The notes under the pieces are model-generated. The model did not search any database, was not told the DNA's origin, and saw nothing but the letters and a program-made list of their open reading frames with translations. Of a stretch of DNA of 64,000 bases, positions 1 to 64,000 are shown one piece after another. Numbering within the stretch: position 1 is the first letter of the stretch; each line of letters starts with the position of its first letter. The translations under genes and the position numbers were made by a program. The DNA comes from Peptostreptococcaceae bacterium VA2 (GTDB lineage Bacteria > Bacillota > Clostridia > Peptostreptococcales > Peptostreptococcaceae): contig JMMB01000007.1 of NCBI GenBank assembly GCA_000686145.1, positions 2,294,001 to 2,358,000 on the forward strand, given 5' to 3'.

Positions 1-1247
1 TTAGTATCAAATATAAGTTCTATTTCTTTTCCTTCAATATATTGAGCAACTGATAAAGTTATTTCCTCTACAATATTTACTATATCATGATTTACAAGCT
101 TCAACTCATAATATCCATTATTAATTCTAGTCATGTCTATAAGGTTATTTACTAATCTCAAAAGCCTATATGAGTTTTGCCTTATTAATTTCACATGTCT
201 GCTCAAGTCTGTATTTTCATTCCAGAATATATTTTCATCATTAATATTTCTATCTATTAATTGTATTGTTCCCAAAATTATATTAAGAGGTGTTTTGAAT
301 TCATGAGACATATTTGCAAAAAATTCATTCTTTATACTTTCTAAATGCACAGTTTCTTCCAATTTTTTTCTTTGTTTTTCTTGTTCTTTTTCTTTGGTTA
401 TATCCCTAGCTGTAAATGCAAATACACTTTTTTCCTTTACTAATTTCAAATTCCATCTAAACCATTTATATTTATTATTTTTACATATTATTTTATTTTC
501 AATAACAACTACATCTTTATTATCGCTATTTAATATTTCAGATAGTTTATCTTTATGGCTCTCATGAACCAAATTTAAAATATTAGATTCTAATATTTCT
601 TGTTCACTCCATCCCAGATAGCTTGTCCAATTCTGGCCTACTGTTTTTAAATATCCATTGTTATCCATTACACCTACTATGTCCGCTGATATTTCTAAAA
701 GTAATTCAAAATCTTTTTTCATTAGTTTTGTTTTATGTATCTCACTAAGTATTTGCTCTATAGATTGTTTTATATCTATATCTTTAAATATTTCTTCAAT
801 CGGTGTACTTTGTTCTATCTTTTTTAATAAACAAATTAAAGTTGATATTGATTTTTCAGTTCCTTGGATTTCTTGTTTTGTATTTTCTTCTATAGTATTA
901 TTTTCAAATTGTAAATTATGGTCTATTATTTCAATATTATCACTTGAAACAAAAACTACATCTTTACTATAAAAATATCCGTTTGTAATTTTACTTTTTA
1001 ATTTAAATTTTCTATCTCTCATGTATAATATTAAATCTAAGTTTAGTACTTCATCTTTTTTTATACCACTTATTTTATAACTTATAGACTTATCATCTAT
1101 TTTGTTATCACTAGTTACTTGTATTTTGTCTATCTCACTTTCGCTACATTCCAGTTTATTTAAGAGTTTTTTATTGCAAAATATAATTTCGAGTTTTTTA
1201 TTTAAAATAAATATATAACTATCTATACTATCTAAAAATTGATTCAT
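1..1247 (-). CDS. PAS-domain sensor histidine kinase (3' end cut by window)
   Basis: The gene reads leftwards from an ATG at 1247 behind a GGGGG ribosome site and runs off the window edge, so about 415 residues are seen. No membrane segment is visible, so it is probably cytoplasmic. A PAS-like region begins near residue 175 (motif ADIVGVMDNNGYLKTVGQNW) and a second PAS-like fold may lie at the N-terminus (DSYIFILNKKLEII). The dimerisation box with the phospho-acceptor His is near residue 313 (NMSHEFKTPLNIILG). The ATPase domain lies mostly outside the window. No partner regulator is visible. The family is clear; the signal is unknown. Confidence 0.85.
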   Translation of the reverse strand, partial: MNQFLDSIDSYIFILNKKLEIIFCNKKLLNKLECSESEIDKIQVTSDNKIDDKSISYKISGIKKDEVLNLDLILYMRDRKFKLKSKITNGYFYSKDVVFVSSDNIEIIDHNLQFENNTIEENTKQEIQGTEKSISTLICLLKKIEQSTPIEEIFKDIDIKQSIEQILSEIHKTKLMKKDFELLLEISADIVGVMDNNGYLKTVGQNWTSYLGWSEQEILESNILNLVHESHKDKLSEILNSDNKDVVVIENKIICKNNKYKWFRWNLKLVKEKSVFAFTARDITKEKEQEKQRKKLEETVHLESIKNEFFANMSHEFKTPLNIILGTIQLIDRNINDENIFWNENTDLSRHVKLIRQNSYRLLRLVNNLIDMTRINNGYYELKLVNHDIVNIVEEITLSVAQYIEGKEIELIFDT

Positions 1248-1330
1248 AATATACCCCCGTAAACCATTCTCTTACTATAATTCTACATTTTTAGATATAT
1301 CCCTTGTTATTTTTTTATTTTATAAAAAAA

Positions 1331-1364
1331 TACCTCTTAAATAAGATAATTTATTTAAGAGGTA
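1331..1364 (-). terminator. Intrinsic terminator after the FtsX-type permease
   Basis: A perfect 14-bp inverted repeat (TACCTCTTAAATAA with a 6-nt loop) is flanked on the left by a run of A on the + strand, giving a U-tract for the minus-strand transcript. The T-rich right flank could also serve + strand transcripts. Confidence 0.85.
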
Positions 1365-1375
1365 TTCCTTTTTTG

Positions 1376-3919
1376 CTATATATTATCTCTCAACTCTTCA
1401 ACTACACTTTGTTTATTTATTTTCTTATAACATACGCAAGGCACAATTCCTGCCATTATTAATAGTATAAATATTGATACTATTATCGGCAATATTCTAA
1501 AGCTATAACTAAAGAAACTTATAGCACCTGCCATTATATCTACCCCAAAATACGTTATTGGTGTTCCAACAATTAATATGACGCTTGCTGTAATTAAACA
1601 ATAGTCTAGAGCTTCTAAAATAAGCATTTTTTTTATTTGTTTCTTAGTCATACCTATGCTCTTTAACATAGCTAATTCTTTTTTTCGAGATAAAATACTT
1701 GTAGCTATAACATTTATAAAGTTAAGTACACCTATTATGCCTACTACAAGACTAAGCCCGTATCCAACATTTTCATAGCTTTTAATCATATCATTAAATT
1801 CTCTCATATAAGTTGATTTAGCTCTATACTCAAATGATGGATTGCTAGTGCTTAATCCTTTGAAGTAATCTTCTGTTTCTTTTATATTTTTATCATTTAC
1901 ATCAAACATAGCAGTCATTACAGTATGCTCATCAGTTGTTTTTTTAAATTCTTCTGATGGTAAATACCCTGAAAATCCTAGAATAGAATATCCTGAATAT
2001 AAGTATAGAGGTAAATAATTTACCACAGCCATAACTTCATATTCTTTAGAATTTCCATCTTTAAATGGTATTTCTACTTTATCTCCTACATTTACAATAT
2101 TTCCTAATGAATAACTAGTAAATGATATTATATAGTTTCCAGTTTTAAATTTTTCATAATCAAATTTACCTTGAACTACAAACTTATCAAGAAGTTTATA
2201 TAGTCCTTCATCTATTCCATAATAATCTGCTGATATTTTTTTATTTTTTTTCATTCTGTTAACTAAATCTATATCATACTGTTCTTTTTCATTAGATTCA
2301 AAATACTTATCTATATTATCTTGCATTGAATGTGTAAATGGTATTTCAAAATCGTACATCTGATCACCAGCTCTACAATAGATTTTATTTACAGTTTTAA
2401 CACCTTTTCTACTTTCTATTTCCTTACATAAATCTTCAGTAACTGCATCCAAATGTCCTTCAAAAGCTTTCGCTCTATAAAAACTTGTATCTCCTATTGT
2501 AAAATCAGTACCTATGAAGTCTTTCAGATACTTATCACTGTCAAATCCAGATACTATTGTATATACAGTATTTAAAACTATTATACTAAGTGATAAAGAT
2601 GCTATAACTATTATTGCCTTACTTTTATTTCTAAATATATTAGAAATAGCCATTTTATGAATCTTTGCTCCGTTAGAAGATTTCTTAAATTTCTTTTTAG
2701 ATACTGTATTTACTCCACTATATCTTACAGCTTCAATTGGCAATGTTTTTGACGCTATTTTAGCTGGTTTGTAAGCACTTATAATAGCTGTTATCAATGA
2801 AAATATAGAAGAACCTACAAATATTATTGGACTTGCAGAAATTTTTATAAATTCTATTGTTGTGTTGCCTATAACTAATGGAGCCAAAATCACCCCTGCT
2901 ATATATCCTAAAATCAAACCAATTGGTATCCCTATAATAGCCAATATTAATGCTTGTTTTATTACTATTTTTTTTATTTGTTTTTTGGTAGAGCCTATTG
3001 TTCTTAGCAAACCATAAAATTTAGTATCTTTTACTACACTTATATAAAATATATTATATATTATTAAATAGCCTGCTAATCCTATAATTCCAAGTAGTGA
3101 AATAGCCGCTATTATAGGCCCTGTTTCTCCAGACATATTAGTACTAGCATAAGCCCAGTTTATTCCTATATCTATATTTTTACTGTCATATCCACTTTCT
3201 TTTATTATTTTTAATAATTTACCTTCTATATCAAATGAATTAGAAAAATTAACTCCTAAATCTATTAGTCCCCATTTTTGCTTTTGTTTTTTGAGTTCAT
3301 TTTCATTTATACCTTTAAGGCTATTATTTAAAAATTCTTTTGATATGTATACTCTACTTGCATTACTTACAGTATCACCTTTATATATTCCACTTACTAT
3401 AAAGTCCTTATTATAAGTTTTTTCATTTATTTTATAAGTTAAATTTATTTGTTGGTTTATTTCATGTGGTTTTTTCAACATATCAAGTACAAATGTATCA
3501 ACTAATATTTCATTTTCTTTATCAGGCACATCTCCTTTAATTGGAGTTGAAAAACAAGCATCTACATATTTTCTATCACCATAATTAATTTCAATTGACC
3601 TTTTTGCAAATTCTTTATTTTCTACATCCCCAAGAAATACACATGATACGTATTCTTTTATTAATTTGTGTTCTTTTATTTTCTGATATTCTGCCTTAGT
3701 TAAGTCCTTAAATCTACCGTGACAAGTATTTCCAGATGCTCTCATTTTACTATATTCAGTTGACTTTAAATTACTCATACCTACAGTAAATAGTGATGTG
3801 AAAAGTAATGTTGTAAGTGCTATTGAAATAATTGCAAATATATTTCTACTTTTATTTGATTTAAAAGATTTTTTAGATATTCTATTTATTATTTCTTTAT
3901 TAGTATTTCCTATCATCAC
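1376..3919 (-). CDS. ABC transporter permease, FtsX/MacB superfamily
   Basis: An 847-residue membrane protein with the layout of two-module FtsX-like permeases: an N-terminal membrane segment near residues 27-48, an extracytoplasmic domain, three membrane segments (about 265-395), then a second set with a long external domain (about 460-720) and three more C-terminal segments. Both FtsX cores end in the typical loop LLRTIGSTKKQIKK and MLKSIGMTKKQIKK. It overlaps the ATPase gene 3916-4596 by 4 bases, so they are translationally coupled and form one exporter. The two-component system at 4741-6454 lies just upstream in the same orientation, as in Vex/VncRS-like peptide or antibiotic-response modules. 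The substrate is not known. Confidence 0.88.
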   Translation of the reverse strand: MMIGNTNKEIINRISKKSFKSNKSRNIFAIISIALTTLLFTSLFTVGMSNLKSTEYSKMRASGNTCHGRFKDLTKAEYQKIKEHKLIKEYVSCVFLGDVENKEFAKRSIEINYGDRKYVDACFSTPIKGDVPDKENEILVDTFVLDMLKKPHEINQQINLTYKINEKTYNKDFIVSGIYKGDTVSNASRVYISKEFLNNSLKGINENELKKQKQKWGLIDLGVNFSNSFDIEGKLLKIIKESGYDSKNIDIGINWAYASTNMSGETGPIIAAISLLGIIGLAGYLIIYNIFYISVVKDTKFYGLLRTIGSTKKQIKKIVIKQALILAIIGIPIGLILGYIAGVILAPLVIGNTTIEFIKISASPIIFVGSSIFSLITAIISAYKPAKIASKTLPIEAVRYSGVNTVSKKKFKKSSNGAKIHKMAISNIFRNKSKAIIVIASLSLSIIVLNTVYTIVSGFDSDKYLKDFIGTDFTIGDTSFYRAKAFEGHLDAVTEDLCKEIESRKGVKTVNKIYCRAGDQMYDFEIPFTHSMQDNIDKYFESNEKEQYDIDLVNRMKKNKKISADYYGIDEGLYKLLDKFVVQGKFDYEKFKTGNYIISFTSYSLGNIVNVGDKVEIPFKDGNSKEYEVMAVVNYLPLYLYSGYSILGFSGYLPSEEFKKTTDEHTVMTAMFDVNDKNIKETEDYFKGLSTSNPSFEYRAKSTYMREFNDMIKSYENVGYGLSLVVGIIGVLNFINVIATSILSRKKELAMLKSIGMTKKQIKKMLILEALDYCLITASVILIVGTPITYFGVDIMAGAISFFSYSFRILPIIVSIFILLIMAGIVPCVCYKKINKQSVVEELRDNI

Positions 3920-4596
3920 TTACTCACCACCCCAGACACTATCTTTCCATCTTCAATTCTTATTATTCTATCACTCATTTGGGCAATTTCTTCATTGTGA
4001 GTAATCATAACTATAGTTTGGTCAAATCTTTCACTCATAGTTTTTAAAAGTCCAACTACATCTTGGCTTGTCTTACTATCTAAGTTACCTGTTGGTTCAT
4101 CTGCAAGTATTATACTTGGCTTAGTAGCTAAAGCTCTAGCTATTGCAACTCTCTGTTGTTGACCACCTGATAGATTGTTTGGTAAGTTATTTATTTTATC
4201 TTTTAAACCAAGTGTGTTTATAACAGTATCTACATAATCATTATCAATCTTATTTCCATCAAGTTCTATTGGAAGAACTATATTTTCATATACATTTAAG
4301 ATTGGTATTAAATTAAATTGTTGAAATACAAACCCTATTTCTCTACGCCTAAAAATAGTAAGTTCATCATCATTTAGCTTAAATATATCATTGCCACTTA
4401 TAGTCACACTTCCCTCACTAGCCACATCAAGCCCACCTATCATATGTAGTAGTGTACTTTTACCACTTCCAGAAGTTCCAACAATCGAAACAAACTCACC
4501 TTTTTGAACTTCAAAATCTATTCCGTCTAGTGCTTTTACAAGATTTTCATCTTTTCCATAATATTTTTTTAAATTCTTAGCTTGTACTATTAACAT
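3916..4596 (-). CDS. ABC transporter ATP-binding protein (MacB/LolD type)
   Basis: A 226-residue ATPase with Walker A GTSGSGKST, Q-loop VFQQFNLIP, signature LSGGQQQR, Walker B ILADEPTGNLD and the switch His in ITHNEE. The frame is open 14 codons further upstream, but I place the start at 4596 because the sequence AGGGGGAAAAAG directly before this ATG is a ribosome site. The stop overlaps the start of the FtsX permease. The family powers mechanotransmission exporters and does not itself transport through its permease. Regulation by the adjacent two-component system is inferred from position. Confidence 0.9.
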   Translation of the reverse strand: MLIVQAKNLKKYYGKDENLVKALDGIDFEVQKGEFVSIVGTSGSGKSTLLHMIGGLDVASEGSVTISGNDIFKLNDDELTIFRRREIGFVFQQFNLIPILNVYENIVLPIELDGNKIDNDYVDTVINTLGLKDKINNLPNNLSGGQQQRVAIARALATKPSIILADEPTGNLDSKTSQDVVGLLKTMSERFDQTIVMITHNEEIAQMSDRIIRIEDGKIVSGVVSK

Positions 4597-4680
4597 CTTT
4601 TTCCCCCTAAAGTTTCTGCATATCAAAAGTTTTATCAATTTCCTATGTTATAAATATATCAATTAATTCTAACAAACTAC

Positions 4681-4705
4681 TGTCTCAAATATAACAGTTA
4701 TGACA
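4681..4705. promoter_or_regulatory. Possible response-regulator site before the ABC exporter genes
   Basis: The 144-bp gap between the kinase stop and the ATPase start holds the palindrome ATAACAGTTAT inside a wider TGTC...GACA inverted pair. This could be an operator for the neighbouring OmpR-family regulator. The support is only position and symmetry. Confidence 0.25.
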
Positions 4706-4740
4706 CATTTATATTAAATTGATAAATACAATTAATATTT

Positions 4741-5766
4741 TCAACTCGGTAAATATATAGAGAAATTAGAACCTTGTCCAATTTGAGATTCTACTTTTAT
4801 GTAACCACCTTGCTTAGAAATTATTGTTCTTGCAAGATATAGCCCTACACCTACGCCTTCATGTTGCTTTGCGTTTTTGCATCTATAAAACCTTTTAAAA
4901 ATATTGTTTATTTCACTTTCTTCTATCCCAATTCCATGGTCTTTTATGTCTATTCTTTTAAATAATTCATAGCTTTTTATACATATTTCAATTTTCGAGT
5001 TTTCCATACTGTATTTTATAGCATTTTCTAAAACATTTACAATAGCTTCTATTGTCCACTTGCTATCATAGTTTGCACTTATATTTTTATCTACATCTAC
5101 TTTTATCTCGATATTTTTCTTATCTGCATTTAAATAAACTTCTTGTACGCTTTTATATATAGTTTTATATATTTTTGAGTTACTTTTGCTTAGCTCAATT
5201 ACTCCACTTTCTAGTCTAGACATCTTTATTAAAGATTGAATTAAAAAATTAAGTCTTTCTGATTGTTTTTTTATGTCATAAACCATCATTTTACTATTTT
5301 CATCTATATTTTTATTTTCTAGTATAAGCTGACTGTACAAAAGTATATTTGATATAGGAGTTTTAGTTTGATGTGATATATCTCCTACTAAAGTTTTTAT
5401 TTTATTCCTTTCTTTTTCTATAATTTCTTTGCTTGCTTTATTTATTTTCACATATCTGTGTATTTTATTTTCAAATGAAGACAATATATTATCCGCATAT
5501 CCTGTAACCATGCTTTCTTCATTTATAGCGCTACTTACTATATTTTCTAGATTATTTATAACTTTAACTAATTGCTTTTTTATAGTATAAACAAACATAA
5601 TTCCCATAATCATCACTAAAATAACAAAAACAAAACTTGCACTTATAGTTATACCTATCCCACTCATTTGTGAAAAAGTTATAAAAGACATAAAAATTAT
5701 TGATATTAATGCTAACATACACAAAAAATTTAAATATATTTTGTTAAAATAGCTATTATTAATCAT
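4741..5766 (-). CDS. Sensor histidine kinase paired with the FtsX exporter
   Basis: A 341-residue kinase with two N-terminal membrane segments (about 12-33 and 38-62) and almost no external loop, a linker, the His box GDISHQTKTPISN and ATPase motifs (N box VLENAIKY, G1 DHGIGI, G2 GVGVGLYLAR). The HQTKTP box and tiny sensor recall VncS-like kinases. An open frame extends to 5784, but the ATG at 5766 has AGAGGTG eight bases upstream and overlaps the regulator stop codon, so it is preferred. It probably senses through the membrane or through the transporter; that is inference. Confidence 0.87.
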   Translation of the reverse strand: MINNSYFNKIYLNFLCMLALISIIFMSFITFSQMSGIGITISASFVFVILVMIMGIMFVYTIKKQLVKVINNLENIVSSAINEESMVTGYADNILSSFENKIHRYVKINKASKEIIEKERNKIKTLVGDISHQTKTPISNILLYSQLILENKNIDENSKMMVYDIKKQSERLNFLIQSLIKMSRLESGVIELSKSNSKIYKTIYKSVQEVYLNADKKNIEIKVDVDKNISANYDSKWTIEAIVNVLENAIKYSMENSKIEICIKSYELFKRIDIKDHGIGIEESEINNIFKRFYRCKNAKQHEGVGVGLYLARTIISKQGGYIKVESQIGQGSNFSIYLPS

Positions 5767-6454
5767 TTTTTGCACCTCTAACAAAACTGTATCCTATTCC
5801 ATATACAGTTTTTATATATTTATGATTCAAGTTTTTATCTTCTATTTTTTGCCTTAATCTTTTTATGCTAACTGTTAATGCATTTTCATCTACATACTCT
5901 CCTCCATCACTCCATACACTATCAATTAATTGTTCTCTTGTTAATACCTGGCCTTTATTGCTTAATAATATTTTAAGTAGTTTAACTTCTGTTTTGCTTA
6001 AAGTTATTTGTTCGCTGTCTTTAGTGAATTTCATTTTATCAAAATCAAATACCATGTTATCTACAGTAAATGCATTGCTAATAATATTATCTAATCGCCT
6101 TAGTGCAACCATAACCCTAGCTCTTAAAATCATCAAGCTAAACGGCTTTGTTATATAGTCATCAGCCCCTAATTGTAGACCCGTCACTACATCTATTTCC
6201 ATGTCACAAGCTGTTAAAAATATAATAGAAACATTAGAGTTTTTTCTTATTTCTTTACACAAATCAAACCCACTTCCATCAGGTAAATTCACATCTAATA
6301 TTATTAAATCAATATTATTTTCATTAAATATTTTTCTTCCCTCATTTATATCAAATGCTTGTTTTATATTTATATCATCTTGCTTAAGAGTAAGCATTAT
6401 CCCTTTATTTAAGGTTATATCATCTTCAATTATAAGTATTGTTTTTTTATTCAT
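5759..6454 (-). CDS. OmpR/PhoB-family response regulator
   Basis: A 231-residue regulator: receiver domain with phospho-acceptor Asp in LIILDVNLPDGSG, conserved Thr (FLTA) and Lys (ITKPF), then a winged-helix DNA-binding domain with the TVYGIGYSF end. Its start has a GTGAGGGGAAAT ribosome site. It is the first gene of a leftward series regulator, kinase, ATPase and permease, and likely controls the exporter genes. Confidence 0.92.
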   Translation of the reverse strand: MNKKTILIIEDDITLNKGIMLTLKQDDINIKQAFDINEGRKIFNENNIDLIILDVNLPDGSGFDLCKEIRKNSNVSIIFLTACDMEIDVVTGLQLGADDYITKPFSLMILRARVMVALRRLDNIISNAFTVDNMVFDFDKMKFTKDSEQITLSKTEVKLLKILLSNKGQVLTREQLIDSVWSDGGEYVDENALTVSIKRLRQKIEDKNLNHKYIKTVYGIGYSFVRGAKND

Positions 6455-6661
6455 AAATATTTCCCCTCACTTACCTTTTGATAAACTTAATTTTCTAAAA
6501 ATAGTTTTTATGGTATAAATTAACATAAATAAGTCATAAACATTTTAACATACAAAAAAAATAAAATATACAAAGAAAGGCTTCTCTTAAAATAGCTTAT
6601 AAAATTTATTAAATAAAGTTCTTTCCTTTTTCTACACACTATTAATATTTTGTATAAAAAA

Positions 6662-6691
6662 AGCTCTGTCAATTTATATATTGATAGAGCT
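6662..6691 (-). terminator. Intrinsic terminator after the heptad-repeat protein
   Basis: A 12-bp stem (AGCTCTGTCAAT / ATTGATAGAGCT, one G-U pair) with a 6-nt loop is followed on the minus strand by a U-run (A-run at 6655-6661 on +). It closes the MMPL operon. Confidence 0.8.
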
Positions 6692-6700
6692 AATAATTAG

Positions 6701-8569
6701 TTATTCATTTATCTTCATTATAAACTTAACACTACCATCCATATCTTTGCTTATGCCTGAGAAGTTATTATATTCTTTAGATAATCTTACAATTTCATCT
6801 TTTACATCTACTAATCCTTCTATATCAGATAACTTTGTATTTCCTTCTTTATAAAGTTTATCTAAACCTTCACTTTTTAGTTTATTAACTCCTTTGTACA
6901 AGTCATTACTTCCTTTTGCTAAGTCATTAGTTCCTTTTAATAATTTACTTGAATTAGTATTTAATTCTTTAGTTCCACTTACTAACGTCTTTCCACCTTC
7001 AGTTAATTGATTTGCGCCTTTATTTAATTCATCAGTTCCTGCTACTAGTTTTTGGCTTCCATTTTCTAATGAACTAGTTGCTTGCGATAGTTTTTTAGAG
7101 CTACTGCTAAGCGTTGAACCTGCATCTACTAATGAATTAAAATTAGAATAGAAACTAGATGAACCTGAACTTAATTTACCTAATCCAGCACTTAAACTAT
7201 TCGCTCCACTCACTGCACTACTCATTCCACTTTTTAAGCTACTAAGGCCATTTCTTTGTCCTTGTGATACTTGACTTAAAGACCCTGACATCGCTCTTAA
7301 TTGTCCTGCAGCTTCAGGATTAGTTTCATCTAATGTACTTGCTACGTTATTTAAGTTTACTGCTACTTTATCTATACTTCCAGTAGATGCTATTAATGAA
7401 TCAACTCCGCCCGCTCCACTACTTAGACCTGATTGAAGTGCATTTGCTCCTTCATTAGCACTTGCTATACCATTATGGATACCTGAGTATGCTTGATAAA
7501 GTTTATTTGTGCTACCTACAAAAGAGTCAACTCCATTTGAAAACTTACCTTGTGACTCATTTAATTGTCCAAGCCCACTACTAATGCTCTTTGCACCTTG
7601 ATTTAGTGTTGGAGTAGCCTTACTTAATTTACTTATTCCATTGTTTATGTCGTTTGAGCCTTTATCTAATGATTTAACTCCTTTATCAAATTTATCAAAA
7701 TTTGAGTTTAGTTCATTATTTCCATCTAATAATTTTTTAGAACCATTTAAAAGTTCATCTCCACCTTTTTTTAACTTATCTAGAGCTTCTGATAAATCAC
7801 TTAATGTTGAATTTTCATCAATTCCTTTAAGCTCTGGTAGTTGTGGTGTAGCCATTATCATTATGCTTGGCATTTCAAAGTTTGTAGTTTTTCCTTCTAT
7901 TACTAATTTATCTTCTAATTTTAAATATTTTTCTACATCAGTACTTACATCTATTGATTCTTTTAATCCTGGGAAAGATGCAAAAGTTACACTACAATTT
8001 TTACCGTCATCTACTAATTCTCCACTATTAATCTTTATATTTTTAAAGTTATCTCTTTGTAATAATACCTCTGTTGCTGTTAAAAAAGGAACATACATTT
8101 CTTTGTTTTCACCATCTATTTTACACGTTCTTTTTTCTTTATTTTTTAAATCTACAGTTATTTTGAAGTTACCTGTTTTTCCTTTCATATCTTTTGGTGT
8201 AGTTTCTTTACCGTTTAATTGGTATTTTATATCTACGTCAATTGGAAGTTGTTTTTTACTGTCTCCCTTATAATATAAGTCTTCCTTATCTACATTCCAA
8301 TTTACATTGCTTCCATCTATTATAGGTTTTTCATCACCTTTTACATTAGTTATATTCTTTAAATTACTAACATCTTTAAATTTTCCTAGCTTTTCATCTG
8401 AGTTTATCCATGTTGAAACTATACGTTTTTCAACATCTCCATTATTCTTTAATACTACATATACACTCTCATCTTTTTTCATATCAGCAAATGCAAATCC
8501 TGTGTTTAAAAACAGCATTAATGTAGTTAATGTAGCTATTGATTTTTTAGGTAAATTAATTCTTTTCAT
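6701..8569 (-). CDS. Secreted coiled protein with Leu-x-x-Gly heptad repeats
   Basis: A 622-residue protein with an N-terminal signal peptide (hydrophobic residues 12-28, ending near GFAFA). Residues about 30-250 form a beta-rich domain. From about 260 to 580 the sequence is a long run of seven-residue repeats with Leu and Gly at fixed positions (for example SKKLLDGNNEL, NKGANQLTEG, TKELNTN), the xxxLxxG heptad family (TIGR03057), also seen in YhgE/Pip-like proteins. No C-terminal membrane segment is seen. It lies 91 bp after the MMPL gene in the same direction, and such pairs recur in Firmicutes, suggesting a periplasm-like or wall-spanning partner of the transporter. The molecular role is not known. 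Confidence 0.75.
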   Translation of the reverse strand: MKRINLPKKSIATLTTLMLFLNTGFAFADMKKDESVYVVLKNNGDVEKRIVSTWINSDEKLGKFKDVSNLKNITNVKGDEKPIIDGSNVNWNVDKEDLYYKGDSKKQLPIDVDIKYQLNGKETTPKDMKGKTGNFKITVDLKNKEKRTCKIDGENKEMYVPFLTATEVLLQRDNFKNIKINSGELVDDGKNCSVTFASFPGLKESIDVSTDVEKYLKLEDKLVIEGKTTNFEMPSIMIMATPQLPELKGIDENSTLSDLSEALDKLKKGGDELLNGSKKLLDGNNELNSNFDKFDKGVKSLDKGSNDINNGISKLSKATPTLNQGAKSISSGLGQLNESQGKFSNGVDSFVGSTNKLYQAYSGIHNGIASANEGANALQSGLSSGAGGVDSLIASTGSIDKVAVNLNNVASTLDETNPEAAGQLRAMSGSLSQVSQGQRNGLSSLKSGMSSAVSGANSLSAGLGKLSSGSSSFYSNFNSLVDAGSTLSSSSKKLSQATSSLENGSQKLVAGTDELNKGANQLTEGGKTLVSGTKELNTNSSKLLKGTNDLAKGSNDLYKGVNKLKSEGLDKLYKEGNTKLSDIEGLVDVKDEIVRLSKEYNNFSGISKDMDGSVKFIMKINE

Positions 8570-8614
8570 CTTATATTTCTCCCCTTGTTATATAAAATTA
8601 AAATTTATAATACT

Positions 8615-8649
8615 AAGCTAAATTGTTATATATCTTAATAATTTAGCTT
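8615..8649 (-). other. Intercistronic hairpin between MMPL gene and repeat-protein gene
   Basis: A perfect 10-bp inverted repeat (AAGCTAAATT / AATTTAGCTT) with a 15-nt loop sits in the 91-bp gap. There is no clear U-tract on the minus strand, so it is more likely an mRNA-stabilising or partial attenuation element than a full terminator. Confidence 0.4.
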
Positions 8650-8660
8650 TTAGTTTATAG

Positions 8661-10751
8661 TTATTCGCTTTTTACAGCTACTTTATTTTCACAAACCTCA
8701 AATCCCTTACTTGTTTTTATAATAAATTTATGACAAACCAATAAAATCGCTGGTAGCATAAATATTATTATAAACATACTTATTATAGCTCCCCTTGACA
8801 TAAGACTGCACAATGCACTTATCATTTCTAGTTTTGATATAAGCCCAACCCCTATAGTCGCTGAGAAAAACGACAATGCACTTGTTACTATTGATCTTGC
8901 ACTACTTTGAATAGAAACTGTCATAGCTTCAAATTTATTACTATTTACAGCTAATTCCTCTTTATATCTAGATGTTAGCAATATTGCGTAGTCAACAGTT
9001 GCCCCAAGTTGTATAGTTCCTATTACTATTGATGCTATAAATGGTTCTACCGTACCTGTGTAATAAGGTATGCCCAAATTTATGAAAATAGCTGACTCTA
9101 TTGCTAAAACCAATATTATTGGAAGTGATATTGATTTAAATACTACTGCTATAATTATAAATATTGCTAGTATTGATACTATATTTACCATTTTGAAATC
9201 TTCATCTGCAATTTTTATTAAATCATTTGTTAAAGGAGCTTCTCCTCCTATAAGTCCATTTTTATCATATTTATGAACTATTTTATTTAACGCTTCTATT
9301 TGTTCTCCACATTCATCAGTTGCTGCTCTATATTCTGAATTTACCATTAACTGCTCATATCCACCTGATTTTACTGCTTTTAATAATTCATCTGGTATTA
9401 CATCTTGAACCACTCTCGGTCCAATTACTTTTTCAAGTGCCACTACTGAATTTATACCATCTAATTCTTCTATTTCTTTAACCATTTTTCCTACTTTATA
9501 TGGTTGTAGTGTGTCCTTTACTAAAATAATATTTGTACTATTCATTTTATAATCATTTTTTAATTTATTTGTTGAAACAATAGATTTTAAATCATCAGGT
9601 AATGACTCATCTAAGTTATAATAAACCTTTGCATTACTGCTACCTATTATTGAAGGAATAAATAATATTAAAAATAATACTACTAATTTTTTATAATGCT
9701 TTACAACTATTTGAGATGTCTTATTGAATGTAGGTAAAATTGTTTTATGTTTGTATTTATGAATTGATTTATCAAATATTAATATTAAAGATGGAAGTAC
9801 TGTAACTGTACAAACAACACCTAATAAAACTCCTTTTGCCATTACAAGCCCCATATCCATACCAAGTGCTAAATCCATTACACAAAGTGCCAAGAATCCA
9901 GCTATTGTAGTTAATGAACTACCAAATACTGCTGTTACAGTATTAGCTATTGCATTTGCCATTGCTTCTACTTGATTGTCATACTTTTCTCTTTCCTCAT
10001 CATACCTATGTAGCAAGAATATTGAGTAATCCATAGTAACGCCAAGCTGTAAAACTGCACTTAAAGCTTTTGTTATATACGAAATTTCACCAAATATTAT
10101 ATTCGTTCCAAAATTATAGATTATAGCAAATCCTATACTTGTTAAAAATATAAATGGTGTAACAAATGAGTCCATTGTAAAGCCTAAAACTATTAAAGTT
10201 AATATTACTGCAACTATTACATATAATGGTGTTTCTTTATCTGAGATGTCTTTTGTATCTTTTATTATACTTGCCATGCCGCTTAGAAATGTTTGTTTTC
10301 CTGATATGTCTCTGATTTCCTCAACTGCATTTAATGTTTTAAGTGCTGCTGAGCCTTCTTCTAATTTTATAACCATCATAGTTGAATTTTTGGCATATAA
10401 AAGGTCTTTTATCTCCTTTGGTAGCATTTCCTTTGGAACTGATAAATCTAAAAATTCATCCATCCATATAATCTCTTTTACGCCTTCAACATGAGTTAAT
10501 TTTTCTTTTAATTTAGATACATCTTTGTCTTCCATATTTTCAACTATAAGCATTGCTAATGAACCACAATCAAAATCTTCTTTTAAAATTTTTTCTGCTT
10601 GAGTTGTTGATAAGTTATCTGGCAAGTAACTCAAAATATCATAGTTTATATCGGTGTTTAAAAATCCAATTGCCGATGGTATCAATAATACTATTGCTAT
10701 TACTAATATTAGTTTACTTTTTGCTGCTATTTTTTTGGATAGCCTCTTCAT
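8661..10751 (-). CDS. MMPL/RND-family membrane transporter
   Basis: A 696-residue polytopic protein with the duplicated RND layout: membrane helix at 11-31, external domain, a five-helix block (about 170-325), a second helix and external domain, and a final helix block (about 530-680). The conserved GVTMDYSIFLL and GATVDYAILLTSRY motifs of each half carry the helix-4 Asp-Tyr typical of MMPL proteins. Length is at the shorter end of the family. It likely exports a lipid or other hydrophobic compound using the proton gradient. It begins a two-gene operon with the heptad-repeat protein and has a strong promoter with an inverted repeat that a TetR protein could bind. Confidence 0.85.
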   Translation of the reverse strand: MKRLSKKIAAKSKLILVIAIVLLIPSAIGFLNTDINYDILSYLPDNLSTTQAEKILKEDFDCGSLAMLIVENMEDKDVSKLKEKLTHVEGVKEIIWMDEFLDLSVPKEMLPKEIKDLLYAKNSTMMVIKLEEGSAALKTLNAVEEIRDISGKQTFLSGMASIIKDTKDISDKETPLYVIVAVILTLIVLGFTMDSFVTPFIFLTSIGFAIIYNFGTNIIFGEISYITKALSAVLQLGVTMDYSIFLLHRYDEEREKYDNQVEAMANAIANTVTAVFGSSLTTIAGFLALCVMDLALGMDMGLVMAKGVLLGVVCTVTVLPSLILIFDKSIHKYKHKTILPTFNKTSQIVVKHYKKLVVLFLILFIPSIIGSSNAKVYYNLDESLPDDLKSIVSTNKLKNDYKMNSTNIILVKDTLQPYKVGKMVKEIEELDGINSVVALEKVIGPRVVQDVIPDELLKAVKSGGYEQLMVNSEYRAATDECGEQIEALNKIVHKYDKNGLIGGEAPLTNDLIKIADEDFKMVNIVSILAIFIIIAVVFKSISLPIILVLAIESAIFINLGIPYYTGTVEPFIASIVIGTIQLGATVDYAILLTSRYKEELAVNSNKFEAMTVSIQSSARSIVTSALSFFSATIGVGLISKLEMISALCSLMSRGAIISMFIIIFMLPAILLVCHKFIIKTSKGFEVCENKVAVKSE

Positions 10752-10802
10752 ATAGTATCCCCCCTTAACTTATTAGGCACGCCCAAATAGTTTCATAAAT
10801 AA

Positions 10803-10832
10803 ATTGTAGGTCTAGTACAAGCTTTATGTCAA
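10803..10832 (-). promoter_or_regulatory. Promoter with overlapping operator-like repeat for the MMPL operon
   Basis: On the minus strand TTGACA (10827-10832) and TACAAT (10803-10808) are 18 bp apart, close to a perfect sigma-A promoter. The 17-bp segment 10804-10820 has inverted ends TTGTA...TACAA over the spacer and -10, a fitting place for repression by the TetR-family protein at 11602-12264. Confidence 0.6.
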
Positions 10833-10906
10833 CTAAAACATTGATTTTTTAATATTTTTGTTTAAACTACACATAATATAAATAAAACAAAAGGTTGGTA
10901 TAAATT

Positions 10907-11476
10907 ATGAAAGATAAAAAAATCAATATATTTAAAACATTGCTTTATTGTATATATCTTTTTTCTATAGTATTTTTTATGTTTAAAAGCGAGTATGGAA
11001 AAGTTGGACTAAGTTTACTTTGTTTAGTTATAATATTCATATTAAGTAAGATTTATTCAAAAAATTTAGCTATACTAGATAGAAATTTATTTATAGCTAG
11101 TAATTTATTTATACTCCTTTCATTTTTACTAGGTTCTTGTTATAACCTTTATGATAAAATTAAATATTATGACGATTTGCTTCACTTTATATCAGGATTT
11201 ATATCTGTTAAAATTGGATGGAATATGTTAAGTGTTGTAAAAAATACAGATATAAATAATAATAAACTATTAATTTTTATTATTATTTTATTCTTCAGTA
11301 TGGGAATCTCTTCTATCTGTGAATTATCTGAATATGTGTTAGATGTGCTATTTAAGATGGATACACAATCTGGTGGATTAAAAGATACTATGCAAGATAT
11401 GATTGATGCTTTAGCTGGAAGTTGTATAATGATTTTATATTACACTAAAATCAAATTTAAAAATAATATCAAATAA
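10907..11476 (+). CDS. DUF2238 (YjdF-like) integral membrane protein
   Basis: A 189-residue protein of five or six membrane helices. The motif YYDDLLHFISGF, the ELSEYVLD segment and the ending QSGGLKDTMQDMIDALAG match the YjdF/DUF2238 pattern (YDKxLHF, WExxE, DTMxDLIxDxxG) as I remember it. The function of the family is unknown. It is read divergently from the MMPL operon and converges on the tetR gene, with a shared bidirectional terminator after it. Confidence 0.6.
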   Translation: MKDKKINIFKTLLYCIYLFSIVFFMFKSEYGKVGLSLLCLVIIFILSKIYSKNLAILDRNLFIASNLFILLSFLLGSCYNLYDKIKYYDDLLHFISGFISVKIGWNMLSVVKNTDINNNKLLIFIIILFFSMGISSICELSEYVLDVLFKMDTQSGGLKDTMQDMIDALAGSCIMILYYTKIKFKNNIK

Positions 11477-11484
11477 ATTTAAAC

Positions 11485-11527
11485 AAATAAAAGTTGTGAT
11501 TTTTAATAAGAATCACAGCTTTTATTT
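11485..11527. terminator. Bidirectional terminator
   Basis: A 17-bp stem (one G-U pair) with a 9-nt loop, A-rich on the left and T-rich on the right (AAATAAAAGTTGTGATT and its complement). It ends the YjdF-like gene and, on the other strand, the tetR transcript. Confidence 0.85.
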
Positions 11528-11601
11528 ATTGTTATGTGTATTTTAATTATATAAGATTTCTAAATATATTTATCTAACTTTATCACAAAGCTTATTTATA
11601 T

Positions 11602-12264
11602 TTATATTTCAACCATATGAACATTTTTTATTATTTTATTTATATCGATTGTTTTTACTTCTTCTTTACATTTAGATATTATTTTACTTACACCTTCATG
11701 ACTTATATTTAATAAAAGTAGTCTTGTTTTTATAGTACTTTCTATTATTTCCTCTAATTCTAATAATATATCCTTATTATAAAAACTTCGTAAAAGTTCA
11801 TCTTCTCCCGCTGAACCTATTATTATGCTTAAATTTACATCGCTTTGATTAAAATTACAATTAAATGCTTTCAAATTTTCATTTAATATTGCTTTTATTG
11901 TTTTTATGTATTCTTTCCTAACTGTAGTAGTTTCTGATGCTTGTATATACATCCTAAACAAAGCTTTATTTGTTACTATTACTTTTATGTAAACATATTG
12001 AATTATAGCATAACTTATTAGTGGATCTATTGCTTCATTTTTGGTTTCCTTTATAAAAGAATGTATTTGTTGTATAAGATTTTTATATAAATACAAGACA
12101 ATATCTTCTTTTTTCTTAAAATAATAATATAAATGACCCCTGCCTAAATCGCATTCATCAGCTATTTGTCTGATGGTAGTTTTTGTATACCCTTGTTCGA
12201 TAAAAAGTCTTGAAGATTCTTTAATTATTTTATTTCTTATGTCTTCTTTATTATCTAATTCCAT
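11602..12264 (-). CDS. TetR-family transcriptional regulator
   Basis: A 220-residue regulator with the N-terminal helix-turn-helix at about 12-58 (TTIRQIADECDLGRGHLYYYFKKKEDI) and a helical ligand-binding domain. A GGGGG ribosome site precedes the start. Its nearest plausible target is the MMPL operon, whose promoter carries an inverted repeat; the link is inferred. Ligand unknown. Confidence 0.85.
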   Translation of the reverse strand: MELDNKEDIRNKIIKESSRLFIEQGYTKTTIRQIADECDLGRGHLYYYFKKKEDIVLYLYKNLIQQIHSFIKETKNEAIDPLISYAIIQYVYIKVIVTNKALFRMYIQASETTTVRKEYIKTIKAILNENLKAFNCNFNQSDVNLSIIIGSAGEDELLRSFYNKDILLELEEIIESTIKTRLLLLNISHEGVSKIISKCKEEVKTIDINKIIKNVHMVEI

Positions 12265-12329
12265 TTTCTACCCCCATGTTTACTTTATTATAAAGTATTG
12301 AACATATTAAATTTTCAATACTATTTTTT

Positions 12330-12932
12330 CTACATAATTATAGTTAATATCTTTACCCAATAAATAATCATTGTAATAGTTGTAAGATACTCAACAAATT
12401 TTATATTGATTTCAAAATTAATCAAGTAATTTAATAGCTTTGGTTTTATAAACTTTGCAAATACAGCAAATATTAATACCAATACCCCTATTATAACACC
12501 AAACCTATGCATACTTATTGGCTTGTTTATACTTTCTAATATACCAACTAAAATAATAAGTAAAAATACATTAATTATAGAATACAAAAAAGATCCATAT
12601 GTTTCATATCTTATTATATTTTTTTCAAAGAATTCTTTATCTTGAAAGTTTAATATATCAGGTGATAATTTTTCTATTTTTATAAATTCAAATTCTTTAT
12701 TATATACGCCAACCTCAACTAAATACAGCGTTATCTCTTCTTGTTTGTGTAATAGTTTTTCATCATATATTTTTTTTATTTTGAAAATATCTATATCTAA
12801 ATTTTTACTTAATTCCTTTTTTATTATATTTTTAACATCATCTGATTTTTTTATTTTTATATAAAAACTACTTTCGTATAGTAATATTTCATCCCATTGA
12901 TTTTTAACGATGACACCTATATATTCTTCCAT
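12330..12932 (-). CDS. Hypothetical membrane protein with a soluble N-terminal domain
   Basis: A 200-residue protein that I do not recognise. Residues 1-105 alternate strands and a helix (YIGVIVKNQWDEILLYESS, then a Lys-rich helix) in a way that recalls a Nudix fold, but the Nudix box residues are absent, so enzyme activity is unlikely. Residues about 112-132, 144-162 and 178-198 are membrane helices. The ribosome site AGGTGGG precedes the ATG. It lies upstream of tetR on the same strand and may be co-transcribed. Confidence 0.55.
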   Translation of the reverse strand: MEEYIGVIVKNQWDEILLYESSFYIKIKKSDDVKNIIKKELSKNLDIDIFKIKKIYDEKLLHKQEEITLYLVEVGVYNKEFEFIKIEKLSPDILNFQDKEFFEKNIIRYETYGSFLYSIINVFLLIILVGILESINKPISMHRFGVIIGVLVLIFAVFAKFIKPKLLNYLINFEINIKFVEYLTTITMIIYWVKILTIIM

Positions 12933-13008
12933 AAAATCCCACCTATTGTTTTAATTTTATGTAAATTATATCAGATTAATATATATTTGTAATTTATAAT
13001 TTTAATAA

Positions 13009-13041
13009 AAAAATCTACACCATTTTATGATGTAGATTTTT
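13009..13041 (-). terminator. Intrinsic terminator after the zinc-ribbon gene
   Basis: An 11-bp perfect stem (AAAAATCTACA / TGTAGATTTTT) with an 11-nt loop starts 10 bases past the stop codon of the small zinc-ribbon gene and has T-runs on either strand. Confidence 0.8.
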
Positions 13042-13050
13042 CAAATTATA

Positions 13051-13212
13051 TTATAATTTTTTTTCTTTATTTTCTTTTACTTGTTCCTTATTTAATATCT
13101 TTTTTCTAGAAATTAGTGTTTTGCACTCCGTACAAAAATAACTAACAGAACCTCAGCTATCCATAACTTCTAATTTTGAACTACACTTTGGACAATAATA
13201 ATCTTCAACCAT
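13051..13212 (-). CDS. Small zinc-ribbon protein with in-frame UGA (candidate selenoprotein)
   Basis: An ATG at 13212, behind AGAGGTG with 5-nt spacing, opens a 53-codon frame ending in TAA at 13051. Codon 20 is TGA (13153-13155). Read through it, the protein has a CPKC pair at residues 7-10 and CTEC at 27-30, a zinc ribbon. The stretch LEVMDS-TGA-GSVSYFC...LISRKKI matches the C-terminal ribbon of E. coli YfgJ (as I recall, LQVLKACGAVDYFC...LISKKRV, zinc-ribbon_6), where the TGA position is Cys. A hairpin with a GGA loop follows at 13119-13137. The gene lies 57 bp after a kinase gene and has its own terminator. Either it is a selenoprotein or a family member killed by one nonsense change. Confidence 0.6.
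13119..13137 (-). promoter_or_regulatory. SECIS-like hairpin downstream of the in-frame UGA
   Basis: The minus strand reads UUUUGUAC-GGA-GUGCAAAA: an 8-bp stem with one G-U pair and a GGA triloop. The loop begins 23 nt after the UGA. Published bacterial SECIS rules, as I remember them, ask for an apical loop of 3-14 nt with a G in its first two bases, 16-37 nt after UGA; this element meets all three. It also encodes the CxxC segment, so part of the symmetry could be chance. Confidence 0.45.
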
Positions 13213-13268
13213 GATGTCACCTCTAATTGTTTTTATTGGCTGTTTTATTTCAAATACTTTTGAGCATA

Positions 13269-15452
13269 TTATTTAGCAAATTTTATAACTACTTTAAATA
13301 AATCACCATCAATACTTACATCAAACTCTCCACCTTGCAATTCAACAAAGCTCTTAGCTATTGCAAGACCTAGTCCACTTCCTTCTGTATTTCTTGACTT
13401 ATCTCCTCTTACAAATCTTTCAACTAGTTCATTAACATTAAAACTTATTTCATCTGCTGTCATATTTTTTAAAGATATTTCTACACAGTCACTTTTATCA
13501 AATATATCAATATATACTCTAGAACCTTCCATAGCATACTTAGTTATATTCACTAAAAGATTTTCAAAAACTCTAAACATACGTTGACTATCTAACTTAA
13601 GTATAACTTTATCGCTTGGGAAGTTATTTCTTATATTTAATGATGCATTTTTAATTTTATCATCTACTTCAAGTAAAGTTTGCTTCATAAGAGATACAAT
13701 ATCTACATCTACAATATTTAAATTTACATTTCCACTGTTGGCTTTACTTACCTCAAATAAATCTTCTATCAGTTCTTGCAATCTTTGAGATTTTCTATCT
13801 AAAGTATCTAAATATTTTTCACGTTTTTCATCACTTAAATTTTTATCTTTTAATAAGTCTACATATGTTATTATTGATGTTAAAGGAGTTTTTAAGTCGT
13901 GGCTTACATTTGATATAAGCTCTGTCTTCATCTTTTGACTTTTAACTTCTTCGTTTACTGCTTTTTTAAATCCTATTTGTATGTCTGCAATTTCATCTTT
14001 TAATACATTGAAAGTACCTAAATCCTCATCTGTGTTAACATCTAAATTCCCTTTGCTTATTTCATTTGTTAATTTTAATAACTTACTATAATTATTTGTA
14101 ACTTTGTAGTATTGTTTTTTTATCATTATAAACAATACTACACTGTAAATCATTGCAACTATTATACCAAAGAACCATATACTACACATTAAAGTTATAA
14201 TTATAAAATTTATACCTAATATAGTTATGATTTTTTTATTATCCTTTTTGTTAAGTTGTATACTAGTACACCATTTAAACACTTTTTGTATTTTATTTAG
14301 TATATACGCAAAAGTTTTATAAATTAAACATTTTTCTTTTATATAAGTTTTAAGTCCACTTTTGTATATATATTTTAATATCATAATCCCTGCAAATACT
14401 ACTGAAAATCCTACAAACCAATAAATTACATTTATTGAGTAAGTTAATATATTCATGATATCTTTGCTAAATTGTAATTGTGCAAAACTTAAAAGTTCTC
14501 CTTTTATAGATTTAATTATTAAAAGTTCTATACATTGATATATGAAATTAATACTTAAAACTACCAATAATATTGCTATCTCTAAAGGTATGTTCACTAT
14601 TTTTCTAAATACTACTAATTCTTTTATTTCTTTATACGGAATTAATACTCCTGCTAATACTATAAACATCATTGCTATATTTATATATATTTTAGATGCA
14701 CTTGAATAAGCATAATTTTCTTCCATATTCATATAAGAAGCTATTTTATCAGATGTAGATATGTTTTTAGGAAATGCATATACAAACTTCATATTTGTTA
14801 TAGGCTTAATATCAAATCCATCTTGTTTATATCCTCTATTTAAAGGATTTTCTCTTTGTATACTTTGTATCAAATTTAATACATATTCTTTATTTGCACC
14901 ATATATTTTTTCTATATTAATATTGCCTTTGTCATCATAGTCTAGTACCATATAAAATCTATATTTTTCTTTTAATTCACTCATTGTTTTACTAGAAATT
15001 TCTTTACTTGCTAGATCATCTATTTTTCCTTTTGTTACTTGCTTTACTTGATTATTTTTTTTATTTACAGCATAATATTCTAAATTTTTAAAATTATAAT
15101 TTAAATATTTATCAAAAGTATATATATCATCATCTAAATTTTCTAACTCATATTTATAGTTAGTAAATTTTTCATCATTTTCTTTTGTAAAAGTTGGCTC
15201 TACTATTACATCTGATGGTCTTAATTTTTTATCACCATCTTGTTCATACATTTTATAATACAAAGAATAATTAATTTTATTAATATCACTTAAAAAATTA
15301 TCTTCTTCTTCAAAAATATTGTATCCAAATTTTTCGCTATTCTTTTGTATTTTAGGATATGATAAACACATTCCTATAGATGCTATTAATATTACAGCTA
15401 GTACTACTATATTTATTATGTAATTATTGCTTTTCAATTTTGTATCCAACAC
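13269..15452 (-). CDS. Large sensor histidine kinase with multi-helix membrane domain
   Basis: A 727-residue kinase. Helix 1 lies at about 13-30, followed by a roughly 220-residue external sensor domain, then several membrane helices (about 255-360 and 410-445), a HAMP-like linker, the His box ELISNVSHDLKTPLTSI and ATPase motifs ending in GSGLGLAIAKSFVELQGG. The helix count exceeds that of simple two-helix kinases. The start is taken as GTG at 15452, with AAGGTGG upstream; it overlaps the regulator gene by 29 bases. TTG starts just inside are possible. It resembles VanS-like envelope sensors; the stimulus is unknown. Confidence 0.85.
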   Translation of the reverse strand: MLDTKLKSNNYIINIVVLAVILIASIGMCLSYPKIQKNSEKFGYNIFEEEDNFLSDINKINYSLYYKMYEQDGDKKLRPSDVIVEPTFTKENDEKFTNYKYELENLDDDIYTFDKYLNYNFKNLEYYAVNKKNNQVKQVTKGKIDDLASKEISSKTMSELKEKYRFYMVLDYDDKGNINIEKIYGANKEYVLNLIQSIQRENPLNRGYKQDGFDIKPITNMKFVYAFPKNISTSDKIASYMNMEENYAYSSASKIYINIAMMFIVLAGVLIPYKEIKELVVFRKIVNIPLEIAILLVVLSINFIYQCIELLIIKSIKGELLSFAQLQFSKDIMNILTYSINVIYWFVGFSVVFAGIMILKYIYKSGLKTYIKEKCLIYKTFAYILNKIQKVFKWCTSIQLNKKDNKKIITILGINFIIITLMCSIWFFGIIVAMIYSVVLFIMIKKQYYKVTNNYSKLLKLTNEISKGNLDVNTDEDLGTFNVLKDEIADIQIGFKKAVNEEVKSQKMKTELISNVSHDLKTPLTSIITYVDLLKDKNLSDEKREKYLDTLDRKSQRLQELIEDLFEVSKANSGNVNLNIVDVDIVSLMKQTLLEVDDKIKNASLNIRNNFPSDKVILKLDSQRMFRVFENLLVNITKYAMEGSRVYIDIFDKSDCVEISLKNMTADEISFNVNELVERFVRGDKSRNTEGSGLGLAIAKSFVELQGGEFDVSIDGDLFKVVIKFAK

Positions 15453-16128
15453 CCCACACCACCTTTAAATATTTAGGATTTTTAGGGTTCACTTCTATCT
15501 TTTCTCTTATATTTCTTACATGAACCATTATTGTATCCGTGTTTACTGCTCTTTCTTTCCAAACCCTTTCATATATTTCATCTGCGCAAAACACTCTTCC
15601 TGGATTTTGCATAAGTAAATTTAATATTTTAAACTCTATTGGAGTAGTTTTTATTATATTCCCATCTACACTTACTTCTTTAGTATTTATATCTAATTCT
15701 AATCCGCCTATAGTAAATGAATTTTTGTTTTCATCGCTTTTTTTAACCATATTTAAAAACTTACTATATCTTCTAAGTTGTGAATTTACTCTTGCTAAAA
15801 GTTCAAAAGGCTTAAACGGTTTACTTACATAATCATCAGCCCCAATATTAAGCCCTGTTATTTTATCTATTTCCTCTGACTTGGCTGACAGCATTATTAT
15901 TGGAAAATCATAATTTTCTCTAACTTTCATAGTAAAAGTTATTCCATCCATCTTTGGCATCATTATATCTACTATTGCTAAATGTATGTTTTCTTTTTCT
16001 AAAATTTCTAGCCCTTCAACACCGTTATTCCCAATAAAAACTTTATATCCTTGATTTATTAAGTATGCTTCTATTGCTATTGCTATATCTTGTTCATCTT
16101 CTACTACTAAAATATTATATTTGTTCAT
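15424..16128 (-). CDS. OmpR/PhoB-family response regulator (VanR-like)
   Basis: A 234-residue regulator with acceptor Asp in AIVDIMMPKMDG, MLSA and VSKPF switch residues, and a winged-helix domain ending in VVWGVGYKIE. It overlaps the kinase gene, so the two are translationally coupled. A GGGGGAG ribosome site precedes the start. The small zinc-ribbon gene after the kinase may belong to the same transcript. Confidence 0.92.
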   Translation of the reverse strand: MNKYNILVVEDEQDIAIAIEAYLINQGYKVFIGNNGVEGLEILEKENIHLAIVDIMMPKMDGITFTMKVRENYDFPIIMLSAKSEEIDKITGLNIGADDYVSKPFKPFELLARVNSQLRRYSKFLNMVKKSDENKNSFTIGGLELDINTKEVSVDGNIIKTTPIEFKILNLLMQNPGRVFCADEIYERVWKERAVNTDTIMVHVRNIREKIEVNPKNPKYLKVVWGVGYKIEKQ

Positions 16129-16300
16129 TTTCTCCCCCCATTTTATTACATTTTTTCATAATTATATAATACCATAGGTTCCTTTTTTATTATCAAATTT
16201 CATACCTCCTCTATTTAGATTTTCTATATTTATATAATAAATTTAATTTTTAAAGATATATTGTATATAAATCTAAAGAGTTTCTAAAGAATTTAAACAA

Positions 16301-16339
16301 AAAAATATTACTAGAGTTTTTATTTCTAGTAATATTTTT
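16301..16339. terminator. Intrinsic terminator after the CWB2 peptidase
   Basis: A perfect 15-bp stem (AAAAATATTACTAGA and its complement) with a 9-nt loop; the A-rich left arm gives a U-tract on the minus strand. It lies 45 bp beyond the peptidase stop. Confidence 0.8.
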
Positions 16340-16383
16340 ATTAAGATTATATTTTAACAGATCTATATGTTTTTTTATTAAGA

Positions 16384-18279
16384 TTAGTTTTTAAATATAC
16401 TTACTAACTTATTAAATGCATCCTCACTAACATTTCCTCCAACTTGAGTTATCTTTTTAGTATTTTTAGATGATAGCGCACTTTCTTGTGTACTATCTAA
16501 TTGATTTCCTACTATAACAATTGGAGAATTTTCTTTAGCTGCTAATACACCTACTGATAAAGCATCTATTAAATCGCTTTGATTTTTCATTCCATCTTTT
16601 GCAACAAATATATTATTTAATTCTTCATTTGTATAGAAAGTTTTTAAAATAGCTGCATTTGTTTCACTTCTGTTTTCTCCACCTAATCTTTTTGCATTAG
16701 GTAACTTATTTTCGACTTCATTTGAAACAGCACCTTCTTTTCCTATAACATAAGAAGTTTTGATATTCTTACTTTTTATAAAACTTTCAGATACTTTTAT
16801 TCCTTCATTCGGTGAAGATAGTACTATTGGCATATTTTTATTAGCTGCAATTGGTGCTATTGAAACTGCATCAGGTAATCCAGTTACACCATTTACTACT
16901 GCTATCTCAGATATATCTCCTAAATTTTTAGCTAGTTCTAATGAAGTTTCATATCTAGTTTCTCCACTTATTCTATCTACATTAATATTCATAGATTTTA
17001 ATTGTGATACTACATTATCTGATACCACACTACTTCCACCTATAACATAAACATTTTTAGCTTTTAGTCTACTTATTTCTTTTTTAGTTTCATCATTTAA
17101 TTTATTTGATTCTGTTAAAAGTATTGGAGCATTTTTTGACTTTGCAAAAGGAGTTGCTGAAATAGCATCTGCCATAGCGCTTGAGTTTACAATCACTACA
17201 TTATCAGAATTACTCCATCCTCTGTTGCTTATTTTTACTGCAGTTGAATATCTTGTATCCCCTATAAGCTTATTTTCAGTTAAAGGAGGGTTTAGTTTTA
17301 ACAATAATTGTGGTAAAAGGGTACAATATTTTTTTATTGTATCTTTACCATGATCGCCCCATTCATTTTCAATAAATGTCAAATCATCTCTTTGTGGGTT
17401 ATGCATTACTTCACCAGATTCAGTTTCATAAGCGCCAGAACTTCCATCCTCTGGGTGATCTGGGTCATCTAGTACTTCCCAATTTGCAGCTTCAAAGTAT
17501 AAGTATGGTACAAAATTTTTAAAACTAGCATGGTCACTCCAATTTCCTGTTGAAGGTGATGGATAATCATAATTTAATTTTGTATCATTTAAGTGCATAT
17601 CTAAATTTAAATCTTTTGCTATTTCCATAGCTTGTTGTATTGGCCATGTGTTTTCTACTTTATCAGTAGCTTCATTATAATTCCCACTATACATATAGCT
17701 AAATGTTCCAGCTAAAATAGAATCCATATTCACCATATAAAGTGTATTATTCTTCTCTTCTTGTGTCATTTTTTCTACATAAGCCTTAGAACCATTAAGG
17801 CCTCCTTCTTCAGATCCAAAAAATACAAATTTAATTGTATAAGGAGTTTTTACATTAATCATTCTTATAGCTGTTTCTAAATTTACAACAGTACCAGAAC
17901 CATTATCATCTACTCCTGCAGTTCCCACACTGTCATAGTGAGCCCCAACTACAACTTCTTTGTTAGAATCACCTTGTTTTGTTACAACAACATTTTGACT
18001 GTCTCGTTTTTCACCAGTTTTTGTAGTAAACTCAAATGGTTGAATACTAACTTTATATCCAGCCGATTCAAGTTTTTCTTTTATGTAATTAGATGCTTCA
18101 AGTTCTACTTTACTTCCTGGTGTTCTTTGTCTAAGATTTTTATCAATATGATTTAAAATATCATATGCGTACTCACCATAATCTCCCACTCTCGCTTCTG
18201 CAAATACTGTCATTTTACTTGGAAACAAATTAAATACTATTAGTAAAGCTACTAACATTGAAAACAATTTCTTTTTCAT
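16384..18279 (-). CDS. Secreted M28 zinc aminopeptidase with three CWB2 repeats
   Basis: A 631-residue protein: signal peptide (1-28), M28 peptidase domain (about 35-320) and three cell-wall-binding type 2 repeats (about 335-425, 430-520 and 525-630). Zinc-ligand and catalytic motifs are all visible: GAHYDSV near residue 113, VDDNGSG, GSEEGGLNGS, MVNMDS and WSDHASF. CWB2 triplets anchor proteins non-covalently to secondary wall polymer in Clostridioides and relatives, so the enzyme should sit on the cell surface and trim N-terminal residues of peptides, which suits amino-acid fermentation. A GGAGG ribosome site precedes the ATG. It is a monocistronic unit flanked by terminators and decayed genes. 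Confidence 0.9.
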   Translation of the reverse strand: MKKKLFSMLVALLIVFNLFPSKMTVFAEARVGDYGEYAYDILNHIDKNLRQRTPGSKVELEASNYIKEKLESAGYKVSIQPFEFTTKTGEKRDSQNVVVTKQGDSNKEVVVGAHYDSVGTAGVDDNGSGTVVNLETAIRMINVKTPYTIKFVFFGSEEGGLNGSKAYVEKMTQEEKNNTLYMVNMDSILAGTFSYMYSGNYNEATDKVENTWPIQQAMEIAKDLNLDMHLNDTKLNYDYPSPSTGNWSDHASFKNFVPYLYFEAANWEVLDDPDHPEDGSSGAYETESGEVMHNPQRDDLTFIENEWGDHGKDTIKKYCTLLPQLLLKLNPPLTENKLIGDTRYSTAVKISNRGWSNSDNVVIVNSSAMADAISATPFAKSKNAPILLTESNKLNDETKKEISRLKAKNVYVIGGSSVVSDNVVSQLKSMNINVDRISGETRYETSLELAKNLGDISEIAVVNGVTGLPDAVSIAPIAANKNMPIVLSSPNEGIKVSESFIKSKNIKTSYVIGKEGAVSNEVENKLPNAKRLGGENRSETNAAILKTFYTNEELNNIFVAKDGMKNQSDLIDALSVGVLAAKENSPIVIVGNQLDSTQESALSSKNTKKITQVGGNVSEDAFNKLVSIFKN

Positions 18280-18302
18280 ACTAATCCTCCTATTATATTT
18301 TT

Positions 18303-18783
18303 TTATTGAGATAAGCTAGTTGCTATTGCAGACTTATAGTGTTTGGATTCATCTAAATCTATATTTGAGTAAACTATATCTTGATATTCTTTTAAATAAC
18401 AAGTAACAGCATATTTACTAACTACAACTGCATCGATATTTGAATTTTTAAATTCTAATATTACATCTGGTATTTTTGAAAGAACCTTAATATTTGTAGC
18501 TTCTATAACACCCTTTGCAAATCCTTCTTAAATTGAAGCTTTTTGAACTCATATTCTAAGATTTTTTAAACTTTCTATAGTTTTATATTTTTCTAGATCA
18601 TCTTTTTTAATTAATATAGCGTTTCTCCGTTATAATACACATCTGTAAAGTTTGCACTCTTTTTTCTTTCCTCTATTGGTTTCATTCCTCCAACTATAAT
18701 ATCTATATTTTGAGATTTTAATGCTGGCAATAATCCATAAAGTTTCGTATCTTTTATTTCTAAATCCATACCTATTTCCAAGA
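18303..18783 (-). pseudogene. Decayed amino-acid ABC transporter substrate-binding protein
   Basis: Translation on the minus strand gives clear SBP_bac_3 sequence (LYGLLPALKSQNIDIIVGGM, PIEERKKSANFTDVYYNGE, then AILIKKDDLEKY, SLKNLRI, EGFAKG and a normal TAA end at 18303). It is broken by a frameshift near 18621, a TGA where the family has Gly (LRI-TGA-VQK) and a TAA where it has Gln (ASI-TAA-EGF). The signal peptide and first lobe are missing, with stops upstream of about 18783. No permease or ATPase partner remains. An intact-looking T-box precedes it, so the lost system was tRNA-controlled. Confidence 0.85.
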
Positions 18784-18801
18784 TCTAACTTATTTAGATA
18801 T

Positions 18802-19005
18802 AAAAAAAGCCCCTTGGTTATAAAAACCAAGAGACGAAAATTTCCGCGTTACCACTCTTATTGATAAGTATACTTATCTTCTCAATCTCTTAAAGCGAGA
18901 ACACCTATTGCCATACTATTATTTCAAGCAATCTCCTCCAAAGCTCTCTTCTCAATAAACTTCATTATTAGGCTCACACCAACAACATTTAGCCCTAATA
19001 ACATC
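18802..19005 (-). promoter_or_regulatory. T-box riboswitch with terminator
   Basis: On the minus strand TAAGAGTGGTAACGCGGAAA (complement of 18841-18860) is the conserved T-box that pairs with the uncharged tRNA acceptor end. CGTCTCTT follows and can pair with it as the antiterminator. The competing terminator is the CTTGGTT / AACCAAG stem with a U-run at 18802-18808. Stem I sequence lies roughly at 18875-19000 (AGAGAGC, ATTGC/GCAAT arm). I could not fix the specifier codon by eye. The only gene downstream is the decayed binding protein. Confidence 0.85.
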
Positions 19006-19026
19006 ATATGCTTAGGGCTAAATAAT

Positions 19027-20187
19027 TTATTTCTTTAATTGTTTTAAATCAATTATATTCGTAACATCTGTTTCATCAAAAGGTTTTTCATTATTTTTTA
19101 ACTTTCCACTATGCATCATTATTTTTTCACCAGATGGATTCCATTTAATAGGTTCGTAATATTCACCTGCACAAACTAATGATGATTTCTTTGTTTTTAC
19201 ATCTACTACATAAAGTCCTTCTTGATTTGATATATAAGCTACCTTTGTTCCATCAGGAGACCATCTTGCACCAAATATATATCCTTCAGCTAAAACCTCT
19301 CTTTGTTTTCCTTCTAAATCTATTGTAATCAATTCATTTACATCTTTGTCAAGATTTGATGTAACTATAAGGAACTTTTTTTTATCAGGCGATAAACTAA
19401 ATTCATTAACATCATCCTTAATTAATTCTTTATTTTCTTTTTTATTTACATCATAAACTTTTATTTTATCATCATCTTCTGCTCCACTATGTATTGTTTC
19501 ATAATATATTTTATCTCCAACTTTTATTGGATTTGTTATGCTAAGTCCATTTAACGGATCTTCAGTTCCCATTATTCCCTTTTCTACATCTTTTATTTTC
19601 TTTATATTTCCATCAATATTTATAATAACAAACCCTTTAATACTATGACACGGAGCAATTAACTCTTCATCATTAACCCATTGAGCTTCACTCAAGTCAT
19701 ACTCGTCTATATCATTATCAGAAATTTTCAATTTTGTATTTCCTTGTGAATCAACAATATTTCCTGTAGCTTTTTCTTCAAATTTATTTATATAAAAAAT
19801 ATATTTATTACTTGGTGAAGAAATTGCATCGTCTTGAAATTTAGATTGATCACCAATTCCTTTTTCTTCTTTAGAATTTATATCATAAAAATAAAGATTT
19901 TTCACTTCAAAATCAGCTTTAATTTTAGCATTATCAATTTTTATTGGTTGTAATGCTTTGTTTTCCTTTGTAATTGCTATTTTATTATCATCTATCCAAT
20001 CATGTCCTATTACACCTTCATAAGTATTAATTTTAGATGCAACCACCTTAGGTGCTAAAATATCTTTTGTATCTTTTATGACAGTTATATTTTTATTATT
20101 TGCTTTTGCTTTGTATTGTGCACATCCAACTATTCCTCCTAAAGCACTAATTACCAAAACACCTACTAATAGTTTTCTATTGATCAT
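19027..20187 (-). CDS. Lipoprotein with PD40/TolB-like beta-propeller
   Basis: A 386-residue protein with a lipoprotein signal (lipobox GIVGC, Cys about residue 22). The rest shows repeated propeller blades with the PD40 signature (GARWSPDGTKVAYIS, FSLSPDKKKFLIV, IKWNPSGEKIMM), as in TolB and DPP-type propellers, without any catalytic domain. It is probably a surface-bound sensor or scaffold. It follows the PhoR-like kinase by 87 bp on the same strand and may be part of that operon. After the stop, an inverted repeat TTAGCCCTA...TAGGGCTAA at about 18990-19020 may act as its terminator, although the U-tract is weak. Confidence 0.75.
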   Translation of the reverse strand: MINRKLLVGVLVISALGGIVGCAQYKAKANNKNITVIKDTKDILAPKVVASKINTYEGVIGHDWIDDNKIAITKENKALQPIKIDNAKIKADFEVKNLYFYDINSKEEKGIGDQSKFQDDAISSPSNKYIFYINKFEEKATGNIVDSQGNTKLKISDNDIDEYDLSEAQWVNDEELIAPCHSIKGFVIINIDGNIKKIKDVEKGIMGTEDPLNGLSITNPIKVGDKIYYETIHSGAEDDDKIKVYDVNKKENKELIKDDVNEFSLSPDKKKFLIVTSNLDKDVNELITIDLEGKQREVLAEGYIFGARWSPDGTKVAYISNQEGLYVVDVKTKKSSLVCAGEYYEPIKWNPSGEKIMMHSGKLKNNEKPFDETDVTNIIDLKQLKK

Positions 20188-20274
20188 TTTTCAATTCCTC
20201 CTTATCTAATATAAGTCTATTATACCTACTTCATTTTTCAAAAGTATATCCAATTGTTTCAAAACTGTAAACTT

Positions 20275-21723
20275 TTATAAAGCTGGAAAAGAAATTATAA
20301 ATGTAGTTGCTTTTTCTTTTGTATCTAATAATAAAATAGTTCCCTTTTGTTTTTCTACTAATTCTTTTACAAGAGAAAGTCCTAGCCCTGTTCCCCCATG
20401 ATTTTTAGATCGATCTTTATTGACCGTATAAAAAGGTTCAAATATTTTATCTCTTGCTTCTTTTGGTATTCCTATTCCTGTATCTGCTACTTCTATAAAT
20501 ACATTTTTATCCGTTATATAACTATTAATAAATATTTTTCCATTAATTTCATTGTATTTTATAGCATTATCGATTAAATTTATAAAGATATATGTTAGAT
20601 TTTCTTTATCACCTAGAATAAATCCAGATTGTAGACTTTTTATTAAACTAATATTAAATTTCTTAGCTTTTCCTTGCATTCGATTGCAAATTTCTTCTAA
20701 TACATCTTTTACATCTACTTTTTCACATTGAAATTCAAAATCATATTTCTGTAATGATGATAAATGTAATGTCTTCTCTACCATTTCATACAATCTTTGT
20801 GTCTCTTTTGTTATATTTACTTTTGCATCTTTTAATAAATTCACATCATCTGAATACATATCCAACAAATCCATATATGTTTTTATAACTGTAAGAGGTG
20901 TTTTAAATTCATGTGTTATATTTCCAATAAAAATTTTCTGCTGATTTTCTAAAGCTTTTAGTTTTTGTACTGCTAATCTAAGATTTTCATGCTCTTTTTC
21001 CATTTGATTTATATTTGTTTCAATTTGGTTGCTCATATAATAAATTCCTTCACTTAACTCTCCAAGTTCATCCTTTCTTCTAAGAGGAATAATTCCACTA
21101 TACTTTCCCATTTTAATATTTAATATATCTTTTTTAAGTTTTAAAATACTTTTAGTAAATATATTAATATAAAAATATGCACAAATAAAACTACAAATAA
21201 ATATAACTGTACCTATATTTATAAAAAGAGTTTTTATATCATTATAAAAATTAATATCTTTTTCAAGAGAATAAGTAAATTTAATTACTCCTATTTGCTC
21301 TTCATTATAAATCGGTGCCATATATTCTACATAATCACCTACAACTTGGTACGCAATTTGATCCTTTAACGCATTAGAAAGTATTTCTTTTTCCTCTATT
21401 TTATTATTATACTGCCTAGAATTTGCTATTTCTTTTCCTGTCATATCATAAATGGCAGTGTGCATTCCATTTATTGAGCTTAACTCAAAAACTAATTGTT
21501 GTGCATTTCTTTTTAAAAATTGATTTGTATTTTTTGATTGTTCAAGATATATCTGTCTAATATAAGTATTTGCAAATTTAGCCTGTTGTGCTAAATTTGA
21601 TTCATAATCATTTTTTTGATTATTTTTTATTCCATTTAATACTAAAAAGCTGAGTATACTTAATGTGGAAATTAAAAGAATAGCTAAAAATATACTATAT
21701 TTTACCTTTATACTAGCTTTCAT
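20275..21723 (-). CDS. Sensor histidine kinase, PhoR-like
   Basis: A 482-residue kinase with helices at about 9-28 and 160-185, an external domain of about 130 residues between them, a HAMP linker, the His box FIGNITHEFKTPLTVIKTY and ATPase motifs (NLIDNAIKY, DTGIGIP, GGTGLGLSLVKELVE). The ATG at 21723 has AGGTGA five bases upstream and overlaps the regulator stop, so it is preferred over a GTG nine bases earlier. The PhoP-box-like repeat in front of the divergent Na/Pi cotransporter suggests a phosphate role; this is inference, since VanS- and ResE-like kinases look similar. Confidence 0.85.
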   Translation of the reverse strand: MKASIKVKYSIFLAILLISTLSILSFLVLNGIKNNQKNDYESNLAQQAKFANTYIRQIYLEQSKNTNQFLKRNAQQLVFELSSINGMHTAIYDMTGKEIANSRQYNNKIEEKEILSNALKDQIAYQVVGDYVEYMAPIYNEEQIGVIKFTYSLEKDINFYNDIKTLFINIGTVIFICSFICAYFYINIFTKSILKLKKDILNIKMGKYSGIIPLRRKDELGELSEGIYYMSNQIETNINQMEKEHENLRLAVQKLKALENQQKIFIGNITHEFKTPLTVIKTYMDLLDMYSDDVNLLKDAKVNITKETQRLYEMVEKTLHLSSLQKYDFEFQCEKVDVKDVLEEICNRMQGKAKKFNISLIKSLQSGFILGDKENLTYIFINLIDNAIKYNEINGKIFINSYITDKNVFIEVADTGIGIPKEARDKIFEPFYTVNKDRSKNHGGTGLGLSLVKELVEKQKGTILLLDTKEKATTFIISFPAL

Positions 21724-22408
21724 AAATTTCACCTATAGCTTTGTATCCTACTCTATACATTGTCTGTATTATATTTTCATAAGGCGAGCCTAATTTTTTT
21801 CTAAGTCTTTGAATATGGATATCTACAGTTCTTGTTCCTCCAATGTATTCCATCCCCCAAACTAAATCTAAAAGTTCCTCTCTTGTATATACTCTATCTA
21901 AATGTGTTAATAAAAGAACTAACAAATCAAATTCTTTAGGTGTCAATTCTAATTTTTCTTCTTTTATAAGAATTTTCCTTTGATTTAACATAATCTTTAA
22001 ATCTTTGATTTGTATATGTGTATCTTCTGGTTCATTTATATTTTTATTTAACCTTCTAAGTAATGATTTAACTCTTGCTATTACTTCTCTTATGTCAAAA
22101 GGCTTTGTTATATAATCATCGGCTCCTAACTCTAATCCGATTATTTTATCTACAATATCACTTTTAGCAGTAAGCATGACAATTCCTAGATTATCTCTAT
22201 CATTTAGATTTCTACATACGTCAAATCCACTCATTTTAGGCATCATAACATCTATAATCAATATCTGTGGGCTAAATTGTTTTATTTTTCTTAATGCTTC
22301 TTCTCCATCATAAGCCGTCTCAACACAGTAACCTTCTCTTTTAAAAGCATATGTAATTAAATCTGCAATACTCTTTTCATCCTCTACCACTAATATTTTT
22401 TCTTCCAT
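21713..22408 (-). CDS. OmpR/PhoB-family response regulator, PhoP-like
   Basis: A 231-residue regulator: acceptor Asp in LIIDVMMPKMSGFDV, MLTA, ITKPFD, and a winged-helix domain with GMEYIGGTRTVDIHIQRLRKKLG, which is typical of PhoP/PhoB-type regulators. It overlaps the kinase gene by 11 bases. The adjacent 450-bp intergenic region contains a TTAACA direct repeat with 11-bp period before the cotransporter gene. Confidence 0.9.
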   Translation of the reverse strand: MEEKILVVEDEKSIADLITYAFKREGYCVETAYDGEEALRKIKQFSPQILIIDVMMPKMSGFDVCRNLNDRDNLGIVMLTAKSDIVDKIIGLELGADDYITKPFDIREVIARVKSLLRRLNKNINEPEDTHIQIKDLKIMLNQRKILIKEEKLELTPKEFDLLVLLLTHLDRVYTREELLDLVWGMEYIGGTRTVDIHIQRLRKKLGSPYENIIQTMYRVGYKAIGEIYES

Positions 22409-22746
22409 GCATTAATCATCCTCTCTATATACATTATTATAATATATTTACTAAATAATTAGAAAGTATTTATAATTTAAAAAATTTACTTTTAATCCTA
22501 TGATAGTTTTTATATTTTGTAAATTAATTTTTAATTTAAATATTATACTTAATTTATTTATAATATTTATCTGTATAGTTATTATAAAAACTACTTACAA
22601 TAATATATAGATTTTTTATAATATAGATTTTTTTATTAGTACTTTATATTAATTATTTTTTATAAAATTTTAAATTATAATCTTTTTTATAATTTAATTA
22701 TATTCAGCTAGAATTTTATATCGATTTTTTTGCATAATCTATATTT
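22409..22746. other. AT-rich intergenic region between divergent genes
   Basis: About 340 bp of nearly pure A/T between the regulator start and the PhoP-box-like repeat. I see short tandem similarity (ATATAGATTTTTT twice near 22602-22632) but no gene, RNA or stable hairpin. Promoters for both directions are expected here. Confidence 0.5.
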
Positions 22747-22773
22747 TTAACATTCTCTTAACATATTTTATCA
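22747..22773 (+). promoter_or_regulatory. PhoP-box-like direct repeat
   Basis: TTAACA at 22747-22752 and again at 22758-22763, an exact 11-bp period, with a weaker third copy TTATCA at 22768. PhoP of Firmicutes binds TTAACA-like repeats at 11-bp spacing. The site is about 90 bp before the Na/Pi cotransporter start, with TATTAT further down as a possible -10. Confidence 0.5.
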
Positions 22774-22859
22774 AATTTTCTGTTATTATGTTATTGTATG
22801 CAAAAAAATAAAACAAAATATACATAATAAAATTATTTTATTCTTAGGAGGCGTCAATA

Positions 22860-24488
22860 TTGTCTATATTCATAAGCCTTATTGGAGGGCTTGGACTTTT
22901 TCTTTATGGTATGAACCTAATGGGAGAAGGACTTCAAAAATCAACAGGACCTAAACTTGAGAAAGCTATAGAACTTTTAACTAGCAATGTAGTTATGGGT
23001 GTTTTAGTAGGTGCTGTTGTTACAGGTATTATACAAAGTAGTGGTGCTACAACTGTAATGGTTGTTGGATTTGTTAATGCTGGAATAATGACATTGTTCC
23101 AAGCAATCGGAGTTATAATGGGTGCAAATATAGGTACTACTGTAACAGCTCAGTTAGTATCATTTGATGCTAGTATCTTATCATCAATAGCACTTGGAGT
23201 AGGTATTGTTTTATACATGATTGGTTCAAAATCGAAACCAAATCTTAAAAATATTTCAGAAATACTTATAGGGTTCGCTATTTTATTTATAGGTATGGAA
23301 TTTATGAAAGATGCTGTTGCTCCATTATCTGAATATGAAGGTTTTAGAAATATATTAACAGGACTTGCAGACCATCCATTACTGGCTTTACTTGCTGGAT
23401 TTACGATGACTACTTGTCTACAAAGTTCAAGCGCATCTATGGGTATATTAATAGCTTTATCGTCTCAAGGTTTAATACCTTTAGCTGGAGCACTACCTAT
23501 ATTATATGGAGATAACATTGGTAGTTGTACTACATCACTTATCTCAAGTTTTGGTGCAAATAAAAATGCTAAAAGAGCAGCATTAATGCATTTATGCTTT
23601 AATGTAATTGGTACTATATTATTTATGTTTATACTTAACAAGCCTATTACTATGATAGTTACACATTTAAATCCAACAGACACAGCTAGACAAATAGCAA
23701 ACTCTCATTCATTATTTAACTTAGCAAATGTATGTATCTTATTACCATTTTCTAAATATATAGTTAAGTTAGCTATGTTCCTTATACCGGATAAAAATGA
23801 TGAAGATGAATATGATAGCCGTATAACTAAATATCTAGATGAGAGAATGTTAGAAACTCCATCTATAGCTTTTGGTAATACAATAAGAGAAACTCTTAGA
23901 ATGGGAAATAAAGCTAAAAAAAGTTTTACTTGTTCTATGAATGCTTTACTTGAAAAATCTGAAGAAGATGCAAATGAAACATTTGAAAAAGAAAAAATAT
24001 TAGACCAGCAACAAAAAAAGATGTTAGATTATTTAATTAAATTATCTAATAAAACTTTAGATGATAAAATGAGATTTTCTCTAGATTTATTATTCCACAC
24101 AGTAAATGATATAGAAAGAGTTGGAGATTTATCTGAAAATATAGCAGAATTAGCTCAATTATCTATCAAAACTAAAGCTGTCGTTTCAGATAATGCTACA
24201 TCTGAAGTAGTTGATATGTATGAAAAAGTTTTAAAAGCATATACATTATCTCTTGATGCAATGAAACAAAATAATATTGCTATTGCAAAAGATGTTTTAA
24301 AAATAGAAGATGAAGTAAATGCTTTAGATAAACTATACAGAAGTAATCACATGAACAGATTAAACAAACATTCATGTAGTATAGATTCAGGTATAATCTA
24401 CTTAGATTTATTAACTAATCTTGAAAGAATATCTGACCACTCTGCTAGTATAGCTAAAAGAGTTTTAAAAGTTAATCAAGCACTTTAA
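22860..24488 (+). CDS. Na+/phosphate cotransporter family protein with PhoU-like tail
   Basis: A 542-residue protein. The first ~310 residues hold two inverted Na_Pi_cotrans repeats with their QSS motifs (GIIQSSGATTVM and CLQSSSASMGI) among about eight helices; residues ~340-540 form a PhoU-like helical bundle. It takes up inorganic phosphate with sodium, or exports it, as in the NptA/YjbB group. The start is TTG at 22860, set by AGGAGG eight bases upstream and by the family's N-terminus (GLGLFLYGMNLMG). The PhoP-like site upstream and the divergent PhoPR-like genes suggest phosphate control. Confidence 0.9.
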   Translation: MSIFISLIGGLGLFLYGMNLMGEGLQKSTGPKLEKAIELLTSNVVMGVLVGAVVTGIIQSSGATTVMVVGFVNAGIMTLFQAIGVIMGANIGTTVTAQLVSFDASILSSIALGVGIVLYMIGSKSKPNLKNISEILIGFAILFIGMEFMKDAVAPLSEYEGFRNILTGLADHPLLALLAGFTMTTCLQSSSASMGILIALSSQGLIPLAGALPILYGDNIGSCTTSLISSFGANKNAKRAALMHLCFNVIGTILFMFILNKPITMIVTHLNPTDTARQIANSHSLFNLANVCILLPFSKYIVKLAMFLIPDKNDEDEYDSRITKYLDERMLETPSIAFGNTIRETLRMGNKAKKSFTCSMNALLEKSEEDANETFEKEKILDQQQKKMLDYLIKLSNKTLDDKMRFSLDLLFHTVNDIERVGDLSENIAELAQLSIKTKAVVSDNATSEVVDMYEKVLKAYTLSLDAMKQNNIAIAKDVLKIEDEVNALDKLYRSNHMNRLNKHSCSIDSGIIYLDLLTNLERISDHSASIAKRVLKVNQAL

Positions 24489-24494
24489 TATACA

Positions 24495-24522
24495 AAAAGA
24501 GCCTAGGAAACTAGGCTCTTTT
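24495..24522. terminator. Bidirectional terminator
   Basis: AAAAGAGCCTAG / CTAGGCTCTTTT, a perfect 12-bp stem with a 4-nt loop, seven bases after the cotransporter stop; it also faces the minus-strand SDR remnant. Confidence 0.9.
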
Positions 24523-24529
24523 AATATCT

Positions 24530-24802
24530 TTATAAATTCCACTTATCATCAATGTATATCATCTTTTTAGTCATTCCACCATCTACAACTATATTCGCTC
24601 CATTTATAAAGTCATTTTCTTCGTTACTTAAAAACAAACATGTATTAACTATATCTCTAGGTTTTCCAACTCTACCTGATGGATGTTGCTTTTTATCAAT
24701 TTCTGATAGCTCATAATCATCAACTTGTATCCACCCAGGGCTTATAGCATTTCCTAGACCATTACTTGCACCGATTACAAATACAACTTTATTTTTACAC
24801 AT
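24530..24802 (-). pseudogene. Short-chain dehydrogenase with large internal deletion
   Basis: A 90-codon frame that joins the first ~20 residues of an SDR (cofactor loop VIGASNGLGNAI) directly to the C-terminal part (SPGWIQVDDYEL, GRVGKPRDIVNTCLFL, DFINGANIVVDGG). About 150 residues are gone, including the catalytic Ser and YxxxK, so it cannot be an active reductase. The reading frame is kept across the junction. The junction NAI-SPGW would be shared by both original sites (GLGxAI and VNAISPGW), pointing to recombination between short repeats. It keeps a ribosome site (AAGGGG). Confidence 0.85.
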
Positions 24803-24811
24803 AAAATTTCC

Positions 24812-25130
24812 CCTTTAAATTAACATCTATCATATCACTCCATTCTTTAAAACTTTGCTCTTTTGGGTCACCTAATAACATTATTCCTGCACAATTTATT
24901 AAACAATCAACCTTCCCAAATTTAGATTCAGCTTATTTTATAGCTTCTTTCATTTTTTCTAAATCTGTAACATCCACTGATTTGTATAATGAATTTGTAA
25001 GTTCTAATTCTTCCATTTTATCTAATCTTCTAGATAATAATAATACAGGGTTATTATTTTTAGAAAACTGTTTTGCTATTGTTTTTCCTATTTCTGAACT
25101 TGCTCCTGTTATAACTACTAATTTTTTCAT
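24812..25130 (-). pseudogene. Truncated short-chain dehydrogenase
   Basis: A second SDR, N-terminal part only: VVITGASSEIGKTIAKQF cofactor motif, LLLSRRLDKMEEL, then a TAA (about 24933-24935) between MKEAIK and AESKFGKVDCLIN, and the NAG-like motif NCAGIMLLGD. It continues in frame to DMIDVNLKG and then meets the start of the next SDR remnant. The catalytic half (Tyr-x-x-x-Lys) is missing, so both truncation and a nonsense codon inactivate it. Confidence 0.85.
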
Positions 25131-25282
25131 AATTACCTTCCATTTATTAAAATGATTTTTATGGTATAATTATATCTAAACTAATGTTTTATTTTAAGTA
25201 CCCACATAATAGTTACATAGTGAAATGAAAGTAACTATTGTGTGATTTTAGTAGTTTTAATTTAGCTTTATGGAGAAATTTC

Positions 25283-25478
25283 ATGAAAAAATGTAGTTTA
25301 ACTTGTGAAATGGAAATCACTTTAAATGTTATAGGTGGAAAATGGAACTAAAATCTTTTATAAATCATACATCACACAAAATGGTATGAGCTTATATCCT
25401 ATCTTAGAAGCTATGTGTGAGTGGGGAGAAAATAATCTTGATGATAAGTATGAACTTATAAATCCTCAATGCGTATAA
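25283..25478 (+). pseudogene. HxlR-family regulator with internal deletion
   Basis: The ATG at 25283 (GGAG ribosome site) begins CSLTCEMEITLNVIGGKW, the N-terminus of HxlR regulators, then hits TAA. In another frame the C-terminus continues (YITQNGMSLYPILEAMCEWGENN) to a TAA at 25476-25478. The winged-helix core between them, roughly 60-70 residues, is lost. HxlR genes commonly sit divergent to a reductase gene they control, which matches the two dead SDR genes next door. Confidence 0.85.
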
Positions 25479-25496
25479 TTTAAGATATATAAATCT

Positions 25497-25548
25497 AAAA
25501 GGAAGTATTTAATAATGATTAATCTCATTTTTAAATACTTCCTCTTTT
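25497..25548 (-). terminator. Terminator of the ornithine operon
   Basis: AAAAGGAAGTATTTAA pairs with TTAAATACTTCCTCTTTT (two-base bulge) across an 18-nt loop, four bases beyond the orr stop. The minus strand ends CCTTTTAGATTT, a weak U-tract. Confidence 0.7.
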
Positions 25549-25552
25549 AATT

Positions 25553-26647
25553 TTAATAAGCCATTTGTTTTTGTGTAAACTCACTATAAACCAGTTCTTT
25601 GTGAACATACTTACTAGTACAAGATGTTAATAATCCCCCATACTCTACTAAAAATTCTACCTTATCCCCAACTTCATAAGACTTTTTGCTATTGCTTACA
25701 TTAAGTATCATATGATCAGAACTTGCCCCTAGTATCTCAATATCACTGTCTATTGGCACTATCCCTTCAATATCTATATCTTGTTTACCAATTCCTACTA
25801 TTGCTCTTTTTAAAATACCTTTATCTTCATACTTAGGTACATTACCAAATGCATCCATTCCTATTTCACCAATTGGTAATGATGGTTTTTCTTTTATTTC
25901 TACAACTTCACAAATCATCTTGAATGTATCTTGATAAGTATTTTCTATAACTTTACCATAAGCTGTTTCACGACCAAGAACTACTGCTTCTCCTAGCCTT
26001 AAATTAGTTATACCTTTTGGCATTTTAAGATTTTGCAATAAATCTATAGAACTAGAGTTACCACCTGATACAAATTCTAAAGTTATATTGTATTTATTTT
26101 CAATTTCTTTAGCTAAGCTTACTAACCTTCCTAAATTTTTTTCTGAAGGTATTATAGCTCCATAACACGTTAGATTAGTTGCTATTCCAAATAATTTTAT
26201 ATTTTCTAGTTTTAAAACTTCTTCTACTGCACTAAATAGTTCTTCTTCTTTAAAATATCCTTCTCTTAAATCACCTAAATCAAACATTAAAACTATTTTA
26301 TGAATCTTATTTTGTTTTTTACTTTCTTCATTTAATTTGTATATAGTTTTAAGCTCTGAATTAAAACTAACATCTACATATTTTACTACATCAGTTATTT
26401 CACTGAGCATTGGTATTCTAAGTAAAACCTTAGGTATATTTATATCTTGTAATTTTTTTAGATTTTGAACTCTAGAGTCAGCTAAATAATCTACTTTATC
26501 ACCACTTATCTTCTCAACTACCTCTGGTATTGCACAATATGATTTAGTTACCATTATCATATCTATATTATGAGATTTACATATCTGACTAAGTGTATTT
26601 ACATTGTGCTTTAATTTAGAAATATTTATTTCTAATTTTGGATACAT
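25553..26647 (-). CDS. orr: Ornithine racemase (PLP, alanine-racemase fold)
   Basis: A 364-residue fold-type III PLP enzyme. The cofactor Lys is in MIMVTKSYCAIPEV (about residue 34), and barrel motifs LMFDLGDLREG, FVSGGNSSS and LRLGEAVVLGRE follow; the C-terminus is a beta domain. It interconverts L- and D-ornithine, feeding the D-ornithine-specific aminomutase. The ATG has AAGGAGG upstream and lies within the last 16 bases of the preceding gene. The identification rests on the sequence and on the complete ornithine operon around it. Confidence 0.9.
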   Translation of the reverse strand: MYPKLEINISKLKHNVNTLSQICKSHNIDMIMVTKSYCAIPEVVEKISGDKVDYLADSRVQNLKKLQDINIPKVLLRIPMLSEITDVVKYVDVSFNSELKTIYKLNEESKKQNKIHKIVLMFDLGDLREGYFKEEELFSAVEEVLKLENIKLFGIATNLTCYGAIIPSEKNLGRLVSLAKEIENKYNITLEFVSGGNSSSIDLLQNLKMPKGITNLRLGEAVVLGRETAYGKVIENTYQDTFKMICEVVEIKEKPSLPIGEIGMDAFGNVPKYEDKGILKRAIVGIGKQDIDIEGIVPIDSDIEILGASSDHMILNVSNSKKSYEVGDKVEFLVEYGGLLTSCTSKYVHKELVYSEFTQKQMAY

Positions 26648-28023
26648 TTAACATCCTCCTTGAGATTTAAACTTTTTAACATAAGTTTTAGAGATGCTTC
26701 TTCATATTTTTTAGATAAAACTCCTAAAGATGCCATTATATAATCATTATCTACTAATATTTCTGCTTTTGCTTTGGGAAATAGCACTTCATTGTTTCTG
26801 TTGTACTCACAAATATACTTCATTATTTCTACTCTTTGAGGTAAGCGTGTAAGTGCTCCACCTGTTCCAACTATATATTTTACTTCAGTTAAATCTTTTC
26901 CTTCTGCTATCTTACTTTTACCACTTGCCCCATATACATTTCTTATTATTCCAGCATGTCTTTTTGTAGCACGGATTACGGCTTCTTTAGTTAATCTCTC
27001 TACAAATTTCATCTGGCCTGAAGTTTTTGGAATAGGTAAATAGTTATCCATAATTTCTTCTATATTAATATCTTCTAATTCTTTTTGTAATTCTTCTTTT
27101 CCTATTAAGTTGACTATATTTTTCATATTTACATAAACCCCTAAATCGCCTTCTACACTTCTTTTAGCAACTGGTTCTGGGTTTACTAATATTCTACTAA
27201 CGCCTTCGCTACCTTCAGTTACAGAATGAAGGTCAGTTGTAGCTCCTCCTACATCTATAACTATCAAGTCTCCAATATGACTTTTAAGTAACTTTGCAGA
27301 TTCCATTACTGCTCCTGGAGTTGGTGTTATATGTTCGTTAACTAACTCTTTAACATGCTCCATCCCTGGTGCATTTGTTATATGTTCTTCAAATACATTT
27401 TGTATTACTTGTCTTGTTGGCTCTATATCTAATAAATCTATTTTAGGATATACATTATTAACTATATAAAGTTTATAATTTGTATCTTCAAATATTAATT
27501 TGATTTCTTCTTTATTTTCAATGTTTCCTGCATATATTACAGGAACTCCAAGATTAAGCCCTGCAATAAGTTCCGCATTATAAAGAGCAGTATCTCGCTC
27601 TCCATAATCTACTCCCCCTGCGATTAATATAATGTTTGGTTTAATTTCTTTTATTTCTTTTATATCAGTTCTTCTTATTTTCCCTGCTGTTACCTTATGA
27701 ATTACTGCTCCTGCTCCTAAAGCTGCTTCTTTAGCTGCTTTTGCAGTCATATCATAAACTAAACCATGGACTGTCATTTTAAGACCGCCAGCCGCACTAG
27801 ATGTAGCAAACATATCTTCATATTCTATACTTTCTACTCCTAAACTTTTAGATAAGTCTTTTATTGCTCCGTTAAGCCCGTTTCTCACATCTCCGCCTTC
27901 AAATACAGTTGTTGGTGCTTGCCCTTGTCCAATAAACTCTGGACTATCTGTATGTATGCCTGAGAAGGCATTTACAACTGTTGTTGTAGAGCCTATCTCA
28001 GCAACTAATACATCTATTTTCAT
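26632..28023 (-). CDS. GlmL/MutL-type reactivating ATPase for the B12 aminomutase
   Basis: A 463-residue actin-like ATPase of the GlmL family: phosphate loop VAEIGSTTTVVNAF at the N-terminus, second motif LIVIDVGGATTDLHSV near residue 255, and IILIAGGVDYGERDT. Family members accompany adenosylcobalamin mutases (glutamate mutase GlmL) and are thought to exchange inactivated cofactor. Here the partner is OraSE; the ATG overlaps the oraE stop by one base (TAATG), so the two are coupled. Confidence 0.85.
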   Translation of the reverse strand: MKIDVLVAEIGSTTTVVNAFSGIHTDSPEFIGQGQAPTTVFEGGDVRNGLNGAIKDLSKSLGVESIEYEDMFATSSAAGGLKMTVHGLVYDMTAKAAKEAALGAGAVIHKVTAGKIRRTDIKEIKEIKPNIILIAGGVDYGERDTALYNAELIAGLNLGVPVIYAGNIENKEEIKLIFEDTNYKLYIVNNVYPKIDLLDIEPTRQVIQNVFEEHITNAPGMEHVKELVNEHITPTPGAVMESAKLLKSHIGDLIVIDVGGATTDLHSVTEGSEGVSRILVNPEPVAKRSVEGDLGVYVNMKNIVNLIGKEELQKELEDINIEEIMDNYLPIPKTSGQMKFVERLTKEAVIRATKRHAGIIRNVYGASGKSKIAEGKDLTEVKYIVGTGGALTRLPQRVEIMKYICEYNRNNEVLFPKAKAEILVDNDYIMASLGVLSKKYEEASLKLMLKSLNLKEDVKCIQN

Positions 28024-30227
28024 TATTTACTTTCTAACTCTCTTCTTTTTTCAACTAAGAAAGTGGCAACGTTTACCCCTCTATCACTTCTACCAAATCC
28101 AGCATCCATTCCGTTTTCAACTGCTATCTCAGGCGTAACTTGTGTTCCTCCAGCGGCTAATATAACTTTCTCTCTTATTCCTTTTTCTATACAATACTCA
28201 TGCATTTTTTTCATGTTTTTATAATGTATATCATCATGACTTATTATAGTTGAAGCAAGTATTACATCTGCATTTAATTCTATTGCTGCATTTACTAATT
28301 TTTCAACTGGTACTGAAGTTCCAAGGTAATGACACTCTATACCATATTTTTCTATACCACCATGTTTTATATCTATTACTTCTCTAAGCCCAACAGAGTG
28401 CTCATCTTCGCCTACTGTTGCACAAACTATTTTTAACGGTTTAGCTTCTATCTCAGCTCTTATCTCATCATCTGTCATTATCTTTTGTTCCTCTGGTATT
28501 ACTAAGTCATTTATATCTATACTAAATCCAACTTTTCCTTTTATCTCTATTCTAGTACCTTCAGCACTGTGCATTACTTCTCTACTTATCACTTCTGGGT
28601 CTTCTAAGTTCATTTTCTTAGCAAATTCAAGTGCTGCAAATTCTGCAGTTCTTTTGTCTGTTGGTAGCATCATAGTAAGCATAACCGTTCCGTCAGCACA
28701 CCATTCCATTTCAGGTTTTATTTTTGTAGAATTTCTAAATTCTCCATTTTCTTTAAGTCTTACATTTACATTATCCATATCATCTAATTCATCTATATAT
28801 ATTATTTTGTCAGGATCTTCAAATGTACATCCATCTATTAATTTAGAAGGATCCATCGCGCAAGTTCCATCATATTGAGCTACATTATTGTATCCAAAGT
28901 GAGCAGTTACTGGAGCTAAATAGTCTTCATCTCTTTCATAAACACTTCCTGCGCCTACACCTTCTTTAATTTTTCTACTTATTCCATCACCATTTCTTTC
29001 TGGATAGTTTCCTGAGTCAACAAAGAATCCTTGTTCAACAGCTTCAAAATATCCACCAACTTCTAACATCTCCTCCATATATAATACGGCTCTTTCTTTT
29101 AATTCTCTACTTTGTTCTCTTAAAGCACCAGTTTGCTTAAGTTCTATCATATCCATTAAGCCGTCCATACCAACTAATGCTTGTTTAGCAGTGTCACAAG
29201 CTTCTATGTTATACATATGCCAAGGAACGTTTCTTCCTTCATCTGGAGTTATTGTAGATTGTATATCAGCTCTTGTTAAAACTGATGTTAATAAGTTAAG
29301 AACATGAGTAACTGTTGCTTCTCTAGTTGATGAATCCATATACTTAGTATTCATTTGAGCTCTCATCTTGTAATCAGAGAATAACTCTCTTAGTGCTACT
29401 GCATAAGGTAAATCTAGAGTTAAACATGGAGCTGGTGGTGCAGTTGGAGGTACTGTTGATAAGCATATGTTATCACTTTTAATACCTACTTTTTCAGAAA
29501 ATACTGAGTTTAGGGCATGTTGTACCATTAATTCTGGCATAACCTTCCAAGCTTCTCTTGCAGTTGCATTAGCATTATGAGCTCCATCTATTTGAGCCAT
29601 ATCAGCAAACGCCATTATATTTTTAGCTTCACAAGCATCAACAAATGATCTTATCATATTTATATTTCTATAAAGTACATTGTATTGTGGATCTTGATGA
29701 GCTCCATTTATTCCTTCTTCAGCAAACATTACAGCAACTTCAGGTCCTGCAACCCCACTTACATAAGAATGGTAATTTATTGGTCTTCCTACTTCTTCTT
29801 CTATAAAATCAAGAGCTTTTCTTTGTGCTCTTACTTGTTTTCTAGTTATCGGAACTCCACCTATACCTTGTGGTGTACCTTCTATAAGTCCATCAAAATG
29901 AGATTGGCCAGCTGTTCTTATAACCATTATATGGTCTGCTCCATGATGAGCTGCCATTCTCATTCTTCTTATATCATCTTCAAATCTTCCTGAAGCTATC
30001 TCAGTAGTTATAACAGCTTTAGGTTGTGGGTCTATATTGTTAAAATATTTTGCTGATGGAAGGGCTACACTCTCAGTTAAAGGAGCTGAACAATCTTTAT
30101 ATTTAAAAGGTCCCATTTCTAAGTCCTTTTCATTTTCTCTCCAAGTCCAGCCTTTTCTCTTTGGTCTGTAATTCTCTAAATCCTTAAGTATATACTCTAT
30201 ATCTAATTTTTTATTTTCTTTTAGCAT
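28023..30227 (-). CDS. oraE: D-ornithine 4,5-aminomutase, large (E) subunit
   Basis: A 734-residue subunit with a TIM-barrel core and a C-terminal B12-binding domain. The cobalamin motif D-x-H-x-x-G is GEDEHSVGLREV, and eleven residues after its His lies the Lys of IDIKHGG, matching the His618/Lys629 pair reported for the Clostridium sticklandii enzyme (cobalt ligand and PLP Lys). It converts D-ornithine to 2,4-diaminopentanoate by a radical 1,2-amino shift using adenosylcobalamin and PLP. Its start overlaps oraS by 7 bases. Confidence 0.95.
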   Translation of the reverse strand: MLKENKKLDIEYILKDLENYRPKRKGWTWRENEKDLEMGPFKYKDCSAPLTESVALPSAKYFNNIDPQPKAVITTEIASGRFEDDIRRMRMAAHHGADHIMVIRTAGQSHFDGLIEGTPQGIGGVPITRKQVRAQRKALDFIEEEVGRPINYHSYVSGVAGPEVAVMFAEEGINGAHQDPQYNVLYRNINMIRSFVDACEAKNIMAFADMAQIDGAHNANATAREAWKVMPELMVQHALNSVFSEKVGIKSDNICLSTVPPTAPPAPCLTLDLPYAVALRELFSDYKMRAQMNTKYMDSSTREATVTHVLNLLTSVLTRADIQSTITPDEGRNVPWHMYNIEACDTAKQALVGMDGLMDMIELKQTGALREQSRELKERAVLYMEEMLEVGGYFEAVEQGFFVDSGNYPERNGDGISRKIKEGVGAGSVYERDEDYLAPVTAHFGYNNVAQYDGTCAMDPSKLIDGCTFEDPDKIIYIDELDDMDNVNVRLKENGEFRNSTKIKPEMEWCADGTVMLTMMLPTDKRTAEFAALEFAKKMNLEDPEVISREVMHSAEGTRIEIKGKVGFSIDINDLVIPEEQKIMTDDEIRAEIEAKPLKIVCATVGEDEHSVGLREVIDIKHGGIEKYGIECHYLGTSVPVEKLVNAAIELNADVILASTIISHDDIHYKNMKKMHEYCIEKGIREKVILAAGGTQVTPEIAVENGMDAGFGRSDRGVNVATFLVEKRRELESK

Positions 30228-30595
30228 GATGCGCCCTCCTTAGCAAATAAACTAACTACCTCATCCCAGCATTTTCCATTAACTAACATTAAACCAGCTT
30301 CACGTACATTTATATTTCTGTTTTTAGATAACTTATAAACAACATGACCTGCACCTTTATTTATAAGATTATTTTCCATAACTCCAGTTAATATTTCTTT
30401 AGCCTCAAGAGATGAAAATCCCATTCTTAAAAGAACTGATCTTTCTATTGACGGAGTAGTATTTTTCTTTCCTAATTCTAACATCGGATCAATTAGTTCT
30501 CCTGCTAATGCCCAAAATCTTGCTTTTAATTCTTCGTCACTCAAGTTTGCTAAATGAACTCTTCTATCTTCAAAATCATCTAATCTCTTTTTCAT
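30221..30595 (-). CDS. oraS: D-ornithine 4,5-aminomutase, small (S) subunit
   Basis: A 124-residue helical subunit (LSDEELKARFWALAGELIDPM, SVLLRMGFSSLEA) that pairs with OraE. Length agrees with the small subunit of the known enzyme. The stop overlaps the oraE start, consistent with 1:1 production. Confidence 0.93.
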   Translation of the reverse strand: MKKRLDDFEDRRVHLANLSDEELKARFWALAGELIDPMLELGKKNTTPSIERSVLLRMGFSSLEAKEILTGVMENNLINKGAGHVVYKLSKNRNINVREAGLMLVNGKCWDEVVSLFAKEGASC

Positions 30596-30646
30596 GCTAA
30601 TCCCCCTATTTATACTTTTTTATTTATGTTTACTCATTATAAATAT

Positions 30647-32071
30647 TTAACAAGACTTTATTGAAAGTATTTCCTCTGCTATACATTTTACAAATTCTTC
30701 GCTGCATTTAGCGTCTTTAGCTAAGAACTTTATATCTTCATCACTTAAAGAAGAGACATTGTTATTTTCTATAGCATTTTTTATATAAGATTTTCTTATT
30801 TTTTCCATATTTATATCATTAATTTTCATTAAATTTGGATGAGATGGTAATATTAAATTTTCACCACAAATTTCATCTTGTGGATTTCCAAATTTAATTT
30901 CTACTCCATTTTCACGAGCAAATGTAAGTTGTGGATTTATATGTTTTCCAGCACCTGTATACTCTGTTTCTTGAACTAATACAACTTGGTCTTCATCTAA
31001 CTCTTGTGCTAAACTAAATGCAGCAGTTAAAGAAGTATTTCCAGCTGGACCTCTCTCTAATCCTTCAAGTTGAGCAAGAAGTTCTGTCATATAAAAAACT
31101 TCACCTTGGTTTACAGTTACATATCTATCCATATATCTAAGTGGTCTGGCAGCAGATCTTGGTACATCTGATCTGTCTGGCCAAGTAGTAAATGGTATTC
31201 CAAATCCTGTATGACCTGTAGTAAATGATTTTTTATTAAAATGATTGTCACTTGCCATATGTAATCCTTTTAAGTTTACACTCGCACTAACTATATTAGT
31301 ATCACTTGCACCAGCTTTTATAAGCCCTCTAGCCGTTCCTGTTAAGTTTCCACCACCTGCGTTAGTACAAACTACTACATCTGGGTCTTTTCCTAATTTT
31401 TCTCTACACTGCATAGCTATTTCATAACCTAGAGTTTCAACTCCTGCTATTCCAAATGGAGAGTATAGTGATGCATTAAAATAACCAGTTTCTTCTAGCA
31501 TTAATAAAAATGTATAAAATAATTCTGGTCCTACTGTTAATTGAACAACTTCTGAACCATAAGCTTCACATTTTCTTGCTTTTTCTATTATTTCAGGTTG
31601 ACCAATGCCTCTGCTATCATAACATTCTTGAACTATTATGCATTTAAGACCTTGCATAGCAGCTTGTGATGCTACCGCTGCTCCGTAGTTTCCACTAGTT
31701 GCTGCTATTACTCCTTTATATCCCATTTTTTTAGCATGATACACAGCAGTTGCAGCGCGTCTTGCTTTAAAACTACCAGATGCATTTGCCGCTTCATCTT
31801 TTATAAATATTCTTGCTCCTTTTCCTTTTGGTGCAACTTTTCTAGCTAATGCAGTTATGTTTTTAAGTTCTATTATAGGCGTATTACCTACTGCAAAATT
31901 TGATTGAATCTTTTCTATTTCGTCTAAAGAGTATCCCGTTTCTCTCATCATTTTTTCATATTCAAAAGATACTCCATCATTTTCAAATAATGAATAATCT
32001 ATACCTATAGCATTTTTCATTATTTCATTTTTTCTATTCATTACAGCTTGATAGCTATCGTCCTTAATCAT
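30647..32071 (-). CDS. ortB: 2-amino-4-oxopentanoate thiolase, beta subunit (PLP)
   Basis: A 474-residue fold-type II PLP protein related to threonine synthase. The cofactor Lys lies in NASGSFKARRAATAVYHA, with the glycine-rich phosphate loop VCTNAGGGNLTGTARG and ATSGNYGAAVASQA. With OrtA it cleaves 2-amino-4-oxopentanoate with CoA to acetyl-CoA and alanine. The start overlaps the ortA stop by 8 bases. Confidence 0.93.
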   Translation of the reverse strand: MIKDDSYQAVMNRKNEIMKNAIGIDYSLFENDGVSFEYEKMMRETGYSLDEIEKIQSNFAVGNTPIIELKNITALARKVAPKGKGARIFIKDEAANASGSFKARRAATAVYHAKKMGYKGVIAATSGNYGAAVASQAAMQGLKCIIVQECYDSRGIGQPEIIEKARKCEAYGSEVVQLTVGPELFYTFLLMLEETGYFNASLYSPFGIAGVETLGYEIAMQCREKLGKDPDVVVCTNAGGGNLTGTARGLIKAGASDTNIVSASVNLKGLHMASDNHFNKKSFTTGHTGFGIPFTTWPDRSDVPRSAARPLRYMDRYVTVNQGEVFYMTELLAQLEGLERGPAGNTSLTAAFSLAQELDEDQVVLVQETEYTGAGKHINPQLTFARENGVEIKFGNPQDEICGENLILPSHPNLMKINDINMEKIRKSYIKNAIENNNVSSLSDEDIKFLAKDAKCSEEFVKCIAEEILSIKSC

Positions 32072-32372
32072 TTAATTCACCCCCAAATAGAATATCTCTT
32101 GCTTGAAGTCCTATTTGAAGTAGCTCTGGTATACATTTACCATAATCATGAGTATAGTAAGGATTTACGTTTACTAAGTTTCCTTCTATACATCTTCCTG
32201 TAATAGTGTTTACTTTAACTAAATCAGAAATATTTGCATCTCTATCTATAAATCCCTTAACCCATGTTTCTAGAGGATGCAACTTTGTATCCTCTGGAAC
32301 CTGAGGTGCCCTTTGACTTGAATCAAGCACAGTATTATGGATTATAACCCAATCTCCACGTCTAGCATCCAT
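32064..32372 (-). CDS. ortA: 2-amino-4-oxopentanoate thiolase, alpha subunit
   Basis: A 102-residue subunit (ARRGDWVIIHNTVLDSSQRA, LETWVKGF, INPYY-like end). The open frame begins three codons earlier at a TTG only one base after GGAG; the ATG at 32372 has AAGGAG at ten-base spacing and is the better start. It partners OrtB and is coupled to it by overlap. Confidence 0.92.
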   Translation of the reverse strand: MDARRGDWVIIHNTVLDSSQRAPQVPEDTKLHPLETWVKGFIDRDANISDLVKVNTITGRCIEGNLVNVNPYYTHDYGKCIPELLQIGLQARDILFGGELND

Positions 32373-32396
32373 TCTATCCAATCTCCTTTATATTAA

Positions 32397-32454
32397 TTAA
32401 GCTAACTAAGTTTTTAATTTTACCTATTTTTCATAAATTGCTTAATTAGCTTAA
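32397..32454 (-). other. Intercistronic hairpin between ord and ortA
   Basis: TTAAGCTAACTAAG and CTTAATTAGCTTAA form a 14-bp stem (one mismatch) with a 30-nt loop in the 105-bp gap of the operon. There is no U-tract on the minus strand. It may stabilise the upstream ord message or tune downstream expression. Confidence 0.5.
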
Positions 32455-32477
32455 ACTTTTGATTATATTTTTATTTT

Positions 32478-33542
32478 TTAAGCTTTAGCACTTTCTTTTA
32501 ATAAAACTAACTCACGAACATCACCCATCATAGCTCTAGGAACTGGTATATCAAGCATAGTCTTAAGCCCTGGAATTGCATTTATAACATGAGGTATAGA
32601 GTTTACACACATAGCTATAGTTCCTATTCCACCTGGTATTTCTGGAGTTATTTGTAAATCTATATTTGGTACTCCTTTTATACTTACATAATCTCCTGTT
32701 GATAAACCTTCTAATTGAGGTAGTATTTGTTGTGGATGTTCCATTTCTATTTTCATAACTCCATCAACATACCCATATCCACATTGCTTGCATCCTGCTA
32801 CATTTCCAGCTTGAACTTCTGCATACTCACTTTTTCTATATACATTACTCATTATTGGTTCTCTAGTTTGGTCTATTTTTTCTAAGTTCCATCCTATACC
32901 TTCAGTTATCATATTTATAGATTCAGGGAATCCTACATGACCTGCTATTGATCCATTTTCTACCCCTTTTTTAAATACTTCTTTAGTAGCACCAACACCT
33001 TGTTCTACCATAACTGCTGTTCCAAATGGTGATAGATCGTTAACTCTAGCTGCTTTTATGTAATCTACTTCTTCACAAGTTCCACTTAATGCAAGTATTA
33101 ATAAATCAAGTACAAATCCTGGATTTATACCTGTACCTAAAACTGACACCCCATTTGCTTTAGCTATTTCATCTAATTTTTTAGCTAATTCCGGTTCTTG
33201 AGCTTTTGGATATGCCATCTCTTCTGCTGTTGATATAACATTTATTTTCTTTTCTAATATAAGCTTTATTTTATCAAATGCACCTTTTGTAAAAGAGTCG
33301 GTAGCTAACAAAACAACATCTGCACATTCATCAGTAAATACTACATCTGCATCAGATTTTATTATAACTTCACGTCTTTCTTCTTTTTCACATCCTAATA
33401 CATCATACATACTTTTATTTACTCTATCTGGATGCATATCACATACTCCAACTATTTCTATGCCTTTTTTCTTAAGAAGCATTTTAGCCATTCCACTTCC
33501 CATAGCTCCAAATCCCCAAATACCAACTCTAACATTTCTCAT
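32478..33542 (-). CDS. ord: 2,4-diaminopentanoate dehydrogenase
   Basis: A 354-residue NAD(P)-dependent oxidoreductase with an N-terminal Rossmann motif (VGIWGFGAMGSGMAKMLL) and a DapB-like catalytic domain (GTGINPGFVLDLL, GHVGFPESI). It oxidatively deaminates 2,4-diaminopentanoate to 2-amino-4-oxopentanoate. First gene of the operon; ATG behind AAGGGGG. A sigma-54 promoter lies about 43 bp upstream. Confidence 0.93.
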   Translation of the reverse strand: MRNVRVGIWGFGAMGSGMAKMLLKKKGIEIVGVCDMHPDRVNKSMYDVLGCEKEERREVIIKSDADVVFTDECADVVLLATDSFTKGAFDKIKLILEKKINVISTAEEMAYPKAQEPELAKKLDEIAKANGVSVLGTGINPGFVLDLLILALSGTCEEVDYIKAARVNDLSPFGTAVMVEQGVGATKEVFKKGVENGSIAGHVGFPESINMITEGIGWNLEKIDQTREPIMSNVYRKSEYAEVQAGNVAGCKQCGYGYVDGVMKIEMEHPQQILPQLEGLSTGDYVSIKGVPNIDLQITPEIPGGIGTIAMCVNSIPHVINAIPGLKTMLDIPVPRAMMGDVRELVLLKESAKA

Positions 33543-33584
33543 CTTTAAATTCCCCCTTATTATTTTTCCTATCTTTTTATTAAA

Positions 33585-33599
33585 GCAATTCTTATGCCA
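33585..33599 (-). promoter_or_regulatory. Sigma-54 (-24/-12) promoter of the ornithine operon
   Basis: The minus strand reads TGGCATAAGAATTGC, which matches the TGGCAC-N5-TTGC consensus at all but one base, with GG and GC at the required spacing. It is followed by about 43 bp to the ord ATG. The adjacent gene encodes a sigma-54 activator. Confidence 0.85.
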
Positions 33600-33683
33600 T
33601 TATTTAGTAATTTAAATTTACAAAGTATTTTTAATTTTAATATTGTTTTATATTTAGTTTCAAACCTTATAAAATGAACCAAT

Positions 33684-33701
33684 TGTCAAATTTTTCTGAC
33701 A
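33684..33701. promoter_or_regulatory. Candidate enhancer site for the sigma-54 activator
   Basis: Inverted repeat TGTCA-N8-TGACA about 85-100 bp upstream of the -24/-12 element, the usual position for an activator site. A similar half-site (AATTGTCAGATAT, 35377-35389) lies upstream of the activator gene itself. Confidence 0.5.
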
Positions 33702-33765
33702 TTAATATTTTTTTCAATTTTAAATAATTTTAAATTTTAAATCTTAGAATTTACTTAAATATAAG

Positions 33766-33812
33766 AAAAGAGCATTAAATTTTGCATTTAGCGCAAAATT
33801 TTTTGCTCTTTT
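33766..33812 (-). terminator. Terminator after the sigma-54 activator gene
   Basis: A two-part hairpin: outer arms AAAAGAGCA / TGCTCTTTT and inner arms AAATTTTGC / GCAAAATTT. It starts a few bases past the activator stop; the minus strand ends GCTCTTTTCTTAT. Confidence 0.75.
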
Positions 33813-33817
33813 TATTA

Positions 33818-35212
33818 CTATTTTCTTCTTATATTATATTTTTTCATTTTATATTGTAAGTTTTGTCTACAAAGTCCTAAGATAGCTGCAGCCTTAGTTA
33901 CATTTTCATTAGCTTTATTTAATGCTTCATTAATATATCTTTCTTCAATATCTGCGACAACCCAATCTAGGGGCCTAGCATCTATATCTACAACATACAT
34001 ATTTTCAGCTACATTAGTTTTGTATTCATTTATATTTATCATATCTTCAGTTAAAATTTCTTCATCATCCATCATGCTCATACTAGAATATATAGTATTT
34101 TCTAGTTCTCTAACATTACCTTGCCAATAATGATTTCTAAGTTTTTTAACCCCCATATCACATATAGATTTTATACTTTTACTTAGTTTTTTGTTGTACT
34201 TTTCTATAAATTTGTTAGAAAGCAATATTATGTCATTTCCTCTTTCTCTAAGAGGTGGTATTTGTATATAAATCACATTCAATCTATAATACAAATCTTT
34301 TCTAATTTTACCTTGGCTTAATATATCGCTTGGATTTTCATTAGTTGTAGCTATAACTCTAACATCAACATATATGTCTTTAGTTCCTCCAACACGCCTT
34401 ACATATCCTTCTTGAAGTACCCTAAGTAACTTAGCTTGAAGTTGTAGTGGCATTGAGTTTATTTCATCTAATAACAAAGTTCCTTTATTCGCTTGTTCAA
34501 ATAATCCAGGTCTATCAACTGCACCTGTAAATCCACCTTTTACAGTTCCAAATAATATCCCTTCTAATAAGCTTTCTGGAAGTGCTGCACAATTTTGTGC
34601 TATAAAGGGTTGATCACTCCTTTTACTGTCATAATGAATAGACTGACTTATTAATTCTTTACCTGTTCCAGTTTCTCCATATATTAAAACTGTAGCATCA
34701 CTCTTTGATGCTTTTTTCGATATTTTAATAGATTTTTGAATAGATTCACTTTCACCAATTATATCTTCGAAGTTATATCCTAATTTATCGGGGTTATTTG
34801 ATTTGTTAAGTTTAGACTCTTTAAGTTTTAAAATTTGTTCTGATAACATTTGAATTTGAGTCATATCCTTAGATACTTCTAACGCACCAATAAGTTTATC
34901 TTCTACTACTATAGGTATTGTGGTATTTATAGTAGTTATTTCTTTACCATCTTTATTTAAATATTTTTGTACATTATCTTTTATATCTTTTTTATTTTTT
35001 AAAACTTTAATCAAAGTACTATTTTTTATTTTCATAGTTTGCAATACATCTACAAACGGTTTATTTAATACATCTTTTTTATCCATTTGCTCTAATTTTG
35101 CCATAGAATTATTATATATAATTGTATTGCCATCTTTGTCTATAAAGTGTATTCCCTCATCTATACTTTCTATTATTTTTTCAATCACTTCACTATATAT
35201 TTCTTCTTTCAT
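33818..35212 (-). CDS. Sigma-54-dependent transcriptional activator (PAS, AAA+, Fis HTH)
   Basis: A 464-residue activator of the RocR/PrdR type: PAS domain (about 10-120), AAA+ domain (about 135-365) with Walker A GETGTGKE, Walker B TLLLDEINSM and arginine-finger region DLYYRLNVI, and a C-terminal Fis helix-turn-helix (TKAAAILGLCRQNLQYKMKKY). The sigma-54 contact loop reads GGFTGA rather than the usual GAFTGA. It lies upstream of the ornithine operon on the same strand but has its own terminator and presumably activates it from 33684-33701. The PAS ligand is unknown; ornithine or a related amino acid is a guess. Confidence 0.92.
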   Translation of the reverse strand: MKEEIYSEVIEKIIESIDEGIHFIDKDGNTIIYNNSMAKLEQMDKKDVLNKPFVDVLQTMKIKNSTLIKVLKNKKDIKDNVQKYLNKDGKEITTINTTIPIVVEDKLIGALEVSKDMTQIQMLSEQILKLKESKLNKSNNPDKLGYNFEDIIGESESIQKSIKISKKASKSDATVLIYGETGTGKELISQSIHYDSKRSDQPFIAQNCAALPESLLEGILFGTVKGGFTGAVDRPGLFEQANKGTLLLDEINSMPLQLQAKLLRVLQEGYVRRVGGTKDIYVDVRVIATTNENPSDILSQGKIRKDLYYRLNVIYIQIPPLRERGNDIILLSNKFIEKYNKKLSKSIKSICDMGVKKLRNHYWQGNVRELENTIYSSMSMMDDEEILTEDMININEYKTNVAENMYVVDIDARPLDWVVADIEERYINEALNKANENVTKAAAILGLCRQNLQYKMKKYNIRRK

Positions 35213-35397
35213 AAATAATCCCTCCCTATGCTTAAAACTGATTTATTTTTATATAACTGGGGCCTAATAAAAAAGCATTATTATATTACTAATTTCACAT
35301 AAGATATAATTATCCTTTTTATTAATATTTTTTTATTAAAATGAATTATATTTATATTTTTCGCAAACAAATATAGAATTGTCAGATATTTTCAAAT

Positions 35398-35427
35398 AAA
35401 AAAGCTTAGAATTTCCTAAGCTTTTTT
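35398..35427. terminator. Terminator after the DEAD-box helicase
   Basis: AAAAAAGCTTAG / CTAAGCTTTTTT, a perfect 12-bp stem with a 6-nt loop, A/T runs on both sides. Confidence 0.88.
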
Positions 35428-35452
35428 ATTTTATATATTTTTTAATAATAAC

Positions 35453-36910
35453 TTATTGATTTTGATTATCTCTTTTTATTTTTACAGGTTTCTTTTTTAT
35501 ATTTATGTCTTTATATTTTTTTAATAATGCTTCTCCCTTATGATTTAATATATCTACATAAGAACATAAATCTTGAACTTCTATAACTCCAATATCTTTG
35601 CTTTCTATTCCATCTAAATTGCTTATCGCTCCAACTATATCTAAATTTCTTATCTTTTTCCTTTTTCCACAGTTTAAGTATATTCTAGTAATTTCACTAT
35701 GTACTTTTTTAGGAACGCTTTTAACTCTTTTATCTTTTAAAAGCTTTTTTTGTCTTTCTTCAAATATAATTTTTCCTTCTTTAGCTTTTTCTTCTCTTAT
35801 ATCACTTAGTTCTTTTATTTCATATCCAATATAATCTTGTATTTCATTTATATATTTTTCATCTTTATTATTTATCATAGTTATAGCTTTTCCAAACTTA
35901 TCTTTTCTTCCTGTTCTACCTATTCTGTGTATATAGTTTTCTTTATCTCTTGGAACATCATAGTTTATTACTAAAGAAATATCATCTATATGAATACCTC
36001 TAGATGCTACATCACTACTGACTAATATATTAAATTTAAATTCTTTAAAATCTTTTATTGCATATATACGTTTTTCTTGCGACATATCACCATGAATTTC
36101 TTTTACTAAAAATTTATCTTTTTTCATTTGATTGTAAAGCTTGCTAACTCTTTCCCTTGTATTTAAAAATATCATAAGTGATTTTGGATTTTCAGAGTAT
36201 ATTAACTTTTTTAACATATCGTATTTATCCTTTGCTTCAACTTTTACATAACTTTCATCTATTTGTTTTTTATTTATTTCTTCGTGATTTTCTATTTCTA
36301 TCATACTTGGATTGTTCATATATTTTTGACTTACATATTGTATATCTTTATCTATTGTAGCTGAAAATAGTCCTATCGTTTTTTTACTTGGTGAGCTTTC
36401 AAATATTATATCTATTTGTTCTATAAACCCTTTGTTTAACATTTTATCTGCTTCATCTATTATCAAATAATTTATGTTTTGTATATTAATGGTTTGCCTT
36501 TGTATATGGTCTATTATTCTACCTGGTGTTGCTACTACTACATGTACTCTTTGCTTTAAACTTGATATTTGTTCTTTTATTGGTTGTCTTCCAAATATAG
36601 CACTACATCTTATTTTTTTTAATCTTCCTATGCTAGATATTTCCTCTTTAACTTGAAGAGCTAGCTCTCTAGTTGGGACTACTATAAGTGCTTGTATATT
36701 TGTATTCTCTATATCTATATTTTCACATATTGGAATTGCAAAACTTGCAGTTTTACCACTTCCTGTTTTTGACTTAACTATTATATCTTCTTTATTTATA
36801 AGCTTTGGTATTACTTTTTCTTGTACCTTTGAAGGATTTTTATATTCCAAGTTGTTTAATGCTTTTATTATATTTTTATTTAATTTAAAATCAGTAAATT
36901 TATTGTTCAT
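35453..36910 (-). CDS. DEAD-box RNA helicase with DbpA-type RNA-binding tail
   Basis: A 485-residue helicase. Q motif near the N-terminus (FTDFKLNKNIIKAL), motif I SKTGSGKT, Ia PTRELA, Ib TPGRI, II DEAD, III SAT, and the C-terminal VI HRIGRTGR. Residues about 405-475 (TRIYLNCGKRKKIRNLDIVGA, DIGVIEVQD) form the DbpA RNA-binding domain, which in DbpA/YxiN recognises 23S rRNA hairpin 92. It probably acts in large-subunit assembly. AAGGAG-like ribosome site AGGAGCAAAAG precedes the ATG. Confidence 0.9.
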   Translation of the reverse strand: MNNKFTDFKLNKNIIKALNNLEYKNPSKVQEKVIPKLINKEDIIVKSKTGSGKTASFAIPICENIDIENTNIQALIVVPTRELALQVKEEISSIGRLKKIRCSAIFGRQPIKEQISSLKQRVHVVVATPGRIIDHIQRQTINIQNINYLIIDEADKMLNKGFIEQIDIIFESSPSKKTIGLFSATIDKDIQYVSQKYMNNPSMIEIENHEEINKKQIDESYVKVEAKDKYDMLKKLIYSENPKSLMIFLNTRERVSKLYNQMKKDKFLVKEIHGDMSQEKRIYAIKDFKEFKFNILVSSDVASRGIHIDDISLVINYDVPRDKENYIHRIGRTGRKDKFGKAITMINNKDEKYINEIQDYIGYEIKELSDIREEKAKEGKIIFEERQKKLLKDKRVKSVPKKVHSEITRIYLNCGKRKKIRNLDIVGAISNLDGIESKDIGVIEVQDLCSYVDILNHKGEALLKKYKDINIKKKPVKIKRDNQNQ

Positions 36911-36999
36911 CTTTTGCTCCTTATTTTTTCATATGTAACTATCCATTATAGCATAAAAATATATTTAATATTATTTTAACAGGTTCACTATATTATTTA

Positions 37000-37638
37000 T
37001 CATATAATCACTACGTTTCTTTTCATATTATTTTTATTATCTATTTCAAATCCATATTTTATATATAACCGTTTTAAGTTTTTTTCACTTATTACATTTT
37101 TATTTGCTAGCATTTTACCTTCTATTTTTTTTATATCTTTTAAATTATAACTTCTAATTTTTTTATTTATCTCACTTATAATATAATCTAATTTTTTAAG
37201 CAAAATCCCTCCATAGCCTTTGTTAGATTTTATCGATGTAAAATCATCTATATATAATACTGAATTTTCTTTTCTTTCATAATATGTACAATCCATATAT
37301 GTATAATTTGTATCTCCAGTTATTATATTTATTTTTATTGGTATTCCAACACTTATCTCTTGTATATCTATAGTAACTACTATATAAAACATCTTATTCT
37401 CTTTGTTTTCTACATCAAATATAGTTATTATATTTTCTTTGTTATTTATATATTTTTTAATTTTTTTTGATAACTTAACATAATAATTGTACTCTTCTAT
37501 CAAAATTTCATCTTTAAATTTTATTTTTTTTATATTTTCGTATTTTATTTTTTTTAACTTATTATTTCTTATAGCTTTTATATTTTTATCCACAAGATTG
37601 TTTTTTATCTCATTTATTTTTATATCTAGACTAATCAT
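37000..37638 (-). CDS. GNAT-like N-acetyltransferase domain protein, hypothetical
   Basis: A 212-residue Lys/Ile-rich protein. The C-terminal half carries GNAT-like features: a beta strand SVLYIDDFTSI, the acetyl-CoA loop SNKGYGGILLKKLDYII, and the closing LKRLYIKYGFEID...MKRN. The first ~75 residues are charged and not recognised. The fold call is moderate, the substrate unknown. Its ribosome site GGGGG (37643-37647) is locked in a 25-bp hairpin upstream, so translation is probably controlled. Confidence 0.55.
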   Translation of the reverse strand: MISLDIKINEIKNNLVDKNIKAIRNNKLKKIKYENIKKIKFKDEILIEEYNYYVKLSKKIKKYINNKENIITIFDVENKENKMFYIVVTIDIQEISVGIPIKINIITGDTNYTYMDCTYYERKENSVLYIDDFTSIKSNKGYGGILLKKLDYIISEINKKIRSYNLKDIKKIEGKMLANKNVISEKNLKRLYIKYGFEIDNKNNMKRNVVII

Positions 37639-37641
37639 AAT

Positions 37642-37717
37642 ACCCCCATATAAGATTATAAAAAGTTTATTTTTGAAAATATCTACATGAATACTTTTTA
37701 TAATTTTATATGGGGGG
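37642..37717 (-). promoter_or_regulatory. Long hairpin sequestering the ribosome site of the GNAT-like gene
   Basis: Arms 37642-37666 and 37692-37717 are near-perfect inverted repeats of about 25 bp (one G-U pair, one extra C), with a 25-nt loop. In the minus-strand RNA, CCCCCC of the 5' arm pairs with the GGGGG ribosome site that lies 5 bases before the ATG at 37638. There is no U-tract, so it is not a standard terminator. Confidence 0.65.
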
Positions 37718-37746
37718 TTTTAATTTTTTATGATAATTATTTAATT

Positions 37747-38652
37747 TTATTTTATACTTTGAGCTTCATTATCTATCAGTTGTAAATTATACTGTTGTAT
37801 TAATTGTATTAACTTTTTAGAATATATTTTTTCTCCGTTGTCATCCATTAGTGTACTATATCCTGCTTCTTGCAATGCATTAGCTTGAACTTTATATGTG
37901 TTAGCCTCAAAAACACCATTTTCTTTATATCTCTTATTTTCATATAAAAACTTTGCATGGTCATAAATTGACTGATTTTTATCTTCATATTTTCTAAATT
38001 TATCATTTATTATTGTATTTGAGAACTCACTAGTTTCTAATGTTACATATTGACCTGTCCAAGACTTGTCTGCTTTTATTCCAAATAAATTATTGTATTT
38101 ACTTGCTAAATCTGAATTTCCCCATCCTGTTTCAAGTATTGCTTGAGCTATTGTTATTGATGGTAAAATTTCATATTTTTTATAATTTTTTATAGCACCT
38201 TCTTTTATGCTGTTTATAAACTTCATGTACTTAGTGTCTGATTTTAACTTACTAGGTCTAATACCATAGTATTTTAAATCTTCAACATAGTCGTGTACTC
38301 TTTTCTTTTCTCTCTTACTAAAATCTAATTCTTCAACTACATTGTCTAAAGAGTTTAGTTTATAAGTTTTATTTTCTTTTTTTATAAACATATTTGCCAC
38401 TTCTTTTATCTTTGACTCACTTACATTTTTAAATTCATTTTTCTCAATTACACCAATTACCGACGCTACATACTTCCAATTAACTTGAACCTTATTTCCA
38501 CTTATTTGGTCAGAATAGTTTATATAATCATCTACGTTTATTTCTACTTTATTTATCTCCTGTAATGACTTTAACTTTATTGCATAATATCCACCGATTA
38601 CCGAGACTGCTGCTACTATTATTAATATTATTATTATCTTTTTATTTTTCAT
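37747..38652 (-). CDS. Membrane-anchored GH73 endo-beta-N-acetylglucosaminidase
   Basis: A 301-residue protein with an N-terminal membrane anchor (residues 4-24). The catalytic domain covers about 130-295: SITIAQAILETGWGNS with the proposed catalytic Glu, LFGIKADKSWTGQ, FRKYEDKNQSIYDHAKFL and the aromatic end. It should hydrolyse peptidoglycan glycan strands from the outer face. Ribosome site AAAGGGAG precedes the ATG. It lies upstream of the GNAT-like gene on the same strand with only the long hairpin between. Confidence 0.9.
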   Translation of the reverse strand: MKNKKIIIILIIVAAVSVIGGYYAIKLKSLQEINKVEINVDDYINYSDQISGNKVQVNWKYVASVIGVIEKNEFKNVSESKIKEVANMFIKKENKTYKLNSLDNVVEELDFSKREKKRVHDYVEDLKYYGIRPSKLKSDTKYMKFINSIKEGAIKNYKKYEILPSITIAQAILETGWGNSDLASKYNNLFGIKADKSWTGQYVTLETSEFSNTIINDKFRKYEDKNQSIYDHAKFLYENKRYKENGVFEANTYKVQANALQEAGYSTLMDDNGEKIYSKKLIQLIQQYNLQLIDNEAQSIK

Positions 38653-38846
38653 ATTTAAATTCTCCCTTTGATGTTTTCACCTCTTCTATTATACAACAAT
38701 AATATGTCAAATATTATTACAAAATAGATTTTTATGTCTCATTTTATGTTTTTAACAATTATTTTTTTTTAATATACCTAAATTTTACTACTAGTTTGTT
38801 ACATAATTGTTACGTTATTTTTGCATTTCAATTATTTTCTAAAAAT

Positions 38847-38886
38847 AATAAAAGCATGCTCTTATATATTAGAGCATGCTTTTATT
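38847..38886. terminator. Bidirectional terminator
   Basis: AATAAAAGCATGCTCT and its exact complement form a 16-bp stem with an 8-nt loop, a few bases past the stop of the broken glycosidase. Between it and the GH73 start (38653-38846) I see only AT-rich sequence that should hold the GH73 promoter. Confidence 0.9.
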
Positions 38887-38889
38887 GCT

Positions 38890-40312
38890 TTATGGTTTAT
38901 ACACTATTTTATTATTTTCATCATATATTATAAGTGATTTTGCTTTTATTGTATCTTCTTTATATTTGAAATTATTATTTGAAAAATTAGCAACTACAGT
39001 CAAATTTTTCCCGAATGTACTACTTTGAACTAATCTGTCTTTTGATAAAACTTTAAAGCTTGTCATTGGCTCTTTTATTGCATTTTTATTAAAATCTGAC
39101 CATACCTTATTATGAGATATTATTTTATCTTTATACTTATTCCACTCGTTTTTATCAATATAGTACATAGGTGGTGTATTATATAAAATTTCACTCATCA
39201 TTCTATTTTCAACTTCATCCTTTATTTTAAAAGTTCCCCATAACCATTGATATGAAGTTATAACTGAATCATTATAAACTAATCTAAATAGTGGTATAGA
39301 GTAAGTTTCATCTATAAATATTTTTTTATATAATTCTTTTACTGGAACTACTTTAGAAAAAACTTCTGGAACTCCACTTTAATTTTCTGCCTGTGCCTTG
39401 GAATCCTTGTAGTTTTTCACCTTTTTCATTCTCTATTGTAGCATTTTCATATAAAGACTTATCTTCAAATTTAGCTGTACTCTACTTTTCTTCACCTGGT
39501 TTGTGTATAGAATGGTATGAGTCATATGGTCCTACTAAATATCCATACTTCTGAGCATTATCAACAAGCGTTGGTGACACATATCCAGCTTCTATATAAT
39601 CAAACCCTATCCATGCATTTTCTATATCTGATTTTTTCATATCATATAATACATCTACAGTATTAGTTTTAGCCCAATTTTGTGTTGGTGTCGTTGAGTC
39701 TTTTAATTGTGACTTTAATAACATTTTATTTAATTCTATCAGTTCTACTTTATTTAAATTATCAATCCCTTTTTTTATTAATTTATCAATATAATCTTGA
39801 GTCTTCATAGTATCAAATACTTATGCAGCTTGTTTTCCATCTTCTATTTTTGTATTTAATAATTCTTTTATCCAATTTCCTAAGTTGCTCGGTATATTAT
39901 TTTTCAATGACTTCCATTTAATATTATCCTCTGCAATTATTGATTTATCCCAAAAATATATATGAGGAGCACCATAAAGTTTTTCAATATTTTTATTATC
40001 CTTAGCTTTTTCTTTTTTTATACTAATATCTATGTTTTCTTTTGGATAACTCCATGAAACCTCTTTCTCATATTTTTTTAGATTTGATACTTCTCTTTCT
40101 TGTATTGGATTAGACACAGTTTCTTTTTTACCATTTACCATTACATTTACTTCAAAATTTTTAGGATTTACATCAAATGTAAAGTCTAAATTGTTAACTT
40201 GATTTTCTTGTAATTCTTTATTTACTACATTTTTGTTATTACACCCAGAAAGTGTACTTCCTATAAGTATTAAACTCATAATTACCGATATTTTTTTTCT
40301 CATTTTCTTCAT
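38890..40312 (-). pseudogene. Broken lipoprotein glycosidase (GH101/GH129-like)
   Basis: Three open fragments form one protein. It starts at 40312 with a lipoprotein signal (lipobox LSGC). A TAA at 39821-39823 interrupts GKQAA / VFDTMKTQDY in frame; a TAG at 39482-39484 interrupts HKPGEEK / STAKFEDKSL in frame; and near 39380 a frameshift joins GFQGTGRKLK to SGVPEVFSKVV. The rest (IPLFRLVYNDSVITSYQW) runs to 38890. Motifs such as FDYIEAGYVSP, GPYDSYHSIH and PLFRLVYNDSV recall alpha-N-acetylgalactosaminidase-type families from memory; the family call is tentative. Three separate lesions argue against a sequencing error. Confidence 0.8.
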
Positions 40313-40504
40313 CTCTAAAACAACTTTAACTTATTAATGTTACATATGTGTTACATCAATAGGTTAAAATATATCTATACTTTTATAGTGAATTTATGTT
40401 AAAATTAAATTATACGAAACATTATACAAACAAATCATTTTTTAATGTATATTCTAAGAAAACCATATCTAACTACAAAATTCAACATAAGGAGGGCTTA
40501 TTAT

Positions 40505-41929
40505 TTGACTAGCTTAATGATTACATGTGCATTAGTTCTACTCATATGCATAACCTCGAGTAAAATTTTATACAAATTCGGAATTCCAATTCTTTTAATT
40601 TTTATAGTCTTAGGAATGTTATCTGGATCTGATGGTATTATCGGAATATATTTTGACGACTACGAACTAACAAGTCAATTATGTTCTATTGGACTAATTT
40701 TCATAATGTTTTATGGAGGATTTGGTACTAGTTGGGAAATGGCTAAACCTATTGCTATTCCATCTATACTTCTATCAACATTAGGTGTTGTGATAACCGC
40801 CGGCTTAACAGGTTTCTTTTGTTTTAAAGTATTTAACACAAGTTTATTAGAAGGATTGCTTATAGGGTCTATAGTTGCTTCTACAGATGCTGCATCAGTA
40901 TTCGCTATACTACGTTCTCAAAAACTAAACTTAAAGGGCTCACTTGCTTCAATATTAGAAATAGAAAGTGGAAGTAATGACCCGTTTGCTTATATGCTAA
41001 CTGTAATTATATTAGGACTAATGGGAAATAAAGGGTATGATACAATAATCCCTATGTTATTAAACCAAGTTATAGTAGGAATTATATGTGCAGTTTTATT
41101 AGCTAAACTTACTATTTATTTATTAAGACGCGTTCATTTCGAAATAGACGGATTTTACCCTATATTCGTTATGGCAATAGCAGTATTATCTTATGCCTTA
41201 AGTGAGCATTTTGGTGGTAACGGATATCTTTCTGTATATATGGCAGGTCTTATAATAGGTAACAGTAAAATTCCTCATAAAAAGAGCATGTTTCAATTCT
41301 TTGATGGAATATCATGGATTATGCAAATCATGTTGTTCTTCATACTAGGGTTATTGTCATTCCCATCTAAATTACCATCTATAATATTAGAAGGTTTCGC
41401 TATATCTATGTTTATGATTTTCATAGCAAGACCAATTGCAACTTTTAGTATATTAAGTTGGTTTAAGACACCTTTAAAAGAAAAAGTATTTGTATCTTGG
41501 GTAGGTCTTAGAGGTGCAGCTTCAATAGTATTTGCAATATATGCAGTTACTTACGGTGTACCTATTGAAAGTGATATCTTCCATATAGTATTCTTTGTTG
41601 CTTTATTCTCTGTTGGAATCCAAGGTACACTACTACCTTTTGTTGCTAAAAAACTCGATTTAATAGATGATGAATCTCAAGTATTAAAAACATTTAATGA
41701 CTATAGAGAAGATACAAGTACAAAGTTAACAGAAGTAACTATTAATAATAATAGCAAGATTGCAAATAAATCCATAATGGATTCTAATATACCTAAAGAT
41801 TTACTTATCGTAATGATAAAACGTAAAGGAGAGGTATTAATTCCAAATGGATCTACTAACATTCTTCCTCAAGATATATTAGTTATAACAGGAAATGATT
41901 TCGACGGATTAAATGATTTAAATAAATAA
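40505..41929 (+). CDS. CPA1-family cation/proton antiporter with TrkA-C domain (NhaP2-like)
   Basis: A 474-residue protein: about twelve helices over residues 1-385, with the ion-binding region IVASTDAASVFAILRSQ and EIESGSNDPFAYML (the Asn-Asp pair of helix 5), and a C-terminal RCK_C/TrkA-C domain (about 400-474, NKSIMDSNIPKDLLIVMIKR). It exchanges K+ or Na+ for protons. The frame opens 20 codons earlier, but the TTG at 40505 lies nine bases after AGGAGG and begins the first helix, so it is taken as start. Confidence 0.88.
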   Translation: MTSLMITCALVLLICITSSKILYKFGIPILLIFIVLGMLSGSDGIIGIYFDDYELTSQLCSIGLIFIMFYGGFGTSWEMAKPIAIPSILLSTLGVVITAGLTGFFCFKVFNTSLLEGLLIGSIVASTDAASVFAILRSQKLNLKGSLASILEIESGSNDPFAYMLTVIILGLMGNKGYDTIIPMLLNQVIVGIICAVLLAKLTIYLLRRVHFEIDGFYPIFVMAIAVLSYALSEHFGGNGYLSVYMAGLIIGNSKIPHKKSMFQFFDGISWIMQIMLFFILGLLSFPSKLPSIILEGFAISMFMIFIARPIATFSILSWFKTPLKEKVFVSWVGLRGAASIVFAIYAVTYGVPIESDIFHIVFFVALFSVGIQGTLLPFVAKKLDLIDDESQVLKTFNDYREDTSTKLTEVTINNNSKIANKSIMDSNIPKDLLIVMIKRKGEVLIPNGSTNILPQDILVITGNDFDGLNDLNK

Positions 41930-41963
41930 TAAGTTTTAAAATATCAGAATTTATTTTTCCAAT

Positions 41964-41998
41964 AAAAAAGATTTACTTTTTATTAGTAAATCTTTTTT
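41964..41998 (+). terminator. Terminator after the antiporter
   Basis: AAAAAAGATTTACT and its complement, a 14-bp perfect stem with a 7-nt loop and a T-run. Confidence 0.88.
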
Positions 41999-42043
41999 AT
42001 CTTCTTTAAATTTATCACTACTCTGTTACATAAATATTACATT

Positions 42044-42142
42044 TTATAAACTATCAAATACAATAAAGAACTCTATCTTTTTATCATAAACTTCAACACC
42101 ATATTCAACATTATGTGCTTCTAATATTTCTTTTATTGTATT
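42044..42142 (-). pseudogene. Short C-terminal gene remnant
   Basis: The minus strand has 32 sense codons (NTIKEILEAHNVEYGVEVYD..., ending FDSL and TAA at 42044) with normal protein-like composition but no start codon and a stop just upstream. It looks like the tail of a lost gene; the family is not recognised. It lies beyond the terminator of the next gene, so it may not be transcribed. Confidence 0.3.
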
Positions 42143-42184
42143 AAAAAGGCTGTATTAACTTTAATTAGTCAACCAGCCTTTTTA
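42142..42184 (-). terminator. Terminator after the 66-residue gene
   Basis: TAAAAAGGCTG / CAGCCTTTTTA, an 11-bp stem with a 21-nt loop directly after the stop codon; T-run on the minus strand. Confidence 0.75.
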
Positions 42185-42385
42185 CTATTTTTCAATATAT
42201 TCAAGTATAATTTTTTGATTTTCTTTTAATACTATTTCTTCTTTTTTAGAAGTTATTCCAGCTCTTGTTATTTTAACTTCAGCTACAAACGGCTGACTTC
42301 CTTCTACCATTTCTAACAACTCATAAGCTTTTTTACGACCTATTTTTGATGCTAAATCTTTTATTAACCCCATTTTTTTTAGCAT
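42185..42385 (-). CDS. Small hypothetical protein
   Basis: A 66-residue basic protein (GLIKDLASKIGRKKAYELLEMVE, then two short strands and EENQK-like end) that I do not recognise. It has GGGAG eight bases before the ATG and its own terminator, so it is probably real. The first half is amphipathic helix, the second beta. Cytoplasmic; no signal or membrane segment. Confidence 0.55.
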   Translation of the reverse strand: MLKKMGLIKDLASKIGRKKAYELLEMVEGSQPFVAEVKITRAGITSKKEEIVLKENQKIILEYIEK

Positions 42386-42483
42386 TTTTATTTCTCCCTT
42401 TTTACTAATTTTATTTAATTGTTAAGTTTAATAAATAATATTAATCTCTTTTATCTATATATTATAATTAAAAATATCAAAAA

Positions 42484-42516
42484 AGAACAGAGTGATTTTT
42501 TTAATCGCCCTGTTCT
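42484..42516 (-). terminator. Terminator of the O-acylation operon
   Basis: AGAACAGAGTGATT pairs with AATCGCCCTGTTCT (two G-U type pairs), 5-nt loop, followed by a U-run on the minus strand. Confidence 0.82.
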
Positions 42517-42530
42517 AATAGAGTTTAATT

Positions 42531-43706
42531 TTATATATTATTTAAAACTGCTGATAATGATGTATCTGAGAAAAATGTATTAGCATTATATAAATAAAGT
42601 ATGTCCGTTATTTTTTCTTTATTTATTAGTTTTTCTATATCTTCATAAAAATATCTAGGATCAATCATAACTATTTCACTAAAGTAAGGAGTTAAAAATT
42701 GAACAAAACTATTTGCATAAGAATCTTTTATTAAAAGCAATTTTTTCTCACTTTTTGATGTAGTATTTATCTTAACTAGTGGATGATTTCCTTCTAAGAA
42801 TACTTCATACTTATCTTTACCTTGTAATTTTTTACTGTCATATATAGATGGTGATTTTTTCTTTTCTTCTACATAATTAACTACTACTTCATCTTTTTTA
42901 TTTTTTGGAAGATAAACATTTACTATATCTGAATCTTTAGATGCAAATCCACTTTTAGAATATAACGTTCCATGAAAATCATTAGTTACTGGCTCTATAT
43001 TATAATTATTACCTTTAATATCTAACTTCATTGATTTAGCACTTTCTAAAAATCCATAATATGCTCCTAATGTTGTCCAGTGATGATCTGTTTTATAATA
43101 TATATACTCATCCTTGTGGTCGCTAAGAGCCTTATAGCCATCCACGAAGTTTATTTTAGCATTTAAAGATTTGTTTAAATCATCTAAGTATTTTTTTTGA
43201 TTTACAACTGGCGCAAACTTCGGAAGCTTATCATTTAATATACTAATTGCATTAGGTGCTATAAGCATATACTGATTTATTTCCTTATACTTTTTAGAAA
43301 AAGCATTTATAGCTTTTATATTTTCATTCAAATATTTTTCATCCGGGCGTTTAAAATCTTCTATAAGATATCCATCATCACATATATATACTCCATTATT
43401 CTCATTTTTACCAAGCATTTTATCTATATGCGACTTTACATTTATAAAAAAGTCTCTTCCTATAAATTGGTCTACTTTATATTTTTCATATTTTGTGCTA
43501 AATCTACCTTCTAATAATCTTTCAATTGTAAATTTAGGTTTTTTAGCTAGCATTCTATTTTCAGATTGTGAAAATTCCTTATCCTTAATTATAGCATTTA
43601 AAATAACCATACCAAACGTGAATACTAAAAATAACAATGTTAAAATTTTAAAATACTTATTTTTTATTATCTTTTTTCTATACATTTTATTTTTATATCT
43701 TTTCAT
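42531..43706 (-). CDS. DHHW-family protein (AlgJ/AlgX-like acyl-transfer partner)
   Basis: A 391-residue protein with an N-terminal membrane anchor (about 14-34) and an SGNH-like external domain. The signature YYKTDHHWTTLGAYYGF (DHHW family) is seen, as is LLLIKDSYANSF, the Asp-Ser pair of this fold. These proteins pair with MBOAT acyltransferases to move acetyl groups to surface polysaccharides. The ATG at 43706 follows AGGAGG; the open frame upstream to 43754 lies inside the MBOAT gene and is not used. Confidence 0.85.
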   Translation of the reverse strand: MKRYKNKMYRKKIIKNKYFKILTLLFLVFTFGMVILNAIIKDKEFSQSENRMLAKKPKFTIERLLEGRFSTKYEKYKVDQFIGRDFFINVKSHIDKMLGKNENNGVYICDDGYLIEDFKRPDEKYLNENIKAINAFSKKYKEINQYMLIAPNAISILNDKLPKFAPVVNQKKYLDDLNKSLNAKINFVDGYKALSDHKDEYIYYKTDHHWTTLGAYYGFLESAKSMKLDIKGNNYNIEPVTNDFHGTLYSKSGFASKDSDIVNVYLPKNKKDEVVVNYVEEKKKSPSIYDSKKLQGKDKYEVFLEGNHPLVKINTTSKSEKKLLLIKDSYANSFVQFLTPYFSEIVMIDPRYFYEDIEKLINKEKITDILYLYNANTFFSDTSLSAVLNNI

Positions 43707-43716
43707 AATAATCCTC

Positions 43717-45117
43717 CTAGAATCTAAAGTATAAGAAAGGATTATAGGTAGCATTTACTAAGTACGCAGTAGCTACAAATAAAATAATTGCATTTATAGC
43801 TAACCCAAGTATTCTTCCCCATTTTTTCTTGTATACTATTTTTTTATATACTATATTAACCAAAGGAGTTGAACATAATATTATAGGAATTAAAATTATT
43901 ATATTAGTATATAAATAGTATATAAATGTAGTGTCTATAAATTTATTTCCATTTAATCCAAACATCGTTTTTATATACTCTAACCCATTTACCATACTAT
44001 CGTTTGCAAAGAATACCCAACCTATCATGACAAGTATCATAGTGTATGCATGCCTTATAATAGATGGAATGTTTTCTAGAATATTTTTTAAGAATACTTT
44101 TTCTATAAAAAGTATTGCTCCATAATATAGACCCCATACTATAAAGTTCCAGCTAGATCCATGCCATAATCCTGTTAAAAACCAAACTATAAATAAATTT
44201 CTAACTTGACTTGGCACAGAACATCTATTTCCACCTAATGGTATATATACATATTCTCTAAACCAACTACCAAGACTTATATGCCATCTTCGCCAGAACT
44301 CTGTAACACTCTTTGATACATAAGGGTAGTTAAAGTTCTCTATAAATTCAAAACCAAACATCTTTCCAAGGCCTATTGCCATATCGCTATATCCACTAAA
44401 ATCAAAGTATATTTGAAGAGTATAAGCTATTATACCCAACCATGAAGTTAAAATTGATATAGAGTTTACGTCTAGTGCTTGAATGCTTGTAAATAGCATA
44501 CCTATGTTATTAGCAAATAATACTTTTTTTCCTAAACCTTGTATAAATCGCTCTGCACCTTCTCCAAACTTATTTATGCTTTCTTTTCTATTATCTATTT
44601 GATAGTCAACATCAGAGTACCTAACTATAGGCCCTGCAACAAGTTGTGGGAACATTGATACATAAAGTGAAAATGATACAATACTTCTTTGTACCTTTAC
44701 CTTATTTAAATATACATCTGCTATATAAGACAAAGTCTGGAATGTATAAAAAGATATTCCTATAGGTAATGATAATTGTGAATACGATATATTTAAAGAA
44801 AATAAAGTATTTATATTTTCAATCACAAATCCATAATATTTAAAGAATCCTAATATTCCCAAATTAACTACTATAGTTAGTATAAATATCATTTTAGACA
44901 CATTATATCCTCTATACCTATCTATAATTAATCCCATGAAAAAATCAAATAAAGTTGTAAATATCATTAAAAACACATACACAGGCTCTCCCCATGCATA
45001 GAATACTAAACTTATAACAAGTAACACTAAATTTCTAATACCTCTAGGAGCTATATAATATAGCATTAGTGTTATAGGTAAAAAAGTAAACATGAAAATT
45101 ATACTACTAAAAACCAC
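43717..45117 (-). CDS. MBOAT-family O-acyltransferase (AlgI/PatA/DltB type)
   Basis: A 466-residue polytopic protein with about eleven helices. The catalytic His is in FLTGLWHGSSWNFIVWGLYYG, and EFWRRWHISLGSWFREYVYIPLGG is the other MBOAT signature. It passes an acyl group across the membrane to a surface glycan. I place the start at the GTG (45117, VFSSIIFMF) four bases after the stop of the DUF4358 gene, because the family begins with this motif. Confidence 0.9.
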   Translation of the reverse strand: MVFSSIIFMFTFLPITLMLYYIAPRGIRNLVLLVISLVFYAWGEPVYVFLMIFTTLFDFFMGLIIDRYRGYNVSKMIFILTIVVNLGILGFFKYYGFVIENINTLFSLNISYSQLSLPIGISFYTFQTLSYIADVYLNKVKVQRSIVSFSLYVSMFPQLVAGPIVRYSDVDYQIDNRKESINKFGEGAERFIQGLGKKVLFANNIGMLFTSIQALDVNSISILTSWLGIIAYTLQIYFDFSGYSDMAIGLGKMFGFEFIENFNYPYVSKSVTEFWRRWHISLGSWFREYVYIPLGGNRCSVPSQVRNLFIVWFLTGLWHGSSWNFIVWGLYYGAILFIEKVFLKNILENIPSIIRHAYTMILVMIGWVFFANDSMVNGLEYIKTMFGLNGNKFIDTTFIYYLYTNIIILIPIILCSTPLVNIVYKKIVYKKKWGRILGLAINAIILFVATAYLVNATYNPFLYFRF

Positions 45118-45121
45118 ATCT

Positions 45122-45589
45122 TTACCTACTTTCCTTAAAGGCATCCTTCATTTCTTGTACTTTTTCAGATACAGCAAAGAATATATATTTGCCTTTAACT
45201 TTTATTTCATAGTTATCTAAAAGTTCACATTGCTTAGGTCCATATCCACTAAAGCTTTCTAATTGTTTGTTAACTCTAGAATCTATAACATCTTCTATAG
45301 ATTGTATTTGACTTTCATCCTTAACTTCCACCATTAACATCTCATCTACATCCATAGTGGATTTTGGAGTATATAATATAAATTCTTCTAATTCATTTGA
45401 ATTTAATCCATAGTATCTTTTTAAAGTTTTGCTAGTTCCTTTTTCCATCTTATCTAAACTAACTTTACTGCTTATATCTTTTTCTATATCTCCTAGACTT
45501 TTATCTTGGCTATTTCCACAACCACTCATAAGTATCATAGAAAATATAAATATAGATGTAATTAAACTTGTTTTTAGTTTCTTGTTCAA
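45122..45589 (-). CDS. DUF4358 lipoprotein
   Basis: About 155 residues with a lipoprotein signal (lipobox MSGC) and a small DUF4358-type domain (LKRYYGLNSNELEEFILYTPKS, VEDVIDSRV-like helix, YGPKQCELLDNYEI). Function unknown; the family repeatedly accompanies MBOAT/DHHW genes. The start is uncertain: the frame opens at GTG 45598 only two bases after AAGGGA, while the TTG at 45589 has ten-base spacing and is preferred here. Confidence 0.75.
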   Translation of the reverse strand: MNKKLKTSLITSIFIFSMILMSGCGNSQDKSLGDIEKDISSKVSLDKMEKGTSKTLKRYYGLNSNELEEFILYTPKSTMDVDEMLMVEVKDESQIQSIEDVIDSRVNKQLESFSGYGPKQCELLDNYEIKVKGKYIFFAVSEKVQEMKDAFKESR

Positions 45590-45603
45590 AATAGTCACGT
45601 CCC

Positions 45604-46428
45604 TTATAGATTTGCTTTTTTAGCCATTAAATTTAATAATATTGGATAAGCATCTGCTCTAAAATGTATTCCATCTGGTTCATAATACTTTGAATTTAAA
45701 GTTTCAATATTCATAAACTCAATTTGTAAATCACTACATAAGCTCTCTAATGCTATATTAAACTCTTCTAAATCACTAAACTTAGGCTCTTTCCCCACAG
45801 CATTTTGTTGTACTGGTAATATTGAAGTTACGTATATCTTAGAATTTGGCAACTTACTTTTCACATCTTCTATTAATTTTTCATAGCTTTTTGTAAAATC
45901 ATCAGAATTGCTATATAACTGTAGGTCATTCATTCCGTAAGTCATAATTATTTTTGATGGTACTAAGTCAACAATTGTACTGACATCGTCCTTAGCCTTT
46001 ACTGTAGTCCTTCCTTTGTAAGCAACTACTGATGAGCTACTCAATATACCATATTCTGTAAGAGATTCAGTTCTTGAGTCTCCCATTATCACAGTATTTT
46101 CAAATAAGGTATCATAATCTATTTTTTTACTTCGTTCATTATTTGTATTAGATTTATCTTCTTGATTTTTGCTTTGTATACTATTTATTTCTACTTGAAT
46201 CTTTTCAACACTTTTAACTTCTAATTTTTTTATATCTGATACTCCATTTTTAATATTTTCATTAATATCATGTTTATCATCTGATTCTTTATTCTTTGTA
46301 ACCTCTTCATTACTGCTGTTTCCATGTTTTTTTCCTTCAACTATAATAACAGTTAATAAAGTAAATACAACTACTAGTGGGATAAGAATTACTATTATCA
46401 CTTTCTTTTTATTGAGTCTTTTTTTCAT
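45604..46428 (-). CDS. Membrane-anchored SGNH/GDSL hydrolase
   Basis: A 274-residue protein: membrane anchor at 8-29, a charged linker (30-105), then an SGNH hydrolase domain with block I VIMGDSRTES, block III TYGMNDLQ and block V DGIHFRADAYP (catalytic Asp-His). It probably removes or transfers acetyl groups on surface polysaccharide, as first gene of the four-gene operon with DUF4358, MBOAT and DHHW proteins. Confidence 0.85.
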   Translation of the reverse strand: MKKRLNKKKVIIVILIPLVVVFTLLTVIIVEGKKHGNSSNEEVTKNKESDDKHDINENIKNGVSDIKKLEVKSVEKIQVEINSIQSKNQEDKSNTNNERSKKIDYDTLFENTVIMGDSRTESLTEYGILSSSSVVAYKGRTTVKAKDDVSTIVDLVPSKIIMTYGMNDLQLYSNSDDFTKSYEKLIEDVKSKLPNSKIYVTSILPVQQNAVGKEPKFSDLEEFNIALESLCSDLQIEFMNIETLNSKYYEPDGIHFRADAYPILLNLMAKKANL

Positions 46429-46817
46429 AGTAGCTTTTTCCTCTTCTTTGCTAATTTTTTACACTTTTAAAATTATATTTTATATTTTTTTAAAATATAT
46501 TTTTTATATTTTTAGTTAGTGCATATAATAGTGTGATTTTTATATAATTTTGTCGATTTTTGTCTTATGTATTTTATATTTTTAATTATAAGATAATTTT
46601 TATAATTAGTAAACTAACAAATGCAAAACGAAATCTCAAATTAGTAAAAAAAGCTTTCTATATGCACGAATAAAATCAATTTATGATTATTTTTAACATG
46701 CAAAAAACACTAGCTAAGCTAGTGTTTTCAAGTAATTTTTATTAAATTTAGTTAGTGTAATTTCATAATTTAAATCATAGTTATCTTAAACCTTAATTTT
46801 TCATAAGAATTGAAAGT
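46429..46817. other. Intergenic region before the O-acylation operon
   Basis: About 390 bp of AT-rich sequence with no gene seen. At 46704-46728 lies AAAACACTAGCT with its complement, a terminator-like hairpin with T-run, 90 bp beyond the GH65 stop. The remainder should hold the promoter of the SGNH operon, but I see no clear -35/-10 pair. Confidence 0.6.
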
Positions 46818-49115
46818 TTAAGGATTAACTACTAAAGAAACTGTTAATTCATCATCTATACTATACTGTTGCCCGTAAATTATAGTGTTTATAGCTTCAT
46901 CACTTAAGTTTGTTATCTTAACAAATTCTTTATTAACTTCAATATTTAATATATGTTCTCTATAATTTATATTAAAGCTATATCCATTCCAAATTTTAGG
47001 CAGTTTTGGATTGAATGATAATTTTTGATTGAATGTTTTCATTCCTGCGAATCCTTGCACTATAGAAAGCCATGCCCCCGACATAGAAGTTATATGAAGA
47101 CCATCTTCAGTATCATTGTTATAATTATCTAAATCAAGTCTTGCAGTTCTTGAATATAATTCATGAGCTTTATCTAAATTATCTATTTCACATGCAACTA
47201 TTGAGTATATACTAGGTGATAATGAAGATTCATGAACTGTATATTGTTCATAAAAATCAAAGTTTCTTTTCTTTTCCTCTGTTGTGAATTTATCACCAAA
47301 GTAATACATTCCTTGTAATACATCTGCTTGTTTTATAAAACATGATCTAAGTATTTTATCCCAAGACCATTTTTGATTTAGTGGTAAATTTTCTTTTGGC
47401 AAGTCTTTAACTTTTATAAGTTCTTTATCTAAGAAATCATCATGTTGTACTATTATATCCAAATCACTATCATATGGTAAATACATTTTAGATGCTATAT
47501 TTATCCATTTTTTACACTCCTCTTTGCTTACATTGTTTCTATTTACAGCTTCTCTGTCTTCATTTTCTAAGTAAGCTATATTTTCAGATGCATATTCTAG
47601 ACACCACTTAGCAATATAATTTGTATACCAGTTATTATTAACATTATTATCATATTCATTTGGACCTGTAACTCCATGAATCATATATACATTTTTTCTA
47701 GCATTTAAATGAACTCTGCTTGCCCAAAATCTTGCTACTTCAACGATTACATCTATTCCTTTTTCTTTTATATATTCAAAGTTTCCAGTATAATTTGTGT
47801 AATTATATATTGCATAAATCATACTTCCATTACGGTGTATTTCTTCAAAAGTTATTTCCCATTCATTATGGCATTCTTCACCATTGAATGTTACCATTGG
47901 ATAAAGAGCACCTTCAAGGCCTAATTTTTTAGCATTTGCCTTAGCATAATCTAATTGATTGTATCTGTATACTAAAAGATTTTTAGATACTTCTTTTTTA
48001 GCTACTCCAAGATATACTGGTAAACAATAGGCTTCTGTATCCCAATACGTTGCTCCACCATATTTTTCTCCTGTAAATCCTTTTGGTCCTATATTAAGTC
48101 TTGAATCTTCTCCATAATATGTTGAGAATAATTGGAATAAGTTATATCTTATACCTTGTTGTGCAAGCTTATCTCCATCTATTCTTATATCCGCACTTTC
48201 CCATCTCTTATTCCAAGCATTACAATGCTCTTTAAGTAAAAATTCATATCCTTTATCAAACTCATTAGATAATATTTGCTCTCCTTCATATAAAAGTTCA
48301 TCTTTATTATAATCTCTAGTTGTAGTTATACTTACATATTTTTCAATACCTACAGTCTCGCCTTGTTTAATATCAAATACCATAGTATTTTCGCTGTAAT
48401 ATTCCTTATTTGTGTTAGTAGATATCTTAGCCTCTTTGCTAGATTTAACTTTCATATTTGCCCCTACAGTAAATACTTCTGTTTCAAAAGCGTTATCTTT
48501 AGTTCTTACAACTACACTGCCACTATTTTCACTAGATTCTGATGATATATTCACCCAAAAAGCTTCTTCATAGTTAGAGTCTTCATTTTTAACATTAGAA
48601 TCTAAGTAAGGTGTAAATGTTACTTCGCCATCAAAATTTAATGACTTAACTTCATATTTTATAACACCTAATTCCTTTGTTGCTATACTCAGAAATCTTA
48701 CTACATTTACTTCTATTTCATTTCCAGAAACATCAGCTATAAATTTACGAGTTAATACTCCATTTTTCATATCCAACTCTCTATAAAATTGTTTTACATC
48801 CGCTTTTGCTAAGTCAAGTACTTCTCCATTTATACAAATATCTATACCTATATAATTTATACTATTTGGAACTTTTCCAAAATAATTAGGATATCCATTT
48901 TTCCACCAGCCTACACGAGTTTTATCTGGATACCATATGCCACCTATATATGAGCCTCTATGGCTATCTTTAGAATAACTTTCTTCATAGTTCCCCCTCA
49001 TCCCCATATATCCATTACCTAAGCTCATTATTGATTCAGCTAATCTATTTTCTTCAAACTCTATGTTATCTTGTATTATTTTCCATTCATTAATGTTTTC
49101 AAATAAACGTTTCAT
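46818..49115 (-). CDS. GH65 maltose phosphorylase
   Basis: A 765-residue glycoside phosphorylase with an N-terminal beta-sandwich (1-270) and (alpha/alpha)6 barrel (about 320-690). The general-acid Glu is in HGVTGPNEYDNNVNNNWYTN, and MVTFNGEECHNEWEITFEE is the loop that in maltose phosphorylase shapes the glucose site. It splits maltose with phosphate to glucose and beta-glucose 1-phosphate. The adjacent beta-phosphoglucomutase and maltose-type transporter support maltose over trehalose or kojibiose. Start at ATG 49115 behind AAAGGTGGAG; the GTG four codons earlier lies within that site. Confidence 0.88.
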   Translation of the reverse strand: MKRLFENINEWKIIQDNIEFEENRLAESIMSLGNGYMGMRGNYEESYSKDSHRGSYIGGIWYPDKTRVGWWKNGYPNYFGKVPNSINYIGIDICINGEVLDLAKADVKQFYRELDMKNGVLTRKFIADVSGNEIEVNVVRFLSIATKELGVIKYEVKSLNFDGEVTFTPYLDSNVKNEDSNYEEAFWVNISSESSENSGSVVVRTKDNAFETEVFTVGANMKVKSSKEAKISTNTNKEYYSENTMVFDIKQGETVGIEKYVSITTTRDYNKDELLYEGEQILSNEFDKGYEFLLKEHCNAWNKRWESADIRIDGDKLAQQGIRYNLFQLFSTYYGEDSRLNIGPKGFTGEKYGGATYWDTEAYCLPVYLGVAKKEVSKNLLVYRYNQLDYAKANAKKLGLEGALYPMVTFNGEECHNEWEITFEEIHRNGSMIYAIYNYTNYTGNFEYIKEKGIDVIVEVARFWASRVHLNARKNVYMIHGVTGPNEYDNNVNNNWYTNYIAKWCLEYASENIAYLENEDREAVNRNNVSKEECKKWINIASKMYLPYDSDLDIIVQHDDFLDKELIKVKDLPKENLPLNQKWSWDKILRSCFIKQADVLQGMYYFGDKFTTEEKKRNFDFYEQYTVHESSLSPSIYSIVACEIDNLDKAHELYSRTARLDLDNYNNDTEDGLHITSMSGAWLSIVQGFAGMKTFNQKLSFNPKLPKIWNGYSFNINYREHILNIEVNKEFVKITNLSDEAINTIIYGQQYSIDDELTVSLVVNP

Positions 49116-49149
49116 AAAATTCTCCACCTTTTAAATTAAACTTTTTTTA

Positions 49150-49815
49150 TTAGTTTTTGACTTCAAATAATTTTATTAAAGCTTCAAATTTCAATTTTTC
49201 TGTACTATCTACTACGATTTTAGCTTTATTTAAAATTTCTTTATCTCCAACTCCTACTGAATACATATTAGCATCATTTATTGCATCTATTCCTGCACTT
49301 GCATCTTCAACACCTATACAATTAATAGGATTTACATTAAGCCCCTTAGCTGCCATAAGAAATATATCTGGTGCTGGTTTGCTATTTTTACATATAGCTG
49401 CATCTGCTATAAAATCAAAGTATTTTGTAAGCTCTAAGTTATTTAACACCTTTACTGCATTTTTACTAGCAGATGCTAATCCTATTTTTATATTATTTAA
49501 TCTTATCTTTTCTAATAACTCTACTATTCCTGGCAATACATTCTTAAATGTTATATTTTCTATTAACGATACATAGTAACTATTTTTATAATTTGCCATC
49601 TTTTCTTTTTCTTCATTTGTAAAATCGTTTTCCTTATTTCCGAGTATGAGTATTTTTTCTAACGATTGCAGTCTACTAATTCCTTTTAAAGTTTCATTAA
49701 ATTCTTCATCTATTTTTATTTCTATTTCATTGCCTAGCTTTTCCCATGCAAGATAATGATAATGTGCTGTATCTGTTATAACTCCGTCCAAATCAAATAT
49801 AAATGCTTCGACCAT
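49150..49815 (-). CDS. pgmB: Beta-phosphoglucomutase (HAD superfamily)
   Basis: A 221-residue HAD enzyme: nucleophile motif FDLDGVITDTAHYHYLAW, cap domain, motif II GLASASKN, Lys motif CKNSKPAPDIF and motif III CIGVEDASAGIDA. It converts beta-glucose 1-phosphate to glucose 6-phosphate. The ATG at 49815 follows AAAGGAGGG. It lies just upstream of the GH65 gene. Confidence 0.92.
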   Translation of the reverse strand: MVEAFIFDLDGVITDTAHYHYLAWEKLGNEIEIKIDEEFNETLKGISRLQSLEKILILGNKENDFTNEEKEKMANYKNSYYVSLIENITFKNVLPGIVELLEKIRLNNIKIGLASASKNAVKVLNNLELTKYFDFIADAAICKNSKPAPDIFLMAAKGLNVNPINCIGVEDASAGIDAINDANMYSVGVGDKEILNKAKIVVDSTEKLKFEALIKLFEVKN

Positions 49816-49831
49816 AATTCCCTCCTTTAGA

Positions 49832-49845
49832 CGCAATCGATTGCG
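49832..49845. promoter_or_regulatory. LacI-type operator (CGCAATCGATTGCG)
   Basis: A perfect 14-bp palindrome with the central CG step typical of LacI/GalR operators, lying between the regulator gene and pgmB. Related half-sites occur at the malE promoter. Confidence 0.75.
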
Positions 49846-49882
49846 CATGCCTAGTTTATCTAAGTGTTGTTGTATGCTTTTT

Positions 49883-50890
49883 TTACATAAAAGATTCTCT
49901 TTCTATGAACTCTGTATTTACTATATAATGTCTATTACTATTAGTTTTATCATTTTCTTCTAATGTCTCTATTAATAATTTTGCAGCTTTATATCCAAGT
50001 TTATCTGCATTTATGTCAACAGATGCTAAAGGTGGTTTTTGATATTGTGCTAATTGAGTATTATTAAATCCTACAGTAGCTATATTTTTTATTTTATTAG
50101 CTCTTAATTCTTTTAAAACTCCAAATGCTAAAAGGTCATCTGTTGCTATTATAGCTGTTATGTCTTCATTTTTTAGAAGTTCTCTACATCCACTTTCCCC
50201 TTCAGTTTCTTTAAACTCATCCTTATAAACTACAATACTTTGGTCTAAGCTTATTCCATTAACTTCAAGAGCTTTTTCATATCCTTTATATCTATCTTTT
50301 GACATATTAAGGTTTTTAATTGCTCCGACAAAACCTATTCTTTTATGACCTTTTTGTATAAGTTTGTTTACAACTTTATACATTGCTTGGAAATTATTAT
50401 TGTCTACCCATAGTATTTCATCTGGATGTTCTGGTCTTCCAATTACAACAAATGGAAATTTACTATCTTTTAAGTATTCAATGCTCTCATCATTCTCTTT
50501 AACTCTTAGCATTATAATTCCATCTACTAGATGACTTTGAGTCATTTCTTTTATATTTTCTAGTTCATTTTCTTCATTTTTGCTAAATGCGTATGTTATG
50601 TAATAGTTTTTACTTTGTGCATACATACTCATTCCCTTCATAGCGTTAACAAAGAAAGGGTTAGATAATAAATCATCCGCTTCATTTGGAAGTACTACTC
50701 CTAATATTCTTGTTTGGTTCTTTGCTAGACTTCTAGCTATTGGATTGGGTTTATAATTTAATCTTTTTATAGCTTCATTAACTCTTATTTTAGTTTCTTC
50801 GCTTATCCTTGGATTATCTGATAGTACCCTTGACACTGTAGATGTAGCAACATTAGCTTCTCTTGCTACATCCTTTATAGTAACTTTCAT
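49883..50890 (-). CDS. LacI-family maltose operon regulator
   Basis: A 335-residue regulator: N-terminal helix-turn-helix (TIKDVAREANVATSTVSRVL) with hinge helix (NPIARSLAKNQ), then a periplasmic-binding-like sugar domain (GIIMLRVKE, GFVGAIKNLNMSKDRYKGYEKAL). It sits inside the operon between the GH13 and pgmB genes, and palindromes fitting this family lie at 49832-49845 and 55781-55846. It likely represses malE onwards until maltose is present. Confidence 0.9.
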   Translation of the reverse strand: MKVTIKDVAREANVATSTVSRVLSDNPRISEETKIRVNEAIKRLNYKPNPIARSLAKNQTRILGVVLPNEADDLLSNPFFVNAMKGMSMYAQSKNYYITYAFSKNEENELENIKEMTQSHLVDGIIMLRVKENDESIEYLKDSKFPFVVIGRPEHPDEILWVDNNNFQAMYKVVNKLIQKGHKRIGFVGAIKNLNMSKDRYKGYEKALEVNGISLDQSIVVYKDEFKETEGESGCRELLKNEDITAIIATDDLLAFGVLKELRANKIKNIATVGFNNTQLAQYQKPPLASVDINADKLGYKAAKLLIETLEENDKTNSNRHYIVNTEFIERESFM

Positions 50891-50932
50891 AGTTTCCTCC
50901 CTTACAACAACACTTTGTATACTTAAATCCTG

Positions 50933-52591
50933 CTATTTATTGTTAACCTTATATACTATACATTCATAAGGTCTTAATGTTATAACATTATTTTCAATTA
51001 TCTTATCTTCGTAGTTAGACATCATTATTTCTAACTCTTTAATATCTAAATATGCTGGTATTTCAAAGTTTATTTTATTATTATAGAAATTAAGTATAAC
51101 TATAATTTCCTGATTTTTCAAGTTTCTTTTATATGCAAAAACATTTTCATCCTCAGCACAGATTAATTCTACATCTCCATATACAATTACATCATTTTCA
51201 TGTCTTAAATTTATAAGGTCTTTATAATAATAGAATATAGAATTTTTATCTTTTAATGAATCTTCAACGTTTATCTCTTTATAGTTTGGATTTACATTTA
51301 TCCACGGTGTTGCTTTCGTAAACCCTGCATTTTCAGACTTATCCCACTGCATTGGTGTTCTTGCGTTATCTCTTGATGTAATTTTTATTCTCTTCATTAA
51401 TTCTAGTTCTTCTTCATCTACAATCTTTTCATTATAATAATTTAAAGTCTCTACATCTCTATAATCTTTTATATTATCAAATTCAACATTAGTCATTCCT
51501 ATTTCTTCACCTTGGTATATATAAGGTGTTCCACTAAATGTATGTATTAATGTAGCTAACATTTTTGCAGACTCTACTCTATATTCTTTATCACTACCAA
51601 ATCTAGATACCATTCTTGGCTGATCATGGTTATTCATAAACAAAGAGTTCCAACCTACATTATGAAGTCCATTGTACCACTTCATAAATATATTTTTTAC
51701 ATCAATTAACTTATATGGCTTTTTATAAAATTTATCGCTTTGATTTGGTAAATCCATAAGCTCAAAATGAAATAGCATATTAAGTTCATCTCTATCTTCT
51801 CCAACATAATCTCTAGCATGCTCTGGACTCACCCCTGGAGTTTCGCCTACTGTCATTATATCGTATTTGCTAAACACTTCTTTGTTCATTTCTTTGAAAT
51901 ATTCATGTACCCTAGGACCATTCATATATAATCCTTCAGCTCCATTTTCATCAATATCTAACATATCCTTAGCTTTAGAATACAAGTTGCAAACATCCAT
52001 TCTAAATCCATCTACACCTTTATCTAGCCAAAACTTCATCATAGAGTAGATATCTTTTCTCATATTTTCACTTTCCCAGTTTAAGTCTGGTTGTTTTTTA
52101 GTAAATAAGTGAAGATAGTATTGATTTGATTCTTCATCATATTGCCAAGCACTTCCACCAAAGAATGACCCCCAGTTATTTGGTTCTTTTCCAGCTTTAG
52201 GATCTGCCCACATATAATAATCTCTATACTTATTATATTTAGATTTTTTAGATTCTATAAACCATTTATGTTCATCAGAGCTATGATTTACTACTAAGTC
52301 CATTAGTATCTTAATATTTCTTTTATGAGCTTCATTTAAAAGTTCATCAAAATCTTCCATAGATCCAAATTCATCCATTATATCTTCATAATCACTTATA
52401 TCATATCCATTATCATCCTTAGGAGATTTATATACTGGACTTAACCATATAACATCTATTCCTAATTCTTTAAGGTAATCTAGTTTTTGTATTACTCCTT
52501 TTATGTCTCCTACACCATCGTTGTTGCTATCCATAAAGCTACTTGGATATATTTGATATACTACTGCTTCTTTCCACCATGTTTTTTTCAT
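50933..52591 (-). CDS. GH13 alpha-glucosidase / oligo-1,6-glucosidase
   Basis: A 552-residue cytosolic alpha-amylase-family enzyme. Conserved regions: DLVVNHSSDEH (I), GFRMDVCNL (II, nucleophile Asp), TVGETPG (III, acid Glu), FMNNHDQPR (IV). The GFRMDV form and length fit the oligo-1,6-glucosidase / alpha-glucosidase group (MalL-like); dextran glucosidase and trehalose-6-phosphate hydrolase are close relatives. It shortens imported maltodextrin or isomalto-oligosaccharides. Confidence 0.88.
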   Translation of the reverse strand: MKKTWWKEAVVYQIYPSSFMDSNNDGVGDIKGVIQKLDYLKELGIDVIWLSPVYKSPKDDNGYDISDYEDIMDEFGSMEDFDELLNEAHKRNIKILMDLVVNHSSDEHKWFIESKKSKYNKYRDYYMWADPKAGKEPNNWGSFFGGSAWQYDEESNQYYLHLFTKKQPDLNWESENMRKDIYSMMKFWLDKGVDGFRMDVCNLYSKAKDMLDIDENGAEGLYMNGPRVHEYFKEMNKEVFSKYDIMTVGETPGVSPEHARDYVGEDRDELNMLFHFELMDLPNQSDKFYKKPYKLIDVKNIFMKWYNGLHNVGWNSLFMNNHDQPRMVSRFGSDKEYRVESAKMLATLIHTFSGTPYIYQGEEIGMTNVEFDNIKDYRDVETLNYYNEKIVDEEELELMKRIKITSRDNARTPMQWDKSENAGFTKATPWINVNPNYKEINVEDSLKDKNSIFYYYKDLINLRHENDVIVYGDVELICAEDENVFAYKRNLKNQEIIVILNFYNNKINFEIPAYLDIKELEIMMSNYEDKIIENNVITLRPYECIVYKVNNK

Positions 52592-52612
52592 ATCACGATC
52601 CCCTTAAAGAAT

Positions 52613-53431
52613 TTATTTTATACTTCCTGAAGTAACACTTTTTATTATGTGTTTTTGTGCAAAGAAGTAGAATACTAATACTGGTATTATAGTAAGTACT
52701 AATCCTGCAAGTGCTAAATCCCATTGCTTTGTATATTGTCCAAAGAAGAAGAACATTGAAAGTGGTATAGTTCTTGTTTCTGGTGTATTTATTACTAATG
52801 AAGGTAATAAGAAGTCATTCCAAATCCAAACTGTATTAAGTATTGCAACAGTTATAGATATAGGTTTTAATAATGGGAATATTATATATCTAAACGTTTG
52901 CCACTTAGTGCATCCATCTATTAATGCTGCTTCATCTAATTCTTTTGGTATACTTTTTACAAATCCGTGATATAAGAATATAGCTGATGCACTACCGAAT
53001 CCTATATACATAAATATAATTCCTGGTATATTAAGAAGTTTTAATTTACCCATTATATTTACAAGAGGTAACATTATTGATTGGAAAGTCACTAACATTG
53101 AAGCAACCATTATAAGTAATATTATGTTACACACTTTAGAATTTGTTCTTTGTAACATCCAAGCTGCCATTGAAGCAAATAATATTATAAATAAAACACT
53201 TATAATTGTTATAAATAAAGAGTTTCCAAGTACTTTTATAAAATCTAATTTTTCCCAAGCATTTGTGTAGTTATCAACATTCATACCCTTTGGTAATGCT
53301 AATGTACTTTCAAATAGCTCTCCTTTAGTTTTAAATGAGTTTACAATTATTATATAAAATGGAGACAAGCATATTAATCCTAATACTATCCCCAAAACAT
53401 TCATTGACCAATGTCTTAAATTCTTCTTCAC
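52613..53431 (-). CDS. Maltose-type ABC transporter permease, MalG-like
   Basis: A 272-residue permease with six helices and the EAA loop LDEAALIDGCTKWQTFRYIIFP. Its start overlaps the stop of the MalF-like gene by one base. It forms the channel with MalF. No ATPase gene occurs in the operon; a shared MsmX/MsmK type ATPase elsewhere is likely. Confidence 0.9.
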   Translation of the reverse strand: MKKNLRHWSMNVLGIVLGLICLSPFYIIIVNSFKTKGELFESTLALPKGMNVDNYTNAWEKLDFIKVLGNSLFITIISVLFIILFASMAAWMLQRTNSKVCNIILLIMVASMLVTFQSIMLPLVNIMGKLKLLNIPGIIFMYIGFGSASAIFLYHGFVKSIPKELDEAALIDGCTKWQTFRYIIFPLLKPISITVAILNTVWIWNDFLLPSLVINTPETRTIPLSMFFFFGQYTKQWDLALAGLVLTIIPVLVFYFFAQKHIIKSVTSGSIK

Positions 53432-54345
53432 TATGCTTCCACCTCATCCTTCTTAGTTATATAAACTTGAACCAATCCTATTACTGCAACTATTACAAAG
53501 AATATTACAGCTTTAGCCTGTGCTAAATTTATCTTATTAAGCGTAAACGCTGTTTGGTAAATATTTAACGCAAGCATTTGAGTTGCATTTCCTGGACCAC
53601 CGTTTGTAAGTGCTAAGTTTTGATCAAACAATTTAAATGAGTTTGAAAGAGTTAAAAATAAACTTATTGTAAAAGCTGGTTTTACCATTGGTATAGTTAT
53701 ATTTCTTAATCTTTGCCACCAGTTAGCTCCATCTATCTTTGCAGCTTCATTTAATTCAGGTGGTACATTTTGAAGTCCTGCTACATATACAACCATAACA
53801 TATCCTGCCATTTGCCAAGATACTATTATTACCATTCCCCAAAATCCAGTAACTTCATTTGACAGCCATCCCATCATCCATTCTTGGCCTAATGCTTGAC
53901 CTAAACCATTAAATACATTAACAAATATAAATTGCCATATAAATCCTAATATTAATCCACCTATTAAATTTGGCATAAAGAATACCGTTCTTAATAAATT
54001 ACTTATTCTCGACTCTCTTGTAACTAAAAGTGCTAATCCAAATCCTATAATATTTATAGCAATTACTGCTGCTATAGTAAATTTAGTTGTAAAGAAGAAT
54101 GAACTTCTAAAACCTTCATCAGAAAAAGCTTTTATATAGTTTTCAAATCCAACAAAATTTATTTGTGAGCTAATTCCATTCCAATCAGTAAATGAATAAT
54201 ATATTCCTAATATTAATGGAATAAATATTACTAATGTAAATGCAAATACACTAGGTCCTACAAAAGCCCAATATGATAAGTTGTTTTTTGATCTTCTCTT
54301 TATAGTCGGCTTTTTATCTTTAACTACTTCAGTTTTTTCTTGCAT
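53431..54345 (-). CDS. Maltose-type ABC transporter permease, MalF-like
   Basis: A 304-residue permease with a charged cytoplasmic N-terminus, six helices and the EAA loop LNEAAKIDGANWWQRLRNITIP. It lacks the large external loop of enterobacterial MalF, as is usual in Gram-positives. AGGAGGATAAGATT precedes the ATG. Confidence 0.9.
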   Translation of the reverse strand: MQEKTEVVKDKKPTIKRRSKNNLSYWAFVGPSVFAFTLVIFIPLILGIYYSFTDWNGISSQINFVGFENYIKAFSDEGFRSSFFFTTKFTIAAVIAINIIGFGLALLVTRESRISNLLRTVFFMPNLIGGLILGFIWQFIFVNVFNGLGQALGQEWMMGWLSNEVTGFWGMVIIVSWQMAGYVMVVYVAGLQNVPPELNEAAKIDGANWWQRLRNITIPMVKPAFTISLFLTLSNSFKLFDQNLALTNGGPGNATQMLALNIYQTAFTLNKINLAQAKAVIFFVIVAVIGLVQVYITKKDEVEA

Positions 54346-54407
54346 AATCTTATCCTCCTCATGAATTTTACTTCTTTCGATTTTAATTAAAAGTTATAAT
54401 TTCAATT

Positions 54408-54435
54408 ATAGGAAAGTACTAACGTACTTTCCTAT
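54408..54435 (-). other. Intercistronic hairpin after the malE-like gene
   Basis: ATAGGAAAGTAC / GTACTTTCCTAT, a 12-bp perfect stem with 4-nt loop in the gap to the malF-like gene, with only a weak U-tract. Such hairpins often let the binding protein be made in excess of the permeases. Confidence 0.65.
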
Positions 54436-54449
54436 TCATTAATAGCTTA

Positions 54450-55757
54450 TTATTTTCTTTCTTCTGCCCAAGTTTTTTGTGCATTTTTAACTAAATTTTC
54501 CCAAGTCATACTTCCATCTATATATTTTTGTATATCAGAACCAACTACAAGTTCTCCCCATCCACTTGGATATCCCATGAATACCCATGGCATAGTTTTT
54601 CCTTTATTAGCGTAATTTAATATATCTGCTGATAATGGATCTTTTGGTTTTAATTCATCACTTTCATAACCTTTAAATGCTGGTATAAATTTAAAGTCAT
54701 TTATTATCATTTTCTTACCTTCGTCAGAAGTGTATAACCAATTTAAGAAATCCTTAGCTGCATCTTTTTCTGCAGAACTTTTATCCTTATTTATAGACCA
54801 GTACATTGGAACTCCAACTGGAACAGAATCTTCTTTGACACCTTTAATTGGCATTGGTAATATTCCTGAATTAGTTGCTATATCTTTATTAACACCTTCT
54901 ATTCCACCATATGCCCAGTTACCCATTTGAGCCATAGCTACTTTTCCAGTTGAATATTTTTGTTCAATTTGCATAGCGTAATCAACACTATTTATAGATG
55001 GAACTTTTCCATCTGGCTTATATGCATATGTAGTTTGTAAATCTAATAAATCTTTTAATTCCTTGTTGTATTTAAAGTCTAATTTTTTAGCTTCATAAGC
55101 TTGCTTTCCACTTTCAAATTCATTAGCTAATGCTGTATTTAATAAATGAAGTCCTGTAACCCATTTTTCTTTTCCTGGAACTGCAAATACTGCTTCAAGA
55201 CCTAACTCATCTTTTTTAGAGTCTAGTGTTTTAACTGCTTTGTCTAAAGCATCATAGCTAGTTATAGTAGCTGGGTCTATCCCTGCTTTTTTAAATACTT
55301 CTTTATTATATATAAATCCATATCCTTCTTGATTAAATGGCATACCGAATATTCCTTTGTCATTTGTTACTGAACCTAAAGTTCCATCAAATGCATCTTT
55401 AACCCAAGGCTGGTCTGATAAATCTTCAACTTTAGCTTCCCAATCTTGAACATCTTGTGGTCCACCTATATTAAATATAGTAGGTTCTTGACCAGATTGG
55501 AATTTAGATCTTAGTGCTGCTCCGTAGTCATTTCCTCCACCCACAGTTTCTATGTTTATGTCTACATTAGGATTTTTTTCTTCATAAACTCCTGCTGCTT
55601 TTTCAAGTGCATCTTTTGCTTCTACTTTAAATTGGAAGATATCTACTTTTACTTTGTCTCCTTTTGCAGTATCTCCTCCTTTTGAACTACATCCAACAAC
55701 ACTACTTGCTACTAACATTGTTACTGTTACTAAGCTTAAAATTCTCTTTATTCCCAT
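54450..55757 (-). CDS. Maltose/maltodextrin-binding lipoprotein, MalE-like
   Basis: A 435-residue extracellular-binding protein of family 1 with a lipoprotein signal (lipobox VVGC near residue 23). Typical features include GIFGMPFNQEGYGFIYNKEVFKKAG, VAMAQMGNWAYGG and the C-terminal SPSGWGELV-like region. First gene of the operon; AGGAGG precedes the ATG, and the promoter with two operators is at 55781-55846. Confidence 0.9.
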   Translation of the reverse strand: MGIKRILSLVTVTMLVASSVVGCSSKGGDTAKGDKVKVDIFQFKVEAKDALEKAAGVYEEKNPNVDINIETVGGGNDYGAALRSKFQSGQEPTIFNIGGPQDVQDWEAKVEDLSDQPWVKDAFDGTLGSVTNDKGIFGMPFNQEGYGFIYNKEVFKKAGIDPATITSYDALDKAVKTLDSKKDELGLEAVFAVPGKEKWVTGLHLLNTALANEFESGKQAYEAKKLDFKYNKELKDLLDLQTTYAYKPDGKVPSINSVDYAMQIEQKYSTGKVAMAQMGNWAYGGIEGVNKDIATNSGILPMPIKGVKEDSVPVGVPMYWSINKDKSSAEKDAAKDFLNWLYTSDEGKKMIINDFKFIPAFKGYESDELKPKDPLSADILNYANKGKTMPWVFMGYPSGWGELVVGSDIQKYIDGSMTWENLVKNAQKTWAEERK

Positions 55758-55780
55758 AATATTGTCCTCCTAATATTTGA

Positions 55781-55846
55781 GCAATCGTTTGCATTGCTTT
55801 TATAGTTGAATTGTATCACATTATGTTTTTCTGTGCAACCGTTTTT
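55781..55846 (-). promoter_or_regulatory. malE promoter with two LacI-type operators
   Basis: The minus strand has TTGCAC (55833-55838) and TACAAT (55810-55815) with 17-bp spacing. One operator, GCAAACGATTGC (55781-55792), lies just after the start site, and a second, AAAAACGGTTGC (55835-55846), overlaps the -35. Both resemble the palindrome at 49832-49845, so the local LacI protein (or CcpA) likely controls the operon. Confidence 0.8.
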
Positions 55847-55923
55847 CTAAAGTTTATTTTTATAAATCAAAGTGAATTTTTTATCAATTTTAAATTACTA
55901 CATTACAAAAAAAGCAAAAAAAG

Positions 55924-55937
55924 AAGAGGTCTCCCTC
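55924..55937 (-). terminator. Terminator after degV
   Basis: AGAGG-TCTC-CCTCT, a short GC-containing stem followed on the minus strand by TCTTTTTTTGC. It sits directly beyond the degV stop. Confidence 0.6.
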
Positions 55938-55939
55938 TC

Positions 55940-56779
55940 TTATAATACACTTATTAAAATTGCTCCTTTTGAAGTATACGTTCCCATTACAGAACCAACT
56001 TCACTTATTGTAGTATCTTCAAAGCTATTATTTTCAAGCATCATTTCTTTAACTTTAAGTGCCTTTTCTAAACAATTAGAATGGCCTATTGCTAATACCT
56101 TTTTCTCACCCTTAGCTATTCTTGAACTAACACTTTCAACTACCTTTTTAAGGCAATTATTTTCTCCCCTAGCTTTATCAACTGGCTTAACTAATCCATC
56201 TACGACCTGAATTATCACCTTAAAGTTTAGGGCATTTATTAATTTACCAGCTATCGGATTTACTCTTCCACCTTTTATAGCATTTTCTAGTGTTTCAAGT
56301 GAACCAAAGAATACTAAGTTATGTTTTATACTTTCTATTATTTGTACTATCTCCCTTAATGATTTACCCTCTTTAGCCAACTGCGCTGCTTTTACAACCA
56401 AAAGACCATGACCAACAGAGCCACTTTGACTATCTATAACTTCAATTTCTTTTTTTTCATTCTCTTCTAAATACATATTTTTTGCAAGTATTGCAGTTGA
56501 ATAAGTTGCTGATAATCTTGATGTTATTGTAAAAACTAAAATTTCTTTTTCTTCACATTCATAACTTTTAGCAAACTTATCTGGCGAAGGACAAGATGTT
56601 TTTGGAAGTTCTTTAGATTCTCCCATTTTTTTATAGAAAATATCGTTATCCATTTCTCCATCAATGTATGTTTCATCTCCAAATGATACATTTAATCCTA
56701 CTACTCCAATGTTATATTTTTCTATTATATCTTTATTTAAATCACACGAACTGTCTGTTATTATCTTTATTTTACTCAT
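55940..56779 (-). CDS. DegV-family fatty-acid-binding protein
   Basis: A 279-residue protein with the DegV pattern: N-terminal KIITDSSCDLNKDI, KTSCPSPDKF, TITSRLSATYSTA and GGRVNPIAGKLINALNFKVII. Family members (FakB) bind a fatty acid for phosphorylation by FakA; no fakA is in the window. A divergent TetR gene and an operator-like palindrome at its promoter suggest local control. Confidence 0.88.
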   Translation of the reverse strand: MSKIKIITDSSCDLNKDIIEKYNIGVVGLNVSFGDETYIDGEMDNDIFYKKMGESKELPKTSCPSPDKFAKSYECEEKEILVFTITSRLSATYSTAILAKNMYLEENEKKEIEVIDSQSGSVGHGLLVVKAAQLAKEGKSLREIVQIIESIKHNLVFFGSLETLENAIKGGRVNPIAGKLINALNFKVIIQVVDGLVKPVDKARGENNCLKKVVESVSSRIAKGEKKVLAIGHSNCLEKALKVKEMMLENNSFEDTTISEVGSVMGTYTSKGAILISVL

Positions 56780-56849
56780 ATTTTTCCCTCACTTTATACA
56801 TATGAATTTTTTATCTATTTATTATTAACTATTTGCATTTTTATCAATC

Positions 56850-56903
56850 AGTCAGTCGACCGACTTATACGTTTATTGTACCTTCAGTTATTTAAAAAGT
56901 CAA
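56850..56903 (-). promoter_or_regulatory. degV promoter with TetR-type operator
   Basis: Minus strand TTGACT (56898-56903) and TACAAT (56875-56880), 17-bp spacing, a strong sigma-A promoter. The near-palindrome AGTCAGTCGACCGACT (56850-56865; 14 of 16 positions symmetric) covers the region just after the start site and is unusually GC-rich for this DNA. Confidence 0.75.
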
Positions 56904-57035
56904 CAATTAAAAAACCGTTAACAGTAAGTATATTAAACATTCTTTGGTACAAAACTTAGCTTTATTGACAATAATTTTTTATAAGTTTATAATTAATTTA
57001 TTAAAATGGGAATTGTATGCAGAAAGGTTGATTTT

Positions 57036-57584
57036 ATGAAACCAAGTGGTATGAAAGAAAATATTTTATTAACTGCTACACAGTTAATAACAAAAAATGG
57101 TATTAAAAATACTAGTTTAGCAGATATTGCAAAAGCTGTAGATATAAGTAAAGGTACTCTTTATTATCACTATTCTTCAAAGGATGATTTAATATGTGAC
57201 ATTGCTAATATGCATTTAGAAATCATCACTAATACTGTTTTAGATTGTGTTCAAGGTGTTGAATCTGAAAATTCAAAAGATCAAATGATAAATCTTATAC
57301 TAAAAAATATATCTTCTATTGAAGATCGTGGCCGCGTACATATGTATATTCTTTGTGAAGCAATAACTGGAAACGATACTTTAAAGGAGCAAATAAAAAT
57401 CAAATACGTTGAATGGCGAGAAACTCTTAAAAATGAGATTTTAAAAAGTGGAACAAAAGATTCAGAATCACTTTCATTTTTATTAGTATCTATTGTAGAT
57501 GGGTTAGTTGTTCAGGGTTTATTTAAAACGGAAAAAATACCATTTGAGAATATTGCTAATTTTTTAGTTAACCACTGGTGTTAA
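57036..57584 (+). CDS. TetR-family regulator
   Basis: A 182-residue regulator with the helix-turn-helix TSLADIAKAVDISKGTLYYHY (about 25-50) and a helical ligand domain. The frame opens at 57006, but the ATG at 57036 (MKPSGMKEN) follows AAAGGTTG and is preferred. It is divergent from degV and probably binds 56850-56865; fatty acid or acyl-CoA would be a natural ligand but is not shown. Confidence 0.85.
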   Translation: MKPSGMKENILLTATQLITKNGIKNTSLADIAKAVDISKGTLYYHYSSKDDLICDIANMHLEIITNTVLDCVQGVESENSKDQMINLILKNISSIEDRGRVHMYILCEAITGNDTLKEQIKIKYVEWRETLKNEILKSGTKDSESLSFLLVSIVDGLVVQGLFKTEKIPFENIANFLVNHWC

Positions 57585-57592
57585 TTTTAAAC

Positions 57593-57628
57593 AGCCATCA
57601 AACTATTTTGTAAATTAGTCTGATGGCT
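57593..57628. terminator. Bidirectional terminator between tetR and the kinase gene
   Basis: AGCCATCA / TGATGGCT stem with a 20-nt loop (partly extended pairing), between convergent genes. Confidence 0.7.
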
Positions 57629-57638
57629 ATTTCTTAAT

Positions 57639-59054
57639 TTATAAAATTATTTCAATTACTGTACCTTTTCCAATTTCGCTACTTATATTTATCTCACCAT
57701 AATGTGCACTTACAATTTCTTTTGCTATAGCCATTCCAAGCCCTGAGCCTTTATGAGCTTCACCCGTATTAGTGCCCCTATAGTATCTTTCAAATATGTG
57801 CTTTAGCTCAGCTTCACTTATACCTTCTCCATTATCAAAAATTAGTATATGCACTTTTTCTTTTTGAAAAACGCTAACAGATATGCTTGTTTTTTCGCTA
57901 TTATGAACCAATGCATTATATATAAGATTATTTATCACTCTTCTTATAAGAGTTTTATCTATATTGACCATTATAGATGGCTTACTTTCCTTAAATTCTA
58001 TATCTCTTTCACTATATTTAGTATCATTAAATATATCTATAACGCAATCTTTCACTATATTTACAATATTAGCTTCTTCTTTATTGATTGATGATCTGTT
58101 ATTTTTCAATTTCATTGTTAAATTTAAATCATCTACTAATTCTTTTATATAATCAGCTTTTTTGTTAATTATACTAGCATAATCTTTTATCTCTTCTGAT
58201 GAGAAATCATAATCCTCTTCTAAAACTTCTGCATATCCTTTTATAGAAGATAGTGGTGTTTTTATATCATGAGAAATATTTGCAATCCAATCTTCTCTCA
58301 TTTTTTCTACTTTTTTTCTTTCCACCTCATTATTTTTTAATCTATCAGATAAATTATTTAGTTTACCAAATACCTTAGCGTATATTCCATTTTCTTTATA
58401 ATAAACATCATAATTACCACTAGATAAATCATCAACTCCGCTTATAATTTTTTTAACTGGTTTTGTAAGTCCCTTACTAAATATATATCCAAATATAATA
58501 GCTACAATAAAGTCCATAGCAATTATAGTAATGATAGCGTATTTTATAAAGTTTTTCATAACATCGGTTTCTGTTATAAATATAAACTTTTGTAACGCCC
58601 TCATAGGAAATCCTATTAAATAGGTATAATTATTATTATCTAAAGTTTTATCTCCTACTAATATTTGAGAACCACCTCCAAAGCCACTAGCATATTTATA
58701 ACCATTTATAAGTTCTATTGGGGTGTGCTTTTCTTTAATATCGTTTGGCTTATTATAACTATATACTTCTTTGGAATTTTCATCTAAAATCTGTATCCAC
58801 AACTTATTTTTGTCTAAATATTCTTTTCCTTTATTCTGTATTTGTAAATCTTTATTTTCATCAATTTGTATATATTGTTTAAACTCTCTCACATAATATT
58901 CAGCAACATAATTTCCACCGTACTCGTTCTGTGCGCTAATGCTATTATTAAACATCAAAGCAAATACTACTACTATATTTAATATAACTACTAAAGTCGC
59001 TACTATAGCTATACTTAAAACATATCTTAAGGTTAATTTCCACTTCATCGTCAT
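57639..59054 (-). CDS. Sensor histidine kinase of the ABC-2 exporter module
   Basis: A 471-residue kinase: helices at about 10-32 and 165-187, a 130-residue external sensor, HAMP, His box WIANISHDIKTPLSSIKGY and ATPase motifs (NLIYNALVH, DNGEGI, GSGLGMAIAKEI). It begins two bases after the regulator stop, with GGATGAG as ribosome site. It lies downstream of the ABC genes on the same strand. Confidence 0.88.
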   Translation of the reverse strand: MTMKWKLTLRYVLSIAIVATLVVILNIVVVFALMFNNSISAQNEYGGNYVAEYYVREFKQYIQIDENKDLQIQNKGKEYLDKNKLWIQILDENSKEVYSYNKPNDIKEKHTPIELINGYKYASGFGGGSQILVGDKTLDNNNYTYLIGFPMRALQKFIFITETDVMKNFIKYAIITIIAMDFIVAIIFGYIFSKGLTKPVKKIISGVDDLSSGNYDVYYKENGIYAKVFGKLNNLSDRLKNNEVERKKVEKMREDWIANISHDIKTPLSSIKGYAEVLEEDYDFSSEEIKDYASIINKKADYIKELVDDLNLTMKLKNNRSSINKEEANIVNIVKDCVIDIFNDTKYSERDIEFKESKPSIMVNIDKTLIRRVINNLIYNALVHNSEKTSISVSVFQKEKVHILIFDNGEGISEAELKHIFERYYRGTNTGEAHKGSGLGMAIAKEIVSAHYGEINISSEIGKGTVIEIIL

Positions 59055-59056
59055 AA

Positions 59057-59779
59057 TTACTCATCCTTAAATATTAATTTATAACCTAATCCTTTTACAT
59101 TTACAATATATTTAGGCTTAGACGGATTTTCTTCTATTTTTTCTCTAAGCCTTCTTATATGAACCATTATAGTATTGTCAAAACCTATAAAATCCTCTCC
59201 CCAAACTTCATCACAAAATTTTTCTTTACTTATTATTTGATTTTTATGTTTCATCATATATAAAAACATTTTGTATTCCTTTGGTTTTAAATCTATTATT
59301 ATTCCATTTTTTCTTACTTCAATTTTTTCTTCATCTATTTCAAAAGGTCCAAATTTTATTTTAGTTTCTTGATTTTCTTTATTGATATCGTTTACCATCA
59401 TATTTCTTCTAAGTTGAATTTTAACTCTTAAAGCAACTTCTCTTGGACTAAATGGCTTTGTTATATAATCATCCCCACCTATAGCAAGCCCCATTAATCG
59501 ATCTAACTCCTCGCCCTTTGCTGACAAAAATAATATTGGTATATTAGAAGTTTTTCTTATTGTCTTACATATATCATAACCTTCCATATCAGGTAGCATT
59601 ACATCAAGTATTGCCAATTCAGGATTTTCCTCTTTAAATAGCTCTATTGCCATTTTTCCAGTTTCAGCAGTATATATATTTTCAAATCCTTCTTTTTTTA
59701 ATACCATTTTTAATAAATCTAAAATCTCAACTTCATCATCTACTATAAGTATTTTACTTTTTTTTATGTTAACGTTCAT
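59057..59779 (-). CDS. OmpR/PhoB-family response regulator
   Basis: A 240-residue regulator: acceptor Asp in LAILDVMLPDMEG, FLSA, ITKPFS, and a winged-helix end VNVKGLGYKLIF. The frame is open to 59857, but the ATG at 59779 has GGGAGGATATT directly upstream and matches receiver-domain length. It likely controls the ABC genes upstream, perhaps through the repeat at 62702-62723. Confidence 0.92.
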   Translation of the reverse strand: MNVNIKKSKILIVDDEVEILDLLKMVLKKEGFENIYTAETGKMAIELFKEENPELAILDVMLPDMEGYDICKTIRKTSNIPILFLSAKGEELDRLMGLAIGGDDYITKPFSPREVALRVKIQLRRNMMVNDINKENQETKIKFGPFEIDEEKIEVRKNGIIIDLKPKEYKMFLYMMKHKNQIISKEKFCDEVWGEDFIGFDNTIMVHIRRLREKIEENPSKPKYIVNVKGLGYKLIFKDE

Positions 59780-59931
59780 AATATCCTCCCATTTATTATC
59801 TTTACAACTTAGTATACCAAAAAAGGCTATTTCAAAATTTAATAATTTTATAATCAAGTTTAGAGAAGAACTTATTTTTAGTTCAATAACTAAATTACAT
59901 AAAAACTATATTTTAAAATACCCTATTTATA

Positions 59932-60693
59932 TTATCTTTCTTTTAAAAACACTTTCTTAGTTAAATTATAAAATATTACTAACCCTAATACTACGACAAC
60001 GCCAAATACTATCCATGAACTTATAGGAGCTTTATATCTTATAAGTTGTTGACTATACATCCCCCATAAAGGTGTGTTCGTAAATACATATGCATTTTTA
60101 ACCCAATTTTCTAATAAATATGCACTACCCATTAAGAGACCACCAAATATAAATGGTATTGCAGCTCCCTTGCTTATAGATGATAAAAACAATCCTAAAC
60201 CTGCAAATAAGAATGAACCTAATATTATAGTTAAGCTAATTATTAATAACATTTGTAATACACTTATATCTACTCCACTATTTCCAAAATACCATAAACT
60301 CTTTAATTTTAAATTTAGTCCTTCAAATTTAAATTTCATCATAGCTTTTCCTACCATTAAAAATAAAATTGATAAATTTATTATACTAGCAGATATACCA
60401 TTAGCTATAAACTTTCCTAAAACCAATTGTTTTTTCCCATTTTTACTAGCCCTTATAAGGCCATCCATATTAGAATTATATTCTAACACAAAGCTTCCTG
60501 CAAACATGCTAAACATAGCAAGTCCCATTATCGGTGCTAATCCATAATATTTAGAAAATACGTCTGCATAAACATCATTTAAACTAAACGTAGTACGTAT
60601 TGAACTATATGCTAAAAATAATCCTAATGCCCAAAGTATAAATACTCCTGGCTTAAAGCTTTTCTTAATTTCCCATTTTATAACTGAAAACAT
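59932..60693 (-). CDS. ABC-2 type exporter permease
   Basis: A 253-residue protein with six helices in the ABC-2 arrangement (first near 16-35, then 55-75, 105-125, 140-170, 180-200 and 228-247). It follows the ATPase gene by two bases. Not further recognised; by context part of an antimicrobial-peptide or lantibiotic-type exporter. The 150-bp gap to the regulator gene holds no clear feature beyond AT-rich sequence. Confidence 0.8.
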   Translation of the reverse strand: MFSVIKWEIKKSFKPGVFILWALGLFLAYSSIRTTFSLNDVYADVFSKYYGLAPIMGLAMFSMFAGSFVLEYNSNMDGLIRASKNGKKQLVLGKFIANGISASIINLSILFLMVGKAMMKFKFEGLNLKLKSLWYFGNSGVDISVLQMLLIISLTIILGSFLFAGLGLFLSSISKGAAIPFIFGGLLMGSAYLLENWVKNAYVFTNTPLWGMYSQQLIRYKAPISSWIVFGVVVVLGLVIFYNLTKKVFLKER

Positions 60694-60695
60694 GA

Positions 60696-61583
60696 TTATA
60701 CCTCCCTCGCATCTTCTAAGTCAAAGTAAAACATATATACATCTTCAAATCTTTGCTTTGTTATCTCTATATTTTCATAATTTGGTTTATTTTCACTTAT
60801 AAATCTTATGCTTTTGTCTTCTATCCCTCTATTTATGTTTACTACTTTATATTTTTTTTGTATTTCATTTACAATACTTTCATCAGTTGTAGTTACTGTA
60901 TATACTTTACCAGCCATATCTTCAAGTATTTGTTTGTGTGTCCCTTGAAGTAAAACTTTACCGTCCTTTATCATTATAGTTTCTTTTGCAACAGATTCTA
61001 TATCAGATATTATATGTGTTGAAAGTATAACTATAGTGTCTTTACCTATTTGAGATAAAAGGTTTCTAAATCTAGTTCTTTCCTGTGGGTCAAGCCCTGC
61101 TGTTGGTTCATCTAGTATAAGAACTTTTGGATTATTTAAAAGAGCTTGGGCTATACCAACTCTTCTTTTCATACCTCCTGAAAATTTTGAAACTAGTTTG
61201 TTTGAAACTTCAGATAACCCAACTAACTTTAAAAGTTCATCAACTCTTTTTTTACTTGTATTTTTGTCCATTCCCTTAAGAGCTGCCATGTACATTAAGA
61301 AATCCTTAGCTTTAAAGTTTTTGTACGCATCAAAGTCTTGTGGAAGATATCCAACTAACTCCCTATAATTTTCATCTAAACTTTCTATATCTTTATTGTT
61401 ATATAATATTTTTCCACTTGAAGGCTTTGTTATGGTTGCCATTTGCTTCATTAAAGTTGACTTACCTGCACCATTTGGGCCTAAAAGTCCATATACACCA
61501 CTTTCTAATTTTAAGTCTATATTTTCATTAGCATTTTTATGCTTATATGTTTTAGTTACATTTTTTAATTCTAATACATTCAT
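60696..61583 (-). CDS. ABC exporter ATP-binding protein
   Basis: A 295-residue ATPase: Walker A GLLGPNGAGKSTL, Q-loop YLPQDFD, signature KFSGGMKRRVGIAQAL, Walker B VLILDEPTAGLD, switch His in STHIISD, plus a ~75-residue C-terminal extension. AGGAGG precedes the ATG. It powers the two ABC-2 permeases that flank it. Confidence 0.92.
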   Translation of the reverse strand: MNVLELKNVTKTYKHKNANENIDLKLESGVYGLLGPNGAGKSTLMKQMATITKPSSGKILYNNKDIESLDENYRELVGYLPQDFDAYKNFKAKDFLMYMAALKGMDKNTSKKRVDELLKLVGLSEVSNKLVSKFSGGMKRRVGIAQALLNNPKVLILDEPTAGLDPQERTRFRNLLSQIGKDTIVILSTHIISDIESVAKETIMIKDGKVLLQGTHKQILEDMAGKVYTVTTTDESIVNEIQKKYKVVNINRGIEDKSIRFISENKPNYENIEITKQRFEDVYMFYFDLEDAREV

Positions 61584-61623
61584 TTTTATTTCCTCCTAAT
61601 AGTCCTTTATATAAATTTTTATT

Positions 61624-62634
61624 TTATTTAGTTAAAACTTTTTTAATACAATAAATATTTCCTAGTACTGAAACTAAGATTATTGCTACATACCCGCTTA
61701 TACATAAACTGGATATGTCAAATGACTTTGATAAAATATTTATAGTTACATTATAAAACCCACTAATTTTACTCATTCCTATCATTACATCTACATAATT
61801 TCCTAAACTTACTAAAGTTAATACTGTACTTGGTAAAAACTTAAACATTGTTAGTATTTTTCCAATAGCTATAAAGCCAACAGACAGCCCTATAGATTTA
61901 ACTGAGTTATTACTTACGAATGAACATAATAGGGATACAATTGATATTCCAGTTAACATTAATGTAGATGTTATCATTTTGCTTATAACATACTGGTTTA
62001 TTGTCATGTTTTTAATTAACATTGCTACATCAGATATTCTATAAGCTTGTAAACTTCCATTTAAAGGCTGACCATATTGAATATAGGTTATTAAAGATGT
62101 ACCTCCAATATATATACCATATAGTACTATAGGTAGAAATATTGCTATTGCTAACTTTGAATATAGTACTTTTTCTTTGTTTTTAGACGATAAGATAATA
62201 CTTGAAACATTAGATAATTGCTCTTCTATATATAAATTTGAAGATATCATAACAATTATTATTGTCATTATAACAATGGACAGACCAAAATCTATTCTAT
62301 GAGATAAGACCTTATAAAAATTAACATCCTGGTATTTAACCCCATTATCTAATTTAAGTTTTTCCTTTGACATATCACTTACTTCTTTATCAAGTGATAT
62401 GGATTTAGACAAACTACTTATCTCTTCTACCTTACTTTTTAATTTTTCATTTGCAATTACTTCTTTACTTCTTTGATCTACGAAATATTCATTTTTACTT
62501 TCATTAAAATATTCATTTTGTGTTTCTAGCATTGGCTTCATAAAACTTATTTGTAAAAATAGTATTATCATTAAAACTAGTGCTATTATATTACTTTTAT
62601 CTTTTGTTATTTTTTTTAGTTCCCATTTAAGCAT
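61624..62634 (-). CDS. ABC exporter membrane subunit
   Basis: A 336-residue membrane protein: helix at 13-31, an external segment of about 85 residues, then five helices from about 115 to 333. It is the first gene of the module, transcribed ahead of ATPase, second permease, regulator and kinase. Ribosome site AAAGGAGAATAAAA. Substrate unknown. Confidence 0.8.
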   Translation of the reverse strand: MLKWELKKITKDKSNIIALVLMIILFLQISFMKPMLETQNEYFNESKNEYFVDQRSKEVIANEKLKSKVEEISSLSKSISLDKEVSDMSKEKLKLDNGVKYQDVNFYKVLSHRIDFGLSIVIMTIIIVMISSNLYIEEQLSNVSSIILSSKNKEKVLYSKLAIAIFLPIVLYGIYIGGTSLITYIQYGQPLNGSLQAYRISDVAMLIKNMTINQYVISKMITSTLMLTGISIVSLLCSFVSNNSVKSIGLSVGFIAIGKILTMFKFLPSTVLTLVSLGNYVDVMIGMSKISGFYNVTINILSKSFDISSLCISGYVAIILVSVLGNIYCIKKVLTK

Positions 62635-62701
62635 TTTTTATTCTCCTTTCTCTTTATCATGGTATTAGTATATAACTTCAAGTTTAACTGATTATAAACT
62701 T

Positions 62702-62723
62702 AACCTTAAATAAACCTTAAATA
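62702..62723 (-). promoter_or_regulatory. Tandem 11-bp direct repeat before the exporter operon
   Basis: AACCTTAAATA occurs twice back to back, and an ACTTAACC half-copy lies just to the left. Direct repeats at 11-bp period are the usual binding pattern of OmpR-family regulators, so autoregulation by the regulator at 59057-59779 is plausible. Confidence 0.45.
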
Positions 62724-62734
62724 AAAAAAATTAT

Positions 62735-62768
62735 AAAAACCTGTAGATAAGTTAATCTACAGGTTTTT
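62735..62768. terminator. Terminator after uvsE
   Basis: AAAAACCTGTAGAT and its complement, a 14-bp perfect stem with a 6-nt loop, overlapping the end of the uvsE stop codon and flanked by A and T runs. Confidence 0.88.
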
Positions 62769-63727
62769 TATATTTCTATTGTACTTTCATCTATATATCT
62801 AAAATCTTTTCTTTTCTGTTTTAAATCATTAACAAGTTTTATTAACGTTAAATCTTTTTGCTTTGCTTCTATCATAACATCAAAATCTTTATCTACATTT
62901 TGTTTAGCAAACTCTAAAAATTCTATAAATGCATCTGCATCTATATAATCTGAATGTTTTCTATCATTTTCAAATTCCCTAGGACTAGAAAAATGTATTT
63001 TAGGAGGCAAACTTTCATTTTTCCATGTATCAAAAATTCTCCCTAATAAATCTTTTAAATGCTCACCTTCATTATTACAATTATAATGATGAACATCTAA
63101 AACCATCGGCAAATTAGTTTTCTCACATATTTCTAACACATCTTTAGCTGTAAAGCTTTTATCATCATTTTCAAGTATTAATCTATTTTTAATACGACTT
63201 GGAAACTTTTCTAGGTTATCTATAAATCTTTTTATAGATTGTTCTTTCCCACCTCTAGCACCGCCAATATGAATTACCATCTTTCCATCTTCATAATTTA
63301 TATCTTCAAATATATCAACTTGAATATTTAAGTTTCTTATAGTGTTTTTGACTACATTTTCCTTATCACTATTTATTACATTAAACTGATCAGGATGAGC
63401 ATCTATCCTAATATTGTTTTCTTTTATTATTTTACCAATATACTTAAAATCATCTTTAAAATATTTTCTAAAATCCCACATTACATCTGGATGTGTAGCT
63501 AATGGTATTAAATTTGATGTTAATCTATAAAAGTGTAAATTATTTTCAATATTATAGTTTAATATATGCTCTAATGCTTTTATATTTGAATACGTTACTT
63601 GTTTTAATTTTTTTAATCTTTCTTCTTCACTATTTATATTTATGTATCTTTTAAAAGTTACTGTACTTGATGAAGTTATTTTTTCTAAATTTAATGCTAT
63701 TGCTACATATCCTAGTCTTACTTTCAT
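62768..63727 (-). CDS. uvsE: UV damage endonuclease, UvdE family
   Basis: A 319-residue TIM-barrel enzyme: start VRLGYVAIALNLE, NLIPLATHPDVMWDF, RIDAHPDQFNVINS, MVIHIGGARGGKE, LILENDDKSFTAKDV, LPMVLDVHHYNCN and VMIEAKQKDL hold the His/Glu/Asp metal ligands. It nicks DNA 5' of UV photoproducts in an alternative excision pathway, and its clostridial members are linked to spore and UV tolerance. AGGAGAAAATAAA precedes the ATG. Confidence 0.92.
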   Translation of the reverse strand: MKVRLGYVAIALNLEKITSSSTVTFKRYININSEEERLKKLKQVTYSNIKALEHILNYNIENNLHFYRLTSNLIPLATHPDVMWDFRKYFKDDFKYIGKIIKENNIRIDAHPDQFNVINSDKENVVKNTIRNLNIQVDIFEDINYEDGKMVIHIGGARGGKEQSIKRFIDNLEKFPSRIKNRLILENDDKSFTAKDVLEICEKTNLPMVLDVHHYNCNNEGEHLKDLLGRIFDTWKNESLPPKIHFSSPREFENDRKHSDYIDADAFIEFLEFAKQNVDKDFDVMIEAKQKDLTLIKLVNDLKQKRKDFRYIDESTIEI

Positions 63728-63920
63728 TTTATTTTCTCCTTAATATTTTATAATCATATTTTTACTTTTATTAAGCTTTGCTATTCTTTAATTATTTAAT
63801 TACATTTAAATATAATTTTGTGCTTAATATTTTTATTTATATAATATTTAATATTAACTTTTCATATATATGAACATGCTTGTTTTTAAGTATTTACTTT
63901 AACTTACGGGAGAGGACTTT

Positions 63921-64000
63921 ATGCAAAAAACTATGAAACGAAAAAAATTAATAATAAACGCATTGATTTTAACTTTGACTACTGTAACTCTTGGATTTAT
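63921..64000 (+). CDS. Start of a membrane protein, possibly SpoVB-like (partial)
   Basis: An ATG at 63921 follows GGGAGAGGACTTT. The 26 visible residues (KKLIINALILTLTTVTLGF) resemble the first helix of SpoVB-like polysaccharide flippases as I remember them. The rest is outside the window, so the call is tentative. Confidence 0.45.
   Translation, partial: MQKTMKRKKLIINALILTLTTVTLGF

Follow-up and report, generated by a model that had tools for sequence, protein, structure and literature searches.

A conserved leader hairpin probably blocks translation of a GNAT-fold gene in Peptostreptococcaceae

Introduction

Hairpins that hide the Shine-Dalgarno sequence (SD) of a gene are well known, from phages and from jumping genes. 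In long transcripts of the phage T4 genes e, soc, 49 and I-TevI, the SD and/or the AUG are described as base-paired within a leader stem (PMC3014915). For gene e, the DNA of the 5' strand of this stem includes a late promoter, TATAAATA, and short transcripts thus escape; similar leaders occur in related phages, and the autoregulated leader of T4 gene 43 has a hairpin some 40 bases ahead of the start codon (PMC3014915). A leader of the gene e type combines a structure that silences read-through mRNA with a promoter inside the structure that turns the gene on, and the locus described here may share both features.

Leaders of transposase genes of the IS10/IS50 type occlude the ribosome site in read-through mRNA. 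RNA thermometers of the FourU and ROSE types also carry the SD in a leader stem. Literature searches yielded no account of the hairpin described here in Peptostreptococcaceae, nor of an acetyltransferase gene combined with an RNA thermometer; a search on read-through hairpins and insertion sequences retrieved nothing relevant beyond PMC3014915, and no mapped Romboutsia transcription start sites were found.

The locus lies in a stretch of 64,000 nucleotides of the genome of Peptostreptococcaceae bacterium VA2, called the window in the following. Compared with T4 gene e, the hairpin belongs to a chromosomal gene, the internal start is a candidate, and no phage late sigma factor is known. With the IS10/IS50-type leaders it shares the strong SD-closing hairpin directly in front of the ORF, protection against outside transcription being familiar for insertion sequences; however, the controlled gene has a GNAT fold and does not encode a transposase, and the sequence of the hairpin differs. 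The likeness to the T4 gene 43 leader consists of a hairpin at the ribosome-site region of the controlled gene and conserved loop bases, but here the SD itself is within the stem, and RNA binding would be a hypothetical activity of the GNAT protein. Unlike the thermometers, the hairpin is predicted to open little between 25 and 55 °C.

Results and Discussion

The hairpin sequesters the SD of a GNAT-fold gene

The features of the locus are:

37747 to 38652, minus strand: gene for a hydrolase with a glucosaminidase domain (PF01832, E 1.4e-34), the co-directional upstream gene and a possible source of read-through
37693 to 37716, minus strand: 5' arm of the hairpin, 24 nt, from inverted-repeat search and folding
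37667 to 37692, minus strand: loop of the hairpin, 26 nt here and 4-15 nt in homologues of other genera
37643 to 37666, minus strand: 3' arm of the hairpin, 24 nt, from inverted-repeat search and folding
37643 to 37647, minus strand: SD, GGGGG, which pairs with CCCCC of the 5' arm
37636 to 37638, minus strand: ATG start codon; the homologous ATG is a few nt past the SD in aligned homologues
37000 to 37638, minus strand: gene for a 212-aa protein with a GNAT fold (ORF and predicted structure), the controlled gene

The two arms form 23 of 24 possible Watson-Crick pairs (96% complementary) and contain one A.C mismatch. Of the 45 inverted repeats found, 25 were listed, and among these the hairpin has the most complementary arms. 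A previous reading of the sequence alone had described a near-perfect stem of 25 bp between a cell-wall hydrolase gene and a GNAT-like gene; the hairpin and its position next to the PF01832 hydrolase gene were confirmed, while length and perfection of the stem had been slightly overstated. Folding also agreed with its claim that the SD is hidden in the 3' arm: the GGGGG forms the base of this arm, 4 nt ahead of the ATG at 37638, and 5/5 of its bases are paired with C. The minus-strand transcript of 37630-37730 has a folding energy of -27.3 kcal/mol, whereas shuffles averaged -11.9 (sd 2.36, z -6.53) and 0/200 of them were as low.

The sense strand was read by eye and has no U-run after the stem, as the sequence-only reading had held, and a sense terminator was rejected for this reason. 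On the plus strand the T-rich tract GTTTTAATTTTTT directly follows the stem, so that an antisense RNA could end there. However, the A-rich stretch before the 5' arm, from which such an antisense U-run would be transcribed, is present here and absent from L009, L010, L012 and L014 (by eye), and the z-score of -6.5 and the occurrence of the hairpin in 19/20 genomes also stand against this group of explanations, so that an intrinsic terminator in either direction, or a chance fold, is hardly credible. A terminator scan made no call at the hairpin, but it covers loops of only 3-8 nt, to which a 26-nt loop is invisible. An Rfam cmscan of 36000-39500 at E<=5 gave two weak matches, both outside the hairpin, and no known family at the hairpin itself.

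So strong an SD pairing is rare in the same genome

The SD-helix score of the GNAT-fold gene is 20, the highest of 329 SD-bearing genes in the window and in 20 stretches of 20 kb from the same genome. The runners-up scored 19 (a transposase gene, L063:6803) and 17 (L054:7214, with a helix that is absent from the MFE fold). Ranked on energy alone, over a fixed interval of -75 to +15 that truncates the outer 5' arm of this hairpin, the gene is only 31st of the 329. Among 203 control genes of the same genome with comparable SDs, the median unpaired probability of the SD is 0.60, and it is <=0.15 in 15, nine of which also have an energy of <=-15. When the window and the loci of nine relatives were scored together, an SD helix score of >=13 was reached by 10/125 genes, and 8 of these 10 belong to the GNAT-fold family; the family member L028 scored only 9. 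When the genomic DNA was searched for a second copy of the hairpin, the only matches were this very site, its reverse complement, and two short stretches rich in A and T.

The runner-up is a candidate for a leader of the IS10/IS50 type. At L063:6117-6803 (minus strand) of the same genome, a gene for a helix-turn-helix transposase lies behind a very strong SD-closing hairpin of -40.4 kcal/mol and is followed by an integrase-core ORF, as would be expected of an insertion sequence that guards against read-through.

The hairpin is conserved beyond its sequence

Homologues of the 212-aa protein were found in 13/61 relatives, in 17/71 genomes of the family, and in 20/393 genomes drawn from the order. 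Ten loci carry names, i.e., Romboutsia sedimentorum, R. lituseburensis, R. weinsteinii, R. timonensis, Paraclostridium benzoelyticum, P. ghonii, [Eubacterium] tenue, Clostridium sp. CCUG 7971, and two uncultured bins. In the family of the distant homologue L048, a search retrieved only this homologue itself (1/20 genomes).

The 5' ends were read one by one, and a hairpin that pairs the SD is present in 19/20 genomes with a profile match. These are seventeen genes with a start codon (L005-L012, L014, L016, L018-L022, L049, L052), the broken copy L023, and the distant L048; the exception, L050 (G090), is the weakest match (E 8.1e-4) and has no identifiable combination of SD and start codon. Accessibility was calculated for 16 leaders, which leave out L023 and L021 (identical to L014), with L048 treated apart. 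The mean unpaired probability of the SD is <=0.15 in 13/16 leaders and 0.17, 0.40, and 0.43 in L018, L010, and L008, respectively, the latter two being R. lituseburensis-type leaders in which three of the five SD bases are paired. For L048, the separately determined value is 0.05. Energies range from -15 to -28 kcal/mol across the leaders, and most other genera have stems of 13-19 pairs, which are shorter or interrupted in L011 and L018. In six aligned leaders of the Paraclostridium type, sharp conservation sets in about 15-20 nt ahead of the 5' arm.

The sequence-only reading had proposed to compare this leader in relatives for compensatory changes and had reckoned with the possibility that all of them lack the hairpin. 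The comparison revealed the hairpin in nearly all genomes with a homologue, with matched changes on both arms. The SD core varies between GGGGG and GGAGG, with C or U changing on the opposite side; in Paraclostridium the middle base is A, facing U, and in the R. timonensis types it is G, facing C. Where the 3' arm has gained 2 nt, the 5' arm carries two matching nucleotides, and near the loop an A-U pair is replaced by G-C. Many of the sequences stem from close relatives, and the number of independent groups is about eight. For seven sequences in a shared register, 96.2% of the cells are paired, compared to <=73.3% in slid controls, and the covariation score of 0.375 as well as the 8 cells with both sides changed were each reached by 0/500 shuffles. 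Pairs changed on both sides (3/15) were matched by 126/500 shuffles and further pair types by 381/500, and thus three of five covariation measures exceed the shuffles and two do not. RNAalifold on a 14-sequence MAFFT alignment (model R1) gave no consensus pair, because MAFFT had placed the arms out of register. Taken together, the sequence comparisons indicate that the structure of the hairpin is conserved beyond its sequence.

A second covariance model (R2) was built from 7 leaders and recovered 16/18 expected leaders, with L018 and L048 only at E 0.5-1.1; L007 and L012 were missed. Across 40 sources, L053:587-626 and L063:19858-19909 (26.1 and 25.3 bits) outscored the window's own hairpin (24.8 bits). 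Both are the best extra matches in the sampled stretches of the same genome and look, by eye, like terminator hairpins without SD and ATG, and R2 therefore discriminates poorly. In a whole-genome search, in which 150 of the hundreds to thousands of candidates per genome were scored, R2 matched only in G003 (1/21 genomes) and missed the window's own hairpin; this search is therefore uninformative about other copies.

Two broken homologues also carry the structure. L023 (G086:C46) has 18 in-frame stops and has lost its start codon, and a long CCCCC/GGGGG hairpin is kept; L013/L018 (G014:C1) consists of two pieces in different frames with stops and has likewise kept its hairpin.

The retained hairpin of the broken G086 copy (L023) would also fit an origin without translational control, in which mutation bias (template switching) or a role as a DNA operator preserves the palindrome and the SD is hidden only incidentally. 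Quasi-palindrome correction by template switching readily affects long palindromes, and such a bias may help to keep the repeats. However, 33/302 counted leader pairs are G-U pairs, which are disfavored by palindrome correction and in a DNA operator and therefore argue that pairing of the RNA matters, with the restriction that some of them could result from C-to-T drift opposite a constrained SD. In addition, loops and arm lengths vary, and it is the SD end that is the paired end. Mutation bias or an operator function is thus a quite improbable explanation.

The hairpin stays with the gene and not with the place

The upstream gene differs between the genomes. It encodes the hydrolase in the genus of the window and in R. 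lituseburensis, a RelA/SpoT-domain protein in R. timonensis, an ABC-2 transporter in P. benzoelyticum, a maltose-acetyltransferase-type protein in [E.] tenue, and a GyrI-like protein in CCUG 7971, while in genome G029 (L008) a CRISPR array with nine repeats is found upstream of the homologue. Judged from these sequences, the upstream neighbors are unrelated between genera, and the hairpin stays with the gene and not with the place. Translational coupling to the upstream gene is unlikely, because here some 30 nt separate the hydrolase stop codon from the 5' arm, and in the other genomes the gene upstream is different or far off.

Because the hairpin persisted through changes in sequence and gene neighborhood, it probably represents a genuine on/off control of translation. 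The closed SD in 13/16 leaders, compared with 15/203 control genes, together with the presence of the hairpin in 19/20 genomes, makes it very likely that the leader hairpin of the GNAT-fold gene is a selected block on translation. As far as comparative sequence data can tell, this block is very probably gene-specific.

The CRISPR array of G029 (G029:C1:85007-85558, repeat GTTTTATATTAACTATGTGGTATGTAAAT) ends a few bases upstream of the conserved leader of the homologue. The repeat is presumably close to the CRISPR repeat of C. difficile; it occurs in 70 copies in G003 and in 43 copies with 1-2 mismatches in G010.

Heating is predicted to leave the SD largely closed

The position of the SD in an A-U-rich stem would be compatible with release of the ribosome site by heat, as in an RNA thermometer, and in 3/16 leaders (L012, L018, L022) the predicted SD exposure increases by more than 0.1 between 25 and 55 °C. 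However, exposure at 55 °C is predicted to be <=0.24 in 14/16 leaders, it is nearly flat at 0.41-0.43 in L008 and L010, and for the gene in the window it rises from 0.000 to 0.002 only. The widely different stabilities of the leaders (-15 to -28 kcal/mol) also speak against a thermometer. A thermometer is therefore very improbable, and heat, one of the opening routes that the sequence-only reading had listed, received no support in silico.

The controlled protein and the possibility of autoregulation

Pfam at E 0.1 gave no match for the 212-aa protein, and NCBIfam none near the cut-off; the Acetyltransf_7 profile touches 2/13 family members (best E 0.016). An AlphaFold2 model based on a 13-sequence alignment (pLDDT 86.5, pTM 0.83) has a C-terminal domain of the GNAT type, ahead of which model and sequence place a basic helical N-terminal part. 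VIA-align reported Z-scores of up to 10.2 over residues ~82-210, mostly for acetyltransferases, and also a fragment of ornithine decarboxylase antizyme at Z 10.0. Foldseek with the predicted model had no match at E<=0.001; its top rows, at E 0.004-0.01, are chains of isocitrate lyase 2 and N-acetyltransferases such as Naa50 and NatD, most of the latter at probability 0.9-1.0. G141-Y-G143 is invariant among the homologues and conforms to G-x-G, the acetyl-CoA motif of GNAT proteins. The protein is thus predicted to have the fold of the GNAT superfamily and to be a putative acetyltransferase, and the designation GNAT-like in the sequence-only reading holds at the level of predicted structure (AlphaFold2, Foldseek, VIA-align) only. 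Among three congeners dN/dS is about 0.15-0.29 (dN 0.04-0.08, dS 0.27). For the R. lituseburensis-type pair L008/L010 the ratio is about 0.5 (dN 0.046, dS 0.093), and selection on the protein looks weak in this pair.

The main rival of an internal transcription start is translational autoregulation by the basic protein: the GNAT-fold protein itself, or another RNA-binding factor, would bind the hairpin and its conserved loop and thereby stabilize or open the SD stem. The first 70 residues are basic in 13/13 proteins (net +5 to +10), and among 373 proteins the one from the window is 8th by net charge per residue and 26th by pI. Further points in favor are the conserved loop sequence and the apparent gene-specificity of the lock, as judged from the DNA search of the genome, which gave no second copy, and from the two best extra R2 matches, which lack SD and ATG. 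However, lysine-rich N-termini are common in AT-rich genomes, and in most leaders the bare stem is closed without any factor. Autoregulation is regarded as rather unlikely. Leader-peptide attenuation of the erm/cat type would call for a conserved short ORF that has its own SD and overlaps the 5' arm; in an inspection of leaders by eye, no upstream ORF common to them was seen.

A candidate transcription start within the hairpin

Structure around the SD is known to depress translation, and so stable a stem should almost abolish it. Transcripts with both arms, i.e., read-through from upstream, would thus be translationally silent, and the protein would come only from shorter transcripts without the outer 5' arm. 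Their start would lie inside the hairpin, downstream of a TATAAA-like 6-mer that is part of the 5' arm. The candidate elements in the window are:

37705 to 37710, minus strand: TATAAA in the 5' arm, candidate -10 element
37697, minus strand: A, candidate transcription start, eight nt after the 6-mer

A by-eye alignment places TATAAA, TATAAG, TATAGA or CATAAA at the matching site of the 5' arm in 13/13 representatives; the 6-mer was the anchor of this alignment, and its own presence is therefore not independent evidence. The distance from the 6-mer to the ATG is 35-41 nt in 12/13 representatives and 72 nt here. An A at +13, i.e., eight nt past the 6-mer, is present in 13/13 representatives, and AAA at that offset in 6/8 group representatives, which 0/500 shuffles reached. 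A sigma-70 scan found 20 promoters, compared to 19.2 expected, and none at the 6-mer; the scan demands a T at position 6. As a -35 candidate, AGT within a range of four offsets is found in 5/8 groups, which 22/1000 shuffles also reached, the motif having been chosen post hoc; in unbiased k-mer tests, 472/500 (k=3) and 382/500 (k=4) shuffles do as well. The sequence evidence for a conserved -35 element is weak, as is that for a promoter overall.

When the RNA was cut in silico at the conserved A, the SD became more open in 16/16 leaders (0.22-0.96), an opening that is expected of any hairpin upon loss of its 5' arm. The cut RNA remains below the control median of 0.60 in 10/16 leaders, and values of 0.37-0.43 in the genus of the window correspond to a half-closed SD.

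A different way of opening the stem would be RNase III-type processing or a trans-acting small RNA. The 23-bp stem of the window's genus suffices for double-strand cleavage by RNase III, but stem length varies among the genera, and processing or a small RNA is considered improbable.

The sequence-only reading had also listed a protein, RNase processing and a transcription start inside the 5' arm as ways of opening the stem; of these, a start within the hairpin best fits the anatomy of the locus, which resembles that of T4 gene e. A read-through lock with an internal start is therefore favored, if tentatively: relief of the block by an internal transcription start is put at somewhat under even confidence. 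In its widest form, this reading would make the leader an undescribed cis-regulatory RNA, a self-contained promoter-in-hairpin module that moves with the gene of the GNAT-fold family. It would span the Peptostreptococcaceae and a distant relative in another family, and the gene could lie behind any transcription unit, even a CRISPR array. We regard this extension as possible but rather doubtful. If true, the module would keep the gene untranslated from read-through RNA, and so tight a lock would point to an acetyltransferase that does harm or has to be confined to a specific program. This suggests that insulation by a promoter within a hairpin, as in phages and insertion sequences, may also serve an ordinary chromosomal gene. 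A gene that is so tightly locked is a good candidate for encoding a product whose misexpression is costly or toxic, and a family of uncharacterized acetyltransferase-like proteins gains a control element that can be tested.

Further features of the neighborhood

Beyond the hydrolase gene, at 38890-40312 (minus strand) of the window, a gene for a GH129-type glycosidase is apparently broken into three ORFs of 163, 108, and 103 aa. The 108- and 103-aa ORFs match PF11308, and the congeners L024 and L025 carry a single related ORF of 769 aa in this position. Between the broken glycosidase gene and the hydrolase gene, a two-way terminator-like hairpin is found at 38846-38887.
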